A stretch of 64,000 nucleotides of DNA from Desulfobacca acetoxidans DSM 11109 (GTDB taxonomy: Bacteria > Desulfobacterota > Desulfobaccia > Desulfobaccales > Desulfobaccaceae), in NCBI RefSeq assembly GCF_000195295.1, contig NC_015388.1, positions 3,192,001 to 3,256,000 on the forward strand. The letters are read 5' to 3'. Below the pieces are notes generated by a model. It saw only the letters and a program-made list of their open reading frames with translations, was not told where the DNA came from and did no database searches. How positions within the stretch are numbered: the stretch's first letter is position 1; each line of letters starts with the position of its first letter. Made by a program: the position numbers and the translations under genes. This document shows positions 1 through 64,000 of this stretch, piece by piece.

Positions 1-62
1 GCCAGGAGTTCCCCTTCGGTCAAACCCTCCCCCACGTCCGGAAGTTTAAATTCTAATGCCAT
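1..62 (-). CDS. 2-oxo acid dehydrogenase E2 component, N-terminus (partial)
   Basis: Reading leftward from an ATG at 62, the first 20 codons give a lipoyl-domain start with the motif LPDVGEGLTEGEL, typical of dihydrolipoamide acyltransferase (E2) of pyruvate or branched-chain 2-oxo acid dehydrogenase complexes. A good ribosome site (AGGTGAGGA) lies just upstream. The rest of the gene is beyond the left edge, so the lipoylated lysine, the E1/E3-binding domain and the catalytic domain cannot be checked and the substrate class is unknown. The unknown gene at 95-934 ends 32 bases upstream on the same strand and may be co-transcribed. Confidence 0.75.
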   Translation of the reverse strand, partial: MALEFKLPDVGEGLTEGELL

Positions 63-94
63 GGCATCCTCACCTGATGATTATCATCTAGCAA

Positions 95-934
95 TTATTT
101 CAGTTCGAGTTTCTGATTTGCAGTCTCTGACGCCATGAATTCAAGGGACAGGGCATAGCGAACCTTATTGGCCTTCTCCTCATTGTGCTGCAGGATTTGG
201 TGCTGCAGCAATAAGGTCAGGTATGTCCACGCAGTCTTCTTATTCAGGCGGAAGTGAGCTTCGAAATCCAGAAGACGAAACCACTGTCCTTGGGTTTCCA
301 CCAAAAACTTTAACAATCCCGGGGGGGAAAGTTTGCGATTAGCCTGATGAGGTAAAGGCAGTTGGTCAAGGGCGCGTCGCAAGACACTTTCCTGCACTGG
401 CTGAAAAGGAATAACCACAGAAGCCGTTTCCGTCGGCGAGATAAAGGGGGGGCAGGCATCTCCCGGTGACAACCACTCCCCTTGGAGACGGTGAAAGTAA
501 TAAGCCACCTCGTGTTCGATAATCTGCACCAAACGAAAAAATTGAGACAGGCTGATCTGCCCGGCCAATCGTTGGACCAGAAAATTTTTTACCGCCTTTT
601 TGACATAACTGGTCCGTTCCAAAGTATTCCCCGGCAGATGTTCGGCTTCGAGTATAACCTGAAAGAACATGCCAGCTACCAGAGTGGTATCGAGTCCTCG
701 AGAATTACCGGCCTGATAGGAATATCCCTTGGCGGCAGCAGAGCGCCGCCCCGGAAAATCCAGGATTGCAGCCTCTTGGACTCCCAGATGTTCTTTGACT
801 GCCAGTCCGCCGGGATTGGCTGCCCAGAGTCGAAAATCTTGGTCAAAGGAAGAAGTCTGCCTTGGCGCCAGTATCTGCAGGGCGTTGTGACTCATGGCAT
901 ACACTGCGGCTAAACGAGCTTCTTGTCGGGACAC
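95..934 (-). CDS. Hypothetical protein with possible C-terminal winged helix
   Basis: A 279-residue soluble protein that I do not recognise. The start is GTG with AAGAGG a few bases upstream. No signal peptide or membrane span is visible. The last 80 residues or so (LLKFLVETQGQWFRLLDF, then a Lys/Trp-containing helix and LLLQHQIL) look like a winged-helix fold, so DNA binding is possible, but this is inference from helix pattern only. A central stretch is rich in hydrophobic and aromatic residues (SQFFRLVQIIEHEVAYYFHRL). It sits directly upstream of the E2 gene on the same strand. Confidence 0.6.
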   Translation of the reverse strand: MSRQEARLAAVYAMSHNALQILAPRQTSSFDQDFRLWAANPGGLAVKEHLGVQEAAILDFPGRRSAAAKGYSYQAGNSRGLDTTLVAGMFFQVILEAEHLPGNTLERTSYVKKAVKNFLVQRLAGQISLSQFFRLVQIIEHEVAYYFHRLQGEWLSPGDACPPFISPTETASVVIPFQPVQESVLRRALDQLPLPHQANRKLSPPGLLKFLVETQGQWFRLLDFEAHFRLNKKTAWTYLTLLLQHQILQHNEEKANKVRYALSLEFMASETANQKLELK

Positions 935-962
935 ACTGACCTCTTAAGTGAATACCTCAAAA

Positions 963-1076
963 ATACAAATCCTCATATTCTGAGGAACACAACGAAGCAT
1001 GAAAACAGAACCGTGGCTGCTGCTCACAATAATATTTTTTCTGCTCACCGCCCACTGCCCACTGTTTTTATATAAA
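963..1076 (+). repeat. Dispersed 107-bp element, copy 1
   Basis: Full copy between near-identical 7-bp direct repeats ATACAAA (963-969) and ATATAAA (1070-1076). It shares the core AACACAACGAAGCATG, a GCTGCTCACAATAAT block and the GCTCACCGCCCACTGCCCAC tail with the copies near 13.6, 26.2 and 34.3 kb. The frame starting MKTEPWLLLTI is open through it. It fills the gap between two convergent-free minus-strand genes. Confidence 0.85.
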
Positions 1077-1097
1077 CCTGGAAAGATAGGCTTTCGG

Positions 1098-2483
1098 TTA
1101 AGGAGATGAACGGCTGATTTTCTGTTTCTTGATTTTCTCCACCAGGGTGGTTCGATTGAGCCGAAGCAACTGCGCCGCCTGGTTTTTGACCCAACCGGTC
1201 TGTTTCAAAGCCTTGATAATCAGCTGCCGTTCGAAGTCTGACACCATTTTTTGGAGCGGCAGACCACCTACGGGTATTTCAGCGCTGAATCTCATCGCTT
1301 CTTGCGGGGTGAGCTGCAGGTGTTCCGGCAGGTCATGGGCATCTATTATTTCACCCTCAGACAGAATTACCATACGCTCAATAAGGTTTTCCAATTCTCG
1401 CACGTTGCCCGGCCAGGCATAGTCTTCGAGGAGGCGCATGGCAGCAGGCGATATCCGGATGGTCGGTTTCTTCCTTTTACGACTGAATTCCTGGATAAAG
1501 TAATTCACCAGGATGGGGATATCGGAGCGGCGCTGGCGCAGCGGTGGAATAATGATGGGAATAACGTTCAACCGGTAATACAAATCCTCTCTGAACCTGC
1601 CGGTCTGGACCAGTTCCTGAAGGTCTCGGTTCGTAGCGGCAATGACCCGGATATCCACTTTTAGGGTTTTCTGGCCGCCGATGCGTTCAAATTGATGGTC
1701 CTGCAAGACCCTCAGGATTTTAACCTGCAGGTTGGGACTCATATCACCGATCTCATCAAGGAAAATAGTTCCTCCATGGGCCTGCTCAAAACGTCCGATG
1801 CGGGTGCGAATTGCATGAGTGAAGGCACCCCGTTCGTGCCCGAACAATTCGCTCTCCAACAAATCTTCGGGGATGGCCCCGCAATTCACCGGAATGAGAG
1901 GGTTGGCCTGCCGTGAGCTGTTGTAATGTATAGCCCGAGCCACCAACTCCTTGCCGGTCCCCGATTCACCCAGGATCAACACCGTGCTGTCGGTATCCGC
2001 CACCTTGCGGATAACATCAAATACCTGGCACATAGGCTCGCTGACGCCGATAATGTTGTCAAAACCGAATTTTTCCCGGAGCTGCTTTTTGAGCAGGATA
2101 TTTTCCCACTGCAGGCGCTGGTGTTCCAGGGCCCGGGCCACGACCACTAAAAGTTCCTGAGATTCGACCGGCTTGCAGAGATAATCGTAAGCCCCTAAGC
2201 GCATGGCGTCTACCGCGTTTTGAATGGTGCCATAACCGGTAATGATAATACAACTTGTTCCTGGGAAATGCTCGACCAGGTATTTCAGCACCTCCATCCC
2301 ATCGCACTTAGGCATAGAGAGATCAGTAAGCACTACTTCATAAGTTCGCTGAGACAGGAGATTCAAGGCTGCCTCGCCGTCAGGACAGCTATCTACCTCA
2401 TAGCCCTCCTCGGTCAAGAGTTCGCTGAGGTTGTCCCGCACCGCACTGGAGTCATCAACCACTAGAATGCTTGCCTGGGACAT
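1098..2483 (-). CDS. Sigma-54-dependent response regulator (NtrC family)
   Basis: A 461-residue transcription activator with three domains. The receiver (1-120) has acidic residues D10/D11, phospho-acceptor D54 and K104. The AAA+ domain (about 142-375) has Walker A GESGTGKE at 172-179, Walker B FLDE at 241-244 and a conserved arginine-rich end (LPPLRQRR-type). A Fis-type helix-turn-helix lies at about 425-458. The sigma-54 contact loop reads GAFTHA (219-224) instead of the usual GAFTGA; this form is familiar from other deltaproteobacterial regulators of this type. No cognate histidine kinase is next to it, so the signal is unknown. ATG start with AAGGA upstream. Confidence 0.93.
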   Translation of the reverse strand: MSQASILVVDDSSAVRDNLSELLTEEGYEVDSCPDGEAALNLLSQRTYEVVLTDLSMPKCDGMEVLKYLVEHFPGTSCIIITGYGTIQNAVDAMRLGAYDYLCKPVESQELLVVVARALEHQRLQWENILLKKQLREKFGFDNIIGVSEPMCQVFDVIRKVADTDSTVLILGESGTGKELVARAIHYNSSRQANPLIPVNCGAIPEDLLESELFGHERGAFTHAIRTRIGRFEQAHGGTIFLDEIGDMSPNLQVKILRVLQDHQFERIGGQKTLKVDIRVIAATNRDLQELVQTGRFREDLYYRLNVIPIIIPPLRQRRSDIPILVNYFIQEFSRKRKKPTIRISPAAMRLLEDYAWPGNVRELENLIERMVILSEGEIIDAHDLPEHLQLTPQEAMRFSAEIPVGGLPLQKMVSDFERQLIIKALKQTGWVKNQAAQLLRLNRTTLVEKIKKQKISRSSP

Positions 2484-2776
2484 AGCCGGTCTTCCTTACC
2501 ACAGAAAAAAGGTAAATATGTAAACACCATAATCGGATACGATGCTGCTGTCAAGAAATTGTCACAGCCTTCGTTCCTGAAACCTAAAAATAGACTGATT
2601 GTCAATGCCTATCGGCCACCCGCAAACCATGAGAATCATCTGTCCGTGGCACAAACTTCCAGCCTGGGTCGAATCTTTTTCTCTTAGCCCGAAACTCGGA
2701 AATTGAAGCGCGAAACTTATTTTTCGGTAAAACCCTAAAGACCGGTCAAACAAACAGAGACGAGAGACTATTATTG

Positions 2777-3508
2777 TCAGCTTAAGGTATAAGAACGTGG
2801 GCTTTTGTGGGGACAGGTGCGCTTCCGACACCAAGTTCCCAAAGGGCAAAGGGAATCCGACTTTTTCCTGCAAAAATCCCGCCCAAGACGGACCAGGGCC
2901 GCCTCCAGGTCAGAAAATGCCCGCCCTTCTACCGGCTGGGACCGCCATTCAGCCTGTAACGTCTCCAGAGCTTGACGCGGCGATATTCCTGATGGTAATA
3001 TACCTAAATTCTCGGATGATAATTGGGTTAGGAAACTCAATGGTGGATCCGCCTTGGACCAGATTCCCCGAAGTTCCCGTAAAAAAATATTGACCGTAAC
3101 CGGTCCGATCCCGGCACCCAAGTTCTGTAGGCGAACTTCCAAATCATCGGCGCTCTGAGCCCGGTCATGGAGTCTCTCCAGGTCAGCTTCATACTGATCC
3201 ACCAAGGCGCCCATGACTGCGAGAAGCTTGGTGGCGGTTTTATAGTCACAGCGGGTATAGCCGCCCCGGTCAAGCAAGGTTACCAGCCGATCCCAACCCA
3301 GGGCCACGATAACTTCCGGCCGGACTGCATCCTGCTCTGCAAAGACCTTATAGGTGTGGGCTGCCAATTTCCCGGAAATACGGCCACCAAAAAGAATGGC
3401 TGCCAAAAACCAGCGCTGTCGCTGTTGTGGGTTGGCGGCCACATCTATCCCCAACTCCACTGAAAAAAGCCCAGGTAATCGGGCAAGTATCTCGGAAAAC
3501 ACCTTCAT
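2777..3508 (-). CDS. HhH-GPD DNA glycosylase-like protein
   Basis: A 243-residue soluble protein. The segment LQNLGAGIGPVTVNIFLREL (about 127-146) matches the helix-hairpin-helix of the endonuclease III/MutY superfamily, where G-G-x-K/V-T-A/V-N precedes a helix. Four cysteines near the C-terminus (FC, LC, WC, TC within 23 residues) recall the iron-sulfur loop of endonuclease III, but the spacing (C-x7-C-x5-C-x4-C) is not the canonical C-x6-C-x2-C-x5-C. The catalytic Lys/Asp are not clear to me. It may be a diverged base-excision enzyme or a non-catalytic relative. It is transcribed toward the regulator at 1098-2483, with a 293-base gap. Confidence 0.6.
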   Translation of the reverse strand: MKVFSEILARLPGLFSVELGIDVAANPQQRQRWFLAAILFGGRISGKLAAHTYKVFAEQDAVRPEVIVALGWDRLVTLLDRGGYTRCDYKTATKLLAVMGALVDQYEADLERLHDRAQSADDLEVRLQNLGAGIGPVTVNIFLRELRGIWSKADPPLSFLTQLSSENLGILPSGISPRQALETLQAEWRSQPVEGRAFSDLEAALVRLGRDFCRKKSDSLCPLGTWCRKRTCPHKSPRSYTLS

Positions 3509-4119
3509 AAAACATCAAACCGGAAAATATTAACAACCACCACTCCAAGACAATACCAAGAAAATAAGTTTTGAGTTTCGGGTTTTGAGTTAATAAGAAA
3601 ATAACCGCAGCAAGGACCGGAAGCCTGTGCCACCGGCAGATGATTTTCATGGTTCGCGGTTGACTGATAGGCAATGGCAATTAGTCGGAAGATAAGATTG
3701 CTCCGGATTCCAGTTTTCCAAGTTATTGAAATAACCATAGACAAAACATTTCCCAACGATTTATTTTATCACAAGATATATAAAAAAAGATTATACTTTT
3801 TTCAACTTCCTATGAGGTTAAGATCCTTCCCTATGGTCAGAATGTCAAAAAGTTGTTCGGGGCGAATACAAGATTCGCCCCTACAGGCGGCCCTGTCGGT
3901 GCTATAGGACCGTAGGGTGAGCACCGCACACCAATCCTTGATCTATTCTTTTAGATAGCTGAAGTATTACGGTTAATCCAAATCCAAGGCGCCGGACTAA
4001 CAAGGCTGAAGGGTTTATATGAATGAGGTCCAGGTAAGCGGACTCAAAATCCCCGGCATAGGTATAGGAGGCTATAATTTCAGAAGACGGTTAAGTTATC
4101 GCTTTTAAAGGAGAAAAAT
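3509..4119. other. Gene-free 611-base region with repeats
   Basis: No convincing gene. It holds an AACTC-type string (3570-3592), a right arm of the palindromic element (GGAAGCCTGTGCCACC, 3619-3634) and a CGAATACAAG element (3859-3938). The final 100 bases lead into the exported protein at 4120, with AAAGGAG as its ribosome site. No clear promoter hexamers were picked out. Confidence 0.6.
3859..3938 (+). repeat. CGAATACAAG dispersed element
   Basis: Begins GGGGCGAATACAAGATTCGCCCC, itself a short hairpin (GGGGCGAA/TTCGCCCC), followed by CTACAGGCGG, CTGTCGGTG, GTAGGGTG and GCACCGC, and ends near ATCCTTGATC. A second copy with the same block order is at 17478-17559, and a short one at 36023-36050. 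Confidence 0.7.
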
Positions 4120-4578
4120 ATGTATTCTGGTAGATGGGTTTGGTCGATTTTCCTCGTGCTGGCATTTCTGGCCTTTAGTTCACCAAGCTGGGCCCAGGGA
4201 AAACAATCGCACCAAAGAGACCGGGAAACGTGGGGTTATGAGACAGATAAACACCCTGGAGACCAGCCACCCGGATGGGACAAGGGCAAAAAGACTGGTT
4301 GGCATGGTGATGACCAACCCCCCGGTCAAGAGAAAAAATATCGGCAGAGCCACCATCATAAATCAAGACATGATCGAAAGCAGAGTGATTTCCAGAGACC
4401 GCCTGCTCCTCCCGAAGGTAGCCAGCAGAAAGGTGATTTTCAGAAACCGCCTGCTCCTCCCAAAAATGGCCAGCAGAAAGGTGATTTCCAGAGACTTCCT
4501 GCTCCTCCCAAAAATGGCCAGCAGAAAGGTGATTTCCAGAGACCTCCTGCTCCTCCCGAAGGAGATCGGCAACAGTAA
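4120..4578 (+). CDS. Exported Gln/Pro-rich repeat protein
   Basis: A 152-residue protein with a clear signal peptide (basic start, hydrophobic core, cleavage about after SWAQ, residue 26). The mature part is very hydrophilic: a His/Lys/Asp-rich stretch (HHHKSRHDRK) and then four tandem copies of a 16-residue unit of the form QKGDFQKPPAPPKNGQ. It has no recognisable enzyme domain. The His-rich part could bind metal and the Pro-rich repeats are probably unfolded. The ribosome site AAAGGAG is well placed. A Spy/CpxP-like gene follows on the same strand, so both may belong to an envelope-stress or metal response; this is inference from context only. Confidence 0.8.
   Translation: MYSGRWVWSIFLVLAFLAFSSPSWAQGKQSHQRDRETWGYETDKHPGDQPPGWDKGKKTGWHGDDQPPGQEKKYRQSHHHKSRHDRKQSDFQRPPAPPEGSQQKGDFQKPPAPPKNGQQKGDFQRLPAPPKNGQQKGDFQRPPAPPEGDRQQ
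4381..4569 (+). repeat. Coding tandem repeat, one 45-bp and three 48-bp units
   Basis: Four in-frame units start at 4381, 4426, 4474 and 4522. They differ at a few positions, and each encodes the 15- or 16-residue motif of the exported protein. Unit number is likely to vary between strains through slippage. Confidence 0.85.
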
Positions 4579-4790
4579 CGGCAATAACCCCGGAAGTTGG
4601 AGCCGTTTGCCGTCAGGTTTTTTTGGTCGGGAAAAAGGCCCGACCTTTCGGAGTTGCGCCCCTGACTGAGATGGCGGGCAACGTTAACCTAAACCCTACG
4701 CGCCGGATTAATATGCCGGAAGCGTTTTCATTAATGAAATCCGGAGAACCGGACTGAGATTTCCCATAAGAGACAGAGGAGAAAAATTAA

Positions 4791-5249
4791 GTGCAGAAAT
4801 CAGAAAAATTATCGTTGTTGTTGGTCTTGGCCCTGACGTTGAGTCTTGGTCTGGCGCCGTCTGTCTGGGCGCAGCCCATGGGTAAAGGCCAGGGCCATGG
4901 CCCCGGGATGATGAATCTCACCCCGGAGCAGGCCGGCAAGATTTTCGACCTGCAGGAAAAGTTTCATGCCAACACTGCCGATGTGCGCAAACAGATGATG
5001 GTTAAGCATGCGGAACTGGCGGCCTTGCGGAAGGCGGAAAAGCCTGACCAGAATGCTATCCAGGCTAAGCAGAAGGAGTTGAACACCCTAAGAGACCAGA
5101 TGAAGGAGAAAATGACGGCCTTCCAGTCGGAAGCCAAGCAGATTGCCCCTGATTTCGAAATGGGGAGGGGCCATGGCTTCGGTATGGCTCCTGGACCCGA
5201 TATGGGCAAAGGCCCCGGGAGTGGACCGCCGCCACATCATGCCCGGTAA
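4791..5249 (+). CDS. Spy/CpxP-like (LTxxQ) periplasmic protein
   Basis: A 152-residue protein starting at GTG (AGAGGAG upstream). The signal peptide ends near VWAQ (residue 27). The mature protein is helical, with the LTPEQ motif (about 44-48) that defines the LTxxQ family of Spy, CpxP and ZraP, and a charged helical hairpin (KHAELAALRKAEK, then QAKQKELNTLRDQMKEK). These periplasmic proteins act as chaperones or metal-stress sensors. Both ends of the mature chain are rich in Gly, Met and His (GKGQGHGPGMM; GRGHGFGMAPGPDMGKG; HHAR), which favours a metal-linked ZraP-like role. The terminator at 5405-5443 lies downstream. Confidence 0.82.
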   Translation: MQKSEKLSLLLVLALTLSLGLAPSVWAQPMGKGQGHGPGMMNLTPEQAGKIFDLQEKFHANTADVRKQMMVKHAELAALRKAEKPDQNAIQAKQKELNTLRDQMKEKMTAFQSEAKQIAPDFEMGRGHGFGMAPGPDMGKGPGSGPPPHHAR

Positions 5250-5404
5250 GGCGATGTAACCACTTCGGGGCTGTAGAACCGGACCGTCTCTGCAGTATCA
5301 CCACATTCACCTCGGAAAGCAGCAAATTCTCAAAGATGGCGGGCATAGAGGTCCGCGTCACCGGTTCAGTTTATTTCACATCAAAGAGAAACTGCCTAAG
5401 GTAC

Positions 5405-5443
5405 AGGCCGGGGCCGAGCATTCGACCCCGGCCTGTTTTTTTT
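5405..5443 (+). terminator. Rho-independent terminator
   Basis: Perfect 9-bp stem AGGCCGGGG / CCCCGGCCT (5405-5413, 5426-5434) with a 12-base loop, followed by G and eight Ts. It ends the transcript of the two small exported proteins. Confidence 0.9.
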
Positions 5444-5561
5444 AAACCTGATCACACTGATAACCGAACTGTCCGGTTGTCTTACCCACCTACGGGAAAA
5501 CACTGCCTAACTCTCGTTTATTCAGTTGATAACGAGATTCCTACAAAATCCACTTTTCCCT

Positions 5562-5634
5562 CTGGTGTCATTCTGAGTATAGCGGAAAATCTTGAATTTC
5601 TAAAAGTATGAGACCCTTCGCTGGGCTCAGGGTA
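5562..5634 (+). repeat. CATTCTGAG...CTGGGCTCAGG dispersed element
   Basis: GTCATTCTGAGTATAGCGG followed about 40 bases later by GACCCTTCGCTGGGCTCAGG. Strings of this type (CATTCTGAGCGAAGCG and its inverse) recur in intergenic DNA of many bacteria. Only one copy is seen in this window, so the identification rests on recall. Confidence 0.45.
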
Positions 5635-5845
5635 ATAGAAAAAACCGATTTTTTAACAGCTTTCAGTAAGGACAAATTCTCGCCGGCACCTTTCCTCCAA
5701 CCCCTGTCTTCCGGAAAGAAGATTACGGAGGCGGTAAGATGTGATAAATTTAAAGCAAAAAACGATATCCTCTACTACCTGAGGCGTCGGTTAACTGAAG
5801 TGTTTCCCTCCAAGAAACGTGAATATTAAACTTTTTAGGTCTGAG

Positions 5846-8125
5846 ATGCGAATCAGAAGGAATCTCAGGATTTCCGGCATCGTGCAAGGAGTCGGCTTCC
5901 GGCCGTTTATTTACCGGTTGGCGCTGAAACATTGCCTCGGTGGCTATGTTCGGAACACGCCTAGCTGCGTCGAGATTGCGGTTGAAGGTCTACCTGAGGG
6001 CTTAGAGGCGTTTTGCCGCGACCTTACCGATTCAGCCCCCATCCTGGCCTGTCTCCAGGAGGTAGTGAGTGAAGACGCTCCCCCCCTCGGTGAAGAGAAT
6101 TTTTCTATCCTCGCCAGTCACGGCTCTGGCGAGGCCGCGGCGGTTATTCCCGCCGATATCGGCCTCTGCCCGGACTGCGCCGCTGAGATTTTAAGCCAGC
6201 AGAATAGAAGGTATTTCTATCCGTTTACCAACTGCACCAACTGTGGCCCTCGCTTCACTATTATCAAAAACCTCCCGTATGACCGGGCCCATACCACTAT
6301 GGCTGGCTTTGCGATGTGCGACGCCTGCCGGCAAGAATATGAAAACCCCCTGGATCGGCGGTTCCACGCCGAACCCACAGCCTGCCCGGCCTGCGGCCCG
6401 GTCGTGTGGCTGGAGATCGGCGGCCGGCGAAGGAGCAGGGAGTGCCTGACCCGAGCAGCAGAAATGCTCTGGAACGGGAAAATTATAGCCATCAAAAGCC
6501 TTGGCGGCTTCCACCTGGCTTGTGATGCCCGCCAGGAGCCTGTCGTCCAGTTACTGCGGCAGCGTAAAGGACGTCGAGACAAACCCTTTGCCGTCATGGT
6601 TCGGGACCTGGCCGCCGCCGAGGCAATCTGTGAACTCAACAGGTTCGAAAAGTCCTGGCTGAGATCACCTGCCAGCCCGATCGTACTCGCCCGCCAACGG
6701 GCCAACCCCGGCATCGCGGCAAGCCTCGCCCCCGGCAACAGGTATCTGGGTCTCATGCTGCCCTACACCCCTTTACATCTGTTGCTTTTTCAGCACTCAC
6801 CCGACGCTCTGGTTATGACCAGCGGCAACCGCAGCGAAGAACCCCTGGCATTTACCAACGACGAAGCGCGCCGCACATTAGGAGAACTGGCGGACGCCTT
6901 TCTCTTCCATAACCGCGACATCCATGTCCCCTGCGACGATTCCGTGGTACGGCCACTGCACGACGGTTCCACCATTATTCTCCGCCGGGCCCGGGGGTAT
7001 GTCCCAGATACGATTCAACTTCCCCTCCCCTGCCGGGAGGATCTGTTAGGAGTGGGCGCCCAGGACAAGACTACCTTCGGCCTGGCCTGGCGCCGGACGG
7101 CGCTGCTCAGTCAACACCTTGGCAACCTGGACCTCGTTGAGACTATTGATTATTACCGCTGCGCTATCGACCACTTCCAGACCTTGAGCCGCCGCCGCCC
7201 CACTGTAGCGGCGCACGATCTGCACCCGGGATATGTAAGCACCTCCTATGCCAAGGGACTGGATAATGTCCGTCTAATCGCCGTCCAACATCATCATGCC
7301 CATATCGCCGCCTGCCTGGCGGAAAACGGCCGGCTGGAGCGCTGTCTTGGCCTGGCCTTCGACGGCGCCGGTTATGGACCTGATGGCACCATATGGGGAG
7401 GGGAAATTTTAGCTGCTGATCTTGCCGATTATACCCGGGTCGGCCATTTTGCTCCGGTTGTGCTTCCTGGGGGGGACGCCGCAGCTCAAAATCCCAATTT
7501 TATGGCCCTGTCATATCTCTTCGCCGTTTATGGCGAAGCCGCCCTTTCCCAAGCCGCCAGGCTGGGTCTGAGGTTTTCTCCCCTCCAAGAACGCCTCCTC
7601 CTGCGACAGATCACCACCGGTTGGCATTCACCGGTCACTACCAGTGCCGGCCGCCTTTTTGACGCGGTAGCCGCTGCCCTCGACATCTGCCGGGAGCGCA
7701 CCTATGAAGGCCAGCCGGCGCTCGAGCTCGAAATGGTGGCGGAAGGACAAGATTGGGGGTATTATCCTCTCAAGATCGGTCATCATCACAATCAACTTGT
7801 CATTGACACGATTGCCCTTTTCCGCCAGGTAGTGGAAGACCGCCAAAGGGGTGTCGTACCGGCCGTCATCTCCGCCCGTTTCCACGAATCCCTGGCCCGT
7901 GGGTGCGTTGCCGCCTGCCTCACCCTGCGAGGGCGCCTGCGGCTCAACCTGGTGGCCCTCTCCGGAGGGGTTTGGCAGAACGCCCGGCTCTTTTTAAGAA
8001 CGAAAGAACTCCTCACCAAGGCGGGTTTCGAGGTGATCTTTCACCGGCAGACGCCAGCCAATGACGGCGGTATCGCCTTGGGCCAGATAGCAGTAGCAGC
8101 GGCGGTTTTGGACCGGGAGCAGTAA
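5846..8125 (+). CDS. hypF: Carbamoyltransferase HypF
   Basis: Makes the thiocarbamate on HypE from carbamoyl phosphate and ATP, the source of the cyanide ligands of [NiFe]-hydrogenase. Domains in order: acylphosphatase (SGIVQGVGFRPFIYR near residue 10), two zinc-finger pairs (CPDC, CTNCG, CDAC, CPACGP between about 110 and 185), a YrdC-like nucleotide-binding domain, and a Kae1-like domain with the metal-binding motif QHHHAHIAACLAENG. The ATG at 5846 is preferred over an in-frame GTG at 5819 because the protein then begins MRIRRNLRISG like other HypF; it gives 759 residues, the normal length. hypC and hypD follow. Confidence 0.96.
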   Translation: MRIRRNLRISGIVQGVGFRPFIYRLALKHCLGGYVRNTPSCVEIAVEGLPEGLEAFCRDLTDSAPILACLQEVVSEDAPPLGEENFSILASHGSGEAAAVIPADIGLCPDCAAEILSQQNRRYFYPFTNCTNCGPRFTIIKNLPYDRAHTTMAGFAMCDACRQEYENPLDRRFHAEPTACPACGPVVWLEIGGRRRSRECLTRAAEMLWNGKIIAIKSLGGFHLACDARQEPVVQLLRQRKGRRDKPFAVMVRDLAAAEAICELNRFEKSWLRSPASPIVLARQRANPGIAASLAPGNRYLGLMLPYTPLHLLLFQHSPDALVMTSGNRSEEPLAFTNDEARRTLGELADAFLFHNRDIHVPCDDSVVRPLHDGSTIILRRARGYVPDTIQLPLPCREDLLGVGAQDKTTFGLAWRRTALLSQHLGNLDLVETIDYYRCAIDHFQTLSRRRPTVAAHDLHPGYVSTSYAKGLDNVRLIAVQHHHAHIAACLAENGRLERCLGLAFDGAGYGPDGTIWGGEILAADLADYTRVGHFAPVVLPGGDAAAQNPNFMALSYLFAVYGEAALSQAARLGLRFSPLQERLLLRQITTGWHSPVTTSAGRLFDAVAAALDICRERTYEGQPALELEMVAEGQDWGYYPLKIGHHHNQLVIDTIALFRQVVEDRQRGVVPAVISARFHESLARGCVAACLTLRGRLRLNLVALSGGVWQNARLFLRTKELLTKAGFEVIFHRQTPANDGGIALGQIAVAAAVLDREQ

Positions 8126-8205
8126 CTATTCCGCCGAGACACCTTAAACGATACTAACACTCAGCACTCCAAACTCAAAACTTGGAACTCGAAACTCTTA
8201 CTCAC

Positions 8206-8427
8206 ATGTGTCTTGCCATACCTATGAAAATTATCGAAATCCAGGGGCTCATCGCCACTATGGAGGTTGATGGCATCATCCGGGAGGCTCGGCTGGATTT
8301 ATTGCCTGAGGCTCATGAGGGTGACTATGTTTTGGTGCACGCCGGCCTGGCCATTGCCCGGGTCGACCCGGAACAGGCCTCTGAAACCTTGGCTTTGCTG
8401 CGGAAAATGATCGATGAAATACAGTGA
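8206..8427 (+). CDS. hypC: Hydrogenase maturation chaperone HypC
   Basis: A 73-residue small chaperone starting MCLAIPMKI. Cys2, needed for carrying the Fe(CN)2CO group with HypD, is only N-terminal if translation starts at this ATG; a longer frame from 8182 is therefore rejected. The ending (ETLALLRKM) is typical of HypC/HupF. It lies 80 bases after hypF and overlaps hypD by 14 bases, indicating translational coupling. An AACTC-type string sits just before the start, where no good ribosome site is visible. Confidence 0.95.
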   Translation: MCLAIPMKIIEIQGLIATMEVDGIIREARLDLLPEAHEGDYVLVHAGLAIARVDPEQASETLALLRKMIDEIQ

Positions 8428-9499
8428 AGAATATCGTGACCAACACTTGGTGCGCCAGCTCATTCGCCGGCTGCACACTGTGAAAACCGGACCGGCCACT
8501 ATCATGGAGGTCTGCGGCACTCACACTATGTCAGTAGCCCGTTTCGGCCTGAAGATGCTCCTGCCCGATGGCATTAATCTGATTTCCGGACCCGGCTGCC
8601 CGGTCTGTGTTACTGACCAGCACGATTTAGACGGCTATCTGGCCCTGGGCATGCAACCTGGCGTCGTTTTAGCGACCTTTGGCGATATGGTTCGGGTACC
8701 GGGCAGCCACACCTCCCTGGATCAGCGGCGTGCCGTTGGCACCGACGTCCGGGTCATCTATTCTCCCTTTGACGCCGTGGAGATCGCCCGCCTCGAACCT
8801 GACAAACAGATCATCTTCTTCGGCGTCGGCTTCGAGACCACCATGCCAGCCACTGCCCTGGCCATTCTCACTGCTGCAGAGGCTAACCTGGAAAATTTTA
8901 CTGTCTACTGTGTCCATAAGACCATGCCCGCTGCCCTTCAGGCCCTCCTTAGCCGCGGTGAGACCCAGATTTCCGGACTCTTGCTGCCGGGACACGTCAG
9001 TGCCGTTACGGGCTCGGCAGTTTTTGATTTTATCCCCGCTACCTTTCGTCTGCCCTGTGCCGTCACCGGCTTTGAACCCCTGGACATTTTATTGGGAGTA
9101 GAGTCCATATTAAGCCAATTGCGAAGAGGTCGGCCTCACGTTGCCAATGTCTACCAGCGTGCCGTTTCCCGCCCGGCCAATCCTAAAGCACAGGCAGTCA
9201 TTCAAGAGGTTTTCCTAGCCAGCGACTCCTACTGGCGCGGCCTGGGTCTCATTCCTGGCAGTGGTATCAGTCTCCAGCCAAGGTTTCGCCATTTTGATGC
9301 CAAATACAGATTCGCCCGGATCCTGGCGGCTGTACCCCCGCCCTTGCCTACCCCGTGTCATTGTGGCGAAGTATTGCGTGGGTTCCTACGGCCATTGCAG
9401 TGTCCCCTCTTCGGCGACTCCTGCACCCCTTCCCATCCGATCGGCCCCTGTATGGTTTCCAGTGAGGGAGCCTGTGCCGCCGCTTACCGCTTCGGATGA
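8414..9499 (+). CDS. hypD: Hydrogenase formation protein HypD
   Basis: A 361-residue [4Fe-4S] protein that, with HypC, is the scaffold for assembling the Fe(CN)2CO unit. Family motifs are intact: CGTHT (C34), GPGCPVC (C62, C65), GFETTMPA, LLPGHVS, and the C-terminal cysteine cluster (CHCGEVLRG, QCPLFGDSCTP, GPCMVSSEGAC). Its start overlaps hypC by 14 bases. hypE, which often follows hypD, is absent: the next gene encodes a thioredoxin-fold protein. Confidence 0.96.
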   Translation: MKYSEEYRDQHLVRQLIRRLHTVKTGPATIMEVCGTHTMSVARFGLKMLLPDGINLISGPGCPVCVTDQHDLDGYLALGMQPGVVLATFGDMVRVPGSHTSLDQRRAVGTDVRVIYSPFDAVEIARLEPDKQIIFFGVGFETTMPATALAILTAAEANLENFTVYCVHKTMPAALQALLSRGETQISGLLLPGHVSAVTGSAVFDFIPATFRLPCAVTGFEPLDILLGVESILSQLRRGRPHVANVYQRAVSRPANPKAQAVIQEVFLASDSYWRGLGLIPGSGISLQPRFRHFDAKYRFARILAAVPPPLPTPCHCGEVLRGFLRPLQCPLFGDSCTPSHPIGPCMVSSEGACAAAYRFG

Positions 9500-9570
9500 T
9501 CTCATCTGACAAGTTTAACACCTCATGATAACAAGGTTGACGCCGAGCAGCGGACGCATTACTATAAGCT

Positions 9571-9602
9571 AAACCGATTAACCCACATTGTTGGCGGTTT
9601 TT
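9571..9602 (+). terminator. Possible terminator after hypFCD
   Basis: AAACCG at 9571 pairs with CGGTTT ending about 9600, with an inner AAC/GTT pairing, and a short T run follows. The stem is interrupted, so this is a weak call. Confidence 0.35.
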
Positions 9603-9658
9603 GATCAGCCTTGGCCATTCGCGGTAAAGGGCATATAAATACGTATAAAGGAGCAGAC

Positions 9659-9997
9659 ATGAGCGACGTTCTATGGCAACCGGATTATGAAGCCGCCGTT
9701 AAAGAAGCCAGCACCTCAAACAGGCCGATATTATTAGAGCTGTATATGGATGGCTGCGGTCACTGCGCCAGGTTGCACAAAGAGACTCTGGTGGATGAAA
9801 AAGTAGTCGCCGCAGTTAACGCCGGATTTGTCCCGGTACGCCATGAAGGTCGGGGACGCATGGACCTGGTGAAAAAATTCGACGTCAAAGGTGCCCCCAC
9901 AACCCTGATACTATCACCTCAAGGACAGGAAAAACATCGGTTTGTCGGATTCCATGATCCTGGAGAATATCTCCGGGAGTTGGGCAAGATCAGCTAA
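9659..9997 (+). CDS. Thioredoxin-fold protein with CGHC active site
   Basis: A 112-residue cytoplasmic protein (no signal peptide) with redox motif CGHC at 33-36 and the cis-proline loop GAPTTLIL, so it should be a functional thiol-disulfide protein. The CGHC core resembles single-domain thioredoxin-like proteins of the DUF255/thioredoxin_7 type rather than classical CGPC thioredoxin. The ATG at 9659 has AAAGGAG upstream. The MFS exporter gene starts 3 bases after its stop, so the two are co-transcribed; the functional link is not clear. Confidence 0.85.
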   Translation: MSDVLWQPDYEAAVKEASTSNRPILLELYMDGCGHCARLHKETLVDEKVVAAVNAGFVPVRHEGRGRMDLVKKFDVKGAPTTLILSPQGQEKHRFVGFHDPGEYLRELGKIS

Positions 9998-10000
9998 ACT

Positions 10001-11395
10001 ATGGCTGAAGTCCAATCGGAGCGGCGCGGTCCGATGCTGTTCACTGTCTCAATGGGGGCCTTTATGGCCACCTTGGACACGAGCATCGTCAACGTCGCCC
10101 TCCCCCATATCACCCAGGATCTAGAAACCTCGCTGGCGGCGATCTCCTGGGTGATGATGGCCTATTTGATCAGCACCGCCTCTCTGTTGTTTATCAGCGG
10201 ACGTCTGGGCGACATGTTGGCCCCGGGACGATTATTTCTGGCGGGAGTGGTCATTTTTGGTCTTGCTTCCGCAGCCTGCGGCATAAGCAGGAACGCCGGC
10301 GGGCTGGTGTTTTTCAGAGCTATTCAGGGAATGGGCGGGGCTTTGATGTTAGGACTGGCCCCCAAGATCATCACCACAATATTCGATGAAGGGGAGCGAG
10401 GTTTTGCCCTCGGCCTGTATTCCACCGCCTTCGCCTCCGGCATAAGCATTGGTGCGCCCCTGGGAGGTTTCATCACCTCGGCTTTCGGTTGGCCGTATGT
10501 GTTTTTTCTCAACCTGCCCATCTGTGGAGCGGTGTTCCTGGTCGGCAGCCACCGCTTGAATGCCCTGCCCTCTGCAGCGACATGGCGCCGTCATGCCCTG
10601 GACTGGCCCGGTGGTCTGCTTTTGATGATCAGTATCTCCCTGCTGACCTGGGCCTTGACCCAGGTGCGGTCTCAAGGCTGGCTGGCCGGGAGGACGCTGA
10701 CAACTTTGGGAGCTGCCGTTTGCATGTTTATTCTGCTCCTGCTGGTGGAACGACACCAGGAAACCCCCCTGCTGCATAGAGAGCTCTGGGGCAGTCAGGC
10801 CTTCAGGCTTGGCTCAGCCGTGACGGTGTTGAACTTCGCTGCGGTAATGGGAACTTTCTTCCTGTTGCCTTTTTTTCTCGTGGAAATATTCCTGCTACCC
10901 ATCGAGGCCGTTGGCTGGCTGCTGGCAGCGATCAGCATCTCCAGCGCCCTGGTATCGCCGGTGGGAGGGTTCCTGGCTGACCGGTGGAACAATCTGACTG
11001 TCCTGCGACTGGGCGCCGCACTGATTGTCTTAGGTCTGGGAACACTTATGTGGCTGCGGGCAGAGACTCCCTTGACTTCGGTAGCACTGGTTTTGGCCAT
11101 TGTCGGCACCGGGTTCGGCCTGTTTCAAGCCCCTAATTTAAACGATGTATTGCAAGGCATCAGACCGGAGATGCTCGGATTGGCCGCCGGAACCAATTCG
11201 GTGCTCAAGAATATCGGTTCGCTACTGGGCATCGCCCTCATGGTGACGGTAGCCGCGGTAGCAGATCAACCCCAGGCAAATTTGGAAGAAGGTCTCTGTC
11301 TGGGGCTACCCTGCTTCCAGCGAGCCTTTCTTCTCGCCACGGGCATCGCAGCCTTAAATCTGCTTCTTAACCTCCTGCCTCGGAGAAGGGATTAG
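10001..11395 (+). CDS. MFS drug exporter, DHA2 (EmrB/QacA) family
   Basis: A 464-residue integral membrane protein with about 14 hydrophobic spans. It starts with the DHA2 signature MATLDTSIVNVALPHI after a short cytoplasmic N-terminus. The first loop has SGRLGDMLAPGRLF (motif A, G-R-L-G-D), and motif C-like Gly/Pro-rich helices follow (ASGISIGAPLGGFI). Members export drugs or toxic compounds by proton antiport; the substrate cannot be read from sequence. No EmrA-type adaptor gene is nearby. It begins 3 bases after the thioredoxin-fold gene. Confidence 0.9.
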   Translation: MAEVQSERRGPMLFTVSMGAFMATLDTSIVNVALPHITQDLETSLAAISWVMMAYLISTASLLFISGRLGDMLAPGRLFLAGVVIFGLASAACGISRNAGGLVFFRAIQGMGGALMLGLAPKIITTIFDEGERGFALGLYSTAFASGISIGAPLGGFITSAFGWPYVFFLNLPICGAVFLVGSHRLNALPSAATWRRHALDWPGGLLLMISISLLTWALTQVRSQGWLAGRTLTTLGAAVCMFILLLLVERHQETPLLHRELWGSQAFRLGSAVTVLNFAAVMGTFFLLPFFLVEIFLLPIEAVGWLLAAISISSALVSPVGGFLADRWNNLTVLRLGAALIVLGLGTLMWLRAETPLTSVALVLAIVGTGFGLFQAPNLNDVLQGIRPEMLGLAAGTNSVLKNIGSLLGIALMVTVAAVADQPQANLEEGLCLGLPCFQRAFLLATGIAALNLLLNLLPRRRD

Positions 11396-11687
11396 GGATC
11401 AGGGGAAAAAAAATACGGAGTACGGGTGGCCACACCGTGCTTTTCCTTGCCTTGTGGCGCTTCCTGTTCACGAACACTTTTCTGAGATTATTGTTATAAT
11501 GCCAATCGCAGTCTGACCCGCAACTAACTCTGTCCCCAATAATTTAATCCTGCAATATCTCTTTACCGGAAACCGGAAACGATATAATTCGTCAACCTCC
11601 TTCATTCCTGCCTTTACAGAAAGTCCCCTGCCCTCTATAATATCCTCCAAACATCTGTACGGACATCAATCAGACAAGGAGGCGCCG

Positions 11688-12740
11688 ATGGGCCGCAGGA
11701 GCTTGGCCATATGGGTCGTATGCCTGATGGTTGTGGTGGGAGGACGGGCAGCGGCGGAAACTGACAACCCGGTTCGCGCCATCGCCTATTGTATTATGGA
11801 TGCCGATACGGGCACAATACTCTCTGCCCAGAATCATCAGATGATGTTGCCGCCGGCCAGCACCCTGAAGGTCGGAACGGCGCTCGTAGCCATCAATACC
11901 TTGCAATTGCAGGATAAAGTGCCGGTAAGCGTAAACGCCGCTCAAGCCCCGGCCTCAAAGATATATCTCAAGCCGGGAGAGATTTACAACGTCAACGACA
12001 TGCTCTATGCCATATTGCTTGCTTCGGCCAATGACGCCGCCAGGGCCTTGGGCGAGCGGGTGAGCGGCTCGGAAGACCGTTTCGCCCGCTTCATGACCAA
12101 GCAACTCCGGGAAATGGGGGCATATCGGACAAATTTTGAGACCGCCTCGGGACTTCCCTCCGAAGGACAGTATTCCACAGCTTATGACCTGGCCTTTATC
12201 TTTCGGAAAGCTATGCAAAACCCTACCCTGGCCAGGATCATGAATACCAAGACCTTCACCTTGCAGGACGGTAAGGAAGTCTACAACCACAACCGCTTTC
12301 TCTTTACTACGGAATACGCCGTAGCAGGGAAGACTGGCTATACCCGGGCTTCAAAACATACCTATGTGGGATTGTTCCGGAACGGCGACAAGCGGATCAT
12401 TGTCTCGATGATGGGAAGCCAGGGAAAATGGGCCGATCTTCGGACCCTGATCGAAAAAGGGTTTGCGGAATGCGGCGCCCCGATTGCCAAACTGCCGCCG
12501 GTAGAAGAGTCTCTGCGACGGCCTGGCACTTACGCCAGGGCTTCGGCCAAGAGCAGGACCCGAAAGTATGTAAAGGGTAAAACCCCTAAACGGAAGGTGC
12601 TAAGCGCCGGAGTTGTCTCTGGCACCGGAACTCAAACAAGCATCAAAAAGAAGTATTCCTCCGGCAGCTATCAGAAAAAGAAGATCGGCAAGAGCAAGGT
12701 GAAGACCAGCACCCGTTGTGTTGGCGATACAAGGAGCTAG
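11688..12740 (+). CDS. D-alanyl-D-alanine carboxypeptidase (peptidase S11, PBP5/DacF type)
   Basis: A 350-residue exported enzyme that trims the terminal D-Ala of peptidoglycan stem peptides. The signal peptide ends near RAAAE (about residue 23). All three penicillin-binding motifs are present: S58-TLK, S113-A-N115 and K215-T-G. The C-terminal about 80 residues are very basic (RKYVKGKTPKRK, KKKIGKSKVK) and low-complexity instead of the usual PBP5 beta domain and amphipathic anchor, so it may bind the wall by charge. AAGGAGG lies upstream of the ATG. Confidence 0.93.
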   Translation: MGRRSLAIWVVCLMVVVGGRAAAETDNPVRAIAYCIMDADTGTILSAQNHQMMLPPASTLKVGTALVAINTLQLQDKVPVSVNAAQAPASKIYLKPGEIYNVNDMLYAILLASANDAARALGERVSGSEDRFARFMTKQLREMGAYRTNFETASGLPSEGQYSTAYDLAFIFRKAMQNPTLARIMNTKTFTLQDGKEVYNHNRFLFTTEYAVAGKTGYTRASKHTYVGLFRNGDKRIIVSMMGSQGKWADLRTLIEKGFAECGAPIAKLPPVEESLRRPGTYARASAKSRTRKYVKGKTPKRKVLSAGVVSGTGTQTSIKKKYSSGSYQKKKIGKSKVKTSTRCVGDTRS

Positions 12741-12745
12741 AATCA

Positions 12746-13012
12746 ATGGCAGGGCTTTTTAATCGGGTGCGCAACCGGCAGACCGGTCGGCGTTATCTCA
12801 TTTCCACCATTAAGAAAGACGCCACTACTTTTGAAACCGCAGTCTTTGCAGCCAATTTTTTCTATCTTCCCCAAGGTTTGAGATTAAAAAACCCCTGTCT
12901 GGTTAAGTGCTGCCAGGATCCGGAGGAAGCCAACCTCCTGCATAAAACCCTCACCCAGCGACTCAAAGTGGAATATCCGGGACGGGTATTTCAAGACTAC
13001 AGCGCCCCCTAA
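12746..13012 (+). CDS. Small hypothetical protein
   Basis: An 88-residue protein with no family I recognise. The ATG at 12746 is chosen because AAGGAG lies 9 bases upstream (12731-12736) and because it follows the carboxypeptidase stop by 5 bases. It has a basic N-terminus ([16 protein letters not shown]), a central aromatic segment ([16 protein letters not shown]) and two Cys (PCLVKCC). It is probably translated with the upstream gene. Its stop overlaps the last bases of the convergent dtd gene. Confidence 0.65.
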
Positions 13013-13458
13013 AAAAGCTTTTTGCTGTCCAACAGGAGCGTTACCGGCCCGTCATTGATTAGGCTGACCTCCATCATGGCCCGAAAACGACCGGTAGCTA
13101 CGGGAAGCCCTAATCCGGCCAACGCCGCCACCAGCTCCTCATAAAGTTTCTCCGCCAACTCCGGCGGCGCCGATTGATCAAAAGAAGGCCGCCGACCCTT
13201 GCGGCAGTCACCTAACAGCGTGAATTGCGGGACTACCAAAACCGCTCCTCCTACCTCCGCCGTCGTGAAATGCAGCAATCTGTTCTGTTCCGGGAATATA
13301 CGAAGATTAGCAATTTTATTGGCTAGATAGGCAACATCGTCTGGACCGTCTTCCTTGGCCACTCCTGCCAATACCAAGAGACCTTGATCAATCTGACCGA
13401 CAATCTCGCCGTCCACCCTGACTGCCGCCGACTTGACCCGTTGTATGACCGCCCTCAT
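13009..13458 (-). CDS. dtd: D-aminoacyl-tRNA deacylase
   Basis: A 149-residue enzyme that hydrolyses D-aminoacyl-tRNA and Gly-tRNA(Ala) to protect translation. Family marks are MRAVIQRV at the N-terminus, [10 protein letters not shown] after the first active-site loop, and the Gly-cisPro motif [12 protein letters not shown] near the C-terminus. The first loop, normally SQFTL, reads PQFTL here (P77), confirmed at the codon (CCG). Length is typical. It ends convergently against the small gene at 12746-13012. Confidence 0.95.
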
Positions 13459-13512
13459 AATACCTCAGTCGATAAAAATTCCTATTTGGTAACACTCAGT
13501 TGTTTGGAGCTA

Positions 13513-13555
13513 ATACAAGTTCACATGTTTTCAAGACCACAACGAAGCATGAAAG
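13513..13555 (+). repeat. Dispersed 107-bp element, truncated copy
   Basis: Starts ATACAAGTTCACATGTT and runs through CACAACGAAGCATGAAAG, matching the first 40 bases of copy 2. It breaks off where the palindromic element at 13563-13620 begins, suggesting that element inserted into it. Confidence 0.65.
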
Positions 13556-13562
13556 AATAATT

Positions 13563-13620
13563 GGTGGCATAGGCCTCCTGGCCTGTGCATCAGCGTGCCG
13601 GCTGCAAAGCCTGCACCACC
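13563..13620. repeat. Palindromic GGTGGCACAGGC element
   Basis: Begins GGTGGCATAGG and ends GCCTGCACCACC, with an inner hairpin (AGGCCTCCTGGCCT). It has the same plan as the element at 14714-14769. It is flanked by GAAAGAA and TTCTTTC, an extra outer inverted repeat. Confidence 0.7.
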
Positions 13621-13627
13621 TTCTTTC

Positions 13628-13741
13628 ATACAAGTGCACATGTTCTGCCGAACACAACGAAGCATAAAAACAGAATCGTGGCGGCTGCTCACAATAATGT
13701 TTTTGCTGCTCACGGCTCACGGCTCACTGTTTTTATATAAG
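13628..13741 (+). repeat. Dispersed 107-bp element, copy 2
   Basis: Between ATACAAG (13628-13634) and ATATAAG (13735-13741), a spacing of 107 bases. Contains AACACAACGAAGCAT, GGCGGCTGCTCACAATAATG and two full 7-bp units (GGCTCAC). It is nearly identical to copy 4, which carries two more 7-bp units. Confidence 0.9.
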
Positions 13742-13894
13742 ATTTGCCCCCATCGGATCGACCTGCCGCTGCTGCAGTGTTGTAGGGCGAGAAAGCGCAG
13801 CGCCTCCCGCCTTCTGGGGCTGCAGTGTTGTGGGTCGCAAAATTTGACCGCCTTGACAGCACCTGGCCATTTAATTATCATAAAGTTGGCCTTC

Positions 13895-13957
13895 TGCGAA
13901 GCATCAAAAAGAATACCGTTACTTTGCTGCTCACCGCCGGCCGCCTACTGCCTACTC
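13895..13957 (+). repeat. Dispersed 107-bp element, degenerate remnant
   Basis: GCGAAGCATCAAAAAGAATACCG followed by TTGCTGCTCACCG and CGCCTACTGCCTACTC keeps the block order of the element with many changes. It ends just before the rpe ribosome site. Confidence 0.5.
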
Positions 13958-13976
13958 ATCCAAGGAGATCATACCC

Positions 13977-14672
13977 ATGGCTATCATTGCTCCCTCAATT
14001 CTGTCCGCAGATTTTTCCTGTCTTGGGAAGGAAGTTCGAGCAGTGGTGGAGGCCGGCGCCGATTGGATTCATATTGATGTTATGGATGGGCACTTTGTCC
14101 CGAACATCACTATCGGACCGCCGGTGATCAAGGCCTTGCGAAAGATTACCGACCTGCCTTTTGACGTCCACCTGATGATTGCTCAGCCGGAGGGGTATAT
14201 AGCCGATTTTGTCGAGGCTGGTGCCAATATTATTTCGGTGCACGTGGAGGCCTCCACCCACCTGCATCGGACCCTAACCGAAATTCGCCGATTAGGCTGC
14301 AAACCTGGGGTCGTCCTAAATCCGGCCACCCCTCTGGAAACCATCACGTACGTTTTGGAAGAAGTGGATATGGTGCTGTTGATGACCGTCAACCCCGGCT
14401 TCGGGGGCCAGGAATTTATCAACGCCGTCTCTCCCAAGATTGAAAAGCTCCGGGAGATTATCGATCGCTTGAACCTCCCCGTGGCCATCGAGGTTGATGG
14501 CGGAGCCAACCTTGAAACAATCGCAATCATGGCCAGGGCCGGGGCCGATATCTTCGTCGCCGGCAGCGCCATCTTCAATCAACCCGACTATAAGGCCGCC
14601 ATCAGCAGATTACGCACCGTGGTCGACAGAGCTCAGGGCGAACGGACGGTAGATCGTCAAGAAAGGTTCTAA
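13977..14672 (+). CDS. rpe: Ribulose-phosphate 3-epimerase
   Basis: Interconverts ribulose 5-phosphate and xylulose 5-phosphate in the pentose phosphate pathway. A 231-residue TIM barrel with the usual metal and catalytic residues: PSILSADF at the N-terminus, H32/D34 and D37 ([11 protein letters not shown]), [19 protein letters not shown] and the phosphate-binding AGSAIF. Length is slightly above average because of a polar C-terminal tail. The ATG has AAGGAGAT upstream. The region before it is dense with repeats. Confidence 0.96.
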
Positions 14673-14831
14673 TACTAATTTGATGTCAAATATGGAGAAA
14701 TTGAAAAACTTTCGGTGGCACAGGCGTCCCGCCTGTGCAATATTGAACAGGCCGAAAGCCTGTTCCACCTTATCCGATCGACCTTTAAGTCATCTGTTCT
14801 AAACTCTCACTTTGATGTTAAATTAGTCTAA
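14670..14831. repeat. Inverted-repeat-bounded segment (MITE-like)
   Basis: Imperfect 21-bp inverted repeats (14670-14690, starting TAATACTAATTTGATG; 14811-14831, TTTGATGTTAAATTAG) bound a 120-base core that contains the palindromic GGTGGCACAGGC element at 14714-14769. It overlaps the last bases of rpe. No coding capacity. Confidence 0.55.
14714..14769. repeat. Palindromic GGTGGCACAGGC element
   Basis: GGTGGCACAGGCG...CGCCTGTGC forms one hairpin and AACAGGCCGAAAGCCTGTT the second; outer ends GGTGG/CCACC are inverted. A two-hairpin REP-like unit of 56 bases, the clearest copy in the window. Confidence 0.75.
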
Positions 14832-14927
14832 TTCAGTCTATTAAATCGAATTCAGACACATCACATTGGAGCCACACCCGCAAAACCTTATACCAGTCTT
14901 CAGCTCCTCTAGTGATCGAATGAGGTT

Positions 14928-15707
14928 TTGAAAGCTCATTTCCTTAACAAAATACTCTTTGATATCACAGAGAATATTCAACCGAAGACCAGGAACCGAA
15001 AGCGGTTCTATCGGTGCTGGGTTATCGTGATATTTTTTGTCCTTGTCCTGGCGGGCCAAGGCGCCGCGGCAGACTCCTTTGCCGAAGCCAGGGCGCGCAT
15101 GGTGGAAAAGGATTTAAAAGGCCGGGATATCATTGACGTTCGGGTTTTGGCGGCCATGGCCCAAACCCCGCGCCATCTGTTTGTGCCTCAACATCTGGAG
15201 CGATGGGCCTATAACGACCATCCCCTGCCCATCGGCCATGGCGCCACCATCTCCCAACCCTACATCGTCGCCCTGATGACTCAGGCGGCGGCGGTACAAT
15301 CCGGCCAGCGGGTGCTGGAGGTCGGCACTGGTTCCGGCTACCAGGCGGCGGTTCTGGCTACCTTGACCGATCAGGTTTATACTATCGAGATCTCGCCCGA
15401 ATTGGCCCGGAGCGCGGCCGACCGTCTGCAGAAGCTGGGCTACCACCAGGTTCAGGTCAAATGCGGCGACGGCTACCAAGGTTGGCCGGAAGCCGCCCCT
15501 TTCGACGCTATCATCGTCACTGCCGCCACCCGGGAAATTCCCCCCGTCCTGAAAGCCCAACTCAAAGACGGCGGCCGCCTCATTATTCCCCTAGGCTCCC
15601 TCTTTGGCCCGCAATACCTCCTTCGCCTCACCAGGGACGGTCATAACTTCCGGGAAGAAATGCTCTGCCCGGTGGCCTTTGTCCCCCTGATTAAGCCTGA
15701 AAAGTAA
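14928..15707 (+). CDS. pcm: Protein-L-isoaspartate O-methyltransferase, exported form
   Basis: Uses S-adenosylmethionine to methylate damaged isoaspartyl residues for repair. The methyltransferase core is intact: MAQTPRHLFVP, SQPYIVALMT, SAM loop EVGTGSGYQA (131-140), and the C-terminal DGGRLIIPLG. Unlike the classical cytoplasmic enzyme, it has a basic N-terminus followed by a hydrophobic stretch and a plausible cleavage site (VLAGQGAAAD, about 40-49), so it should act in the periplasm or at the membrane. The start is uncertain: TTG at 14928 gives 259 residues, and a GTG about 30 codons later would still keep the signal. Confidence 0.9.
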   Translation: MKAHFLNKILFDITENIQPKTRNRKRFYRCWVIVIFFVLVLAGQGAAADSFAEARARMVEKDLKGRDIIDVRVLAAMAQTPRHLFVPQHLERWAYNDHPLPIGHGATISQPYIVALMTQAAAVQSGQRVLEVGTGSGYQAAVLATLTDQVYTIEISPELARSAADRLQKLGYHQVQVKCGDGYQGWPEAAPFDAIIVTAATREIPPVLKAQLKDGGRLIIPLGSLFGPQYLLRLTRDGHNFREEMLCPVAFVPLIKPEK

Positions 15708-15759
15708 GGGCCGTCAGACCTAAGGAAACCACACCAGAAGGCGGATTGCCTCGGTCTGT

Positions 15760-17334
15760 TCAGGCCAAAAGACTCTCGCCGATCTCAAAGGCCTCGGTGA
15801 AGGCCTGCAGTCCGTGGCGACCGCCATTGACCAGACGGCGGGCGGTGGCCAGACTCCCGTCTAACAACGCCTCTTTGATAGGCCTTTCTTTATCCTTGAG
15901 GAACAGAGCCAGAATCCGGGCAGCGATCTCAGGATCGTTGGCCTTATCAGGGTGGTTGACCAGTTCATCCCCCAGATTTAATTCCCGGCTGTATTTTTGA
16001 TAATTATGGCGGCCGGTCAATTGGATAAAACCTCGCCCCTTAAACCGCTCACCGTCGCCTTGGCCCTGATTGCCCAGATCCCGGCGGAAATCATAGAGAT
16101 CATAGGGGTGACCCGCAGGAGAGGTATTGTACTTTGATTTATATTCACTGATAGGTTCAAACCCCGCAGTCTCCGCCCGGATGGTGGAAAGGGCCATCAA
16201 CACCATCTTTTTATCTTCTAAACCGGCATCCTTCAGGGCTTTCAACACATAAGGCAGATACCGTTTAATATTATTAATGGGTGCGTCGGGAAACATCTCC
16301 GCCACCAGGTCGACGGTCACGTCCGGCGCCAGACCTAAAGCCTTGGCGGGCTGAATCGGAGGCGCCTGTAAACTCAGGGCCGCCATGGTCTGCGGCCCGG
16401 CAATGCCATCGGCATCCAACTCCCGGCTCTCTTGAAAGGCAAGCACGGCTCTTTCGGTTTTTTCTCCAAAAACTCCGTCCAAGGGTCCGGGATCAAAACC
16501 TAAAGCGGCCAACTGTTTCTGCAGCGCCTCGACATGCGGGCCGCTGGCGCCGACCTGCAGCAACAGCGTCTCACCCGCGGCTTCCTCCGTTTCTGCCAGC
16601 TCCAGGGCAGCCAAGGTCTTGGGGCCGACGATGCCATCGGCCAGAAGATCTTCGCTCTTTTGAAAAGCGACGACGGCCGCCTCAGTACCGGAATCAAAGA
16701 CGCCATCCAGGCGCCCGGGATCAAACCGCAAATCCTTCAGCCGCTTCTGGAGCTCTAAAACTTCGGATCCCTTGGCCCCCAGCTGCAGCGCTTGGGCGAC
16801 GCGCACCTCGGACAACCCGGGGCGTTCCGGGGCCTCTCCGGGAACCGGCGGGGCTTCGGGTTCGCCACTCCAATTATCAATCGCCGCCGCTAAATTCCCC
16901 GACCAGGTTTCATCGCCGCCAGACGGATATTGACCGGCGTGGAGGACGCCGACCTGTAGGCCCTGCAATTGCAGGTGTGGTTTCTCCCAACTCAAGGGCT
17001 CAAGACCCACCTCCCGACCTAACTCATGTAGTCGATCCCACCACTTGCCTTTAGCGCCGGAATCGTCCCAACTCCAGGCGTTGTGCTCAAAGAGGACAAA
17101 ATCCGCAGCCACGCCGTATTGGTGATTTGACAGCCAGGGTCTGGCCTTGGTCACGATACGCCCCGGAGTTGTACGCCCTTGGGCATAGAGACGGCGCTGC
17201 CTCTGAGGGCTGCGAAATCCCTCAAACACGAGGAAAGGAAGTCCCTCGGCAGCCAATTTCTCCAGTAAGGCCTTGACCTTTTCCCGAAAAAGCGGATGGA
17301 GATGCTCTAACGCATTGTCTCGCTCCTGTGCCAT
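15760..17334 (-). CDS. Multidomain peptidoglycan hydrolase (M15 + 2 PG-binding + GH19-like)
   Basis: A 524-residue protein without a signal peptide. Residues 1-130 form an M15-type D,D-/L,D-peptidase (EGFRSPQRQ, H71-x6-D78, H120 in PHLQ, the usual zinc set). Residues 183-247 and 257-322 are two peptidoglycan-binding-1 repeats (LGAKGSEV...DGVF...DGIVGPKT and VGASGPHV...DGVFGEKT...DGIAGPQT). Residues 335-524 resemble a GH19 chitinase/lysozyme domain with candidate catalytic E388 (RAETAGF) and FKGRGFIQLTGRHNY at 431-445. This is the plan of a phage endolysin with two catalytic domains, yet no other phage genes are nearby. Confidence 0.85.
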   Translation of the reverse strand: MAQERDNALEHLHPLFREKVKALLEKLAAEGLPFLVFEGFRSPQRQRRLYAQGRTTPGRIVTKARPWLSNHQYGVAADFVLFEHNAWSWDDSGAKGKWWDRLHELGREVGLEPLSWEKPHLQLQGLQVGVLHAGQYPSGGDETWSGNLAAAIDNWSGEPEAPPVPGEAPERPGLSEVRVAQALQLGAKGSEVLELQKRLKDLRFDPGRLDGVFDSGTEAAVVAFQKSEDLLADGIVGPKTLAALELAETEEAAGETLLLQVGASGPHVEALQKQLAALGFDPGPLDGVFGEKTERAVLAFQESRELDADGIAGPQTMAALSLQAPPIQPAKALGLAPDVTVDLVAEMFPDAPINNIKRYLPYVLKALKDAGLEDKKMVLMALSTIRAETAGFEPISEYKSKYNTSPAGHPYDLYDFRRDLGNQGQGDGERFKGRGFIQLTGRHNYQKYSRELNLGDELVNHPDKANDPEIAARILALFLKDKERPIKEALLDGSLATARRLVNGGRHGLQAFTEAFEIGESLLA

Positions 17335-17768
17335 GTGACATCCTCCTTCTTGGTTGCCTGCAATTGTGAAACCATAGTACGGGGGAAATAATTAAAAATA
17401 ATTATAGGATAATTTATATCTGATATAAAGAAATTTTATAATCATTTTTAAGAAAATTGTAACACTTCAGTTGTGTGGGACGAATACAAGATTTGCGGCT
17501 ACGGATGGGCCTGTCGGTGGTGTAGTACTGCAGGGTGGGCGCTGTGCACCGCTCCTTGATCAAATTTCTCAGAATCTGGTGGAAGATAAGGAACCGCAAG
17601 CGAATTCATTTGCCACATGGCCCTCAGAAGTGCCATAATAGGAAAACAACGGTTTGAGTTTTGGCGCAATTTTGCTGAAAATGACGGCAAGTTAAGATCG
17701 AATCTGGCTGAACAAACCTAAAGCTAGCGTATTACCTTTAAAATAACCGGCCGGCCGAGATAGAAAAC
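17335..17768. other. Gene-free region before glgP
   Basis: About 430 bases between divergent genes. AT-rich at 17390-17460, then a CGAATACAAG element (17478-17559). No gene and no clear promoter hexamers were found, although promoters for both flanking genes should lie here. Confidence 0.55.
17478..17559 (+). repeat. CGAATACAAG dispersed element
   Basis: Preceded by TAACACTTCAGTTGTGTGG; contains CGAATACAAGATTTGCGGC, CTGTCGGTGG, CAGGGTGGGCGCTGTGCACCG and CTCCTTGATC in the same order as the copy at 3859-3938. Confidence 0.7.
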
Positions 17769-20294
17769 ATGGCAATTGAAGAGAAAACGACACCTTTTAT
17801 AATAAAGGAAGCCTCGGATAACGATCTGGATATGGAAAGCCTGGGGCGGGATTTGAATGAAAACCTCTTTTACTACTTGGGTAAATCACCCCTTGTCGCC
17901 ACCCTCCAGGATATTTACCACGCTTTTGCCCTGACGGTGCGCAAACGCCTGCTGCAGCGATGGATCAATACCAGCATGGCTTATGTCAAACAGAAGGTAA
18001 AGGTGGTCTGCTACTTTTCGGCTGAATACCTGCCGGGACCGCACTTGGGAAACAATCTGTTAAACCTGGGCATCTTTCCGACCATCAGCCAGGCCTTTGC
18101 TCGGGTCGGTGCCAATCTAGATTACTTCTTGGATCAGGAAGAAGAACCTGGCCTGGGCAATGGCGGACTGGGCAGGTTGGCGGCCTGTTACCTGGATTCC
18201 CTGGCAACGCTGGAGATTCCCGCTATCGGATATGGGCTGCGCTACGAGTTTGGCATCTTCGACCAGGAAATCCGGGACGGCTGGCAGGCAGAAATCACCG
18301 ATAAATGGCTCCAGTGGGATAACCCCTGGGAAATCCACCACCCTGAAATCGCCTACGAAGTTAAATTGGGAGGCTGTTGCCAGACCCACCCCGATCGCGA
18401 TGGCCGCCTCGTAGTCCACTGGCACCCCGAACGGGTAGTAAAAGGAGTGGCCTACGATACACCGATTTTGGGATACAACGTCAATACCTGCAACGTCTTG
18501 CGGCTGTGGAAGGCCGAGGCGATTGAGTCGTTTGACTTTCAAGCCTTCAATAAAGGGGATTACTATGACGCCGTGGATGAGAAACTGGTGTCCGAAAACC
18601 TCACCAAGGTTCTCTATCCCAATGACGAACCTTTTGAAGGCAAGAAGCTCCGTCTGGAACAGCAATATTTTCTCTGTTCCTGCGCCCTCCAGGATATGAT
18701 CCGCCTCCACCTGCACTTCGCCCCAAATCTCGGCGATTTCCACGAAAGCTGGGCGGTGCAATTAAATGATACCCACCCAGCGATATCGGTGGTGGAACTG
18801 ATGCGCCTGTTGGTAGACGAACGGCAGATCCCTTGGGATCAGGCCTGGGACACAACTAGAAAGGTCTTCAGTTATACCAATCACACTCTACTGCCGGAAG
18901 CCCTGGAAAAATGGCCTCTGCCTCTCTTTGCTCAGGTGCTGCCCCGTCATCTGGAAATTATCTTTGAGATCAATCGGCGTTTCCTGGACAGCGTTCGCCT
19001 GAGATATCCCGGCGATAACAGCAAAGCAGCCAGACTCTCTCTCATCGATGAAAGCGGCGATAGATACGTCCGCATGGCCCATCTGGCCTGTGTCGGCAGT
19101 CATGCCATCAACGGGGTGTCGGCGCTGCATACCGAGTTGCTCAAGAGCTCCACACTGCAAGATTTTTTCGAGCTCTGGCCTGAGAAATTTTACAACATTA
19201 CCAATGGGGTAACGCCGCGGCGTTTCCTGGCCTTGAGCAACCCGCGTCTAACTGCCCTGATAAATTCAAAAATCGGTAGCGATTGGATCAAAGACCTTTA
19301 CAAACTTAGACAATTAGAAGAATTTGCTGAGGATCCCGATTTTCAGCAATCCTGGCGAGAGGTCAAGTTGGCCAACAAACGCCAACTGGCGAACGCCATC
19401 AAGGCGCGCACCGGCATCAGCGTTGATCCACAATCCATGTTTGATATCCAGGTGAAACGCCTCCACGAATACAAGCGCCAGCATCTCAATGTCTTGCACA
19501 TCATCACCCTCTACCTGCGGCTGAAGAAAGACCCAACCCTGGAGATTACTCCACGCACCATTATTTTCGGGGGCAAGGCGGCGCCGGGTTACTTCATGGC
19601 CAGACTCATCATCAAACTGATCAGCTCGGTAGCCGAGGTCGTTAACCGCGACCCAGACGTCAACGACCGTCTCAAAGTGGTATTTTTCCCAAACTTCAAC
19701 GTCAAAAATGCTCAAAAAATTTATCCGGCGGCTGATCTTTCGCAGCAGATTTCCACCGCCGGCAAAGAGGCTTCCGGCACCGGCAACATGAAATTCGCCT
19801 TAAACGGCGCCCTGACCATCGGCACCTTGGATGGCGCCAATGTCGAAATACGTGAAGAAGTGGGACCGGAGAATTTCTTCCTCTTCGGCCACACCGTGGA
19901 GGAGGTCCAGTATATCAAGGCCCAGGGCTATAACCCATATCTCTACTATCAATCCAATGAACATCTTAGGGAGGTTATCGATCTGTTGCGCTCCGGGTTC
20001 TTTGCACACGGCGATCGTGATCTCTTCAGACCCCTGGTGGAATCACTGCTCTACCAGGATGATTATCTGCTCATGGCCGATTACCAATCCTATATTGAGC
20101 GGCAGGATGAAGCAGGAATGACCTTTCTGGACAAAAAACGCTGGACCCGGATGAGCATCCTCAATACGGCACGCATGGGAAAATTCTCCTCCGATCGGGC
20201 TATCCAGGAATATTGCCAACATATCTGGCAAGTTAAGCCAACCTTCATCGAACTGCAGGACATTACCTTAGAGCAGGTGAGGTTGAACATCTGA
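17769..20294 (+). CDS. glgP: Glycogen/starch phosphorylase
   Basis: Releases glucose 1-phosphate from the ends of glycogen or maltodextrin with phosphate. At 841 residues it is the classical GT35 type. Visible motifs: YFSAEYLPGPHLGNN, the glycine-rich EPGLGNGGLGRLAACYLDSLAT, NDTHPAI, FNITNGVTPRR-type (YNITNGVTPRRFL), and the pyridoxal-phosphate site EASGTGNMKFALNGALTIG, where the Lys binds the cofactor. Phosphofructokinase follows 26 bases later, so glycogen breakdown and glycolysis are likely co-transcribed. The start is ATG with no strong ribosome site. Confidence 0.96.
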   Translation: MAIEEKTTPFIIKEASDNDLDMESLGRDLNENLFYYLGKSPLVATLQDIYHAFALTVRKRLLQRWINTSMAYVKQKVKVVCYFSAEYLPGPHLGNNLLNLGIFPTISQAFARVGANLDYFLDQEEEPGLGNGGLGRLAACYLDSLATLEIPAIGYGLRYEFGIFDQEIRDGWQAEITDKWLQWDNPWEIHHPEIAYEVKLGGCCQTHPDRDGRLVVHWHPERVVKGVAYDTPILGYNVNTCNVLRLWKAEAIESFDFQAFNKGDYYDAVDEKLVSENLTKVLYPNDEPFEGKKLRLEQQYFLCSCALQDMIRLHLHFAPNLGDFHESWAVQLNDTHPAISVVELMRLLVDERQIPWDQAWDTTRKVFSYTNHTLLPEALEKWPLPLFAQVLPRHLEIIFEINRRFLDSVRLRYPGDNSKAARLSLIDESGDRYVRMAHLACVGSHAINGVSALHTELLKSSTLQDFFELWPEKFYNITNGVTPRRFLALSNPRLTALINSKIGSDWIKDLYKLRQLEEFAEDPDFQQSWREVKLANKRQLANAIKARTGISVDPQSMFDIQVKRLHEYKRQHLNVLHIITLYLRLKKDPTLEITPRTIIFGGKAAPGYFMARLIIKLISSVAEVVNRDPDVNDRLKVVFFPNFNVKNAQKIYPAADLSQQISTAGKEASGTGNMKFALNGALTIGTLDGANVEIREEVGPENFFLFGHTVEEVQYIKAQGYNPYLYYQSNEHLREVIDLLRSGFFAHGDRDLFRPLVESLLYQDDYLLMADYQSYIERQDEAGMTFLDKKRWTRMSILNTARMGKFSSDRAIQEYCQHIWQVKPTFIELQDITLEQVRLNI

Positions 20295-20320
20295 TTAAAC
20301 CAGAGGAACCTAACGGCTGA

Positions 20321-21703
20321 GTGACCCAGACCTTCCAGGGAAACCTTCGCCTGAATAATCAGGTTGCGCCACTAGATGCCATTCCGCCAGGTTGTGAGAC
20401 TCCAGGGAGTATTACCACGATGGTTGATATAAAAGATTTTGAGGTTGAGACTTTGGGGGAGTGTCGCGTTGACACCCCTATCGAAAGCGCCCGTTTTGTA
20501 GAAGATGACGATCATGTCATGTTCCATTACTGCCTTAAAGACCTGCAGGCTTATTTTGAGGCTGGTCAGACGCCGCCTTATTTTGAAATGGCGGGGCCGC
20601 GCCGTAATATTTATTTCGACCCTTCCAAACTTAAATGCGGCATTGTCACCTGCGGAGGGCTCTGTCCGGGGATTAATGATGTTATCCAGGCAATGGTGAT
20701 GGAACTCTATTACCACTACGGGGTTCGCTCAATTTTCGGTTTCCGTTATGGATTTGAAGGTCTGGCGCCCAAATATAAACATTCACCCCTGGAGCTCAAC
20801 CCGGATGTGGTCACCGATATTTACCTGCAGGGTGGCACCATCCTCGGTTCCTCTCGAGGCGAACAAAACGTCCCCGAAATGGTGGATACCCTGGAACGGA
20901 TGAATTTAGGTCTGCTGTTCGCCATCGGCGGTGACGGCACCCTAAGAGGCGCCCAGGCCATCTCGCAGGAAATTAAGCGGCGGAATCTCAAGATCGGCGT
21001 CATCGGCATACCCAAAACCATCGACAATGATATTTCCTATGTCCAAAACTCCTTCGGTTTTATTACCGCGATTTCCGAGGCCCGGACAGCCATCTATACC
21101 GCCCACATCGAAGCCTTGGGAGCCCGCAACGGCATCGGCCTGGTGAAACTCATGGGCCGTGAGTCAGGCTTTATCGCCGCCTACGCCACCCTGGCCAACG
21201 CCGATGTCAATCTCTGCCTGGTGCCGGAGTCGCCCTTCTCGCTCGAAGGTCTGATGGCCGAGATCCAAAACCGGTTAGAAAGACGCAGCCATGCGGTCAT
21301 CGTCGTCGCCGAAGGCGCCGGCCAGGAATTCTTCCAGGCTACCAGCGAAACCGACGCCTCCGGTAATGTCCGCTTGGGCGATATCGGCGTCTTTCTCAAA
21401 GAGAAGATCAATCAGCACTTTAAAAAAATCGGGGTGGATATCACCCTTAAATATATCGACCCGAGCTATACCATCCGGAGCGTGCGAGCCAATCCCTACG
21501 ATTCCTACTTCTGTTTGACTCTCGGACATCAGGCAGCCCACGCCGGCATGGCCGGCCGCACAAATATGTTGGTGGGTTACTGGAACGGCCAGTTCACTCA
21601 TATGCCGATATCTCTGGCTGTCTCCGCCCGCAAACGCATCGACCCCAAAGGTCGATTGTGGAATGAGGTGCTGGCCAGTACCGGTCAGCCCCGCACCATG
21701 TAA
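20321..21703 (+). CDS. 6-phosphofructokinase (plant/TP0108-like ATP-PFK group)
   Basis: Phosphorylates fructose 6-phosphate. The 460-residue length, CGGLCPGIND and the layout place it with the long PFK group that includes plant ATP-PFKs and the Treponema TP0108 enzyme. The phosphoryl-donor site is GGDGT (203-207): Gly where pyrophosphate enzymes have Asp, pointing to ATP. The second site is PKTIDND (231-237), with the Lys usual in pyrophosphate enzymes. The mixed pair matches the ATP-using members of this group, so ATP is the more likely donor. GTG at 20321 or ATG at 20420 (residue 34) are both possible starts. Confidence 0.9.
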   Translation: MTQTFQGNLRLNNQVAPLDAIPPGCETPGSITTMVDIKDFEVETLGECRVDTPIESARFVEDDDHVMFHYCLKDLQAYFEAGQTPPYFEMAGPRRNIYFDPSKLKCGIVTCGGLCPGINDVIQAMVMELYYHYGVRSIFGFRYGFEGLAPKYKHSPLELNPDVVTDIYLQGGTILGSSRGEQNVPEMVDTLERMNLGLLFAIGGDGTLRGAQAISQEIKRRNLKIGVIGIPKTIDNDISYVQNSFGFITAISEARTAIYTAHIEALGARNGIGLVKLMGRESGFIAAYATLANADVNLCLVPESPFSLEGLMAEIQNRLERRSHAVIVVAEGAGQEFFQATSETDASGNVRLGDIGVFLKEKINQHFKKIGVDITLKYIDPSYTIRSVRANPYDSYFCLTLGHQAAHAGMAGRTNMLVGYWNGQFTHMPISLAVSARKRIDPKGRLWNEVLASTGQPRTM

Positions 21704-21802
21704 CCGGACAGTCTACCCCCCCGGCCTCTAACCGGTAAAAAACTTGACTTTTCGCTAGATAGAGATACTTTTATATTTTAAAATTTTTCCTGGAGTCTTT
21801 TC

Positions 21803-24604
21803 ATGGCTGATGACTTTAAAGCCACCCTTAATCTGCCGAAAACCGCATTCCCCATGAAGGCCAATCTGGCCCGGCGCGAGCCGGAGATTCTTGAGCGCTG
21901 GGCCGATCTGAATCTGTATAGCAGGCTGCGCGCCCAAGGGCAGGAACGGCCACGCTATATTTTGCATGACGGACCGCCCTATGCCAACGGCAACATCCAT
22001 CTCGGACACGCACTCAACAAAATCTTAAAGGATATTATCATCAAATCCAAACAGATGAGCGGGTTTGAGTGCCCCTATACCCCCGGTTGGGACTGCCATG
22101 GGTTGCCCATCGAACATCAGGTGGATAAAGAGTTGAAGAAGAAACGGCTGCACCTGTCCCAATTGGAGGTTCGCCAAAAGTGCCGGGAGTATGCCCTCAA
22201 ATACATCGACATCCAACGCCGGGACTTTATGCGTTTAGGGGTATTGGGGGACTGGTTCAACCCGTACCTGACCATGGCCAATGACTACGCCGCCCAGATC
22301 ATCGCCGAATATGGCGCAATCGCTCTGGCCGGAGGAGTTTACCGCAGTAAAAAACCGGTGCATTGGTGCGCTTCCTGTCATACGGCCCTGGCCGAAGCGG
22401 AGGTGGAGTACGAAGACCATCGTACCATTTCGATCTTTGTCAAATTCCCCCTCCTAGACGATTTGAGCGGCGACTACCCGGTCCTGACCAACTACCCAGT
22501 CTTCCTGATTATCTGGACCACCACTCCCTGGACTCTTCCCGCCAACCTGGCTATTGCAGTCAATCCCCAGTTTGATTATGCCGCCGTGCAGGTAGGAGAG
22601 GAAATCTACATCCTGGCCCGAGACCTCGCGGCGGGAGTATTGGGCACCTTGGGTCTCAAGGGGAAAGAGGTCGCCATCATTTCCGCCCAAAAGCTGGAAG
22701 GTCGTCGCTGCCGCCATCCCTGGATTGACCGACAGTCGCAGGTGATCCTGGCAGACTATGTCACGCTGGAGGCCGGCTCCGGTCTGGTCCATATCGCCCC
22801 TGGGCACGGTCAGGAAGACTATGAAAGCGGCCGCCGTTACCATCTGGAGGCGTATTCACCGGTAGACGATGATGGCCGGTTCCTGCCGGAAGTTCCCGAA
22901 TTCGCCGGTCTCAGGGTTTGGGACGCCAATCCCGGCATCATCGAGCTGCTGCAACAGCGGGGGGCGCTCTTGGGGGCCAGCGAGTTCAGCCACAGCTACC
23001 CCCATTGCTGGCGCTGCAAGCAGCCTATCATCTTCCGGGCCACCGAACAGTGGTTTATCTCTATGGGGGCGAACAACCTCAGGACCAGAGCTTTAGAGGC
23101 TATCAATCAGGTCGAGTGGATTCCGCGCTGGGGCCGGGAGCGGATTTATGGCATGGTGGAAAACCGCCCCGACTGGTGTATCTCCCGCCAACGGGCCTGG
23201 GGTGTACCCATCGTCGCCTTTCACTGTCAGAAATGTGGAGAAGTAGTGCTCTCCCAGGCAATCATCGACCGCATCACCGAACTGGTGCGGGCCGAGGGCG
23301 CTGATGTCTGGTTCAGGCTCGAAGCCGCCGAACTTTTACCGCCGGGGACGGCCTGCCCGCGGTGCGGCGGCACCGAATTGAGGAAAGAGCGCGATATCCT
23401 CGATGTCTGGTTCGACTCCGGGGTCAGCTATGCGTGTGTCCTTGAGGCACGTCCAGGGCTGCGCTTCCCCGCCGACCTCTATCTTGAAGGTTCTGATCAA
23501 CACCGGGGCTGGTTTCACAGCTCCCTGCTCACCGCCGTCGCTACCCGGGGACAAGCCCCCTACCGCCGCGTCCTGACCCATGGCTTCGCAGTGGACGGGG
23601 AAGGCAAAAAGATGTCCAAGTCGCTAGGGAATATTATTGCCCCGCAAGACGTTATCCAGGAATACGGCGCCGAAATTCTCAGGCTGTGGGTCTCTGCCGA
23701 GGATTACCGGGATGAGGTGCGGCTGTCGGACCAGATTCTGAAGCAATTAACTGAAGCCTACCGCCGCCTGCGCAACACAGCGCGCTTTCTCTTGGGCAAC
23801 CTCTTCGATTTCGACCCGCCGCGGCATTATGTGTCGCCCCAGCAGCGGGAGGAGCTGGACCGCCTAACCTTGTGCTGGCTGGCTAAATTGATCCAACGGG
23901 TACGCGAGGCTTACGACCGCTTTGAATTTCACGTGGTCTATCACAGCCTGCATCAATTCTGCGCCGTAGAGCTGTCAACCTTATACCTGGATATCCTAAA
24001 AGACCGGCTGTATATCTCCCGGCCGGATTCCAGCGAACGCCGCAGCGCTCAAAGTACTTTGTATGACCTGCTGCTCAGCCTAACTACGTTAATGGCTCCG
24101 GTGCTTTCTTTCACGGCTGAAGAAATCTGGGGATATCTGCCCAAGGCCCCAAGGCCGGAAAGCGTTTTACTCTCTGATTTTCCAGAACCCCCGGCCGGCT
24201 TCCCTGACGCCGCCCTGGTGGAAAAGTGGGAACTGCTGCTAAAAATCAGGAGCGACGTCAATCGCGCCCTCGAGCAATCCCGGCGCGACAGACTCATCGG
24301 CAATTCCCTCGAAGCCCAGGTATATATCTACGCTACCCCGGATCTTTTCGAGCGGCTGCGAACGCAACAGCCGGAATTGCTCACCCTGACCATGGTCTCC
24401 CATCTGGAAGTTAAACCCGGACCGGGAGTTGGCCTGGAGAGCCAGGAACTCCCCGGCTTGACCATCTTCGTGGAACGGGCCCGGGGAGATAAATGCCAAC
24501 GCTGCTGGTTCTACTCGCCCACTGTAGGTGAAGATGCCCGCTGCCCTGAGCTCTGTTCCCGCTGCCGCCGGATTCTCGCCCTCTCAGAGACCGGAGGAGA
24601 TTAG
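21803..24604 (+). CDS. ileS: Isoleucyl-tRNA synthetase
   Basis: Charges tRNA(Ile). A 933-residue class I synthetase of the bacterial type: HIGH motif as HLGH in PPYANGNIHLGHALNK, editing domain with TTPWTLPAN, KMSKS in GKKMSKSLGN, anticodon-binding domain, and a C-terminal zinc finger (CQRCWF...CPELCSRC). ATG start with CTGGAG upstream. lspA and lgt follow on the same strand, a common ileS-lspA order in proteobacteria. Confidence 0.97.
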   Translation: MADDFKATLNLPKTAFPMKANLARREPEILERWADLNLYSRLRAQGQERPRYILHDGPPYANGNIHLGHALNKILKDIIIKSKQMSGFECPYTPGWDCHGLPIEHQVDKELKKKRLHLSQLEVRQKCREYALKYIDIQRRDFMRLGVLGDWFNPYLTMANDYAAQIIAEYGAIALAGGVYRSKKPVHWCASCHTALAEAEVEYEDHRTISIFVKFPLLDDLSGDYPVLTNYPVFLIIWTTTPWTLPANLAIAVNPQFDYAAVQVGEEIYILARDLAAGVLGTLGLKGKEVAIISAQKLEGRRCRHPWIDRQSQVILADYVTLEAGSGLVHIAPGHGQEDYESGRRYHLEAYSPVDDDGRFLPEVPEFAGLRVWDANPGIIELLQQRGALLGASEFSHSYPHCWRCKQPIIFRATEQWFISMGANNLRTRALEAINQVEWIPRWGRERIYGMVENRPDWCISRQRAWGVPIVAFHCQKCGEVVLSQAIIDRITELVRAEGADVWFRLEAAELLPPGTACPRCGGTELRKERDILDVWFDSGVSYACVLEARPGLRFPADLYLEGSDQHRGWFHSSLLTAVATRGQAPYRRVLTHGFAVDGEGKKMSKSLGNIIAPQDVIQEYGAEILRLWVSAEDYRDEVRLSDQILKQLTEAYRRLRNTARFLLGNLFDFDPPRHYVSPQQREELDRLTLCWLAKLIQRVREAYDRFEFHVVYHSLHQFCAVELSTLYLDILKDRLYISRPDSSERRSAQSTLYDLLLSLTTLMAPVLSFTAEEIWGYLPKAPRPESVLLSDFPEPPAGFPDAALVEKWELLLKIRSDVNRALEQSRRDRLIGNSLEAQVYIYATPDLFERLRTQQPELLTLTMVSHLEVKPGPGVGLESQELPGLTIFVERARGDKCQRCWFYSPTVGEDARCPELCSRCRRILALSETGGD

Positions 24605-24749
24605 ATCAAATGTGCTAAGCATCCGGTTTTCCAAACTTAGGTTTGTAAACCAGAAATCTCGGTGGGTAATGCCAAGTCTACGTTCTCCTGGTCACTGCCC
24701 ACTAATCACTGACTACTGAAAACCTGACACTCACATTGGAAACTGACCC

Positions 24750-25259
24750 CTGAAAGCAATATCTTCTAAATACTTCACTCTGGGACTTGTGCTCTTCCTG
24801 GGGATCATCCTGGACCAACTCACCAAGCAGTGGATTGTTCAAACGATGCCCAAGTATGACGTCATCCCAGTTATCCCAGGTTTCTTTAACTTGGTGCATG
24901 TCTATAACCGCGGCGCCGCCTTCGGGCTGCTGGCCACCTGGTCCCTTGGATTGGTCAGCTACTTTTTTGTCATTGCTACGCTTGTCGTATTGGCTGTAGT
25001 GGGATATTTATTCTGGCGCACGCCGTTGCAACACCGGCTTTTTTTGTGGGGCTACAGTCTGCTCATCAGTGGGGCGGTTGGCAACCTCATGGATCGGATC
25101 CGATTGGGAGAGGTGATTGATTTCTTGGATTTCTATGTTGGACGTTATCATTGGCCAGCTTTCAACGTTGCCGACAGCCTCATCTGCCTGGGCGCCGGCC
25201 TTATCTTTCTGGGCATCTGCCGGTCTGAAGGAGAAATAAATGTTTCCCATCCTGTATAG
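24750..25259 (+). CDS. lspA: Lipoprotein signal peptidase
   Basis: Inner-membrane aspartyl protease that removes signal peptides from prolipoproteins after Lgt acts. Four spans; motifs DQLTK in helix 1, YNRGAAFG, GNLMDR and FNVADS, whose aspartates are catalytic. The first conventional start is GTG at 24789, which would cut helix 1 in half (first Asp at residue 9). The frame is open back to a stop at 24744, and a CTG at 24750 gives a 169-residue protein with that Asp at residue 22, as in E. coli. I prefer CTG, but this is inference. It overlaps lgt by 20 bases. Confidence 0.93.
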   Translation: MKAISSKYFTLGLVLFLGIILDQLTKQWIVQTMPKYDVIPVIPGFFNLVHVYNRGAAFGLLATWSLGLVSYFFVIATLVVLAVVGYLFWRTPLQHRLFLWGYSLLISGAVGNLMDRIRLGEVIDFLDFYVGRYHWPAFNVADSLICLGAGLIFLGICRSEGEINVSHPV

Positions 25260-26016
25260 TTTCGGTCCGGTGCGCATCTTTACCTACGGTTTCTTCCTGG
25301 CCCTGGCCTTCATCGCCGCCCTGTATGTCGCCGGTAGGGAAGCCAAAAGGCTGGGTGACAGTCCTGAGCAGATTTATGATTTAGGTTTCTATATCGTTTT
25401 AGCCGCCATAATCGGCTCCCGCCTGTTGCACGTCGTCCTGGAGTGGCGATATTTCGCTTCCCAGCCGCTGGATATCTTCATGTTGTGGAAAGGCGGCCTG
25501 GCCTTTCAGGGCGGTCTGATTTTAGGCGTTCCGGTTGCCACTTTTTATATTTATCGTCATCGAATGCCATTCTGGCGCACATTAGACACCCTGGCCGTGG
25601 GTACGCCCTTGGGTCAATGTATCGGCCGAATGGGTTGCTTTATGGCCGGCTGCTGCTACGGGAAAGCATGCTCACTTCCCTGGGGGGTTACCTTCAATGA
25701 CCCGAATACCCTGGCGCGCCCTCAAGGCGTCCCCTTGCATCCCACCCAGCTCTATGAGTCCTTGTTAACCCTGGGCATTTTCATGGTAATGTTGCGGCTG
25801 CGCCATCGGCAGAAGTTTCCCGGTCAGCTTGTCGGGGTCTATCTCCTTCTGGCCGGGGCGGCGCGGTTTGTAGTAGAGTTCTGGCGCGGCGATGATCGGG
25901 GGCCGGTGCTTTTATGGGGGATGCCCAGCACCCAAGTCATTGCCTTGGGGCTCATGTTGGCAGCCGTCCTGTTCCTTGGCTGGCGTTCCCGGGCTGTCAA
26001 GGTCACGGCAACCTAA
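25240..26016 (+). CDS. lgt: Prolipoprotein diacylglyceryl transferase
   Basis: Transfers diacylglycerol from phosphatidylglycerol to the lipobox cysteine of prolipoproteins. 258 residues, seven hydrophobic spans. The Lgt signature is GRMGCFMAGCCYGK, preceded by the helix containing GGLAFQGGL, and HPTQLYES follows. ATG start inside the end of lspA; the overlap implies coupled expression of two successive steps of lipoprotein maturation. Confidence 0.96.
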   Translation: MFPILYSFGPVRIFTYGFFLALAFIAALYVAGREAKRLGDSPEQIYDLGFYIVLAAIIGSRLLHVVLEWRYFASQPLDIFMLWKGGLAFQGGLILGVPVATFYIYRHRMPFWRTLDTLAVGTPLGQCIGRMGCFMAGCCYGKACSLPWGVTFNDPNTLARPQGVPLHPTQLYESLLTLGIFMVMLRLRHRQKFPGQLVGVYLLLAGAARFVVEFWRGDDRGPVLLWGMPSTQVIALGLMLAAVLFLGWRSRAVKVTAT

Positions 26017-26152
26017 TCATTTCCTTAATAAACGGTCGATAACCGGCCGCCTCATGAGGCAGACTAATCTTCATAACCTGTAAGTTACCAACAAACCATG
26101 AAAATAAGTCCGTAACGATATACTGGTCCAATCTGTTCCACTCGAAACACGC

Positions 26153-26266
26153 ATTATATAAAAACAGTGGGTAGTGGGCGATGAGCAGAAAAAGCATTAT
26201 TGTCAGCAACCGCCACGGTTCTGTTTTCATGCTTCATTGTGATCACCAGAACATGACGATTAATAT
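26153..26266 (-). repeat. Dispersed 107-bp element, copy 3
   Basis: Opposite orientation to copies 1 and 2. Bounded by ATTATAT (26153) and ATTAATAT (to 26266). Contains GTTTTCATGCTTCATTGTG and AGCATTATTGTCAGCAACCG. On the minus strand it reads MKTEPWRLLTIMLFLL. It ends 30 bases before cdsA. Confidence 0.85.
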
Positions 26267-26295
26267 GAGAATCCTCGCTAAATGGTAATTCGCCC

Positions 26296-27093
26296 ATGCA
26301 TCTGCAACGTTGGTTGACCAGCCTGATAGCCCTTCCTCTTCTCCTGTATATCATTCTCTGGGGTCCACCGTTGATCTTTCTGCTGCTGTTGGTCCTGATA
26401 AGCAGCGCCGCCCATTGGGAGTACCTTACTATCTGCGGCCTGGGGCAAACGCCCACAGCGAGAGCATTGGGGCTGGGGTTGGGTCTAATAGTTCTCCTTG
26501 GTTTTTTCTCTGACCAACCTTATCTGCCCGGGTTCTGTCTCACTGCTGGCATGTTGGTCTATTTTCTCTTTTTTCTTTTGAAATTCGAGGAGTTCCCACA
26601 CCTGCTGCCGGAATTGGCCTTGAGTTGCCTCGGGTTATGCTACGTCCCCTTCCTCGTCGGCCATTTCTATTGGCTGTGGCAGGCGCCCCCGGACCGCCTC
26701 TGGCTGTTGTGGCTCCTGGCGGTTATCTTCGCTGGGGATACCGGAGCATTTTATTTCGGACGCTGGTTCGGAGTACGTAAGCTCTATCCCCTGGTAAGCC
26801 CCGGCAAGACTGTGGCCGGGGCCCTGGGTGGACTGGCGGCCAGCCTCACCATTGGGCTTGGTCTGGGACTGTGGCTGCCCCTCGGCGTTGCTCTGCCGAT
26901 GCTTACCGGCCTGACCCTGGTGGCGGCCCTGGTGGGTCAGTTCGGTGATCTATTTGAATCTATGTTGAAACGCCGCGCCCAAGTGAAAGACGCCTCTAGT
27001 ATTCTCCCCGGCCACGGTGGGATGCTAGACCGTTTGGACAGCCTGAGCTTCACCGCGGCTGTGCTGTTCTATCTGAGAATACTCCTGCCATAA
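26296..27093 (+). CDS. cdsA: Phosphatidate cytidylyltransferase
   Basis: Makes CDP-diacylglycerol from phosphatidate and CTP for phospholipid synthesis. 265 residues with about eight hydrophobic spans. The CDS signature is at the C-terminal end: SPGKTVAGALGG, then GDLFESMLKRRAQVKD followed by LPGHGGMLDRLDS, with the metal-binding Asp residues. It heads cdsA-dxr-rseP. In many bacteria uppS precedes cdsA, but here uppS is 20 kb away on the other strand. Confidence 0.96.
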   Translation: MHLQRWLTSLIALPLLLYIILWGPPLIFLLLLVLISSAAHWEYLTICGLGQTPTARALGLGLGLIVLLGFFSDQPYLPGFCLTAGMLVYFLFFLLKFEEFPHLLPELALSCLGLCYVPFLVGHFYWLWQAPPDRLWLLWLLAVIFAGDTGAFYFGRWFGVRKLYPLVSPGKTVAGALGGLAASLTIGLGLGLWLPLGVALPMLTGLTLVAALVGQFGDLFESMLKRRAQVKDASSILPGHGGMLDRLDSLSFTAAVLFYLRILLP

Positions 27094-27339
27094 AAAATTG
27101 ACCAGTGTTTCAAGTTTTGAGTTTCGAGTTCAGAGATTGAAAAAGTTAATATATCCTGTGTTATCCAATAAATACAGATACTATTATCTCTTCCCCAAAC
27201 TCGGAATCTCACACTTTAAACTCTAGAAATTGAATTATTAGAAAAATAAGGTAAAGTTATAACTGGCAGGAGGCGAAGCTCAGACAATCATCCTGAAGCA
27301 GCTTCTCTGCCGAAAGCTCATCGTCTGAAAAAAAAGGGT

Positions 27340-28509
27340 TTGCTTTTGAAGAAACTTGCGGTATTAGGCTCCACCGGTTCCATCGGACGCAATGTCCTAG
27401 ACGTGGTCCGGCAATTTCCCGACAAGTTTCGGATCGTCGGTCTGGCCGCCGGCCGTAACCTGCCGCAGTTAGCCGAACAGGTTCGCCTTTTCCAACCGGC
27501 GCTCGTTTCGGTGGCAAGTCGAGAATTAGCTCGTGAATTATCCCTCCTCTTGTCTTCCGCCAACAATGTCCGGATTGTCGCCGGACCTGAGGGCGTCCAA
27601 GAAGTCGCGGCCGGGACGCAGGCCGATCTGGTGGTTTCGGCTATGGTGGGAGCGGTGGGTTTGGAGCCGACTCTGGCCGCCATCTCTCAGGGCATAGGGG
27701 TAGCCCTGGCCAATAAAGAGACGCTGGTCACCGCCGGCCCCCTGGTCATGGAAGCGGCCAGGCGGCGCCAAGTCCCGATTATCCCGATCGACAGCGAACA
27801 CAGCGCCATCTTCCAGGCCATCCAAGGCAATCAGCCACAGGATATCCGCCGGTTATGGCTGACCGCCTCGGGCGGACCCTTTCGATGCAAGACCAAAGAA
27901 GAGTTGGCTTCGGTCACCTTTGAAGAAGCCCTTAGACACCCGAACTGGAGCATGGGCCCCAAAATAACCATCGACTCCGCCACCTTAATGAATAAAGGTC
28001 TGGAAGTAATCGAGGCCAGCGTCCTCTTTCACCTGCCTGCGGAACGCATCGAGGTGCACGTCCATCCCCAGAGCATCATTCATTCCCTAGTGGAATATAT
28101 CGACGGCTCGGTCATCGCTCAATTGGGTATCCCTGATATGCGGGTCCCCATCAGTTACGCCCTGGCCTACCCCGAACGTCTGCCCCTGGATCTGCCGCCC
28201 CTGGATCTTTTTCAGGTCGGGCAGCTCAGTTTCGAGCCTCCTGACCTGGAACGTTTTCCCTGCCTTCGCTTGGCCTTTGACGCTCTTAAGGCGGGAGGCG
28301 ATATGCCGGCAGTCCTGAATGCCGCTAATGAAATTGCAGTAGCCGCGTTTCTGCGCGGTGCCATCTCTTTTTTAGATATTCCGCGGATTATTTTCCAGGT
28401 TATGACTGCCCACGCAGTTCAGCCGCTGACTTCTCTCGGGCAGGCCTTAGCCGTCGATCAATGGGCCAGGCAGTCAGCCGGCCAGATTATCTTGAGTAAA
28501 AGGGAGTAA
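27340..28509 (+). CDS. dxr: 1-deoxy-D-xylulose 5-phosphate reductoisomerase
   Basis: Second step of the MEP isoprenoid pathway: NADPH-dependent conversion of DXP to MEP. 389 residues; NADPH loop LGSTGSIGRNVLDVV, ALANKETLVTAG, metal site PIDSEHSAIFQ, TASGGPF, SATLMNKGLEVIEA and VHPQSIIHS are all present. The start is TTG (27340 or 27346) behind AAAAAGGG. rseP follows 8 bases after the stop. Confidence 0.97.
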   Translation: MLLKKLAVLGSTGSIGRNVLDVVRQFPDKFRIVGLAAGRNLPQLAEQVRLFQPALVSVASRELARELSLLLSSANNVRIVAGPEGVQEVAAGTQADLVVSAMVGAVGLEPTLAAISQGIGVALANKETLVTAGPLVMEAARRRQVPIIPIDSEHSAIFQAIQGNQPQDIRRLWLTASGGPFRCKTKEELASVTFEEALRHPNWSMGPKITIDSATLMNKGLEVIEASVLFHLPAERIEVHVHPQSIIHSLVEYIDGSVIAQLGIPDMRVPISYALAYPERLPLDLPPLDLFQVGQLSFEPPDLERFPCLRLAFDALKAGGDMPAVLNAANEIAVAAFLRGAISFLDIPRIIFQVMTAHAVQPLTSLGQALAVDQWARQSAGQIILSKRE

Positions 28510-28517
28510 ATTGCTAC

Positions 28518-29585
28518 ATGGAAACAATCCTGGCCACTGTGGTGGTCATCGGCGTTTTGATCTTCGTTCACGAGTTAGGCCATTTTTTAGTCGCCAAATA
28601 CTACGGCGTGGGAGTGGAAGCCTTTTCTCTCGGTTTTCCACCCAGATTATTCCATAAAAAAGTGGGTGAGACGGATTATCGCATCTCCGTCATCCCCTTG
28701 GGCGGCTACGTAAAAATGGTGGGGGAAAATCCGGGTGAAGAGATTCCCCCGGAACTGCTTCCCAAATCATTCAGCCATCGCCCCCTGAAACAACGCTTCG
28801 CCATCGTCGCCGCCGGTCCGTTTGCGAATCTGCTCTTCTCTATTGTGGCCCTCTCTCTCGTGTTTACGTTTTCCGGTATGCCGTTCTTTAATGCCGAGAT
28901 CGGGGGAATTCAGCCGAATTCACCCGCCGAAGAGGCCGGACTGCAAAAGGGCGATCTTATCCTGAGTATCAACGATCAACCGGTACAGCGTTGGGAAGAG
29001 CTTTCCCGCATTATTCGCGGCAGCGGTGATACCCCTCTCACCCTAATCTTCCGCCGGGGGGATCGGACCGAACAGATTACGATAACTCCTCGTACTATGG
29101 AAACCTCCAATATCTTCGGGGAAAAAGTTTCAGCCAGGTTGATCGGGGTCTCAGCCCCCGAACGGTACGAGATTGAACGCGTTGACCCCCTGTCGGCCTG
29201 GTGGCATGGAGTTACTTACTCTTACCGCATCCTGGAAGTAACGGTCCTCAGCGTCGTTAAACTCATCACCCAGAAGACCCCCCTTACTTCTTTGGGAGGA
29301 CCGATCATGATCGCCCAGGTGGCCGGAAAACAGGCCGAACAGGGCGTCTCTCACCTGGTGCATTTCATGGCCGTTCTCAGTATCAATCTATTCCTGTTGA
29401 ATCTCCTGCCGATACCCATGCTGGACGGCGGCCACCTCATCTTTTTTATGGTCGAGGCGGTGCGGGGCCGGCCCATCGCCATGAAACACCGGGAGATAGC
29501 CCAGGCCATCGGTCTTACCTTCATTCTCATGCTCATGTTCTTCGTCTTTTACCAGGATATCATGCGGCTGCTGGGACCTCAATGA
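28518..29585 (+). CDS. rseP: Site-2 protease RseP
   Basis: Membrane zinc protease that cuts anti-sigma factors and remnant signal peptides within the membrane. 355 residues; zinc motif H18-ELG-H22, a central PDZ domain (about 115-190: GGIQPNSPAEEAGLQKGD), and the third zinc ligand region NLLPIPMLDGGHL. Only one PDZ domain is evident, against two in E. coli RseP, which is common outside gammaproteobacteria. Follows dxr closely. Confidence 0.95.
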   Translation: METILATVVVIGVLIFVHELGHFLVAKYYGVGVEAFSLGFPPRLFHKKVGETDYRISVIPLGGYVKMVGENPGEEIPPELLPKSFSHRPLKQRFAIVAAGPFANLLFSIVALSLVFTFSGMPFFNAEIGGIQPNSPAEEAGLQKGDLILSINDQPVQRWEELSRIIRGSGDTPLTLIFRRGDRTEQITITPRTMETSNIFGEKVSARLIGVSAPERYEIERVDPLSAWWHGVTYSYRILEVTVLSVVKLITQKTPLTSLGGPIMIAQVAGKQAEQGVSHLVHFMAVLSINLFLLNLLPIPMLDGGHLIFFMVEAVRGRPIAMKHREIAQAIGLTFILMLMFFVFYQDIMRLLGPQ

Positions 29586-29609
29586 CCTGCAGACCTAAGA
29601 GAGAACAAC

Positions 29610-29975
29610 ATGCCGGATAATCCTGTCAGTAGTGAACGGGGGAATATTTGGGCCGATTTGTCCTCCTCATATCCAGATGAAATTATTGAGATGATATTAA
29701 AAAACGAGTCCTTCCGGTTGGAACGGATCGTCTCCACCGGCCAGGCGACGCCATTAGGGGAGTGGTACGACCAGGACGAAGAGGAATGGGTGCTGCTCCT
29801 TACCGGCGGCGCCATGCTTTTGTTTGAACATAAAACCGAAGCATACAATATGCAGCCGGGAGACTACCTTCATATTCCGGCACACTGCCGCCATCGGGTG
29901 GAATGGACCGATCCCCGGCAACCTACGGTCTGGCTGGCTTTGCATTATCCGAACCGTGCCAAAAAAGACACCTAA
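29610..29975 (+). CDS. Cupin-domain protein
   Basis: A 121-residue single-domain cupin. Two conserved boxes are seen: PLGEWYDQDEEEWVLLLTGGAML and QPGDYLHIPAHCRHRVEW, which supply candidate metal ligands (His in HIPAHCRH, Glu in EEEW). Small cupins of this type often bind a metal and a small substrate; the actual role is unknown. It sits 24 bases after rseP and may be the last gene of that transcript. Confidence 0.8.
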   Translation: MPDNPVSSERGNIWADLSSSYPDEIIEMILKNESFRLERIVSTGQATPLGEWYDQDEEEWVLLLTGGAMLLFEHKTEAYNMQPGDYLHIPAHCRHRVEWTDPRQPTVWLALHYPNRAKKDT

Positions 29976-30081
29976 GCCATACAACTTATGACTATTACAA
30001 TATTTAAGAACCGTAGGACCTTATATCGGGTAAGCGAAGTGCCTCCCGCCTTCTGGCTAATGGGGGATATAGCCTAGAACC

Positions 30082-30528
30082 TTGGCAGAACAGGTGAGAA
30101 TATTAGGCCTCGACCTGGGGAGCAAACGCATCGGTATCGCCTTAAGCGATGCCCTGGGTTGGACGGCCCAGGGTCTGACCGTGATTCATCGCGCCGGTCG
30201 AGCACGGGATCTGGCCCGGGTCTTGGAGCTAGTGAAGAAATATGAGGTGCAGGAGATTGTCATCGGCCTGCCCCGTCATTTAGACGGAAGGTTGGGGGAA
30301 GGCGCCGAAGAGGCCCTGGCCTGGGCCGCGGAGCTACGGGAGCATTTGCACATTCCGGTGCATACCTGGGATGAGCGGCTGACCACCCTGCAAGCGGAAC
30401 GGGTGCTGCTCCAGGCTGACCTGAGCCGCCGCAAACGGCGTCAGGTAATCGACAAACTGGCTGCCGGACTGATTTTACAGGCCTTCTTGGACAACCGACG
30501 ACAGACGCAGGCAGAAAAAGAGCGTTAG
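30082..30528 (+). CDS. ruvX: Putative pre-16S rRNA nuclease RuvX/YqgF
   Basis: A 148-residue RNase H-fold protein of the YqgF/RuvX family, which processes the 5' end of 16S rRNA. Motifs: LGLDLGSKRIGIALSD (catalytic Asp), VIGLPRHLDGRLGEGA, VHTWDERLTT and the C-terminal IDKLAAGLILQAFL. TTG start. The gap before it contains a short stretch (30011-30055) similar to the repeat block at 13741-13855. Confidence 0.93.
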   Translation: MAEQVRILGLDLGSKRIGIALSDALGWTAQGLTVIHRAGRARDLARVLELVKKYEVQEIVIGLPRHLDGRLGEGAEEALAWAAELREHLHIPVHTWDERLTTLQAERVLLQADLSRRKRRQVIDKLAAGLILQAFLDNRRQTQAEKER

Positions 30529-30615
30529 TCCAAGACCATGAGTCACACCCATTAGTACTGCCCAGCAGTCATTCTGCCCCTGTTTGAGATCTTTTACCTC
30601 ATAAAGTCTTTTTTT

Positions 30616-30650
30616 GATCAAATAAGGTTATCTTTTCAGATCAAATAACC
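30616..30650. promoter_or_regulatory. Paired GATCAAATAA sites (possible operator)
   Basis: GATCAAATAA occurs twice, at 30616-30625 and 30639-30648, 23 bases apart (about two helical turns), with GGTTAT...ATAACC as an overlapping inverted repeat. It lies 140 bases before the small exported protein gene. The pattern fits a dimer-binding operator, but no regulator is known. Confidence 0.35.
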
Positions 30651-30790
30651 GATAAATAGAGAAGGGTAACTTGTCCCGGAGCAAAGCGCATACGATAATT
30701 GATCTTCACTCAATTATTCTAGTTAGTAAAACTTCCCGGATGAGGACACCTCAATAATTGGAACAGATGCTTTAAAGAAAGGAGATACTT

Positions 30791-31075
30791 ATGCGGAAGT
30801 CAATGACCTTACTATTTGCCGTCCTCATGGTTTTTGCCCTTCTAACCCAGGCATGGGCCGACCGGGAATTCTACGGAACAGTTCAAAAGTTACCCGCCAG
30901 TGGTTCCATCGGCGAATGGATTGTCGACGGTAAGGCCGTACAGGTAACCCAGGATACGAAACTGGATTTTGAGCATGGACCCGCGGCGGTTGGTTCGTAC
31001 GTGAAGGTAGATGGGATTAATTACGAAGGAAAATTCATTGCCCATGAGATCGAAACCAAACGTGGAGGCAAATAG
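30791..31075 (+). CDS. Small exported protein (DUF5666-like)
   Basis: A 94-residue protein with a signal peptide cleaved about after QAWA (residue 23). The mature 70 residues form a small beta-barrel-like pattern (FYGTVQKLP, GEWIVDGKAVQVTQDTKL, GSYVKVDG, IAHEIE) like DUF5666 proteins, where a G-x-W-x-V-x-G core is followed by V-x-V-x-G. Function unknown. AAAGGAG is well placed before the ATG. Confidence 0.75.
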   Translation: MRKSMTLLFAVLMVFALLTQAWADREFYGTVQKLPASGSIGEWIVDGKAVQVTQDTKLDFEHGPAAVGSYVKVDGINYEGKFIAHEIETKRGGK

Positions 31076-31291
31076 TCAAGAAAAGGTTCGCCGTCTGCTC
31101 AACGTTGCTTAGGGGAGATCAGCTTTAATCTCCAGAGGTCTTTTGCGATTCTGTAGCGGGGCAGTTTTAAAATTGCGGAAAAAACTTTAACCCCACTAAG
31201 AACAAGGATACAATATCCTCGGCTAGGTTTGGCCAACGACGGAGTGGTTTGCCTGTTTTTTGGTGCGGCTGTTAGAGGTAAAACCATAGCT

Positions 31292-32578
31292 ATGTGGAGA
31301 GATCGATTATTACTGCGATGTTGCTTAAGGATCAGTATCGCTTTCGGCCTTATAGGCGGGTGGGTGACTTGGGCTCAGGCCATGCCGGCCCAAGTCATCG
31401 TCATCCGCCACGCGGAGAAGTATCAAACCCGCCACACGGTCCATCTTAGCCCGAAGGGCCGCACCCGAGCTTTGGCGTTAGTCGAACTTTTTCAATCCGA
31501 TCCCCGGGTTTTGGAGTTTGGCCGACCCGCAGGAATCATTGCCCAGAGTCCTACCCCTCAAAAACACTCCCGGCGCTGTTTAGAAACCGTTGAACCTCTG
31601 GCCCAAGCACTGGGCCTGCCAGTGATTACCCAATTCACCTACGGCCAAACTGATACATTGGTACAATGGCTGAAGGAACAGCGGCAATATGACGGTAAAT
31701 CCGTCTTGATTTGTATGCAGCACATGGATGTCGATGAATTGGCCCAGGCATTGGGGGTCCCCGACCTCAGACCCCGCATCTGGCCTCATGAAACCTATGA
31801 CCGCATCTATATTTTTACTTATGCTCCAGAAAACGGCAGATTGCTCTCCTTTCATAATCTACCCCAATATCTGCTGTTCGGCGACTCCTACCAGTCCGTG
31901 GCGGCGCCAAACGCCCGGGATAAGGCCGAGGTGAGCTTCAAACAGGTCTATAGGATAAATCTACCTGACCCCGCGGCCGGCAAAAAAACCCCGGCGCCGC
32001 GCTGGCAATTCTCCTTGGACGCCAAAATTAAGGGCGATTTTTCCAATTTCAATGACGAGACCGTCCCAGTATTACGCCTGGGGGGTTTCTGCTTTGGTTA
32101 TCATCTCACAACCCTGAGCTACTTGAAGAAACATCCCAACGCCGTGGTGAAGATAAATACGACGGCGCGATCCGGTTCCCTGTTATACCGTTACCAAATC
32201 AAGGCCGGGGATGCTGAGCGGCCATATGCCTGGATATCCTTTACCTGGAACGAGCAATGCTTGCGGGTCAGTTTCAAGGCCGACGTGGATGAAGGCAGCA
32301 TTACCCCGGAGATTGACGTTCCCATCATCCTGGAGTCCGGCACGCCGGTGGGGCTGCTCGTTGGCTCCACGCCCTGTGTGGTGGCCTTCGGCCCCAAGAC
32401 GTTTCAAGCCCCCATCGGACTGAATTACCAAGGGATGGCGAAGAAAACCTACCCGCCAGCATCCCCCGGCTTTTACCACGCCACCTTACAGTCCGTGAGC
32501 GGTTTTTTGGTGGAAAAATCCCCAGATCCCGAAATGCTGGAGCAACTGCCATTATCTGGTGAACCTCATGCAAAGTAA
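31292..32578 (+). CDS. Exported histidine-phosphatase-fold protein
   Basis: A 428-residue protein. The ATG at 31292 is chosen because it starts a proper signal peptide ending near WAQA (residue 30); a TTG 21 codons earlier would bury it. The first 190 residues have the histidine phosphatase/phosphoglycerate mutase fold, with RHAEK (R39, H40) and a later QHMD where the second catalytic His lies. The C-terminal 200 residues (LGGFCFGYHLTTLSYLKKH, ISFTWNEQCLRVSF) are beta-rich and unknown to me. It overlaps the start of the broken transporter gene, so they form an operon. Confidence 0.75.
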   Translation: MWRDRLLLRCCLRISIAFGLIGGWVTWAQAMPAQVIVIRHAEKYQTRHTVHLSPKGRTRALALVELFQSDPRVLEFGRPAGIIAQSPTPQKHSRRCLETVEPLAQALGLPVITQFTYGQTDTLVQWLKEQRQYDGKSVLICMQHMDVDELAQALGVPDLRPRIWPHETYDRIYIFTYAPENGRLLSFHNLPQYLLFGDSYQSVAAPNARDKAEVSFKQVYRINLPDPAAGKKTPAPRWQFSLDAKIKGDFSNFNDETVPVLRLGGFCFGYHLTTLSYLKKHPNAVVKINTTARSGSLLYRYQIKAGDAERPYAWISFTWNEQCLRVSFKADVDEGSITPEIDVPIILESGTPVGLLVGSTPCVVAFGPKTFQAPIGLNYQGMAKKTYPPASPGFYHATLQSVSGFLVEKSPDPEMLEQLPLSGEPHAK

Positions 32579-34927
32579 TCCAATAGCCGTAGGGTTGTAT
32601 GCTTTGTGGTTCCGTTTGACCAAAATCAGCCTGTCCTCTTACATTATTTTCAGCCTTATCCTAGGAATAGTGGTCGGCCTGTTTTTTGGGGAAATTGTCC
32701 TCCCGCTAAACTTCATCGGCAAGGCCTTTATCCAATTGCTGCAGATGGCTGTACTGCCCTATATTGTAATCTCCCTGATCCATGGGTTGGGCAGACTTAC
32801 CAAATCCGACGCCCAGCTTATCGCCACTAAGGGGATCAAATTGTTCCTGTTCCTTATGGACGGTGGGTCTGGTAGTTATCTTTGTCTTCCCCTTGTCCTT
32901 TCCCCATGTAGAGACCTCCGTTTTTTTCAGTGAAGCGGATGTCATGCCACCCAAAAAAGTAGATTTCCTCCAGATCTATATTCCTGCCAACATCTTTGAA
33001 GCTCTGGCTCATGGAACCATTCCGGCCATCGTGGTCTTCAGTGTCTTCCTCGGCTTTGCCCTTAATAGCATCGATAAGAAAGAGACGTTTCTAAACGTGT
33101 TCTCCATCTTGGCCCAGGCCCTGTCCCGGGTCACCCAAATGATCATTAAGATCGCCCCGTTGGGCGTCTTTGCCCTAGCCGCAGTGGCGACCGGCACCCT
33201 AACCATCGAAGAGTTGCAGCGGCTTCAGGTATATTTTGTGTGTTATATCTTCCTGGCATTGCTCTTCACTTTTGCCATCTTACCTGCCATCATTATGTGC
33301 TTTACCAATTTCACCTACCGGGAGATCATCAATTGTTCCAAAGATGCCCTTATCCTGGGTTTTGCCACCGGCAACAATTTTGTGATCCTGCCCTTGATAT
33401 CGAGCAAGTCAATAGAGTTATTGCAAAAATACAGTACAGAGAAGACCTCTCAGGAGCCCCAAAAAACCTCCAGCATCATAGATTCGGTGTTGCCCCTGGC
33501 ATACTGTTTCCCTAGCATAGGACGGCTTTTGGACCTTTTCTTTATCGTCTTCGTAGCCTGGTCAGTGAACCAACCTATAGGTTTATTGCAACATCTTGAT
33601 CTCTCCGTGGCAGGCATTTTGAGCCTATTCGGCTCCCCTAAAATTGCAGTGCCGTTCTTATTGGATTATCTGAAAATGCCCGGCTCCTATTTTGACCTCT
33701 ATATTATTTCCGATGTCTTCACCCGGAAATTCAAAGTCCTGGTCCAGGCTATGAGTTTTTTGACCGTGACTTTGATTTTGACCTCCCTGATAACCTATAA
33801 GTTTACCTTTAACTTCAAGAAAATCCTGACGGCCCTGCTTGCCAACGTGCTTCTGACAACCATCTGCCTGGCTGTGGCCACTGTGGGCTTGGGATATGTC
33901 GTGAGGAATGTCTATCATGAGGATGTAGTGCTATTAAGCATGGAAATCCCCGACGCAGTTCCAGCGACAGTTTTGCGCTCTCCCCCGGTCCTGGAGCCGG
34001 GGCAGCCTCCCCTCGGCACCGAGGCCGAAGATATTTTGCCCCGCATCAAACAACGCGGGGTCTTAAAGGTGGGCTATAATGCCGAAGCTCTGCCTTTTGG
34101 GTTTTTCAACCAGAGAGGCGAACTGGTAGGCTACGATATCTTCTTTGCCCACCAATTAGCTCGAGATCTAAAGGTCACCCTTGAGTTTATCCCAGTTGAT
34201 GATAAAAGCATGAGCCGCTATCTCGAAAGGGGAATATGCGATATTGTCATGTCCGCGGTCCCTATCACCGCAGAGAATTTGGGGAGTATAGACTTCACAG
34301 ACCCTTGTATAAAAACAGTGAGCCGTGAGCCGTGAGCCGTGAGCCGTGAGCAGCAAAAACATTATTGTGAGCAGCCGCCACGATTCTGTTTTCATGCTTC
34401 GTTGTGTTCGGCAGAACATGTGCACTTATATGGATATGAACGCAGCCTTCATCGTCCTGGATTACCGCAAGAAAGATTTTCACCAACGAGAAACCATCAG
34501 AAAAATTCCTCAATTGAAGATTGCTGTGACTCCGGCCAACACCCAAGTCGAGAGACTTAAGATAAAAAAATATTTCCCCCAGGCCCAACTGGTTGAACTG
34601 GCTTCTATCAAAGATTTTTTCACCCAGGCCAATGTTGCCGACGCCTTATTGACCACTGATAAAATCGGCAAAGCCTGGGCTTTACTGGACCCGAAATTCG
34701 GAGTGGCTACGCCCCAGCCCCTGATGTTTCGTTACGATCTGGCCTATCCCGTGGCCATCACCAAAGGTGATTACGAGTTCTTGTCATACCTCAACCAATG
34801 GATCCGCCTTCAAAAAACCAGCGGCGCAGCCCAGGAACAATTTTCCTATTGGATTTTGGGAAAAACCCCTTTACGTCAAACCCGCCGCTGGTCCATTATC
34901 CGCAATGTTCTCCACTGGGTTAAATGA
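32568..34927 (+). pseudogene. Dicarboxylate/amino-acid:cation symporter fused to solute-binding domain, disrupted
   Basis: One gene split over three frames. Part 1 (to about 32856) holds the first spans. A single extra base near 32850-32858 moves the frame; part 2 (to 34335) carries the rest of a DctA/GltP-like symporter and the start of a periplasmic solute-binding domain of the SBP_bac_3 type (GVLKVGYNAEALPFGFFNQ). At 34304-34424 a 121-base repeat is inserted; part 3 (to 34927) is the rest of that domain. Removing the insert rejoins codons as TDP-YMDMNAAF. The intact fusion would be about 745 residues, likely for transport of a dicarboxylate or acidic amino acid. The frameshift could be a sequencing error, but the insertion is not. 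Confidence 0.88.
34304..34431 (-). repeat. Dispersed element, copy 4 (121 bp, inside a gene)
   Basis: Lies between CTTGTAT (34304-34310) and CTTATAT (34425-34431). Reverse complement of copy 2 with two additional 7-bp units (GTGAGCC about four times instead of two). It interrupts the solute-binding domain of the transporter gene; excision of 121 bases restores the frame. Confidence 0.92.
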
Positions 34928-34993
34928 ACCGAGTTATAAAGGGTCATCAGGCAAATTTTTCGGGTTCGGCTAGATCGTAAACCAGAACCCCAT

Positions 34994-35833
34994 CTACAGA
35001 TACGCTAACCGGGGAAAGGCTTTTTTCAAACACTCCGGTAGAACCGGCCGTTCCTCTATCAGGCGCTGCTGCAGCTCGAGGGCATTGGCTACCCCCTGAC
35101 CCTGGGGATGATTATTAAAAATCAAATAGGTCTCCGCAGCCTGCTCCGCCAACCGGCGGGCCCGCTCCGCCACTTCATCCATCTCATGGGCACTGTAGTA
35201 ATAATTATACCGGGCCGTCGGGTCGTCCATGTGGGCGAACCAGGCCTGGCGATTGCGGCCGTGCAACCGCAGGTAGGCGAACTCCCCGCTTACCCAGTCC
35301 GTCTCACCCAAGGCATATGATACCTGGGGCTGATCGATATTACAGAAGGCCAATCCCAGATCTGCCAGAAACTGCCGCACCGCCGTCTGCTGCCAGGACC
35401 GGTGCCGCACCTCTACCGCCAGGGGAAATTCCCCGAACCGCTCCCGCAACGCCACCAGGTAGGCCAGATTATTGGCGGTATGATGAAACGAATAGGGAAA
35501 CTGGGCCAGAAGAGCTCCCAACTTCCCCGCCGCCAGCAGATGCTCCAATCCTGCCTTTACCGAGGCCTCCTCTCTCCAGGCAGCGGCGGTGCGCTCATGG
35601 GTAAACCCCCGGAAGAGCTTGGCCGTAAACCGAAAGTCCGGCCGCTCACTCACCGTCTCGGCCCAACGGCGGGCCAGGGTAGCTGAAATAGGCCGGTAAA
35701 AGGTGACATTGATCTCAATTACTGGAAATAACCGGATCAGGAAGGCGAGCCGATCCGTTCCCTGCACCCGGGGCGGGTAGACCACCCCCTGCCAGTCCTG
35801 GTAATCCCAACCCGCCGGTCCGATGCGGATCAT
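34994..35833 (-). CDS. DUF72 (YecE) family protein
   Basis: A 279-residue TIM-barrel-like protein of the DUF72/YecE family, found widely but with no established reaction. Family marks: IGPAGWDYQDWQGVVYP at the start, FPVIEINVTFYRP, DFRFTAKL, LLAQFPYSFH, LAVEVRHRSW and the C-terminal YLIFNNHPQGQGVANALEL. Length is typical. ATG start; the gap upstream is a repeat-bearing 374 bases. Confidence 0.92.
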   Translation of the reverse strand: MIRIGPAGWDYQDWQGVVYPPRVQGTDRLAFLIRLFPVIEINVTFYRPISATLARRWAETVSERPDFRFTAKLFRGFTHERTAAAWREEASVKAGLEHLLAAGKLGALLAQFPYSFHHTANNLAYLVALRERFGEFPLAVEVRHRSWQQTAVRQFLADLGLAFCNIDQPQVSYALGETDWVSGEFAYLRLHGRNRQAWFAHMDDPTARYNYYYSAHEMDEVAERARRLAEQAAETYLIFNNHPQGQGVANALELQQRLIEERPVLPECLKKAFPRLAYL

Positions 35834-36207
35834 AGTGGAGCAACCTTTGGGTATTGCTGCGGCATAAAGTTCCTTCTGCGCCTAATGCCAGACCTATACT
35901 CATTTCTTGAAAACTGACTAATTCTCCTCGGATTCATAGCTCGCCACTCAAAAGCTCCCGCCAATATAATGGTAACACTTCAGGTGACTGAAACGAAACC
36001 ATATTCTGTCAGAAAATAAGTTGCTTGGAGCAAAAACAAGATTCGCCCCAAACAACTTAGTAATCCGTAAAATTCTCGTTTGACCGACTTTTATAGCATC
36101 CTGGCATGAAGAGTTTTCCATTTGACATAGCCCAAAGTTTAGGTTAATTTACTAATTTTAATAAATTATATGCTATCGGTTACTCTTTTGCACTAGAGGT
36201 TCATGGT
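35834..36207. other. Gene-free region before leuD
   Basis: Between divergent genes. Has TAACACTTCAGGTGACTG (35970) and a short CGAATACAAG-family piece (36023-36050), then an AT-rich promoter-like stretch (36120-36180) before leuD. No gene. Confidence 0.6.
36122..36150 (+). promoter_or_regulatory. Possible sigma-70 promoter for leuD
   Basis: TTGACA at 36122-36127, 17-base spacer, TAATTT at 36145-36150. The -35 is perfect and the -10 matches three of six bases. The region is AT-rich and 58 bases before the leuD start. Confidence 0.45.
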
Positions 36208-36702
36208 ATGCACTTAAGAGGAAAAGCTCATAAATTCGGGAACGATATCGACACTGATGCCATCATCCCCGCCCGGTATCTGAACACCTCGGATTCCCAG
36301 GAGTTGGCCAAACATGCCATGGAAGATGCCGACCCCGAGTTCGTGAAGCAGGCGCAGGTGGGGGATTTTATTATTGCCGGCAAGAATTTCGGCTGCGGTT
36401 CTTCCCGCGAGCATGCTCCCATTGCCCTCAAGGCTGCCGGTCTCTCCGGCGTTATCGCCGGCAGCTTTGCCCGGATTTTTTACCGCAATGCCTTTAATAT
36501 GGGGCTGCCCATCTTTGAATCCGCCGCCGCGGCCCAGGAAATTCAGGCGGGCCATGACGTCAGCGTTGACCTGGATTCTGGCATCATCACCGATCTGACT
36601 ACCGGCAAGACCTATCCATCCCAACCGTTGCCTCCCTTTATGCAGCAGCTTATTGCCGATGGCGGTCTCATCTCGCACATCATGAAAAAGTTAAAAAAAT
36701 GA
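36208..36702 (+). CDS. leuD: 3-isopropylmalate dehydratase small subunit
   Basis: Small subunit of the aconitase-type enzyme that isomerises 2- to 3-isopropylmalate in leucine synthesis. 164 residues, the length of the archaeal/deltaproteobacterial LeuD form. Motifs: GNDIDTDAIIPARYL and GKNFGCGSSREHAPIALKAAG, which form the substrate-binding swivel domain, and GSFARIFYRNAFNMGLP. The large subunit gene leuC is not in the window. leuB and asd follow. Confidence 0.95.
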   Translation: MHLRGKAHKFGNDIDTDAIIPARYLNTSDSQELAKHAMEDADPEFVKQAQVGDFIIAGKNFGCGSSREHAPIALKAAGLSGVIAGSFARIFYRNAFNMGLPIFESAAAAQEIQAGHDVSVDLDSGIITDLTTGKTYPSQPLPPFMQQLIADGGLISHIMKKLKK

Positions 36703-36824
36703 ACTTTCCGCCAGATAGTTTTTTCCCCCTGCCGCGGCGCCGTGTTAGGTCTTATAGGCGACCCAATTGTGGCTGAATGGCGGTAATCTCATAAAATTTA
36801 ATTTCCCAAGAGAGGTTGTGCTTC

Positions 36825-37892
36825 ATGACTCATAAGATCGCCGTACTTCCGGGAGACGGCACCGGCCCGGAAGTAGTTGCCGAAGGCATCAAGGTGCTCA
36901 ACGCTATTGCCGGCCCCGCCGGACTGAAATTCGAATTCATCCACTATGATCTTGGCGGCGAACGTTACAAACGCACAGGCGAGATCCTGCCCGACAGTGT
37001 GCTAAAGGAACTGCGAGGCTTCCGCTCCATCTATCTGGGCGCCATCGGCCACCCCGACGTCAAGCCTGGCATCCTGGAAAAAGGTCTGCTGTTGCGCCTG
37101 CGTTTCGAACTCGATCAATATATCAATTTACGTCCGGTCATCCTCTATCCCGGCGTCTATACCCCTTTGCGGGACAAGGGCCCGGAGGACATCAACTTTG
37201 TGGTAGTGCGGGAGAACACCGAGGGTTTGTATGCCGGGGCCGGCGGTGTCCTGAAGTACGGTACCCCGGATGAGGTGGCGGTACAGGAGTCCATCAACAC
37301 CCGCAAAGGCGTTGACCGCTGCCTGAAGTACGCCTTCGAACTGACCCGGAAACGCAACAAGAACAAGAAACTAACCCTGGTGGGCAAGACCAATGTCCTC
37401 ACCTTCGCCTTTGATCTCTGGGAACGGGCCTTCCATGCCATGGCCCAATCCTACCCGGATATAGCCACCGATTATGCTCATGTGGACGCCACCTGCATGT
37501 GGATGGTAAAAAATCCGGAGTGGTTCGACGTTTTGGTTACCGACAATATGTTTGGCGATATCATCACCGACCTGGGCGCCATGATTCAAGGTGGCATGGG
37601 CATCGCCGCCGGCGGCAATATCAACCCTGAGGGTGTTTCCATGTTTGAACCTATCGGCGGTTCGGCCCCGAAATACACCGGTAAAAATATCATCAACCCC
37701 CTGGCCGCCATTGCCGCCGCCCAGATGTTATTAGACCACTTAGGCGAAGTTAAGGCCGCCGCCGCCATTGAGGAGGCCATCAAAACCGTCTGTGCCAAGC
37801 ACCTGAAAAGCCTCCAGGCCGGAAAAATGGGCTACAGCACCAGCGAAGTGGGCGACCTGGTGGCGCAATACGCCATCGATAATCTGAAATAG
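36825..37892 (+). CDS. leuB: 3-isopropylmalate dehydrogenase
   Basis: Oxidative decarboxylation of 3-isopropylmalate with NAD in leucine synthesis. 355 residues; [14 protein letters not shown] at the start, [33 protein letters not shown] (metal Asp residues) and [20 protein letters not shown]. The sequence is of the LeuB2-like branch, so related hydroxyacid dehydrogenase activity (isocitrate/homoisocitrate type) cannot be excluded, but the neighbour leuD supports LeuB. The ATG at 36825 has AGAGG 9 bases upstream and is preferred over TTG at 36816. Confidence 0.93.
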
Positions 37893-37930
37893 GTCTTTTC
37901 TCAACCTGAAGAGTTTGGAGCAGAAGAGTT

Positions 37931-38950
37931 ATGGCACGAAAATTTAACGTCGCCGTTGCCGGTGCCACCGGCGCTGTAGGCACACAAATGGTGCAGTGTT
38001 TGGAAGAACGGAATTTTCCAGTGGAACTGCTCCGGCCCCTGGCCTCGGAGCGGTCTCTGGGCAAATCCGTTTCCTTCCACGGCCAGGAAATACCTGTCGA
38101 GGTCCTGAACGAGAATTCTTTCGTCGGCATCGACATCGCCCTCTTCTCCGCCGGCGGGTCGGTCAGCCTGAAATACGGCCCTATCGCCGCTGCCTCCGGT
38201 GCCGTGGTGGTAGATAATTCCAGCGCCTTCAGGATGGAGCCGGACATCCCGTTGGTGGTCCCGGAGGTCAACCCCGACGATATCGCCCTCTATAAAAACC
38301 GCGGCATCATCGCCAACCCGAATTGTTCCACTATTCAAATGGTGGTGGCCTTGAAACCCATCCACGATGCGGCGCGCCTCAAACGAGTGGTAGTCTCCAC
38401 CTACCAGGCGGTTTCCGGCACCGGCCAGAAGGCCGTTACGGAACTGGCCGCCCAGGTCAGGGCCCTGTTGAGCGGTCAGGAAGCCGAGGCAAAAGTATAT
38501 CCTTACCGCATTGCCTTTAATGTCTTCCCTCACATCGACGTCTTTTTAGAAAACGGCTTTACCAAAGAAGAGATGAAGATGGTGAACGAGACCAAAAAGA
38601 TCATGGGGGACGACTCCATCCGGGTCTGCGCCACCACAGCGCGGGTACCGGTCTTCTACGGCCATTCCGAAGCCGTCAATATCGAAACCGAAAGGAAGAT
38701 TAGCCCTGATGACGTCCGCGCCCTGTTGGCTCAGGCGCCCGGCGTCAAGGTGGTGGATGATCCCGCCAACCGGCTCTACCCTATGCCCCTGGACGCCGCC
38801 GGACAAGACCTCACGTTGGTGGGCCGCATCCGCCAGGACACCAGCGTAGAGAACGGCATCGTTTTATGGATCGTAGCTGACAATATCCGCAAGGGTGCGG
38901 CCACGAATGCCGTACAGATCGCCGAAATATTGGCAGAAAAATACCTGTAG
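37931..38950 (+). CDS. asd: Aspartate-semialdehyde dehydrogenase
   Basis: Reduces aspartyl phosphate to the semialdehyde for lysine, threonine, methionine and diaminopimelate synthesis. 339 residues; NADP loop VAGATGAVGTQM, catalytic C132 in NPNCSTIQ, SGTGQKAVTEL, and VFYGHSEAVNIE with the catalytic His region. ATG start with GGAG upstream, 38 bases after leuB, a frequent leuB-asd pairing. Confidence 0.96.
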   Translation: MARKFNVAVAGATGAVGTQMVQCLEERNFPVELLRPLASERSLGKSVSFHGQEIPVEVLNENSFVGIDIALFSAGGSVSLKYGPIAAASGAVVVDNSSAFRMEPDIPLVVPEVNPDDIALYKNRGIIANPNCSTIQMVVALKPIHDAARLKRVVVSTYQAVSGTGQKAVTELAAQVRALLSGQEAEAKVYPYRIAFNVFPHIDVFLENGFTKEEMKMVNETKKIMGDDSIRVCATTARVPVFYGHSEAVNIETERKISPDDVRALLAQAPGVKVVDDPANRLYPMPLDAAGQDLTLVGRIRQDTSVENGIVLWIVADNIRKGAATNAVQIAEILAEKYL

Positions 38951-39003
38951 GGGCTTGCCCAACGGCTGTAATAACCGTACTAAGAATAATTTAGGTGCAA
39001 CTG

Positions 39004-39195
39004 ATGCCTCTGCCTCAGCCTAAGCGGGGCGGAATTACGGCCCACGCCAAGATTTGCCGTCTGCTGCTTGCTATCGCCCCCTATCAGCCGCAGCAGGCCT
39101 TAAAGGCGGCCGACAGAATACTCTCCGATGTAGAATCTTATTATCTAAGGCAGCAAGAGGCGGAGTTGCTCCTGCTCCCGGATGGAGGCGGATAG
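39004..39195 (+). CDS. Small hypothetical protein
   Basis: A 63-residue reading frame between asd and rsmD with codon usage like its neighbours. A GTG nine bases earlier is an alternative start, but TTTAGGTG sits well for the ATG at 39004. The protein is helical and leucine-rich (ICRLLLAIAPYQPQQALKAADRIL, then QQEAELLLL) with no known family. The strand and spacing suit the asd-coaD gene run, but the call rests mainly on composition. Confidence 0.45.
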   Translation: MPLPQPKRGGITAHAKICRLLLAIAPYQPQQALKAADRILSDVESYYLRQQEAELLLLPDGGG

Positions 39196-39238
39196 GGATG
39201 TTGGCTTTCCATTTTTCCAGGCCGGGATAGGATAAAAC

Positions 39239-39829
39239 GTGCGGATTATCGCTGGACGGCTCAAGGGCCGCCGGCTGGCCCGCGTGAGAGGCCCGATGCG
39301 GCCCACCGCTGATCGGGTCCGAGAGGCGGTTTTTAATATCCTCGGGCCGGTAATTTTAGGAGCCCGGGTATTGGATCTGTTTGCCGGCGCCGGGGCTCTG
39401 GGGATCGAGGCCCTCAGTCGGGGTGCCGGAGATGCCGTCTTTGTGGAAAATCATCGTATTTCGCTGCAAATCCTGCGCCGCAATCTGATACTCTGCGGCC
39501 TGGACCAAGTAAGTAGCGTCCTGCCGCTGTCGGTGGCCAGGGCCTTACCGAAATTGGCAGGTCAAGGTAGGTGTTTCGACCTTGTCTTCCTTGATCCCCC
39601 TTACGGCCGGGGAATGGCTGCGGCCACTCTCATGCAATTGGCAACTACCGGCATCGTCGCTCCCACAGGCCGGGTGATTGTTGAACACAGCCGGCAGGAG
39701 GACCTGGAGGAAACCTACCGATCCTTAGTATATATGGATCAACGGCGCTACGGCGGCACGCTGATATCCTTCTATGCATCCCGGTCTAATGAATCCTCCG
39801 ACCTTCCGGAGGAGCAAGGAGATAATTAA
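39239..39829 (+). CDS. rsmD: 16S rRNA (guanine-966-N2)-methyltransferase
   Basis: Methylates G966 of 16S rRNA. 196 residues; MRIIAGRLKGRRL and RPTADRVREAVFNIL at the start, SAM-binding VLDLFAGAGALGIEALSRGA, and catalytic motif FLDPPYG. The start is GTG. coaD begins 3 bases after its stop, the classical rsmD-coaD pair. Confidence 0.96.
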   Translation: MRIIAGRLKGRRLARVRGPMRPTADRVREAVFNILGPVILGARVLDLFAGAGALGIEALSRGAGDAVFVENHRISLQILRRNLILCGLDQVSSVLPLSVARALPKLAGQGRCFDLVFLDPPYGRGMAAATLMQLATTGIVAPTGRVIVEHSRQEDLEETYRSLVYMDQRRYGGTLISFYASRSNESSDLPEEQGDN

Positions 39830-39832
39830 CGA

Positions 39833-40318
39833 ATGGGGAAAATCGCCATTTACCCCGGTTCTTTTGATCCGATCACGAATGGTCATCTGGACCTGATCAA
39901 TCGGGGTCTGAAAGTCTTCGACGAAATTATCGTCGCTATCGCCGTTAATCCGATTAAACAACCTCTGTTTACTATCGAAGAACGGGTAGAATTGATCCGA
40001 GAGGTGCTCAATGAGCATCCCCGAGTCAAGATCGATCATTTTACCGGTCTGTTAGTGGATTACGTCCGACAGCAAGGAACCAACGTCATTTTGCGAGGTC
40101 TGAGGGCCGTCAGCGATTTCGATTATGAATTTCAGCTTGCCCTCATGAACCGCCGGCTGGCCCCGGAAATCGAAACCGTGTTTCTCATGACCAGCCTTAA
40201 GTGGGTCTTTCTGAGTTCCTCCATACTCAAAGAAGCCGTCAGTCTGGGTGGCGTCGTTCAGGATATCGTACCCCCGGTGGTCTTCCAACGTCTGAGGGAA
40301 AAGTTCGGCCTGGAGTAA
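39833..40318 (+). CDS. coaD: Phosphopantetheine adenylyltransferase
   Basis: Penultimate step of coenzyme A synthesis: 4'-phosphopantetheine + ATP to dephospho-CoA. 161 residues; YPGSFDPITNGHLD (nucleotidyltransferase TxGH motif, H18), RGLRAVSDFDYEFQLALMN and the C-terminal VFLSSSILKE. The ribosome site GGAGCAAGGAG lies within the end of rsmD. A strong terminator follows at 40348. Confidence 0.97.
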   Translation: MGKIAIYPGSFDPITNGHLDLINRGLKVFDEIIVAIAVNPIKQPLFTIEERVELIREVLNEHPRVKIDHFTGLLVDYVRQQGTNVILRGLRAVSDFDYEFQLALMNRRLAPEIETVFLMTSLKWVFLSSSILKEAVSLGGVVQDIVPPVVFQRLREKFGLE

Positions 40319-40347
40319 TTCACCGGATGGCGCGTCAGCATTCTCTG

Positions 40348-40385
40348 AGGCAGGATGGTCTTTAAACATCCTGCCTGATTTTTTT
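40348..40385 (+). terminator. Rho-independent terminator after coaD
   Basis: Perfect 10-bp stem AGGCAGGATG / CATCCTGCCT (40348-40357, 40367-40376), 9-base loop, then GA and seven Ts. It closes the leuD-to-coaD gene run. Confidence 0.93.
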
Positions 40386-40436
40386 GGGGGACCAGATTTA
40401 CTTCCTGGAAAATTAAATTGGCAGATAAACCCATCG

Positions 40437-40465
40437 TTGACAGCCCCCCAACCTTCCCGTACAAT
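40437..40465 (+). promoter_or_regulatory. Consensus-like sigma-70 promoter
   Basis: TTGACA (40437-40442), 17-base spacer, TACAAT (40460-40465), just after the coaD terminator. The predicted transcription start falls at or next to the ATG at 40472, implying a leaderless or nearly leaderless mRNA. Confidence 0.7.
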
Positions 40466-40471
40466 GAGATC

Positions 40472-41587
40472 ATGCTTCGTTTGATTCCCGTACCTCTGAT
40501 TTTCCTCCGCTTGGCCTGGATGGTCGGTCTTTGCCTGGTCTTCTGGGGATGTCAACCCCGGGTGGCGCCACCGCCGCCGGTGGTGCATCTGCCCCCTCCG
40601 CCACCCATCACGCCGGGGCCATCGCCCCGTCTGGTTCATCCCGCCCAGGCGCCCGCCTTGGCCGCTCTCCTGCAAACGCTCGCTTTACGTTATGAACCTG
40701 ATATGACCCAAGAGGAGAGAGACCAGGATTACCGGGAAAAGGTTGCCCAGGCCCGTCAAGCCCTCAACCTGATACGAATGATAGAGATGCGGGAGCGCAG
40801 CCTGGATCTGATAGCCACTAATGGCGGCGAGGTTTCCTGGGAGTATCTGCGGCGGCAGAAATGGCCGGACGGCACCCCCGTCGGCGTCAGTCTCCTAGTT
40901 CCGGTGTGGGCACCCAGCCAGGCCCGGTCGGTGGCCACCTTTGCCGGTTTTGCCAGCACCTGGCAGGAGATAGCCCAGACGATGCCGCGCCCGTCCGGAC
41001 AGGTGCTGTTTGCCGGCAATCTCAAAGATATCAACGCCAAGGACCGATACCGCACGGCAAGCATATCTTTTGAGGTCAACAGCCTGCACGCGCCGTTAGC
41101 GGCTCTCCTGCTGGAATATATCTATCGGGAAGGGGCCTACGAGCCGGCCAAGCGTATACCGATACTGGTAGTTCGAGGTGGAGAAGACACCTATGCCGCC
41201 AGCGCCTTCACGGGACCGGTGACGGTAGAGGGGCTGACCTATCCCGACACCTACGGGGCCGATCTGAACGGTAAGGTTGTCCGGCTGACGTATAACAGCA
41301 TGGCCGACATCCACCATGGCCGCCATGCCAAATTTTCCAACCACCGCCTTGGCTGCGCTCTAGACATCAATGATTTCAATTTTAAAGGCCTGGTAGACGG
41401 GATACCCAATCCCATCAGCGGCTCTCTGCGGCAGAACAACCGGGATGGCCTCCACCGCCTGGACGCCCGCAACCTCCCGGCCTGGGTTTTTCAAGCGGCC
41501 AAACAGGCCGGCTATCGTATCCCCCAGGAATGGACCCATGTTTACAACACCAAGGATTGGCCCCACTTCGACTGCGGCACGAAATAA
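40472..41587 (+). CDS. M15-type peptidase-like exported protein
   Basis: A 371-residue protein with an N-terminal hydrophobic segment ending in FWGC, an imperfect lipobox, so a lipoprotein is possible. A proline-rich linker (APPPPVVHLPPPPPITPGPSP) follows. The C-terminus has the zinc-peptidase pattern of the M15 D-Ala-D-Ala carboxypeptidase group: HRLGCALDIND (His and Asp ligands) and, near the end, DWPHFDCG (His ligand). The middle 150 residues are unassigned. The ATG at 40472 gives the best signal, although it lies only 6 bases after the promoter -10; an ATG at about 40520 is the alternative. Confidence 0.75.
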   Translation: MLRLIPVPLIFLRLAWMVGLCLVFWGCQPRVAPPPPVVHLPPPPPITPGPSPRLVHPAQAPALAALLQTLALRYEPDMTQEERDQDYREKVAQARQALNLIRMIEMRERSLDLIATNGGEVSWEYLRRQKWPDGTPVGVSLLVPVWAPSQARSVATFAGFASTWQEIAQTMPRPSGQVLFAGNLKDINAKDRYRTASISFEVNSLHAPLAALLLEYIYREGAYEPAKRIPILVVRGGEDTYAASAFTGPVTVEGLTYPDTYGADLNGKVVRLTYNSMADIHHGRHAKFSNHRLGCALDINDFNFKGLVDGIPNPISGSLRQNNRDGLHRLDARNLPAWVFQAAKQAGYRIPQEWTHVYNTKDWPHFDCGTK

Positions 41588-41806
41588 ACTAAGCCGGTCT
41601 TTCTCGAAAATATGACCTCTTCTGCGGAGGCCAGGAAAAATTACACCTGGCCGCCCAGATTTATTTATTTTGTGCGCACTATGTGCGGTAGTGGCACACA
41701 CGCCATCAACTTCTTAAAACCTGGACGAACCGACCGATAAGGGTGGAAAATTGTCTATCGGCAGTCAAAAACCGGAAACGAAAAACTGATCAGATCTCCT
41801 TCCCCG

Positions 41807-44740
41807 ATGGCGGCAAACAACAACCCCAAGCTTGCGGCATTTATTGCTGAACTGCGCTCCTCTCCCGAAGTTTCGCCGCTTATCAGCCATTATCATCATT
41901 TAACCGCCCAAGCAGCCAGGTATGGAGAACCGCCGGTCAATCTCTCGCCTCAGCTCCGGTCGGCATTAGCCGCCCAGGGAATCGAACAGCTCTATCACCA
42001 TCAGAGTGTGGCCCTGGACCGGTTGCGGATCGGCAAACATATCCTGGTAGCCACCCCCACTGCCAGCGGCAAGACGTTGATCTACAATCTTCCGGTAGTG
42101 GCAACGCTGTTACAAAAACCGAACAGTTGCGCCCTTTATCTTTTTCCTCTGAAGGCCCTGGAGCAGGACCAGCTTAAGACCCTGGAGGAATTTAAGGCCG
42201 CTCTTCCGGCCCCAGCCTTTACGGCCGCCATTTATGACGGCGATACCCCGCCGGAAGTTCGGAAGCAACTGCGTCTGAACCCTCCGCAAATCTTGATCAG
42301 CAACCCCGATATGCTGCACCTGGCGCTGCTGCCCTATCATGAATCCTGGCGGGGTTTCTTTTCTCGCCTGAAGTTTGTGATCATTGATGAAGTCCATACC
42401 TATAAGGGCATCTTAGGCAGCCACATGGCCCAAGTGCTCAGGCGGCTGGCTCGAATCTGCCGCTATTACGGCTCCAACCCGCAGTACATCCTGGCTTCCG
42501 CCACCATTGCCAACCCGGAAGAACTGGCAGTCAAACTCACCGGCCAGGAGGTGGAGGTAATCAGCGAATCCGGGGCGCCCTTGTCTGGGAGGCATTTTTT
42601 ATTTATCAATCCCGACAGCAGTTCCGCCGCCCTGGCCGCCCGGCTTTTTGTGCATTCCCTGCGACAGGGTCTGGCCACTATCTGTTTTACCCAGGCGCGG
42701 AAGATCACCGAACTCATGCATCTGTGGGCCTTGCGGCAGGCGCCCGATTTAAAAAAATTGATCAGTTCCTACCGGGCGGGATTTCTCCCGGAGGAGCGCC
42801 GCGAAATCGAACAACGTCTGGCTCATGGCAAGATGTTGGGCGTTATTTCCACCAGCGCTCTCGAGATGGGCATTGATATCGGCGGTCTGGACGTCTGTAT
42901 CCTGGTGGGCTACCCCGGCACTATGGTGACCGCCTGGCAACGCAGCGGTCGGGTAGGCCGCTGGGGACAGGACTCACTGGTGCTCCTGGTGGCCCAACCA
43001 GACGCCCTGGATCAGTATTTCATGGTACATCCGGCGGAATTTTTTTCCCGACATTTCGAGGCTGCGGTCCTAGATCCCCATAATCCATATGTGGTAAGGG
43101 CCCATCTCCCGTGCGCCGCCCAGGAGCTGCCACTTAAGCGGGCCACCGAAAGCGTTTTTGATCTGGCGGCCGCCGGGGAGCTGATTGCCACCCTGGAGCA
43201 GGAAAGACGGCTGCTGCGGGCCGCCGACGGCGAAGCCTGGTATGCCAGCGCCCGCTTTCCCCAGAAAGAGGTAAACATTCGGGGCATAGGCCAGAGCCTG
43301 GCGATCTTTAAGGTGGGGAGCCGACGCGCCATCGGCGCCATCGATGGCCATCGGGCTTTAACGGAGTGCCACCCGGGGGCGATCTACCTCCACAAAGCCA
43401 CTTCCTACCTGGTAGAGAAGCTTGATCTGGAACGGCGCAACGTTTGGGTGAAACCGGTGGAGCCGCAGTACTTCACCCGGATTCAGACTGAAAAGGAGAC
43501 GGAGATCCTGGAGGAATTCGGCAGCCGCTCCTCAGCCGCCTTTACCGTCCATCTAGGCCGCCTCAAGGTAACCCAAAGAATTCTGGCCTATGAAAAACGC
43601 CGCCTGGTGGGGCAAGAGTTGCTCGGCATCGTCCCCCTGGAGTTGCCGCCCCAGATTTTCGAGACCGTCGGCATGTGGCTGGAGATTTCCGACGTGATTA
43701 AGAACGCCGTCGCCGATGCCGGCCGGCATTTTATGGGGGGCATTCATGCCCTGGAACACGCCCTCATCAGTATGTTTCCGCTCTTTGCCCTGGCCGATCG
43801 CTATGACATCGGCGGCATCTCCCATCCCTTGCATGTTCAACTGGGAAAAGCGGCTGTGTTTATCTACGACGGCTATCCAGGAGGGGTCGGCCTGGCGGCC
43901 CGGGCCTATGAAATGGCTGAACCGCTCCTGGCCAAAACCCGGGAGATGATCGCTTCCTGCCAGTGTGAAGACGGCTGCCCCTCCTGCATCCACTCGCCTA
44001 AATGCGGTGCGGGCAACAAACCGCTGGACAAAGCTGCGGCTGTCCAGATAGCCGAACTGCTGTTAGGTTTACAATCAAGACCAGAAGGTCCGGAACCTCC
44101 ATCTGAAGAAATAGTCATACAACCCATGAGAGAATCCGGTGGCCCTAGCTGTTCCCTGCCCTGGGGAGCGGCACGCCGGATTGCCGTGTTGGACATTGAA
44201 ACCCAATTGTCGGCGGAGGAAGTGGGCGGCTGGTCCAGGTGCTCGCGGATGCGCCTGTCAGTAGCGGTGCTGGCTGATCTGTCGCAGGAAAGGTATGAAA
44301 TTTTCTATGAACCGCAGGTGGATAACCTCTGCCGACGTCTGCAGGAAGCAGAGCTGGTGGTAGGCTTTAACCTCAAACGCTTTGACTACCGGGTGCTGCA
44401 GCCATACACCGATATCGATCTCTTCGGCCTGCCGACTTTAGATATCTTCGAAGAGATGCAGACACTCCTAGGCCACAGATTATCCTTGGGACATTTGGCC
44501 GAAAAGACGTTAGGCGCCGCCAAATCCGGTGATGGCCTCCTGGCTCTGAAATTATTCAAAGAAGGGCGTCTGGAAGAACTTGTTGCCTACTGCCGCCGGG
44601 ATGTCGAACTGACCGCCCGCCTCTTCGAATTCGGGGCGCATCGCGGTTATCTGCTCTATCAGCATCGTCAGGGGGCTTTGGTGCAAGCACCGGTAAACTG
44701 GAGCGCCGACCGACTTTTCAATAAGCATGAAGCTCACTAA
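41807..44740 (+). CDS. mrfA: DEAD/H helicase (DUF1998) fused to DEDD exonuclease, MrfA-MrfB-like
   Basis: A 977-residue protein. Residues 60-400 form a superfamily 2 helicase: TPTASGKT at 83-90, DEVH at 194-197, later motifs STSALEMGIDIGGLD and QRSGRVGR. A DUF1998-type zinc site follows at about 719-735 (CQCEDGCPSCIHSPKC). Residues about 790-960 are a DEDD 3'-5' exonuclease fold: DIET, GFNLKRFDYRVL and YCRRDVELT. In Bacillus subtilis these two activities are separate proteins, MrfA (YprA) and MrfB (YprB), acting in mitomycin-C damage repair; here they are one chain. uvrC lies 31 bases downstream, which fits DNA repair. Confidence 0.9.
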   Translation: MAANNNPKLAAFIAELRSSPEVSPLISHYHHLTAQAARYGEPPVNLSPQLRSALAAQGIEQLYHHQSVALDRLRIGKHILVATPTASGKTLIYNLPVVATLLQKPNSCALYLFPLKALEQDQLKTLEEFKAALPAPAFTAAIYDGDTPPEVRKQLRLNPPQILISNPDMLHLALLPYHESWRGFFSRLKFVIIDEVHTYKGILGSHMAQVLRRLARICRYYGSNPQYILASATIANPEELAVKLTGQEVEVISESGAPLSGRHFLFINPDSSSAALAARLFVHSLRQGLATICFTQARKITELMHLWALRQAPDLKKLISSYRAGFLPEERREIEQRLAHGKMLGVISTSALEMGIDIGGLDVCILVGYPGTMVTAWQRSGRVGRWGQDSLVLLVAQPDALDQYFMVHPAEFFSRHFEAAVLDPHNPYVVRAHLPCAAQELPLKRATESVFDLAAAGELIATLEQERRLLRAADGEAWYASARFPQKEVNIRGIGQSLAIFKVGSRRAIGAIDGHRALTECHPGAIYLHKATSYLVEKLDLERRNVWVKPVEPQYFTRIQTEKETEILEEFGSRSSAAFTVHLGRLKVTQRILAYEKRRLVGQELLGIVPLELPPQIFETVGMWLEISDVIKNAVADAGRHFMGGIHALEHALISMFPLFALADRYDIGGISHPLHVQLGKAAVFIYDGYPGGVGLAARAYEMAEPLLAKTREMIASCQCEDGCPSCIHSPKCGAGNKPLDKAAAVQIAELLLGLQSRPEGPEPPSEEIVIQPMRESGGPSCSLPWGAARRIAVLDIETQLSAEEVGGWSRCSRMRLSVAVLADLSQERYEIFYEPQVDNLCRRLQEAELVVGFNLKRFDYRVLQPYTDIDLFGLPTLDIFEEMQTLLGHRLSLGHLAEKTLGAAKSGDGLLALKLFKEGRLEELVAYCRRDVELTARLFEFGAHRGYLLYQHRQGALVQAPVNWSADRLFNKHEAH

Positions 44741-44771
44741 CCTGGAAACTGGAAACTTTTTAAACTGAACC

Positions 44772-46724
44772 ATGCCCAATCACCATCCCCTGTGTCCAGC
44801 CTTGGCTGCAGCCTTACCGCATATACCTTCCGGTTGCGGCGTATATCTCTTTAAAGGCGCTCGGGAAGAGGTGCTCTATGTGGGCAAAGCCGTCAATCTG
44901 AAAAATCGCCTCCAGTCCTATCTGCGTGACCAACCGGGCCTTAAGACCGCCGCCTTGTTGGAGCATATCGTCCTGGTGGATTTTTTGGTAACGGCGACTG
45001 AGCGCGAGGCCCTTATCCTCGAGCGCAACCTGATCAAGCAGCACCGCCCCCGCTACAATATCAACCTGCGAGATGATAAAAATTTTCTCTGTCTACGTCT
45101 GGATATCAGAGAAGAGGTCCCAAGATTGCGGCTAGTGCGACGTTTTGCGCCGGATGGAGCCCGCTATTTCGGCCCCTATACCTCCAGCGCAGCGGTGCGC
45201 GAGCTGCTCAAATTTATGAAAAAGGTTTTTCGCCTGCGCAGTTGCAAGGATCGGGGTATTCCTAAACGGATCCGCCCCTGTCTGAACTACCAAATGGGGC
45301 AATGTCTGGCGCCATGCTGTGGCTTGGTCTCCCTGGCCGATTATCACCAGGCGGCCCAGGAAGCCTTGTTATTCCTCCAAGGCCAGGGCAGGAAACTGCG
45401 TCAGGAGCTGACGGTAAAAATGCATCAGGCGGCTGCAGAACTGCGCTACGAAGAGGCGGCCAGTCTCCGGGACCGGCTGGCACTGCTGGAGCGCACCCTG
45501 GCTCAACAGGTGGTACAAAATCCGAGTACGAAGGATCAAGACGTCCTCGGATTGGCTCGAGAAGAAGAAACCGTCATGGTAGTGGTTCTCCTTGTACGCC
45601 GCGGCATGGTCACCGGGAGCCTGCCCTATTTTTTCAAAAAAGTGCAGGAAGACGACGCCGATCTACTCGAGGCCTTTTTGAAACAATACTATAGTCCCGA
45701 CCGTTTCGTCCCGGACGAGGTCCTCTCTCCCCTGAATCTGGAAGATAAAGAGGTTCTAGAGGACCTCCTGAAAGAGCAAAAAGGCGCCAACGTCCGCCTG
45801 CTCTTCCCTCGGCAGGGTCCGCGGCGGCAGTTGCTGGACCTGGCTCAGGATAACGCCATGGCCGCCTTAAAACGGCAACTCAGCCTCGGCCCTCAGATTG
45901 ATCCGGCGGTGGAGTTACAGGAGCGCCTTAAGTTAGGGGCGCCACCACGAAGGCTGGCCTGTTTGGACATCTCACATCTGCAGGGCAGCCAACCGGTGGG
46001 AGCCATGGTAGTTTTCTGGGATAATCAACCGGACAAATCGGCCTATCGCCGCTTTCGCATCAGAGACGTTGTTGGCCAGGATGATCCGGCGATGCTGGCA
46101 GAGACCGTTCGCCGCCAATTTACCGCAGGCGATTCGGCCCTGCCGGACCTGCTGGTAATTGACGGCGGCCTGGGTCAGTTGTCGGTGGTGGGAAAGACCT
46201 TGGAGGATATCGGAATTGCCGATCGACTGCCGGTCATCGGCTTAGCGAAGGCTGGCATTCTGGCTGATGGACGAGCCGTGCGGGATCGGATCTATCTGCC
46301 GGGTCGGAAAAATCCATTATTTCTGCCACCCAATTCCCCGGCCTTGTTTCTACTCATGCGCCTGAGGGACGAAGCCCACCGTTTTGCCATCAGCTTCCAC
46401 CGTAAAAAGGCCCGGGAACAGGCCCTGCACTCGGTGCTGGACCAAATTCCGGGATTAGGCCCCAAACGCCGTCAACGCTTGATGCAACGTTTCCCTGACA
46501 TAGCCTCCCTGCACCGGGCTCCATTAGCGGAGCTGATCAATATGCCTAACCTGCCCCGATCAGTGGCCGAAGACCTGCACCGCCTCCTTAATAATGAGGG
46601 ACACGCAACTCCTGAGCCTCAATCTGCTCCTGAGTCAGGCCAAAACGGCGTAGGCGCTGCTGATAGTCCAGAAGCGCCTGGAGGAACTCCTCTTCTCGAA
46701 AGTCCGGCCAGAGAGTCTCAGTAA
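44772..46724 (+). CDS. uvrC: Excinuclease ABC subunit C
   Basis: Makes both incisions in nucleotide excision repair. 650 residues; GIY-YIG domain (GVYLFKGAREEVLYVGKAVNLKNRL), Cys-rich region, UVR motif (YEEAASLRDRLALLE), RNase H-like endonuclease domain (LDISHLQGSQPVGAMVVF, LLVIDGGLGQL) and C-terminal tandem HhH (IPGLGPKRRQRLMQRF). About 45 residues after the HhH are Pro/Glu/Ser/Gly-rich and are encoded antisense to the end of uppS. It follows the helicase-exonuclease gene by 31 bases. Confidence 0.96.
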   Translation: MPNHHPLCPALAAALPHIPSGCGVYLFKGAREEVLYVGKAVNLKNRLQSYLRDQPGLKTAALLEHIVLVDFLVTATEREALILERNLIKQHRPRYNINLRDDKNFLCLRLDIREEVPRLRLVRRFAPDGARYFGPYTSSAAVRELLKFMKKVFRLRSCKDRGIPKRIRPCLNYQMGQCLAPCCGLVSLADYHQAAQEALLFLQGQGRKLRQELTVKMHQAAAELRYEEAASLRDRLALLERTLAQQVVQNPSTKDQDVLGLAREEETVMVVVLLVRRGMVTGSLPYFFKKVQEDDADLLEAFLKQYYSPDRFVPDEVLSPLNLEDKEVLEDLLKEQKGANVRLLFPRQGPRRQLLDLAQDNAMAALKRQLSLGPQIDPAVELQERLKLGAPPRRLACLDISHLQGSQPVGAMVVFWDNQPDKSAYRRFRIRDVVGQDDPAMLAETVRRQFTAGDSALPDLLVIDGGLGQLSVVGKTLEDIGIADRLPVIGLAKAGILADGRAVRDRIYLPGRKNPLFLPPNSPALFLLMRLRDEAHRFAISFHRKKAREQALHSVLDQIPGLGPKRRQRLMQRFPDIASLHRAPLAELINMPNLPRSVAEDLHRLLNNEGHATPEPQSAPESGQNGVGAADSPEAPGGTPLLESPARESQ

Positions 46725-47358
46725 AATACAATTCGGTATAGGCAAGCTGCCAGAGGAGGAAATTGCTGATGCGATATTCTCCGCTGGTGCGGATCAGAAG
46801 ATCCGGATCGGGCATGTCGCCGGTATAAAGAGATCTGGCAAATACTTCGCCGTTAATATCTGCCGGCTGCATCTCGCCCCGCCGCACCTGCTCACTCAGC
46901 CGCCGGGCCGCCTGGACGATCTCGCTACGGGCGCCATAACTCAGGGCCAAGGTCAGCGTCATGGCCGGATGAATAGTGCTTTTGGCGGCGGTATCCAGCA
47001 GCGATCTAACCTTTGAAGGTAGTTGGGAGAGATCGCCGATAGCCCGAAAGGCGATATTCTGGGCGCGCAGCTCCGCCAGTTCCCGCTGCAGATAGTGAGT
47101 CAACAGATGCATTAAAGCCTGAACTTCCTTCGGCGGACGCTGCCAGTTTTCCTCTGAAAAGGCATAAAGAGTCAGATAGCCTAATCCTAGATTCCGGCTG
47201 ATCCGCACTATTTCCCGGACCGATTCGGCCCCCTCTTGATGGCCGCGCACACGACTAAAACCCCGTTTCTGAGCCCAACGGCCATTGCCATCCATAATAA
47301 TGGCGACATGGCGGGGAAGCCGCGCCTTATCCAACTGCTGGCGAAGCTGCGATATCAT
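46588..47358 (-). CDS. uppS: Isoprenyl (undecaprenyl) diphosphate synthase
   Basis: Makes the C55 lipid carrier for peptidoglycan and O-antigen synthesis. The ATG at 47358 gives 256 residues with HVAIIMDGNGRWAQKRG starting at residue 17, as usual; a GTG at 47406 is the longer option. Further motifs: RGHQEGAESVREIVR, LTLYAFSEENW, and the C-terminal DPDLLIRTSGEYRISNFLLWQLAYTE region. The last 137 bases overlap the end of convergent uvrC. It lies 240 bases after frr in the rpsB gene run. Confidence 0.96.
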   Translation of the reverse strand: MISQLRQQLDKARLPRHVAIIMDGNGRWAQKRGFSRVRGHQEGAESVREIVRISRNLGLGYLTLYAFSEENWQRPPKEVQALMHLLTHYLQRELAELRAQNIAFRAIGDLSQLPSKVRSLLDTAAKSTIHPAMTLTLALSYGARSEIVQAARRLSEQVRRGEMQPADINGEVFARSLYTGDMPDPDLLIRTSGEYRISNFLLWQLAYTELYFTETLWPDFREEEFLQALLDYQQRLRRFGLTQEQIEAQELRVPHY

Positions 47359-47578
47359 AGGAGAGTTTTCAGTTTCCGGTTTTTTGTCTTTAGTTTTAGA
47401 GAGCACTGACCAAAATGCGAAAATGATATTAACGGCAAGCAGGTTGCTCGATCTTTTTTATACTACTTGCAACTGATTGTCATTCTGTCAAAAGCGGCAG
47501 CAAACAATGAAATCGGTTTATCGCTCGCACCAAAAAGCATAAATCTCCAAATCCGGGTTCATGATGGCTTCCTCATGA

Positions 47579-47598
47579 CGCAGACCTGGAGGTCTGCG
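47579..47598. repeat. Perfect CGCAGACCT palindrome
   Basis: CGCAGACCT GG AGGTCTGCG, a 9-bp perfect hairpin between uppS and frr, with CTACC beside it. Similar hairpins recur in intergenic DNA of many bacteria. No T run, so it is not a standard terminator. Confidence 0.6.
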
Positions 47599-47614
47599 CT
47601 ACCGATCTATAACA

Positions 47615-48172
47615 TTAAAAAGACATAATCTCCTTTTCTTTTTCGGCGGCCAAGCCGTCGGCCTTCTTAATATAATCATCGGTAGCTTTTTGTACTTCTT
47701 CCTGGGCCTTGAAGACCTCGTCTTCAGAAATCTGCTTCTCTTTTTTGAGTTCTTTCAGCAGTTCGTTGGCCTCCCGACGGAGATTGCGCAGGGCCACTTT
47801 GCTTTCTTCGGTCATTTTTTTGGTGGTTTTCACCAACTCCTTCCGTCGCTCGGTGGTCAAGGGCGGGATCGGGATGCGAATGATCTTGCCGTCGTTGCTG
47901 GGCGTCAGGCCTAGATCAGATTTGAGCAACGCCTTTTCCAGATCGCTCATCAAGGAGGAGTCCCAGGGTTGGATGGTGAGCAGGCGGGGCTCCGGCGCCG
48001 CCAGCGAAGCTACCTGACTGATAGGCATGGTGGCGCCGTAGGCCTCCATTTTGATGCCTTCCAGGAGAGCCACGGAGGCTCTGCCAGTCCGTATACGGGA
48101 AAAATCCTGTCTTAACACCTCCAGGGCTCGGTCCATTTTTCTCTGCATTTCTTTGATTATTTCAGCTTTCAT
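47615..48172 (-). CDS. frr: Ribosome recycling factor
   Basis: Splits post-termination ribosomes with EF-G. 185 residues, the standard length; motifs [68 protein letters not shown] in outline (shown in parts), then a long charged helix, [17 protein letters not shown]. The ATG overlaps the pyrH stop by 11 bases and has GGGAG upstream. Confidence 0.97.
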
Positions 48173-48899
48173 GAATGCTCCCTTCCACCACGGTACCGAT
48201 TTTCTCGCCCTGGACTAGTCGTTTCATATTCCCAGGCTCCATGAGCTTGAAGACAATAATGGGCAGATGCTGCTCCAGCGCCATGGTGACCGCCGTGGTG
48301 TCCATGACCTTAAGGCCGCGTTGGACGACGTCCAGATACTCCAGACGCTCATATTTTTCTGCCTCAGGATCCATTAAAGGATCACGGTCATATACTCCAT
48401 CCACTTTGGTGCCTTTGAGCAATGCCTGAGCGCCGATTTCGGTGGCCCGCAGGGCCGCAGCAGTATCAGTAGTAAAGAAGGGGTTGCCGGTGCCGGCCGC
48501 AAAGATGGCTACCCGCCCTTTCTCCATGTGCCGGATAGCCCGGCGGCGGATATAAGGTTCAGCTACCTGACGCATAGAAATAGCCGACATAACTCGAGCC
48601 GGCACCCCTTCTTTCTCTAAGGCGTCCTGCAAGGCCAGGGAGTTGATGACAGTGGCCAACATGCCCATATAATCGGCCTGGGCCCGATCCATCTCCTGGG
48701 CGCTGGCTGCTACCCCTCGGAAGATATTGCCGCCGCCGATGACCACGCCGATCTGAATCTGCAGTTCCCAGACATCCTTGATTTCCCGAGCCACGGCGCG
48801 CACGGTTTTCGGACAGAGACCGAACTTCTGCTCTCCAGCCATGGCCTCGCCACTCAGCTTCAGGAGGATGCGTTGATACTTTAGTGATCCCGATTCCAC
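48162..48899 (-). CDS. pyrH: UMP kinase
   Basis: Phosphorylates UMP to UDP. 245 residues, amino-acid kinase fold; [63 protein letters not shown] and [10 protein letters not shown] are all present. GTG start, 19 bases after tsf; overlaps frr at its end. Part of the conserved rpsB-tsf-pyrH-frr order. Confidence 0.97.
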
Positions 48900-48918
48900 G
48901 TCCGATGCCCAGCCGTTT

Positions 48919-49515
48919 TTAAGCGGCTCCTAATTGATAGCGGATAAAACGCCGGATAATCACGTTTTCGCCGGTCTTGGCCCGCATTTCATTGAGATAA
49001 TCTTGTACTTGGATGTCCGGATTCTTCACATAGGGCTGTTCGAGCAGGCAGGTTTCGGAATAAAATTTATTGAGACGGCCTTCCACCATTTTTTCGAGGA
49101 TATTCTCCGGCTTGCCGGATTCCCGGGCCTGAGCCAGGAGAATGGCCTTCTCTTTTGCTATAACCTCCGCGTCAAGATCTTCCCGACCGATCGCCAAAGG
49201 ATTGGCAGCGGCAACCTGCATAGCCAGATTCTTGGCAAATTCATTGAATTCCGGAGTCTTGGCGACAAAGTCGGTCTCGCAGTTCACTTCCAACATCACC
49301 CCCAACTTGCCCCCGGTGTGGATATATGCCTGGACAACACCTTCACTGGCCACCCGATCTGCTCGCTTGCGAGCCACGGCCAGACCTTTTTCCCGCAGAT
49401 AGACGATGGCTTTTTCCAGATCGCCATTGGTCTCTTTCAACGCTTTTTTGCAATCCATCATACCGGCGTTGGTTTTGTCGCGCAGTTCCTTTACTTTTGC
49501 TGCAGATATTTCCAA
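48919..49515 (-). CDS. tsf: Translation elongation factor Ts
   Basis: Nucleotide exchange factor for EF-Tu. A TTG at 49515 is chosen as start: AGGAGG ends 8 bases upstream, and the protein then begins at the conserved [25 protein letters not shown] segment (shown in outline), giving 198 residues. The longer frame from 49563 adds an unsupported leader. [13 protein letters not shown], the core EF-Tu contact, is present. The protein is the short EF-Ts type, with a single coiled-coil region. Confidence 0.95.
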
Positions 49516-49598
49516 AACACTTTCCTCCTCTAATACTTCCAGGCCAGGCGCGGGTCTTTCCATAATCCCGATGCGACCCTTTAGCTTAATGCAACGCC

Positions 49599-50444
49599 CT
49601 AAGCCGTATATTCTTCCTCAGCAGACTCAGGTTCTTCGGCAGCAAGTTCACCTGGCAACTCCAACTCCTCGGCGGCAACCGCAACCGCCACCCGCTCCGG
49701 CTCTTCCTCGGCCGCCATTGCTGCCGCCTCTTTATCACTTTCGGCCTGCAGACGCTCGGCTCGTAGTTTTTGACCTTCAAGACAGGCATTGGCGATTCGG
49801 GAAGTGATCAAGCGGATAGCGCGGATGGCGTCGTCGTTGCCGGGAATGACATAGTCAATCTCTGTAGGATCACAGTTGCTGTCGACAATGGCAACCACCG
49901 GAATCTGCATTTTACGGGCTTCCTGAACGGCGATATTTTCTTTGTGAGGATCAACCACAAAAACAGCATCAGGCAACCCGTTCATATTTTTAATACCGCC
50001 CAGAGACTTATCCAACTTGGCGGCCTTTTTTTCCATGGTTAAGATTTCTTTCTTGGGAAATCGCTTAATGCTGCCATCTTCCTTCATCTGCTCGAAATTT
50101 TTGAGGCGGTCGATGGACTTTTTAATGGTCTGAAAGTTGGTGAGCATCCCACCCAACCAACGATGGTTGACGAAAAACATGCCGCAGCGGTTGGCCTCCT
50201 CAAAAATGGCGTCCTGCGCCTGTTTTTTAGTCCCGACAAACAACATCTTGCCGCCGCTGGCAACCCTTTCGGTAACGAAGTCAAAGGCAACTTTGAAGAG
50301 CTGGACGGTTTTTTGCAGGTCGATAATATAGATGCCGTTGCGCGCCCCGAAAATATAGGGCTTCATCTTGGGGTTCCAACGTCGGGTCTGATGCCCGAAA
50401 TGGACGCCCGCTTCCAATAATTCCTTCATAGTAACTGAAGACAT
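49599..50444 (-). CDS. rpsB: Ribosomal protein S2
   Basis: 30S subunit protein. The ATG at 50444 has AAAGGAG at the right distance and starts [19 protein letters not shown]; an in-frame start 22 codons upstream is not supported. 281 residues: the S2 core ends near residue 235 ([14 protein letters not shown]), followed by an acidic, Ala/Glu-rich tail of about 45 residues ([18 protein letters not shown]) that standard S2 lacks. First gene of rpsB-tsf-pyrH-frr-uppS. Confidence 0.96.
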
Positions 50445-50634
50445 GCTAAACTCCTTTGCTAGTTTGTCCGCCGCCCCGGCTGCCACCGGAATCACCTGCC
50501 AGGCAAGCACTAGCCCGGCCTACCAGGACGTGAGTATTTAAACAAATATTTTTATCATACAATTAAGAATATTGGCAATAAAAAATTCTCTTCGGTCATT
50601 TAGGAGCATATTTATCGGAAACAGCCTCTGGTCC

Positions 50635-50662
50635 TTGACAATTGTGCCTGAACCGGCATAAT
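50635..50662 (+). promoter_or_regulatory. Possible sigma-70 promoter for the chagasin-like gene
   Basis: TTGACA at 50635-50640, 16-base spacer, CATAAT at 50657-50662. It would give a leader of about 225 bases, which contains small inverted repeats (GGTAAT...ATTACC, about 50752-50767). Confidence 0.45.
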
Positions 50663-50896
50663 TTGAGACAGTTGCAAAAAACCATGGAGCGGGAGGGGCA
50701 TGTCTGATAAGGGCCAGGTCACCCATGCCCCGACAGTCGGGAGATATTCACGGTAATTGCCATTACCCGCGGGTCACCCTTGAACAATGAAAATTATTGC
50801 TGGCCGGAGATTGGCTAACCGGGAATTGGTAGCTTGCAGAGAAAGTATCCACTGTCGAGTGGTCAGGTCAAAGAACGGCCTTTTGAGGTTAAATTT

Positions 50897-51346
50897 ATGG
50901 CGTCCAGTTTCTACGTCCTCATCATCATCATTACTATTCTATCTTGCTGGAGTTCATCGGTTCATGCCGACAAACCCAGGCCCCGTTTACTAGACGGCGA
51001 ACTTATTGAGGAAGGCCAACCATCCTCGGAACCGGAGGCGGCTAAATCACCCCAACCGACTCAGACAAGCCAGACGGTTATCCTGTTGAAAGAGTTCTGC
51101 GTCACCCTGCCATCCAACCCCTCGACCGGCTACGGTTGGAAAATTGCCTCTTATGATAAGGATTTTCTGCAATTGAAGAGCCATCGGTACCAGAAACCGG
51201 ACAAGGTTCTTCCAGGCGCTCCGGGGAGAGAGATGTTTGAGTTCCTACCCCTCAAAACCGGTTCTACCACTATCATCCTCCATTACCAGCGCCCCTTTGA
51301 AAAGCAGATCGCCCAGGAACTACACCACCGGATCATAATCCGCTAA
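50897..51346 (+). CDS. Chagasin-like (I42) protease inhibitor, exported
   Basis: A 149-residue protein with an N-terminal signal (hydrophobic 6-17, cleavage near VHA or a lipid-modified C17 in ILSC). After a Pro/Ser/Glu linker, the chagasin fold shows the three inhibitory loops: NPSTGYGW (74-81, family NPTTGY-x-W), GAPGREMFEF (loop 4, GxxGxxxF type) and YQRPFE (loop 6, normally RPW). Family members block papain-like cysteine proteases. Phe for Trp in the last loop is a mild change. The ATG at 50897 has GAGG upstream. No cysteine protease gene is nearby. Confidence 0.85.
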   Translation: MASSFYVLIIIITILSCWSSSVHADKPRPRLLDGELIEEGQPSSEPEAAKSPQPTQTSQTVILLKEFCVTLPSNPSTGYGWKIASYDKDFLQLKSHRYQKPDKVLPGAPGREMFEFLPLKTGSTTIILHYQRPFEKQIAQELHHRIIIR

Positions 51347-51385
51347 TAACGGCTGAGAGACCTGGAGATTCTCTTAAACAGGGTA

Positions 51386-51823
51386 CTAATCGTTAAAATC
51401 TTTCAATTTTTCCCGCAAAGAAAAGCTTCTCCGCTCCTGGGATGATTCGTTTTCCGGGTATTGGTCCGTCTCCTCCACCTTCTTCTCGGGCATCTTCTCC
51501 TCACTGATAAATTTTACACTATGCAGGAACACAAAGCAGGTCTTGTTGTCCCATCCACCATACGAGGCGTTGTAAACCGTGAGCATACTTTCATTTTGAT
51601 TACAGTCCCTTAAATAATCGCTGGTGCGGCGGAATTTATATTTTGGACTGTTCATACTTGCAAACCCTTCAAAGTCATCTGCCTCACCCTCCTGGCCGAT
51701 ATATTTCGAGTGAATATTGATCGTTCCGACCATATGGGTACCATCTAGAAATTCGATTCTCACCTTTATCGGCAGATTGCTATAGTCCACACGTCCGCCT
51801 GGACGATAAATCTTGACGCTCAA
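51386..51823 (-). CDS. Hypothetical protein
   Basis: A 145-residue cytoplasmic protein that I cannot assign. The TTG start has AGGAGG 8 bases upstream. The first 110 residues are beta-rich (IKVRIEFLDGTHMVGTINI, ESMLTVYNASYGG, CFVFLHSVKFI), which suggests a small barrel. The last 35 are charged and low-complexity (EEKMPEKKVEETDQYPENESSQERRS). It converges on the chagasin-like gene with a 39-base gap. Confidence 0.65.
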   Translation of the reverse strand: MSVKIYRPGGRVDYSNLPIKVRIEFLDGTHMVGTINIHSKYIGQEGEADDFEGFASMNSPKYKFRRTSDYLRDCNQNESMLTVYNASYGGWDNKTCFVFLHSVKFISEEKMPEKKVEETDQYPENESSQERRSFSLREKLKDFND

Positions 51824-52170
51824 GGTTATGCCTCCTAATTAAACCCTATTATTTTTAAATCACCCTCAAACTATGAAAATCATTAACTGATAGCCTAGGC
51901 TTGCTAGCCGGCGCCAGGGTTGCTTTCTGACCGACTGGAAACTCCCGGCGCCAGCTAAAAAACTTATCGGCATTTTTTCCGCAAATAAAAATGTATAATG
52001 CCTAATAATACCGGCAAGGAAATTGCCGAGAGACCTCTTGTTTCCAAGCTCCCGCCGGATGATAGAGATTTACCTCCAACTCTGTTTGGAAAACCTGTAA
52101 CATCGTTTCCGGTTTCTGTTTTCTGGCAAATACATCTAGCCCGGATAATTCACCAAAATCCCATATACCC

Positions 52171-52229
52171 GGTGGCACAGGCTTTCCAGCCTGTGCAAAA
52201 AAACAGTCTGTATTTCAGGTAAGCCTGTT
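52171..52229 (+). repeat. Palindromic GGTGGCACAGGC element, left hairpin
   Basis: GGTGGCACAGGCTTTCCAGCCTGTGC is an intact left hairpin (shown here in summary: GCACAGGC/GCCTGTGC). The right half (to AAGCCTGTT) is degraded and lacks the CCACC end. Confidence 0.65.
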
Positions 52230-52351
52230 AATCCATGGCATTAAAATGAGTTAGCTATCTTTTTCAAAATATCATGAATAAACCCGACTAGTAGAATTAA
52301 ATTGTTATGGTCATAATGGGTTGCAGGACAGTCCGACATTGGCATTAAGGA

Positions 52352-52398
52352 CAAAAAAAGACAGGCACCCCTGGTTGATAGGTAGCGTCTGCCTTTTT
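52352..52398 (-). terminator. Probable terminator of the VWA/FHA/MotA-like operon
   Basis: On the minus strand AGGCA pairs with TGCCT across a 20-base loop with further partial pairing, and a run of seven Ts follows. A second T run on the plus strand makes it bidirectional in form. It lies 23 bases past the last gene of the operon. Confidence 0.55.
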
Positions 52399-52420
52399 TT
52401 AAGCTCTGATGATATCGAGA

Positions 52421-55400
52421 TTAATAGTGGTTCAGGGCAATTCTCTGGATCCGGCTATCGGCTGGGAATCTTGCCGCTCGTGAGGTATCCGGACTAGAGA
52501 CTTTGGCTAACCGGCCGGCCTCATCATAGCTGTATCGGGCCAGACAGGCCGGTTGGGCCTGATCACCGGGTTGCATTAGAAGAGCACGGGCAATCAGGGC
52601 CTGACCGTCTAGTCCAAAGGTATAATCAAATATGATCTTCTGGTTGCCCCACGAAATCGTTTTCACCAGCGGGTGTTCCGGCAGGGTTAGCTGTCCGTTA
52701 AATCTGCCGGCCCGGTCGAAGGGAATCTGCGTCTCATCCTGGAGTTCCAACCGGAAGGTGGCGTTATTCATCAGGGCCAAGAGTCGATATCTGCCCTCAG
52801 GTCGGGAGGGGTAATAGCCCACTCTGCCTAGGGCATCATTAAAGGTAAAGACGTCGCTGTCGCCGGTGTGCCGGTCGGTGATGCGCAGCCGCCGAGGCAG
52901 ATACAGGCTGGCTATTTCCACTTTGTCCGCACCTTCCGGCTTTAAATCATAGGCTGCGTAATTTAGCAGGTCCTTAGTATTACGCACATAATCCAGGTGG
53001 AAGCGATGCTCTCGAGAGAAGATCATATCGGTGAGAAAGCCGGCCTGATCAAACCAAAATTCGTTCCCTAATTTATCCGCCAGCCGGTAGGAAGTATCGG
53101 TCATGAGAAAGAGGCCGACTATCTGACTATCTGCCAGTTTATCAGGGACATAACCTGCTATGGCATAGCGTGTATCGGAAAAGGTGAGAATTTCCTGATC
53201 GCCGGAGACTAGATTTACCAATGCCATTTTTTCAGGGAGTTTGAGATTCTTAAAGTTGGTTTTGGTTTCACCGACGGGTTTGAGACGATAAGGTATGAGG
53301 AGATGCCAGCCATTGCCGAATTCTCCGGAGTCCTGCTTTTGCGGATTGAAGTATCGGACCAGTTCTAAACCCGGCTGATTGCCCTGGCGGAAGGCGAGAT
53401 CGGTCTGATAGCGGAAACCCCGGCAATCACGGCCGCTGGTAAGGGAATGCTGGGGAACCGAGGTATAGGATTTCTTATCCACGGCAAAAGAAACCGGTTG
53501 GGCCGGGAAGTCGGTCCCGGTAAGGGAGGACCGGGTGGAAATCGTAGTTTCGCCACCCCCTGAAGTCTGTGTCGCTACTGCCCGCTGAATAGCCTGGACT
53601 GCTTGGGGATCGTAGACATAATTTCCCTGGGATTTAAGATCGACACCGCCTTCCAGATAGAGCCCTGCAAAATGTTGGGAGCCTTTGACCAGGGCATCGA
53701 CAGTACCGGGCGAATCTTCCGTCATAACCAGATCTTTATTGGCCATGAGAAACCAGAAGAGCGGAACGCCCTGTTCCTTTAAGTACTTGGCCAGACTCAC
53801 CATCTTGGCATACTCAAACAGCTCCTGGTAGACCGGGTAGGCGGCAGCAATCTGTTGGTATTGCTCGGTGAAGAATTTGGCAAAAGCCTCATCGGCGGGT
53901 TCGGCTTTGGCGCTCTTATCCTGAAAGCGATATTCGGTCTTCAGGGTCATGCGGCCATCGGCGAAGAGGAGCAGACCGTCTCCTTGGGTGAATTTCATCT
54001 CTTCCGGGACGAACCAGAACCGGCGGCTGGCTCCGAGATAACGCAGGCCGTGACTGGCAGTGAGGGCGTCCACATCCTTGAAGTTGGGCAGGTTGGGTTT
54101 TTCGGTGCCGACAGCCCACTTTTTCATGGTGTAATCGGCTTCCCGCATCACCCGGCCCAGGTCGTTGTTGATGACGTTACCGATGTAGCGCACCAGTTGT
54201 TTTTCTTCCCCTGGGGCTATGGGATCGATAGAAATGCCAGGGTCCTGATTGGTAAAGTAGACCGACCAAAGGGCAGTGATAAATTTACGGAAGGCCTCAG
54301 GGGCAAGTTGGGCGTTGGCACCGTCCACGACGAGGGAGAAGTTGCCTTGAGACAGGTTAACCCTAGCATCGCCAGCACCCTGAACCTTCGCCGCTCCGCG
54401 CAGCATGACGCCGCCGACGTTATGGGAAAAATTCTGCGGGGGTAGATTAGGATGGAAATCTACTTTGGGAATGGGACCGCTGAGGGAGGAGGGAGAAATG
54501 GGGAGGTCAGAGATGGCCTTGTCAGACATCGAAAATTTGCGGTTTAAGGAACAACCAATATTATGTGGTGGATCAGGGACTCCAATATTTCCCTGTTGAG
54601 AATATCCGGGCATTTGCCATCCTTCCAAAGGGACTTTCCAGGATAGGACAGGCTCTTGTGGTTTGGAACGTATTACCAGTTCCTTCAGAGCAGTGATGTC
54701 ACCGTCTTTGAGGGTTGAGATTAAGGCCTTGATTTCAATACCACCGTCGATTTCCATAACCACGGATTGCTTCCCAAAATTCACCTTCTCTTCCCGTTTC
54801 AGGAGGTCATAGTCTTCCGGGGTTATAACCGCGTCTGGGGAATATTGCGAAAGCCAGAAGCTTACATCAGGTTTTTGGGCAAGGGAGCGAACCCCCTCTG
54901 CCAAACCTACAAGATCAAAAAGGACCTTCAATTTCCCTACCTCAGGGTGTGAGGCAGCGATATCCTGGAAGTTTTGGGTTAGCAAATCGGCGAAACGTTC
55001 ACCGACGGCGTCATGAAACCCGGTGATATCTTCAACTTTTTTCCCATTGACAGAAGCGCTCATCACTTGAGGGACAACACCGATCAGGATATCTTTAATG
55101 ACAAATACCCCCTCTCTTTTGGCCAGAGAGGAATTCAGGGGGTGGAACCAGAAGCGGGTGGAGACATTCTCGTCAACTCCTCGCTGACGGGCATCGTCCA
55201 CAGACATATCGAAATATGACTTTGCTCCCCAGATATCGCTGGAAATAAGCCCCAGCCCCAATTTTTTTAAGACTAGGTCGGCTTCCAGGAGTTCCTTGCC
55301 AAACTTTGTATTGGCCAACTTACCTTCAAACCTTACTTTTTGCTTGGCGGTTTTCAGCGTGTCGGGGGTTTTATCAATGCTTACGGAGGGCCACACCTGA

Positions 55401-55699
55401 TCCAGACAGCGGGCTCGCAAGGCTACCACAAAATCATCGAGATTGGCTTTATGGCCTCCCTTATTAACCTGACCGACCAGGATCAAATCATTGCTCTTCT
55501 CATCATAGATCATACCCACGAGGTTGGTAATACCCCCAAGCTCGATGACATCGGTATTCGCTCTACCGGTTTTTTTGACGAGACTCTCTGCCTCTTTTAA
55601 GGAATAGGCTACAAAAGGGCCTGCATGGGCATGATGAAGGGAAAAGATGAGCAGCAAAAGGAAAACTTTGCAACCGAACAAAAACCTCATCGTTCTCAT
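52421..55699 (-). CDS. Large exported protein with internal duplication and RHS-like C-terminus
   Basis: A 1,092-residue protein. The ATG at 55699 is preferred to an in-frame GTG at 55729 (AAAGGGA upstream); a signal peptide ends near HAHA (residue 26). Two homologous regions, about 87-325 and 470-690, share LDDFVVALR.../FRKFITALW, SVSID/GISID, EADLVLKKLGLG/EADYTMKKWAVG, RFWFHP/RRFWFVP and IAASHPEVGKL/IAAAYPVYQEL. They faintly recall planctomycete DUF1598 proteins. Residues about 770-1075 look like the start of an RHS/YD-repeat module (FGNGWHLLIPYRL; YSYDEAGRLAKV). Last gene of the operon; probably secreted or at the cell surface. Confidence 0.8.
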   Translation of the reverse strand: MRTMRFLFGCKVFLLLLIFSLHHAHAGPFVAYSLKEAESLVKKTGRANTDVIELGGITNLVGMIYDEKSNDLILVGQVNKGGHKANLDDFVVALRARCLDQVWPSVSIDKTPDTLKTAKQKVRFEGKLANTKFGKELLEADLVLKKLGLGLISSDIWGAKSYFDMSVDDARQRGVDENVSTRFWFHPLNSSLAKREGVFVIKDILIGVVPQVMSASVNGKKVEDITGFHDAVGERFADLLTQNFQDIAASHPEVGKLKVLFDLVGLAEGVRSLAQKPDVSFWLSQYSPDAVITPEDYDLLKREEKVNFGKQSVVMEIDGGIEIKALISTLKDGDITALKELVIRSKPQEPVLSWKVPLEGWQMPGYSQQGNIGVPDPPHNIGCSLNRKFSMSDKAISDLPISPSSLSGPIPKVDFHPNLPPQNFSHNVGGVMLRGAAKVQGAGDARVNLSQGNFSLVVDGANAQLAPEAFRKFITALWSVYFTNQDPGISIDPIAPGEEKQLVRYIGNVINNDLGRVMREADYTMKKWAVGTEKPNLPNFKDVDALTASHGLRYLGASRRFWFVPEEMKFTQGDGLLLFADGRMTLKTEYRFQDKSAKAEPADEAFAKFFTEQYQQIAAAYPVYQELFEYAKMVSLAKYLKEQGVPLFWFLMANKDLVMTEDSPGTVDALVKGSQHFAGLYLEGGVDLKSQGNYVYDPQAVQAIQRAVATQTSGGGETTISTRSSLTGTDFPAQPVSFAVDKKSYTSVPQHSLTSGRDCRGFRYQTDLAFRQGNQPGLELVRYFNPQKQDSGEFGNGWHLLIPYRLKPVGETKTNFKNLKLPEKMALVNLVSGDQEILTFSDTRYAIAGYVPDKLADSQIVGLFLMTDTSYRLADKLGNEFWFDQAGFLTDMIFSREHRFHLDYVRNTKDLLNYAAYDLKPEGADKVEIASLYLPRRLRITDRHTGDSDVFTFNDALGRVGYYPSRPEGRYRLLALMNNATFRLELQDETQIPFDRAGRFNGQLTLPEHPLVKTISWGNQKIIFDYTFGLDGQALIARALLMQPGDQAQPACLARYSYDEAGRLAKVSSPDTSRAARFPADSRIQRIALNHY

Positions 55700-55818
55700 A
55701 GAGCAAGTCCCTTTAAGGAATCCAGTCACTCTAACTAGTTGGTATGATTGTTACTTCCCCATAAGAGCACTGACATCTCTTTATTAGGCTTCTCTTATTT
55801 GGCGCCTGTCAGGATCTT

Positions 55819-57273
55819 TTATTCATAACTTAAGGCGAAGGGCACTTCGAAGGGCCAATCGCCTTCATCCAGGTGCGCGGCACTTAGGTTGGCGGTGACA
55901 CCACCATAAGTATTCCCCTGAATGTCGATTCTCTGACCACCACCGATATCCACTTTAGCGCCACCAAGAGCTGTGCTCATATCTTTCCAAGTGTTGAAAT
56001 TCTGATTTGTGGTCTTGAGCTGATGGACCTGGGTGCCTAGCCCCCCAACGCCCGCGCCTATTCCCTTGCCAGTTTCAACACCGATGGGTCCGAGATTGAC
56101 CCCTGCCTTATTGCTCAATTCAAACTTGAAATCTTGGGGGATAGTTGCTGCAGCGAATTCCCCCCAGCCACCCGGGACATTCGTTTTTAATCCATTATTG
56201 ATGTATGGTGCCAGCTTATCTTTGGCCCCGGGCGTAATATTACTATAGGTTTTTAATTCTGTTATAGCTTTATTGTACATGTTAATATCAGTTTTCTCGG
56301 CTACTTTGAGAGCAGAATGAAAGTTGTTGGCTGTTATCTGATTAGGATTCTGAGTAAATTCTTTAAAGCGTTTGGATAATTCGGTACCGAATTCCCCTTT
56401 GGCCATACGTATGAGTTTCTTTTCTTCCCATCCCCCCAAGTAAGCCGTGATGCGGCCGATATTGCCATCCACGATGCCTAAGCCGCAACCAGCTTTTTCC
56501 TTCGCCGTCTGGAAAATCTTCTTCGAATCCTCCAACTTCCCTAAAGCCACCTGGGCACACCCCTGTCCTACAAAGGCTAGGCAATAGTCCGGAGAATTCT
56601 GCAGTGCAAGGCCAAACCAACGGAGAGCCCCTTCGGCCCCCGCCTTTTTGCGAATATTGATGGTCCCGCGGTTAGTGTAGCCCTCGGCAAAATTCTTCCA
56701 TATTGCAACTGCGGTTTCTAAATCATTGATGGCTTGCAACCAATTTTCATTCATTGCTTGGGTTACGCCCCTCGCATTCAGGGTCAGGACATGCTTGTTC
56801 TCAGGTGACAGGAATAAGGCTTTATCAAACGCCGCCATGGCCAGCTCCCGCTGGTTATTGCGAGCCAAGGCATCTCCTTGCAGGTATTGGGTAATTGCTT
56901 TGGTGGGATACTTTTGAGCAAGCATGTCAGAAAATAATCGCCAGGTCTCCCGGTCTTGGGGAGAGGACGCGCTCAAGAATAGGCATAGGGACTCATTGTT
57001 TTTATTTATAGCCAGGCCTGCATGCCCTTTAAGGAGACGTAGTACGGGAGAGGGGGTTTGCGGGCTGACGTCCTTGAGAAGTTCCCAAACTTGGGGCCAA
57101 TTTTCTGCCAGCAGGGCCTGTTCCAGGGCCGGGGTGACTTCCTGGTCAGTTTGGGCCAGGGTAGATGAAGCGAGACTGAACAGGGCTGCCAACAGGAGGC
57201 AGGCGAGCAAGCCATGGCAGAGAAATCTGTCGAACTCTTTTAACCACCCAATTCTAAATCCCATGCAGTTCAT
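55819..57273 (-). CDS. Exported TPR-repeat protein
   Basis: A 484-residue protein; AAGGAGGAGACA precedes the ATG. The signal peptide ends near STLAQ (residue 41). Residues about 120-275 hold TPR-like repeats (AFDKALFLSPENKHVLTLNARGV, AINDLETAVAIWKNFAEGYTNRG, ALRWFGLALQNSPDYCLAFVGQG). The C-terminal 150 residues are Gly-rich with beta character (GPIGVETGKGIGAGVGGLG, GGGQRIDIQGNTYGGVTANLS), perhaps surface-exposed or a structural module. Probably periplasmic or outer-membrane associated, acting as a scaffold for the large exported protein encoded next. Confidence 0.75.
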   Translation of the reverse strand: MNCMGFRIGWLKEFDRFLCHGLLACLLLAALFSLASSTLAQTDQEVTPALEQALLAENWPQVWELLKDVSPQTPSPVLRLLKGHAGLAINKNNESLCLFLSASSPQDRETWRLFSDMLAQKYPTKAITQYLQGDALARNNQRELAMAAFDKALFLSPENKHVLTLNARGVTQAMNENWLQAINDLETAVAIWKNFAEGYTNRGTINIRKKAGAEGALRWFGLALQNSPDYCLAFVGQGCAQVALGKLEDSKKIFQTAKEKAGCGLGIVDGNIGRITAYLGGWEEKKLIRMAKGEFGTELSKRFKEFTQNPNQITANNFHSALKVAEKTDINMYNKAITELKTYSNITPGAKDKLAPYINNGLKTNVPGGWGEFAAATIPQDFKFELSNKAGVNLGPIGVETGKGIGAGVGGLGTQVHQLKTTNQNFNTWKDMSTALGGAKVDIGGGQRIDIQGNTYGGVTANLSAAHLDEGDWPFEVPFALSYE

Positions 57274-57333
57274 TGTCTCCTCCTTTGATCGAGCACTATC
57301 AGCGTATTAAAACACTATCCGCAGAGATGCCAA

Positions 57334-58170
57334 TCAGTTCCCCGGCGCCGGGGTGCCGCCGATGCGTTCATCCCGGCTGATGCTGCCGATGACGATTTCA
57401 TCTCTCATAGAGGGCCACCAGCCCACTTCATAGCCTTGTTGGAAGGCCAGGTCGCGAGCCTGGCGAAAGAGGGCAAAAGAATTTTTGTGAACCAGGAAGA
57501 TGGCCCGGTCATTGCTTTTATTTAAGGATTTCAAAGTCTTCAGGAAGGCGCCTTCAGGCTTCGGCAGGTCTTCGAGGGTCACGCCGGCGATTTTCGGTTT
57601 TCTCGTTTTGACCGTGACCGGGACGATATTACCGCCCGTCACAGTAGCAAACATATCCTTGGAATTATAAAAGTCCTTGTTGACGGGATAGAGTTTCTTA
57701 TTAATGACCTGAAAGTAAAAATCATCTCGGGAAGACTCGGTGACAACGTGGAAGCTCCCTTTGGTTTGGCCCCTGTTGCCCAAGCGCTGCATTTCCTGTT
57801 CTAGGGCGGTGACTTTTCTGGTTTTGGCGGCCACTTCCTTTTGCAGCCGGTCACGATTCTCGCGGAGAAGCCTGGTCTGCTGGTGGAGGTCTTGGGCCCG
57901 GTCTTCCCATTGTTTGGCCTGAATTTCCGTCTGCTGGAATCTGTCCTGCTGTTTTCCGAGATCCTCAGTCAATTGGTGGTTCGCATCCTGCTCAGCCTTA
58001 AGGTCCTGATTGAGGAAGTCAATTTCGTTGAGAAGGATCGGCAACCTGGGATCAATAAATCTGGGCTCGCCGGGAATAATCATGGGGGTGGTGGCCAGGA
58101 GGATGATGCCGATGATGGTAAAAATCGGGTCCTGAAACATTTCCATGAAAGAAAACTGCTGCCTTCGCAT
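57334..58170 (-). CDS. Single-span coiled-coil protein, ExbD/MotB-like partner 2
   Basis: A 278-residue protein. One N-terminal span (about 15-33) is preceded at once by D14 in FQDPIFTIIG, a place where MotB/ExbD/TolR carry their ion-binding Asp. A long coiled coil runs from about 45 to 125 (LRENRDRLQKEVAAKTRKVTALEQE). The C-terminal domain ends with a segment (NDRAIFLVHKNSFALFRQARDLAFQQGYEVGWWP) like that of the next protein upstream, in parts: xxIFLV...F..FxxAxxxAxxxGxxxxxxP. Predicted inner-membrane protein with its bulk in the periplasm. Its ribosome site lies in the 9 bases after the upstream gene. Confidence 0.75.
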   Translation of the reverse strand: MRRQQFSFMEMFQDPIFTIIGIILLATTPMIIPGEPRFIDPRLPILLNEIDFLNQDLKAEQDANHQLTEDLGKQQDRFQQTEIQAKQWEDRAQDLHQQTRLLRENRDRLQKEVAAKTRKVTALEQEMQRLGNRGQTKGSFHVVTESSRDDFYFQVINKKLYPVNKDFYNSKDMFATVTGGNIVPVTVKTRKPKIAGVTLEDLPKPEGAFLKTLKSLNKSNDRAIFLVHKNSFALFRQARDLAFQQGYEVGWWPSMRDEIVIGSISRDERIGGTPAPGN

Positions 58171-58179
58171 GATTGTCCC

Positions 58180-58860
58180 TTAGTAGGCTAATTCCAGTTG
58201 CCACTCCGCGTTTACAGGCTCATAGGCCAGGGTTAGACCGGTTTTTTTAGCCTTCTCGAAAGCGGCCGCAAAGGTTTTAAAGCCGTCGGGGCGGACTAGC
58301 AGGACGATGCCGTCATGACCGCCGATTGTATCTTTTAAGGCCTCTTTTTTATTCAGATCGGACAGGCGGAGCGCTTTCTTCCCCGGATAGATAATGGCGG
58401 CGCTGGACTGGCAGTCTAAAAACAACGGGTTGGTGAGAGTGGTAGCGCCTTTAAAATCGCGCCAGCGAAAGACATTTAGATCTTTTCTGTCTTGGGCCAG
58501 TTGTACTTTTCTCTGTTCCAGGTCGGCCAATTCCTTCCTAAGCCGGGCAATATCCTCAGCCAGGGTATGATCTGGAAGTTCTTTCTGCAGGCTGGCGATC
58601 TTCTTTTCTTCAGCGCTGATCTTACCCCTGAGGTAGTCAACCTTGGCTTGCAGGGCCTTCCCCTGGTTTTGAAGCTGCTCTTTCGTGACGGCCAGACCCT
58701 GGCGCTGCTGAATGAGAGACTCAACGTCGGGCAGCTCTTCATTGCGTTCTTCAATGGCAGCCCCCAGGTTTAAGGTGGCCAGGGAAAAGGCCAGAAAGGC
58801 CACCACACCCACCAGGCAGACCAGGAGCAGCAGTACCTCAACATTATCATTGTCTTTCAC
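58180..58860 (-). CDS. Single-span coiled-coil protein, ExbD/MotB-like partner 1
   Basis: A 226-residue protein with the same plan as the following gene product: N-terminal span (about 8-30, preceded by D5 and E8 in DNDNVEVLLLL), a coiled coil (about 36-130, EEKKIASLQKEL, ARLRKELADLEQRKVQL), then a compact C-terminal domain with LDCQSSAAIIYPG and HDGIVLLVRPDGFKTFAAAF, followed by KKTGLTLAYEPVNAEW. No known family name comes to mind. It overlaps the MotA/ExbB-like gene by 14 bases, which supports a membrane complex with that channel. Confidence 0.78.
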   Translation of the reverse strand: MKDNDNVEVLLLLVCLVGVVAFLAFSLATLNLGAAIEERNEELPDVESLIQQRQGLAVTKEQLQNQGKALQAKVDYLRGKISAEEKKIASLQKELPDHTLAEDIARLRKELADLEQRKVQLAQDRKDLNVFRWRDFKGATTLTNPLFLDCQSSAAIIYPGKKALRLSDLNKKEALKDTIGGHDGIVLLVRPDGFKTFAAAFEKAKKTGLTLAYEPVNAEWQLELAY

Positions 58861-59839
58861 GCCGGTTCCCTTCCAAGGGTTGGACGACGATCTCGTAACG
58901 GGGCGGATTGTTCAGGCTTTTTTGCAATCCCTCCATGTGGTGAATGAGTTCGGTAAATCCCGGTTCCAGTTTTTGCACCGTCTGTTTAAAGGCCTGATCA
59001 AGTTGGTGCAGGAATTTCTGCAACAGATCGCGCAGGAAGGCCTCTAATAGTCTGGGTTGGGCCGTAACATCAGGATTGGCGTGGGAGAGGCGGGAGATCA
59101 GGACGCGGGCTTTTTCATCCACCCGATCGACAAACAGCTCTTCTTTCCGGCGCAAGAGGGAAGACAACATCACCACGATAATGGTGTATCCCAAAGCCAG
59201 AAGAGTGGTATCAAAGGAGACGCTCAGGGAGGCAGCCAGGTCTTTTAAAAGGGTGCGGAGGGCTTCGATATTACCGGCAGTTTCAGAAAGCTCGGGGAAT
59301 TTGGCCATGCCCAGGGAGAGCCCTACCACCGTCCCCAGAAAACCTAAGACCGGAATGAGTTGTTTCAAGGCGTTCAGGATGAGATGGCCGCCTTCAATCT
59401 GCTCCAGATCCCGGCGTGATAACTCCTGATTGAGACGCACCACCTCCTCCCCGTAGGTATAGCCCCACAACAATTCGCCCAAGCGGCGGAAACTGATGGG
59501 ATTGTCGTAGGTAATCGCCAAACCCTGAATGGCCTCGAGCAGTTCTTGCGCCGATTCCGGCGTGATCTGTTCCTGAAGTTGATCGATGGAGACCTTGGTA
59601 TCCAAAATTCGGCTTTCTTTCTTGAGGTCGACAGACTTGCTGACGACAAAAAGCAAGGCGGTGAAAAATAACCAGGTGGTGAGCGCCTGGACATACCAGC
59701 AGCGGAAAAAGAAGCTGCGCAGGAAGGAATCGGAACTGAAAAAAGAGATGGTCAGATAGAACAGGCCGGTTAAGAAGAGAGCAGCAAGAAAAACGAAGGC
59801 ATTTGACTCGATGACGATCTTTTTCAGACTCGATTTCAC
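58847..59839 (-). CDS. MotA/TolQ/ExbB-type proton-channel family protein
   Basis: A 330-residue membrane protein starting at GTG (GAGGTGGCAAC upstream). Spans lie at about 13-33, 49-66, 158-178 and 205-227. The last two carry the family signatures: PVLGFLGTVVGLSLGM and SFDTTLLALGYTIIVVML. A cytoplasmic loop of about 90 residues separates spans 2 and 3, and a helical cytoplasmic tail of about 100 residues follows (LLEAFLRDLLQKFLHQLDQAF). This family converts proton or sodium flow into motion with a MotB/ExbD/TolR partner. The two coiled-coil proteins encoded next are the likely partners. It is not flagellar: no motB-type OmpA domain is present. Confidence 0.88.
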   Translation of the reverse strand: MKSSLKKIVIESNAFVFLAALFLTGLFYLTISFFSSDSFLRSFFFRCWYVQALTTWLFFTALLFVVSKSVDLKKESRILDTKVSIDQLQEQITPESAQELLEAIQGLAITYDNPISFRRLGELLWGYTYGEEVVRLNQELSRRDLEQIEGGHLILNALKQLIPVLGFLGTVVGLSLGMAKFPELSETAGNIEALRTLLKDLAASLSVSFDTTLLALGYTIIVVMLSSLLRRKEELFVDRVDEKARVLISRLSHANPDVTAQPRLLEAFLRDLLQKFLHQLDQAFKQTVQKLEPGFTELIHHMEGLQKSLNNPPRYEIVVQPLEGNRRERQ

Positions 59840-59875
59840 GTTGCCACCTCAAGCTCAGGATTTTGGCACCACCGG

Positions 59876-60604
59876 CTAATAGTCCGGGACCAGCAGAATA
59901 ACTGAGATGTTATCCCTGCCACCATTCTTGTTGGCCAGGGTAACCAACTTATCAGCCGCCTCCTGGAGATAGTCCGATCTGCGGCGCACGACTTTGTTGA
60001 TTTTCTTTTCAGGAACCATATCGGTAAGACCGTCAGAACACAGGAGGACTATATCTCCGGGAATCAGATCAATGTTTTTAATGTCGGGACCTTGATACTC
60101 CGGACAACCTAAACATTGGGTAATAATGTGGCGCAGGCTGTGAGATTGGGCCTCTCGGGGAGACAGCAGACCGGATTTCACCATCTGACTGACATAGGAA
60201 TGGTCTTCGGTTAATGGCATGATACCCCGGCTGTTAATAAGATAGGCGCGGCTATCTCCGATGTGAGCAATGTGGAGTTTTGGCGGAGTCAGGAGACCTA
60301 CTACCGCGGTGGTGGCCATGCCGGTCAGCGATTGGTCTGCTTCGGCCCGGGAGAGCACTGCAGCATGGGCGTCAGCAAAGGCCTGCTGTAAAAGAACCGA
60401 AAAATCAGGTTCAGGGGATTCTCTGAGTCCATTCTGAATGGTTTGTTGAATACTCTCTGCGGCCAACTGGCTGGCTACCTCGCCCCCTTGGGCGCCGCCA
60501 ACGCCGTCAGCAACCAGGTAAAGTCCCAAGAGCTGGTCAATCAGGAGGAAATCTTCGTTATGGGGCCGAATCTTTCCCGGATGCGAGCTGTAACCTAGTT
60601 TCAT
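59876..60604 (-). CDS. PP2C-type Ser/Thr protein phosphatase
   Basis: A 242-residue soluble phosphatase with the complete PP2C metal and catalytic set: RPHNED, VADGVGGAQGGEVAS, GDSRAYLI, LTEDHSYV, CSDGLTDMV and GGRDNISVILL. It should remove phosphate from Ser/Thr of partner proteins, most simply of proteins bound by the two FHA modules encoded just upstream. Its ATG overlaps the upstream FHA stop as ATGA, so translation is coupled. No kinase gene is visible; it may lie beyond the right edge. Confidence 0.95.
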   Translation of the reverse strand: MKLGYSSHPGKIRPHNEDFLLIDQLLGLYLVADGVGGAQGGEVASQLAAESIQQTIQNGLRESPEPDFSVLLQQAFADAHAAVLSRAEADQSLTGMATTAVVGLLTPPKLHIAHIGDSRAYLINSRGIMPLTEDHSYVSQMVKSGLLSPREAQSHSLRHIITQCLGCPEYQGPDIKNIDLIPGDIVLLCSDGLTDMVPEKKINKVVRRRSDYLQEAADKLVTLANKNGGRDNISVILLVPDY

Positions 60605-61305
60605 AAGCCGTTTTTCAAGATATCTTTGTAAAAAAAGAGGAGTCTAGCGCTTCCCAGATTGATGCTGTCGCCGTTTTTGAGTAAAACCCCCTGGGAATCA
60701 ATCTGCCGGCCACCAACCCGAACCACGCTCTCGCCGATAGGTTGGATGATAAAACCGAGGTCATCGGTTAGAGGCTGAAAAACAATCCGGGCGTGCTTAG
60801 GGTTTATGGTGGCTGCATCAAAGAGATGCACATGGGCCTGTCGGTGCCGCCCCAGAAGACTCCGTTGTTCCTTGAGAGTAAAATATCGGGGCAGTTCCCG
60901 CCCTCCCTTCGCAGGACTACCAATATCCAACAGGACCAGGTGGGCAATAATATGGGGAGGAAGTTCGCGGTCACTAGTTTCGTTTATCTCAGGTAAGCCT
61001 CCCCGGTCAGCCTCGGGCGACAAGGCGCTAGGCGGGCTTTCTGTAGAGAGGGATGCACCGGAGGCAGGTGGAAGGGGTGTTGCCGTTTCCGGCAGACTTT
61101 CAATAAATTCTTCAAGCCGTTTCTGACCGTCAACCTGGCCGGAAGACTCGATGCCCACCTGCGGGTGCGGCGAGGATGGGACCTCTGCGGGCTGGATTGA
61201 AATATCATCTAGCCCACTCAGGGGCGAAGCTGGCGCTTTTTGTTTCCGCTGCCTCAATTCTGCCAGCTTCTTGAGGAGATCAGGGCCCGTATGGTCTTTG
61301 CCCAT
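60601..61305 (-). CDS. FHA-domain protein
   Basis: A 234-residue soluble protein. The first 130 residues are polar and Pro/Ser-rich, probably disordered. An FHA domain occupies about 150-230: LLGRHRQAHVHLFD (Gly-Arg conserved), INPKHARIVF (the usual Ser-Arg-x-His reads Asn-Pro-Lys-His) and a late strand NGDSINLGSARLLFF. The Ser-to-Asn change and no clear NG before the last loop could weaken phosphothreonine binding. AAGGAG precedes the ATG. Sits 11 bases after the VWA-FHA gene and overlaps the phosphatase by 4. Confidence 0.82.
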   Translation of the reverse strand: MGKDHTGPDLLKKLAELRQRKQKAPASPLSGLDDISIQPAEVPSSPHPQVGIESSGQVDGQKRLEEFIESLPETATPLPPASGASLSTESPPSALSPEADRGGLPEINETSDRELPPHIIAHLVLLDIGSPAKGGRELPRYFTLKEQRSLLGRHRQAHVHLFDAATINPKHARIVFQPLTDDLGFIIQPIGESVVRVGGRQIDSQGVLLKNGDSINLGSARLLFFYKDILKNGL

Positions 61306-61316
61306 GTGATCGCTCC

Positions 61317-62948
61317 TTAATAACGAGTTCCGGTTAAGGGTCGGCGATCATAAAAGGCCAGGCTGACGCCGCCCAGGGTAATGGCATCCTGATCTTCCAG
61401 AGGGGCTGCTTCGGATATGGGTTTGTCGTTTAACTTTGTGCCACTAAAGCTACCCAAATCCTCTAGATGGTACATCTGCGTTTCGGCATCAAGGAAGATG
61501 CGGGCATGACCGGCGCGCTGCGGGTTGGGCCGGGAGACCGTATTATCAGAGAAAAGCAGGTAGATTCGGGCGTTATCATAAAGAGCCGGGTTTTCGTCGT
61601 CGTAACGCGTCAGGATGATTTCCTGATAGTGGAGATTCTTTGAGGAATCGAGCAGCGCAAAGAATATCGGCACCGGCGGGATGTTCAGACGCAGGCCCAC
61701 TTCACCGGGGGAGAAGAGGACCCGGGTGGAGGTACTGGATCCACTCCCTGGGGAGGTTGCCATCACCGAGTGCGCCTTGCCTTTAAGCAAAACGCGTACC
61801 GGTTCGGGAAGTTTAGAGGTTACTTTCCAGCGCCGCACCAGGAACCAGATAAGAAGCCCCAGACCCAACAGGGCAACCCCGGCCACTAAGCCCTGCCATA
61901 AGGGCTCTTGCCACCATTCCGGTGGCGGCTGAGGTAGCTGGACCGGTTCAGGTAAGGGAGTCGGAGCGGTTGCCCGAGGCGAAGGTTCTAGTGCCGGGAG
62001 CGGCGGGACCTGGGGGATAATAATAGGGGCCGGAGGCGGCTGGGGCTGCGGTTCGGCGGCCACATACAGGAACCGACGCTGGGTGCTCAATTCCTGCCCG
62101 GCAACGGATAATTTGAGCTGGGAAGTATATACTCCCACCGGGTTTTCGTAGGTGAAGCGTAAGATATATTGATTTTTCAGGTAGTCTAAAACCGTCTGAT
62201 ACAGGTTAGTTAAATCTGCGGCCTGAGGAGTAGAGAGGAAAGCACCCTGACTGGCAGAGGCAACTTTTTGCAAGTAATCAACCTGGGCCTTAGAACCAAA
62301 CCCCATAGCGTATATAGGAACCTGGGCACCTTTGATACGATCCAAGACGGCTTCTTCGGACACGGGGCTGCCTTCGTCCTTGCCGTCGGTGAGCAATATC
62401 ACCGCTGCCCTGGTAGTTGGTGCCTGAACGGCTCTTTCCATGGCCTCCAGGGTAGCCTGATAGAGCCAGGTCCATTGCTCTTTGGCCTCGAGATGCTGTA
62501 GTTGCTCCCGCACCTCGTGCTTCTTGGCGGCGAAATCTGACAGGTGATAGACCCCCTGGCCAAACGTGATTAAGGCGACGTGATCATCTTTTTCCAGTTC
62601 ATCGAGAAAGATGGCTGCGGCCTTCCTGGCTTCGGCCATGGGTTCGCCCTTCATGCTGCCGCTGACATCGATGGCCAGAACCACGCTTAAGGGGCTCTTG
62701 GCACTGGAGATAGGTTCCAGAGAGAAGTCTTTGATGGGCTGACCCTCGACACTGAGAGAGAAATTTTCCGGTGTCAGATTTTTAATGGGCCGGCCGGTTT
62801 TATCCAACACCGACAGGATCATCTCCACTGCGTGGTTCGGTTTGGATTGAATATCCAAAACGTGGAGTGCACCTAATTCCGCAGGCGTGGCCATTTGGGC
62901 CCAACAGAGAAATACTAGCAAGAATGCCAAAACCCGCCATATTACCAC
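61317..62948 (-). CDS. VWA-domain membrane protein with cytoplasmic FHA domain
   Basis: A 543-residue protein. The GTG at 62948 is chosen (GGAGG seven bases upstream) over one six codons earlier. After a signal peptide (to about ATPA), a von Willebrand A domain carries an intact MIDAS: DVSGS at 94-98 and LTDGKDEG near 187. A Pro-rich linker leads to one span (about 372-392, GLVAGVALLGLGLLIWFLV), then a C-terminal FHA-like domain (about 470-535: AGHARIFLD, DLGSFSGTKLND). The FHA site is imperfect (NGT reads SGT). Predicted topology: VWA outside, FHA in the cytoplasm, a way to pass a periplasmic binding signal inward. Confidence 0.85.
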   Translation of the reverse strand: MVIWRVLAFLLVFLCWAQMATPAELGALHVLDIQSKPNHAVEMILSVLDKTGRPIKNLTPENFSLSVEGQPIKDFSLEPISSAKSPLSVVLAIDVSGSMKGEPMAEARKAAAIFLDELEKDDHVALITFGQGVYHLSDFAAKKHEVREQLQHLEAKEQWTWLYQATLEAMERAVQAPTTRAAVILLTDGKDEGSPVSEEAVLDRIKGAQVPIYAMGFGSKAQVDYLQKVASASQGAFLSTPQAADLTNLYQTVLDYLKNQYILRFTYENPVGVYTSQLKLSVAGQELSTQRRFLYVAAEPQPQPPPAPIIIPQVPPLPALEPSPRATAPTPLPEPVQLPQPPPEWWQEPLWQGLVAGVALLGLGLLIWFLVRRWKVTSKLPEPVRVLLKGKAHSVMATSPGSGSSTSTRVLFSPGEVGLRLNIPPVPIFFALLDSSKNLHYQEIILTRYDDENPALYDNARIYLLFSDNTVSRPNPQRAGHARIFLDAETQMYHLEDLGSFSGTKLNDKPISEAAPLEDQDAITLGGVSLAFYDRRPLTGTRY

Positions 62949-63131
62949 AGTAAATCCTCCCTGCACAGCATGATCATTAACTCGGCAGTAAGCAGCTGCA
63001 ACCCTTAATACTGCCAGGTCCGGGACAACTCAGCCATAAATCTTCGGTGAGGTTACCGAAGGCTCTGCCTCCGACAGTATAACTCAATGTTTATCCTTGG
63101 AATCTTGCCCGACTGCCAATTAAGAAATTGA

Positions 63132-64000
63132 TCAGTCGCCGGAAAATTTCGGTGGCAAGGGAGTTCTAGGTTCCTCCACTACGGGCGTCCGCTCATAGTC
63201 GTCTTCCCGCGACCGGGTTCTTTTCTTTGTTTTTTTCGGGGGTTTCTTCTTAATCACCGTTAAGTCGTCGAAAATCATCGGCACTTCGAGATTCATGCCG
63301 TTGACCAGACGGATTATTCTGGTACGATCCTCGGGGTTTTTTACCTTACCGGCAACCTTGATTCTATCTTTCTGAAGCAAAACCTCGATATTAGGGAAAC
63401 CGCTGTCCCGAAGTTTGGTTTTTATGGCTTGGGACAAGACCAGTTTTTTGTTTTCTTGATTAACCGGAGGTGTCGCTGGCGCCGTGATTGGCTGGTTTGT
63501 CTCGGGAACCACCGGAGCGGGAGTAGAAACCCGGAGAACTGGGCGGGAAGCCGTGGTCGGAGCATTAGGGCTGAGAAGCTGAGGCTCTGTCAGAGTATCC
63601 TTTTTTGTTTCGGTTGAGGTCAGGCCCGGCGGAGGCGTTGGCTTGGCTGCCAGGGTTGGCGGTGGATCTGAAGGTTTAGGCGGTTTCGTTTCGGGCGCAG
63701 GAGGTGGAGGAAGGTCAGCCGGGCTATCTGAGGTGGGCGCCACGGGTTTGTTAGAGACCGCCAACTGCTTCTGATTCGGGGATTTTGGATGAGGTCCACC
63801 CGGACCATTCACAGACTTTCCCAACCCACCCCGTGAGGAAGTTCCTGGCTCAGAGGATGGTGGGGAAATATTTTTCCCGGATGGTGCAAGTGACTCGGCT
63901 GGAGACGGAAGTTTTGCTATAAGCTGCGGAGGTACCGCCCCATCGTGGTCTGGTCCCCTGGTCAAGGCGTTATAGATGATGGGAGAGGCTATAATAGCTA
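63132..64000 (-). CDS. Pro-rich protein with BON-like C-terminal domain (partial)
   Basis: The frame is open to the right edge: a hydrophobic run (AIIASPIIYNAL) precedes a TTG at 63965, so the gene starts outside the window and the TTG is not the true start. At least 289 residues. After a likely membrane segment comes a long Pro/Ser/Thr/Lys-rich linker (about 150 residues). The C-terminus at about residues 185-245 has a BON-like alpha-beta pattern (LRDSGFPNIEVLLQKDRIKVAGKVKNPEDR in outline) and a basic tail (KKKPPKKTKKRTRSRED). It could be the periplasmic end of a membrane kinase, but that is not visible here. Confidence 0.6.
   Translation of the reverse strand, partial: AIIASPIIYNALTRGPDHDGAVPPQLIAKLPSPAESLAPSGKNISPPSSEPGTSSRGGLGKSVNGPGGPHPKSPNQKQLAVSNKPVAPTSDSPADLPPPPAPETKPPKPSDPPPTLAAKPTPPPGLTSTETKKDTLTEPQLLSPNAPTTASRPVLRVSTPAPVVPETNQPITAPATPPVNQENKKLVLSQAIKTKLRDSGFPNIEVLLQKDRIKVAGKVKNPEDRTRIIRLVNGMNLEVPMIFDDLTVIKKKPPKKTKKRTRSREDDYERTPVVEEPRTPLPPKFSGD

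What the first reader, a model, noticed from the sequence alone, without database searches (positions are those of the whole stretch)
34304..34431. A 121-bp repeat has inserted into a transporter gene
The insert lies between CTTGTAT and CTTATAT. Deleting exactly 121 bases rejoins the solute-binding domain in frame (P-Y-M-D-M). This shows that a non-coding, transposase-free element moved in the recent past, apparently with a 6-7-bp target duplication.
Basis: seen in the sequence. Interest (0 to 1): 0.78.

Follow-up and report, generated by a model that had tools for sequence, protein, structure and literature searches.

The report
Miniature partners of an RNA-guided transposon
The 121-base insert in this broken transporter gene is one of at least 140 copies of a tiny mobile DNA element that has the ends, but not the gene, of an IS110-type jumping gene (one that finds its target with a guide RNA); the same kind of element occurs in at least five bacterial phyla.

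Summary
The insertion is real. Deleting window 34304-34424 (121 bp) restores an SDF/SBP_bac_3 transporter reading frame across the site. The insert is one of at least 140 units at 80 sites in this genome (length identical to Desulfobacca acetoxidans ASRB2T), single or in head-to-tail arrays of 2-5. Each unit has a covarying 5-bp hairpin, the box CAACGAAGC, a subterminal inverted repeat around variable, often microsatellite, cargo, and the end ATAYAAG. The same architecture occurs in Desulfobacterota, Cyanobacteria, Omnitrophota, Acidobacteria and Chloroflexota.

The claimed 6-7-bp target duplication is not supported. Left flanks match their own site's right end no better than other sites' ends (p = 0.11). 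They follow a target motif, YATAYAA(G/A), which resembles the element's own end.

The autonomous partners are IS110-family DEDD transposons. Eleven identical-scoring copies in Desulfonema magnum and elements in three other genomes, one of the same genus, carry the same ends. Their non-coding regions contain a guide-like segment matching their own target flank (8/8, 8/8, 8/8, 8/9). Best reading: miniature, trans-mobilised IS110 derivatives; arrays form where the guide matches the element's own end. No IS110 transposase was found in this genome.

Miniature elements and RNA-guided IS110 are both known; this combination was not found in the papers searched.

The parts
34304..34424 (-). The inserted miniature unit (121 bp), A type: left tip at 34424, right tip at 34304
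   Evidence: Deletion restores the frame; 92 genome matches
34425..34431 (-). Target-side flank ATATAAG (CTTATAT on +): target motif left of the unit, not a copied duplication
   Evidence: Left-flank consensus and site-by-site test
34405..34418 (-). Left-end hairpin TGTTC-TGCC-GAACA
   Evidence: Covariation across genomes; appears in the single-strand fold
34396..34404 (-). Conserved unpaired box CAACGAAGC
   Evidence: Conserved across phyla; related segment in the partners' non-coding regions
34386..34395 (-). Left subterminal inverted repeat ATGAAAACAG
   Evidence: Pairs with the right copy; 54 of 72 own units have ACAG/CTGT pairing
34319..34385 (-). Cargo, A type, ending in a (GCTCACG)n 7-bp microsatellite
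   Evidence: Interchangeable with other cargo types
34309..34318 (-). Right subterminal inverted repeat CTGTTTTTAT
34304..34308 (-). Right tip ACAAG of the unit (with the two preceding bases, ATACAAG)
   Evidence: Near-constant among young copies
32559..34927 (+). Interrupted host gene: SDF symporter fused to SBP_bac_3; frameshift between the SDF segments plus this insertion
970..1076 (+). Another single unit in the window (A-like)
13520..13634 (+). First unit (B type) of a two-unit array
13635..13741 (+). Second unit (A type) of the array; the array sits in a filled copy of the R2 repeat
26153..26259 (-). Another single, older unit (A-like)

Best explanation
The insert is a miniature, non-autonomous derivative of an IS110-family transposon, the family whose DEDD transposase uses a non-coding seekRNA (bridge RNA) to choose its target. 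The unit keeps only what the machinery seems to need at the ends: a short left-end hairpin, the CAACGAAGC box, a subterminal inverted repeat and the tip ATAYAAG. Transposase and guide RNA came in trans from a full-length relative that was not found in this genome. Shown: unit anatomy, copy number, insertion without a copied target duplication, ends shared with real IS110 elements in other genomes, and guide-like matches in those elements. Inferred: that an RNA is made from that region; that a circular unit is integrated 3' of a TATAA(G/A)-like target; and that arrays arise because the guided target resembles the element's own right end, so that units insert next to units.
For: Same ends on IS110 elements: 11 copies in D. 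magnum with the hairpin, box and subterminal repeat, plus G001 of the same genus, CG2_30_51_40 and an Acidobacterium; transposases match PF01548, PF02371 and NF033542. Full IS and miniature units sit in the same arrays in D. magnum. G006, same family, has an almost identical left end followed by a ribosome-binding site and start codon at a contig end. Non-coding regions match the element's own left flank 8/8, 8/8, 8/8 and 8/9 (shuffle p 0.004, 0.006, 0.033, 0.028), with a box-like segment 22-26 nt further on. In CG2_30_51_40 25 of 33 unit flanks contain CTAAC, as that genome's guide GAACTAAC predicts. Array share fits self-targeting: D. magnum 23/27 (guide = own end), CG2_30_51_40 2/33 (guide differs). 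The hairpin arrives with the unit: empty R2 sites lack it. A mini-IS with 84 + 71 bp of ends moves when transposase and seekRNA are given in trans (PMC11187229).
Against: No IS110 transposase in this genome, so the actual partner is not seen; G181 also has many units and no IS110 hit, though that assembly is fragmentary. Only four partner elements carry the guide evidence, and the single tests are modest. A guide for the TATAAG target was not found in the roughly 0.43 Mb of this genome that was read. Published IS110/IS1111 ends are not described with such a hairpin in the text read. Covariation of the second stem is weak beyond its conserved core.
Confidence: 0.82

Rival explanations
1. The units are independent palindromic elements that IS110 transposons merely use as insertion targets, as IS1111 uses QMITE2 in Coxiella burnetii.
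For: IS110/IS1111 elements often target repeats, and QMITE2 is a known case (PMC5896051). The partners' non-coding regions also contain a segment like the unit's box.
Against: The D. magnum IS copies have one constant left end while neighbouring miniature units vary. After the right end of the IS, host sequence follows with no remainder of a unit. Units without any IS have the same two ends. Empty R2 sites contain no hairpin, and frame restoration here needs removal of hairpin and box as well.
Confidence: 0.08
2. The units are REP-like or IS200/IS605-like elements moved as single strands by a Y1 (RAYT) transposase.
For: Hairpin-bearing, numerous, mostly intergenic; three Y1_Tnp genes are in this genome.
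Against: None of these genes is flanked by the unit, nor are nearly all Y1 genes of six relatives and G181 (one G181 locus has a unit nearby). No reversal of orientation between chromosome halves (25+/26- and 19+/10-). The matching ends are on IS110 elements instead.
Confidence: 0.05
3. A conventional DDE-type miniature element with a 6-7-bp target duplication.
For: Similar 7-mers CTTGTAT and CTTATAT flank the insert here.
Against: Left and right 7-mers do not correspond site by site (p = 0.11); the inverted repeats are subterminal, not at the tips; the right 7-mer is near-constant in young copies.
Confidence: 0.03

Closest known systems
IS110 family insertion sequences with bridge RNA / seekRNA (PMC11208160, PMC11187229)
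   Same: Ends of the unit equal the ends of IS110-family elements with DEDD transposase (PF01548, PF02371, NF033542) and a non-coding region holding matches to the target flank.
   Different: The unit has neither transposase nor guide; a left-end hairpin and CAACNAA box of this kind were not found described in the text read; arrays by self-targeting not found described.
IS1111 group
   Different: Transposase about 419 aa instead of 330-350; repeats 8-10 bp instead of 11-13; left extension about 29 bp with a hairpin instead of 7 bp.
Coxiella burnetii QMITE2 (PMC5896051)
   Same: Miniature repeated element connected with an IS110-superfamily IS.
   Different: QMITE2 is the target of IS1111 and has 7-11-nt direct repeats; the present units are derivatives of the IS itself and show no copied duplication.
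BOX, Correia and ERIC type bacterial repeats (from memory)
   Same: Many short, modular, mostly intergenic repeats with hairpins.
   Different: No sequence relation tested; mobiliser different or unknown.
REP elements and RAYT transposases (PMC2817692, listed, not read)
   Same: Abundant hairpin-bearing intergenic repeats.
   Different: Different ends; RAYT genes here are not flanked by the unit.

Membership tests
Miniature non-autonomous element (MITE-like) | Short, multi-copy, no transposase gene | tested here: met
   100-121 bp in most cases, 140 units at 80 sites parsed
Miniature non-autonomous element (MITE-like) | Shares both ends with an autonomous element | tested here: met
   IS110 elements in D. 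magnum, G001, CG2_30_51_40 and an Acidobacterium; none in the same genome
Miniature non-autonomous element (MITE-like) | Inserted into previously empty sites | tested here: met
   Transporter frame and paralogous empty R2 site; no true allelic empty site available
Miniature non-autonomous element (MITE-like) | Terminal inverted repeats at the tips with a target duplication | tested here: not met
   Repeats are subterminal; no site-by-site duplication. This is as expected for IS110-type elements
IS110 family (partner elements) | DEDD transposase with PF01548 and PF02371 | tested here: met
   for the partners; absent from the window's genome
IS110 family (partner elements) | Non-coding region with guide segments matching the target | tested here: met
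   Four elements, 8/8, 8/8, 8/8, 8/9; by sequence only, transcription not shown
IS110 family (partner elements) | Circular intermediate | not testable with these tools
   Needs an experiment
IS1111 group | Subterminal inverted repeats of 11-13 bp with 7-bp left and short right extension | tested here: not met
   8-10 bp repeats, left extension about 29 bp with hairpin; definition from PMC11187229
IS1111 group | Transposase of 330-350 aa | tested here: not met
   About 419 aa
IS1111 group | Non-coding region downstream of the transposase gene | tested here: inconclusive
   Downstream in three partners, upstream in the Acidobacterium
REP / RAYT, IS200/IS605 | Y1 transposase gene flanked by the same ends | tested here: not met
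Rfam families | Match at gathering score | tested here: not met
   No match in the window; five further loci searched by E-value gave only matches below gathering score
Integron attC cassette | Core sites GTTRRRY / RYYYAAC and a neighbouring integrase | not tested
   Looked at by eye only; not apparent, and sites are scattered over the genome

The most novel reading that the evidence does not exclude
A cross-phylum class of miniature parasites of RNA-guided IS110 transposons: gene-less and guide-less units recognised through a left-end hairpin and a CAACNAA box that the guide-bearing region also contains, building tandem arrays wherever the guide happens to match the element's own end, with a slot for interchangeable cargo. 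It would show a natural RNA-guided system that turns on itself and outlives its own transposase.
Probability: 0.5. Interest if true: 0.75.

Novelty: new variant of a known kind. Interest (0 to 1): 0.62.

Why it matters
IS110 recombinases are studied as programmable tools for DNA insertion. These units show which end sequences nature retains when transposase and guide are supplied by others (down to about 55 bp), and they give many natural guide-target pairs in which the guide logic can be checked. They also explain a kind of abundant bacterial repeat with no Rfam match, and suggest why it forms arrays in some genomes and not in others.

Tried and rejected
Rfam: no match in the window. IS91-type Y2 transposase (PF04986): no hit, but the control genomes did not ring either, so this is weak. 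Y1/RAYT transposases: three genes here, none flanked by the unit. Integron attC-like cassettes were considered from the tandem layout and dropped, by eye only: the attC core-site sequences were not apparent and sites are scattered. Chromosome-half orientation bias: none clear. Folding the whole unit as single-stranded DNA: no more stable than shuffles (z = -0.01), so the hairpin claim rests on covariation. Covariation of the second stem beyond its conserved core: weak. Empty allele of the transporter in relatives: no orthologue. Relatives of the partner transposase in IMG/VR: 18 loci, none with the hairpin/box end. The closest plasmid hits are 37-42% identical and were not examined further. 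Guide RNA in the parts of this genome that were read: none.

Full report
OBSERVATION. Removing 34304-34424, exactly 121 bp, joins one frame of 675 codons that matches PF00375 (SDF symporter) and then PF00497 (SBP_bac_3) across the junction with 73.8 bits; the left part alone gives 54 bits and ends at profile position 83, the right part alone gives nothing. The gene has a second lesion: its first SDF segment lies in another frame (32559-32933). The transporter has no close orthologue in 29 genomes of the class, only two weak partial matches, so an empty allele could not be shown.

THE REPEAT. The window lies in a 3,282,536-bp single-contig genome; this is exactly the published length of Desulfobacca acetoxidans ASRB2T (PMC3156406). 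The insert has 92 matches in that genome, and its core CATGTTCTNNNGAACACAACGAAGCATRAAA occurs 142 times with up to three mismatches, against none for the reversed control. From stretches read around the copies, 140 units at 80 sites were parsed: 44 single and 36 arrays of two to five. Units are modular: a constant left end, a variable interior of several types, and a constant right end. Interiors are enclosed by ATRAAAACAG..CTGTTTTTAT or by other pairs such as ATGAAAGAA..TTCTTTCAT and ATGAGAATGCC..GGCATTCTCAT. Of 63 sites with both ends recognised, only the present one restores a frame with at least 80 codons on both sides on excision, so this gene interruption is unusual.

NO TARGET DUPLICATION. 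If the flanking 7-mers were a copied target, left and right would agree site by site. They do not: 4.76 of 7 within sites, 4.65 between sites, permutation p = 0.11. The right 7-mer is ATATAAG or ATACAAG in young copies because it is the end of the unit; the left one follows a looser consensus YATAYAA(G/A) with exceptions such as CCAAAAG, AAACTAG and CAACGAG; nothing is conserved to the right. A second repeat family provides empty paralogous sites: AATACAAG|ATTCGCCCC at window 3853 and related copies, against the filled AATACAAG|[two units ending ATATAAG]|ATTTGCCCC at window 13500. The empty sites have no hairpin, so the hairpin arrives with the unit.

RELATIVES. Pattern searches found single copies in related genomes G001 and G006 and 35 copies in the distant same-phylum genome G181. 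Single copies in metagenome bins could be binning errors; the Desulfobacterota, Calothrix and Omnitrophota bins have many. The shortest units are about 55 bp (L210, L211). The left-end stem covaries: in 196 units found by the box and downstream sequence, 121 have a perfect 5-bp stem against 27 after shuffling arms (max 41); on 34 distinct ends, 90% of cells pair against 78% shuffled, with 22 double changes against 8 (0/500 shuffles reach this). Part of these units were first fetched with a pattern requiring the innermost C-G pair, so the two freely varying positions carry the evidence. Whole-unit folding energy is unremarkable.

THE PARTNER. Testing IS110 (PF01548) in genomes that carry units showed 11 identical-scoring copies in Desulfonema magnum. 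They have left end TCCCATGTCCTGCGGACACAACAAAGGATGAAACT, right end AGTTTCATATAAA(C), repeat length 1763 bp, and stand in the same arrays as miniature units, partly as tandem IS copies. The same arrangement of hairpin, box and subterminal repeat upstream of an IS110 transposase gene is in G001 of the window's own genus (L317), in Desulfobacteraceae CG2_30_51_40 (L318) and in an Acidobacterium (L316). A contig end in G006, of the same family, has a left end almost identical to the present unit followed by a ribosome-binding site and start codon. The three transposases tested are about 419 aa and match PF01548, PF02371 and NF033542. Neither PF01548 nor a transposase query finds any IS110 in this genome or in G181.

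GUIDES. IS110/IS1111 elements choose targets by a non-coding RNA that contains short matches to the target (PMC11187229; PMC11208160). In four partner elements the non-coding region contains the element's own left flank: TGAGTAAC (8/8), GAACTAAC (8/8), ATATAAAC (8/8), CAGGTTCAG (8/9), with shuffle p of 0.004, 0.006, 0.033 and 0.028. In each case it is followed after 22-26 nt by a CAACNAA-like segment, and in three a second segment resembles the right end. These flanks were chosen after looking, so the p values are indicative. In CG2_30_51_40, 25 of 33 unit flanks contain CTAAC as that guide predicts. Where guide and right end agree (D. magnum, ATATAAAC), 23 of 27 units are array-internal; where they differ (CG2_30_51_40), 2 of 33 are. 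In the present genome flank and right end are alike and 44% of units are array-internal.

MECHANISM. Shown: a gene-less unit with IS110-type ends inserted 3' of a TATAA(G/A)-like motif without a copied duplication. Inferred: transposase and seekRNA acted in trans and are now gone or were never resident; a circular unit was integrated; arrays come from the guide matching the unit's own end. Published work shows that a mini-IS with 84 and 71 bp of ends moves when transposase and seekRNA are supplied in trans (PMC11187229), which makes this plausible. The role of the hairpin is not known; it may bring the box next to the tip.

COMPARISON AND NOVELTY. The partners belong to the IS110 family. They share subterminal repeats and, in three of four, a downstream non-coding region with IS1111, but fail its transposase length, repeat length and left-extension features (definitions from PMC11187229). 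Coxiella QMITE2 differs because it is the target of IS1111. Searches of the held open-access papers found no description of IS110-derived miniature elements or of such arrays; subscription papers and preprints were not searched. Hence: a new variant of a known kind.

Noticed in passing
window 34319-34385; L031-L070; L144-L173; L194-L256; L320-L343: Cargo inside the units is often a 7- or 8-bp microsatellite whose motif differs by genome (GCTCACG, TTACCTC, GGCGTAGA here; AACGGAC and CTGACCC in G181; TAACACC in D. magnum; GCGTCCCC in cyanobacteria). The IS110 story does not explain this.
   Followed up: no
window 3853, 17471, 36021 (empty) and 13500 (filled): A second dispersed repeat, TTGTTTGGGGCGAATACAAGATTCGCCCCTAC, serves as a landing site for the units.
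   Followed up: partly
L110 (genome position about 2,762,000): A RAYT (Y1_Tnp) gene flanked by repeated blocks with CATAGGGCGGCCCGCGGCCGCCG palindromes; a close variant of that palindrome forms the E segments attached to older units (e.g. L043, L045, L120).
   Followed up: no
window 32559-32933 and 32782-34335: The transporter gene has a frameshift between its first and second SDF segments, independent of the insertion.
   Followed up: partly
window 4385-4560: Three tandem copies of a 48-bp repeat, likely within a coding region.
   Followed up: no
L325, L331, L332 (D. magnum, about 2,179,000-2,183,500): Three full IS110 copies stand head to tail with an exact 1763-bp period.
   Followed up: partly
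L293 (IMGVR_UViG_3300035527_000048, end of contig): A viral contig ends in the same left end followed by a ribosome-binding site and ATG, probably an IS110 of this subgroup carried by a phage or prophage.
   Followed up: no

Follow-up and report, generated by a model that had tools for sequence, protein, structure and literature searches.

A locus of Desulfobacca acetoxidans that very probably encodes an undescribed variant of the ion-driven cell-envelope motors

Ten minus-strand genes of Desulfobacca acetoxidans DSM 11109 very probably form a genuine variant, hitherto undescribed, of the known PMF-driven 5:2 motors of the cell envelope, for which we infer a mechanism. The fuller proposal, to which we give an even chance, is of a proton- or sodium-driven inner-membrane motor of 5:2 type with an asymmetric axle, which would be switched by phosphorylation and would act on two exported proteins, TPRB and BIG, with a putative complex, rotation, direction of control and cargo.

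The window is the whole stretch of DNA that was analysed (64,000 nucleotides); the host reduces sulfate, is non-motile and has a complete genome. At positions 52421-64000, an ORF check confirmed the nine tightly packed minus-strand open frames of the original prediction together with their spacings (overlaps of 4 and 14 bases; gaps of 9, 11, 36, 60, 89 and 165 bases). All nine frames are present, but they are not the whole unit: the ninth covers just the C-terminus of a 611-aa kinase, the Ser/Thr kinase that was looked for beyond 64000, and a tenth gene lies upstream of it. The features are as follows.

Reaching 66973, outside the window, minus strand: 668-aa TPR protein, the tenth gene, upstream of the kinase gene and overlapping it (ORF L006:1967-3973)
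63132 to the position corresponding to 64967, beyond the window, minus strand: full-length Ser/Thr kinase gene, 611 aa (kinase, TM, Pro-rich stretch, BON-like end; ORF L006:132-1967)
63132..64000, minus strand: C-terminal part of this kinase in the window
61317..62966, minus strand: VWA-FHA protein (Pfam VWA 2.9e-18, FHA 7.4e-7)
60601..61305, minus strand: soluble FHA protein with a low-complexity N-terminus (Pfam FHA 1.1e-6)
59876..60604, minus strand: PP2C-type Ser/Thr phosphatase (Stp1_PP2C_phos 235 bits, cut-off 230)
58847..59839, minus strand: MotA/TolQ/ExbB-like channel subunit (Pfam MotA_ExbB 33.7 bits, cut-off 22.9)
58180..58860, minus strand: CC1, single TM, coiled coil and putative C-terminal TolR/ExbD-like domain (alignment, AF2 model)
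57334..58170, minus strand: CC2, single TM, coiled coil and C-terminal domain homologous to that of CC1 (alignment, hhalign, heptad period)
55819..57273, minus strand: TPRB, exported TPR protein (TPR_2 5e-8; N-terminal hydrophobic segment)
52421..55729, minus strand: BIG, large exported protein (DUF1598 above cut-off, two stretches)

The families first assigned (channel, VWA-FHA, second FHA, PP2C, exported TPR and large exported protein) were borne out by Pfam matches above cut-off to MotA_ExbB, PP2C, FHA twice, VWA, TPR and DUF1598. Rfam gave no match anywhere in the window, promoter-like sites were no more numerous than in shuffled sequence, and predicted terminators were in slight excess over the shuffles.

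CC1 and CC2 are related to each other, as had been proposed (hhalign 93%, E 3.8e-7), and differ at the membrane. An Asp begins the TM helix (FQDP/FEDP) in all four CC2 proteins, whereas the aligned TM of CC1 has no conserved acid, so that an Asp at the TM start is confined to CC2. Behind the membrane, the periplasmic coiled coils measure about 111 residues in CC1 and about 114 in CC2 of D. acetoxidans, and the two stalks keep step over the four genomes (CC1/CC2 111/114, 116/114, 115/115 and 186/197 residues). The hydrophobic period is 3.3-3.5 residues in both proteins, with a heptad period of 3.5 in CC2. Judged from the sequences, these matched lengths point to a probable heterodimeric CC1-CC2 stalk. 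The end domain of CC1 was modelled by AF2 as a single chain with pLDDT 85, and the axle end-domain model matches ExbD (8pek) with Z 6.5, a score tied with those of YqgF and uS11, which are unrelated RNase H-like folds; when the end domains of CC1/CC2 were compared as profiles with the host's own ExbD/TolR sequences, no relationship emerged. Pfam detects no OmpA-type peptidoglycan-binding domain in either protein. Coiled-coil matches for CC1/CC2 in Pfam, NCBIfam, PADLOC and PDB were generic and were discarded.

The channel subunit has four hydrophobic segments, a long cytoplasmic loop and a C-terminal helix, and its threonines in both pore helices align with those of the host's own TolQ/ExbB (G-T-V and D-T-T-L columns against GTV and VATA). 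Its family assignment is based on Pfam and this motif alignment, since full-length profile comparison with ExbB/TolQ aligned only 12 columns. Two loci with channel-like genes (L022 and L023) were examined, and the ten-gene set is in neither.

Signalling genes make up half of the locus. The kinase scores 300 bits with a Stk1-type profile and has all of the catalytic K, HRD, DFG and APE; the PP2C phosphatase has its metal-binding Asp motifs. The VWA-FHA protein has two hydrophobic segments and the layout signal peptide, periplasmic VWA, one TM and cytoplasmic FHA, with the MIDAS of its VWA domain intact (DxSxS/T/D). The original prediction of FHA/PP2C control now has a complete kinase, PP2C and FHA set behind it. 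Whether FHA domains exert this control through phosphothreonine is doubtful, since the customary serine is missing from the separate FHA protein: in the four-genome alignment GR is retained in three of the four homologues, and the SxxH serine is substituted in every one. Such a share of signalling genes, a VWA-FHA protein that bridges periplasm and cytoplasm, and a non-motile host with no movement to power would also suit a signal transducer rather than an engine, in which channel and stalk sense the mechanical or envelope state or the pmf, kinase, PP2C and VWA-FHA relay to other targets, and TPRB and BIG are periplasmic sensor parts. Kinase/PP2C/VWA-FHA sets that stand alone elsewhere fit this account too. 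We nevertheless consider it unlikely, at perhaps one chance in several, as the pore threonines of the channel and the Asp of CC2 are both kept and a pure sensor would need neither; moreover, the signalling genes are absent from motor relatives with short stalks.

It had been predicted that the same neighbours would recur elsewhere, and the same order was found in three other genomes, one of them from another phylum, all with the set from the kinase onward; therefore the arrangement is not chance. From kinase to BIG the order is identical in two of these, the third ends at the cut N-terminus of BIG, and a fifth genome has a fragment. The contig scan was genome-wide and used strict peptide patterns that diverged copies can escape, so that the numbers given here are minima and the locus may be less rare than it seems. 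The parts are also found separately: kinase/PP2C/VWA-FHA without a motor; a MotA-like channel with two different short TolR-like subunits and TPR proteins, where the order channel-CC1-CC2-TPR is kept; and the exported TPR/DUF1598 pair alone, or, in one genome, beside a MotA-like channel. Since TPRB/BIG (G012, G330) and the signalling set each occur without a motor, the three modules are separable, and the locus therefore fuses them, in a rare arrangement, around a motor of TolQ type. That every module is found alone would also be expected if three independent modules merely lay side by side with no functional linkage; against this stand the identical order, the short overlaps between genes in loci from two phyla whose proteins are 27-62% identical, and the co-extended stalks, and we regard such juxtaposition as very improbable.

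TPRB and BIG both begin with signal-like segments. Two regions of BIG resemble DUF1598, and its C-terminal third is RHS-like, with Pfam matches to RHS_repeat and DUF6531 that are weak and below cut-off; BIG was matched at two places in the genome search, while sequence searches turned up neither a relative of solved structure nor a match on a plasmid. A structure model of BIG (1102 aa, four sequences) reached pLDDT 32 and was set aside as unusable. TPRB homologues pair with DUF1598 proteins in other genomes, BIG and TPRB adjoin the motor in four genomes, and channel, a CC1-like protein and TPRB stand together in G171. These associations, with the N-terminal segments, could be read as secretion or surface display, where the stalk would drive BIG through the outer membrane and TPRB would be its partner in the periplasm. 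However, no outer-membrane channel gene was recognised in the loci, the TPRB/BIG pair also occurs without nearby motor genes, and the BIG model gives no help, so that we hold this to be improbable. For the same two reasons, no encoded secretion channel and BIG/TPR pairs without a motor, the earlier claim that the motor moves or secretes the large exported proteins can be put no more strongly than as a suggestion.

No named system matches, the right-hand genes included, as had been anticipated, and no described system with this gene combination was found in the literature. Undescribed, however, applies to the gene set as a whole and not to the motor core, which belongs to a wider known family: a channel with two different TolR-like subunits and TPR was noted for the PVC group in a 2025 paper (PMC12204202), and the core is thus not categorically new. 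Like the present locus, the vWA force transducer systems of that paper place two unlike TolR-like subunits after a MotA/TolQ-like channel and have genes for TPR and VWA proteins close by. Their VWA protein is a TonB-like TMH-vWA, whereas the one here runs signal segment, VWA, TM and FHA and, judged by this domain order, has no N-terminal TonB/TolA-like TMH or transpore helix with Asp before a C-terminal VWA; long matched coiled coils on both axle subunits and kinase, PP2C and FHA genes further distinguish our locus. In the AglRQS gliding motor of Myxococcus, too, one channel protein serves two MotB/TolR-like partners that differ from each other, and it is described as unknown if AglQ pairs with AglS in a heterodimer (PMC9389320). 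TM Asp residues are described in both Agl partners, against CC2 only here, and Agl powers gliding while our host is non-motile. We know of no kinase/FHA/PP2C set described with the Agl motor. GldLM of type IX secretion and gliding resembles the locus in that a pmf-driven motor carries a single-TM partner whose periplasmic part is long and rigid, but GldM dimers consist of a single protein with globular domains (PMC9389320), whereas the axle here would pair two heterologous coiled-coil proteins; T9SS genes were not seen in the locus.

Tol-Pal/Ton components (TolA/TonB, TolB/Pal, TonB-dependent receptor) are absent from the ten genes, and the host genome has a separate TolQ-TolR-TolA-like locus and three ExbB-ExbD-TonB-like loci. 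A flagellar/Mot stator was ruled out by the lack of an OmpA-type MotB domain in CC1/CC2 and by the non-motile strain. The T6SS threonine phosphorylation pathway (PpkA/PppA/Fha) offers a likeness in that kinase, PP2C and FHA control an inner-membrane machine, while the VipB sheath profile, found in the E. coli control, is absent from the host genome. In PADLOC, ZorB, ZorC and ZorD were unmatched and the ZorA matches to the channel were weak (E 1.9e-5); one further ZorA match was coil-driven. Together with the patchy presence of the locus, which is missing in two of three congeners, and with an island where TPRB/BIG relatives accompany a CHAT protease, DUF4384 and OmpA proteins, these matches could suggest a conflict or defence system, broadly Zorya-like, whose envelope-sensing motor reacts to phage or contact with kinase signalling as effector arm. 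No nuclease or obvious toxic effector accompanies the missing Zor genes, and PADLOC returned no system match, only generic kinase, PP2C and coiled-coil matches; we see a small chance, roughly one in eight, that the locus is of this kind.

In the phospho-switched motor that we propose, the MotA-like subunit would, by family, form a pentameric channel, and a CC1-CC2 heterodimer would place its TM helices inside the pore, with Asp14 of CC2 as the sole proton-binding Asp. At 0.15 nm per residue, the equal-length coiled coils would give a rigid periplasmic stalk of ∼16-29 nm, tipped by the putative TolR/ExbD-like domains. Ion flow would turn the stalk or make it stroke, and its action may fall on TPRB and BIG, either at the outer membrane or at the cell wall. 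The membrane kinase, the PP2C phosphatase and the two FHA proteins, one coupled to the periplasmic VWA sensor, would be the on/off switch, by analogy with T6SS and its gating by kinase/phosphatase/Fha control. One Asp per axle pair would count against the model, since homodimers are assumed to have an axle with two; so do the tied ExbD match and the negative profile comparison of the end domains, the serine missing from the separate FHA protein, and the separability of the three modules. Our most specific suggestion, put forward tentatively at about one chance in three, is that the axle is obligately heterodimeric, with a single Asp on one subunit driving a long periplasm-spanning coiled-coil shaft under the gating of Ser/Thr phosphorylation, which would make it a motor of a hitherto undescribed kind.

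D. acetoxidans, a sulfate reducer that does not move and whose genome is complete, would gain a further envelope machine. The kinase/phosphatase/FHA switch, known for T6SS, would here be linked to an ion-driven envelope motor. Motors of the MotA/TolQ/ExbB family are usually treated as having symmetric homodimer axles, and with a co-lengthened axle pair that carries the Asp on one subunit only, the questions of the heterodimer and of the one-Asp stroke would become directly testable.

The window spans positions 3192001-3256000 of a single contig of 3,282,536 bases, which is also the reported chromosome length of the Desulfobacca acetoxidans type strain, a non-motile sulfate reducer that degrades acetate (PMC3156406). 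Re-reading of the nine genes at its right end confirmed the gene spacings of the original prediction, and the Ser/Thr kinase for which it had proposed to look beyond position 64000 is present (611 aa), its gene running on into the adjoining DNA (L006), where a gene for a 668-aa TPR protein, TPRA, precedes and overlaps the kinase gene. The relevant features of the window are as follows:

52421-64000, minus strand: nine genes, the ninth, at the window edge, being the end of the Ser/Thr kinase gene
52421-55729, minus strand: BIG, the large exported protein
50834-51346, plus strand: a small exported protein resembling, by eye, a chagasin-type cysteine peptidase inhibitor (I42)

The order of transcription is TPRA, kinase, VWA-FHA, FHA, PP2C, channel, CC1, CC2, TPRB (an exported TPR protein) and BIG, CC1 and CC2 being coiled-coil proteins with one TM each.

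Recurrence of these neighbours elsewhere, on which the original prediction depended, was observed when about 85,000 species genomes were scanned with conserved channel peptides. Three more loci carry the gene set, two in MAGs of Deltaproteobacteria (L010 and L011) and one in a MAG labelled Nitrospira japonica (L012), with 27-62% protein identity to the window proteins. Since no listed genome is common to the phylum group of L012 and that of the window genome, we take the two to differ in phylum. The order from kinase to BIG is kept in L010 and L012, L011 runs from TPRA to TPRB and into the N-terminus of BIG before its contig ends, and genes around FHA-PP2C-channel-CC1-CC2 repeatedly overlap, by 4-31 bases. 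In a fifth genome, TPR-VWA-FHA-FHA-PP2C is followed by the contig end. Few genomes have the gene set, and its distribution is patchy: the channel occurs in 3 of 59 relatives, is missing from two of three congeners and is found in one of the 395 genomes of a phylum sample. L012 alone has an extra lipoprotein-like gene between kinase and VWA-FHA (L012:6391-7002).

The channel scores above the Pfam cut-off and shares pore threonine positions with TolQ and ExbB of its own genome, its inter-pore-helix loop is longer than theirs, and its (A/S)FDTT signature extends to most distant relatives. The coiled coils of CC1 and CC2 have a hydrophobic period of 3.3-3.5 residues and their C-terminal domains are homologous. 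Between conserved anchors of our choosing, CC1/CC2 stalk lengths in four genomes are 111/114, 116/114, 115/115 and 186/197, both stalks being longer by 70-80 residues in L012; it is chiefly from this parallel change that pairing of CC1 with CC2 is considered probable. The TM of CC2 starts with an invariant Asp, and no acid is conserved in CC1. Of the short-stalk relatives, L058 carries Asp in both partners, and in L059 only the CC1-like protein carries it. For the predicted CC1 end domain (pLDDT 85), top structural matches include the periplasmic domain of ExbD, 8pek (Z 6.5, 80 residues, 2.7 A), and because RNase H-like YqgF and uS11 tie with it, this likeness is supportive, not decisive. AglRQS likewise has two different partners, and how these pair is described as unresolved (PMC9389320).

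Further MotA-family channels occur in the window genome at about 0.42 and 2.48 Mb (L048:971-6072 and L049:1-2177), where paralogous loci each combine a short channel, a 112-aa single-TM protein and a large protein that looks CobN-like by eye. Another locus, L023:8525-13629, holds a MotA-like channel, a TolR-like protein, a Gly-rich TM protein and, by eye, a protein resembling a formylglycine-generating-enzyme domain.

All four loci have intact kinase, PP2C and VWA metal-site residues, and in the window the N-terminal motif of PP2C reads PHNED. The VWA-FHA protein consists of a signal-like segment, VWA, TM and FHA, a layout that suggests a periplasmic VWA and an inside FHA; a rival explanation is that the locus is a sensor-transducer. 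The separate FHA protein keeps its arginine in three of four loci and lacks the serine in all four. In Agrobacterium Fha, phosphothreonine binding was tested by mutating Arg and Ser (PMC3953482), and with the serine absent, such binding by the separate FHA protein is uncertain.

BIG contains two DUF1598-like regions, its C-terminal third bears a weak likeness, below cut-off, to the start of RHS proteins, and fold prediction gave no usable model. BIG seems unlike a polymorphic toxin, as that third is conserved nearly to its end and a search for a toxin domain found none. Another reading is a secretion device. None of the ten genes was recognised as coding for an outer-membrane channel, so that nothing supports export across this membrane.

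Parts of the locus also occur apart. Kinase-PP2C-VWA(-FHA)-FHA sets lack the motor in L069, L070 (the contig shown lacks the kinase) and L071. Conversely, L058, L059 and truncated L056 lack signalling genes and hold a channel with CC1-like and CC2-like proteins of 162-176 aa without the long coil, then a lipoprotein-like and a TPR gene. This compact cluster of five genes, with two different short TolR-like proteins (L058:4831-9721, L059:6392-10928), seems to represent a wider, apparently undescribed motor family in its phylum. In the genome G012, TPRB and DUF1598 proteins belong to an island that also carries CHAT/M48, DUF4384, OmpA and a sigma factor; in G330 they adjoin RHS-like genes, and in G171 they directly follow a channel and a CC1-like gene, which gives TPRB a link to the motor that does not depend on signalling genes. 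One island (L031:292-17126) comprises a CHAT/M48 peptidase, DUF4384 proteins, OmpA-DUF4384, a sigma factor and TPRB/DUF1598 genes; a similar one includes a MotA-like channel and CC1-like gene (L057:2-7390). Since each part also occurs separately elsewhere, the ten-gene locus is best interpreted as three modules that have become fused; that they are unlinked is an unlikely rival reading.

With the right-hand genes read, no named system matched, and membership tests agreed with the original prediction that the locus is not a flagellar stator, Tol-Pal, Zorya or T6SS; a Zorya-like conflict system is a further rival. The closest described counterparts (PMC12204202) are TolQ-like motors accompanied by a TPR gene, vWA transducers and a pair of heterologous TolR-like genes; no kinase or phosphatase is mentioned for them, whereas the ten-gene locus has both. 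Most likely, the locus encodes a 5:2-type motor which pmf or smf would drive, with a CC1-CC2 heterodimer as putative axle and stalk; phosphorylation would gate this motor, which may have TPRB/BIG as its target at the outer membrane or the wall. We regard the locus as a new version of an already known motor type.
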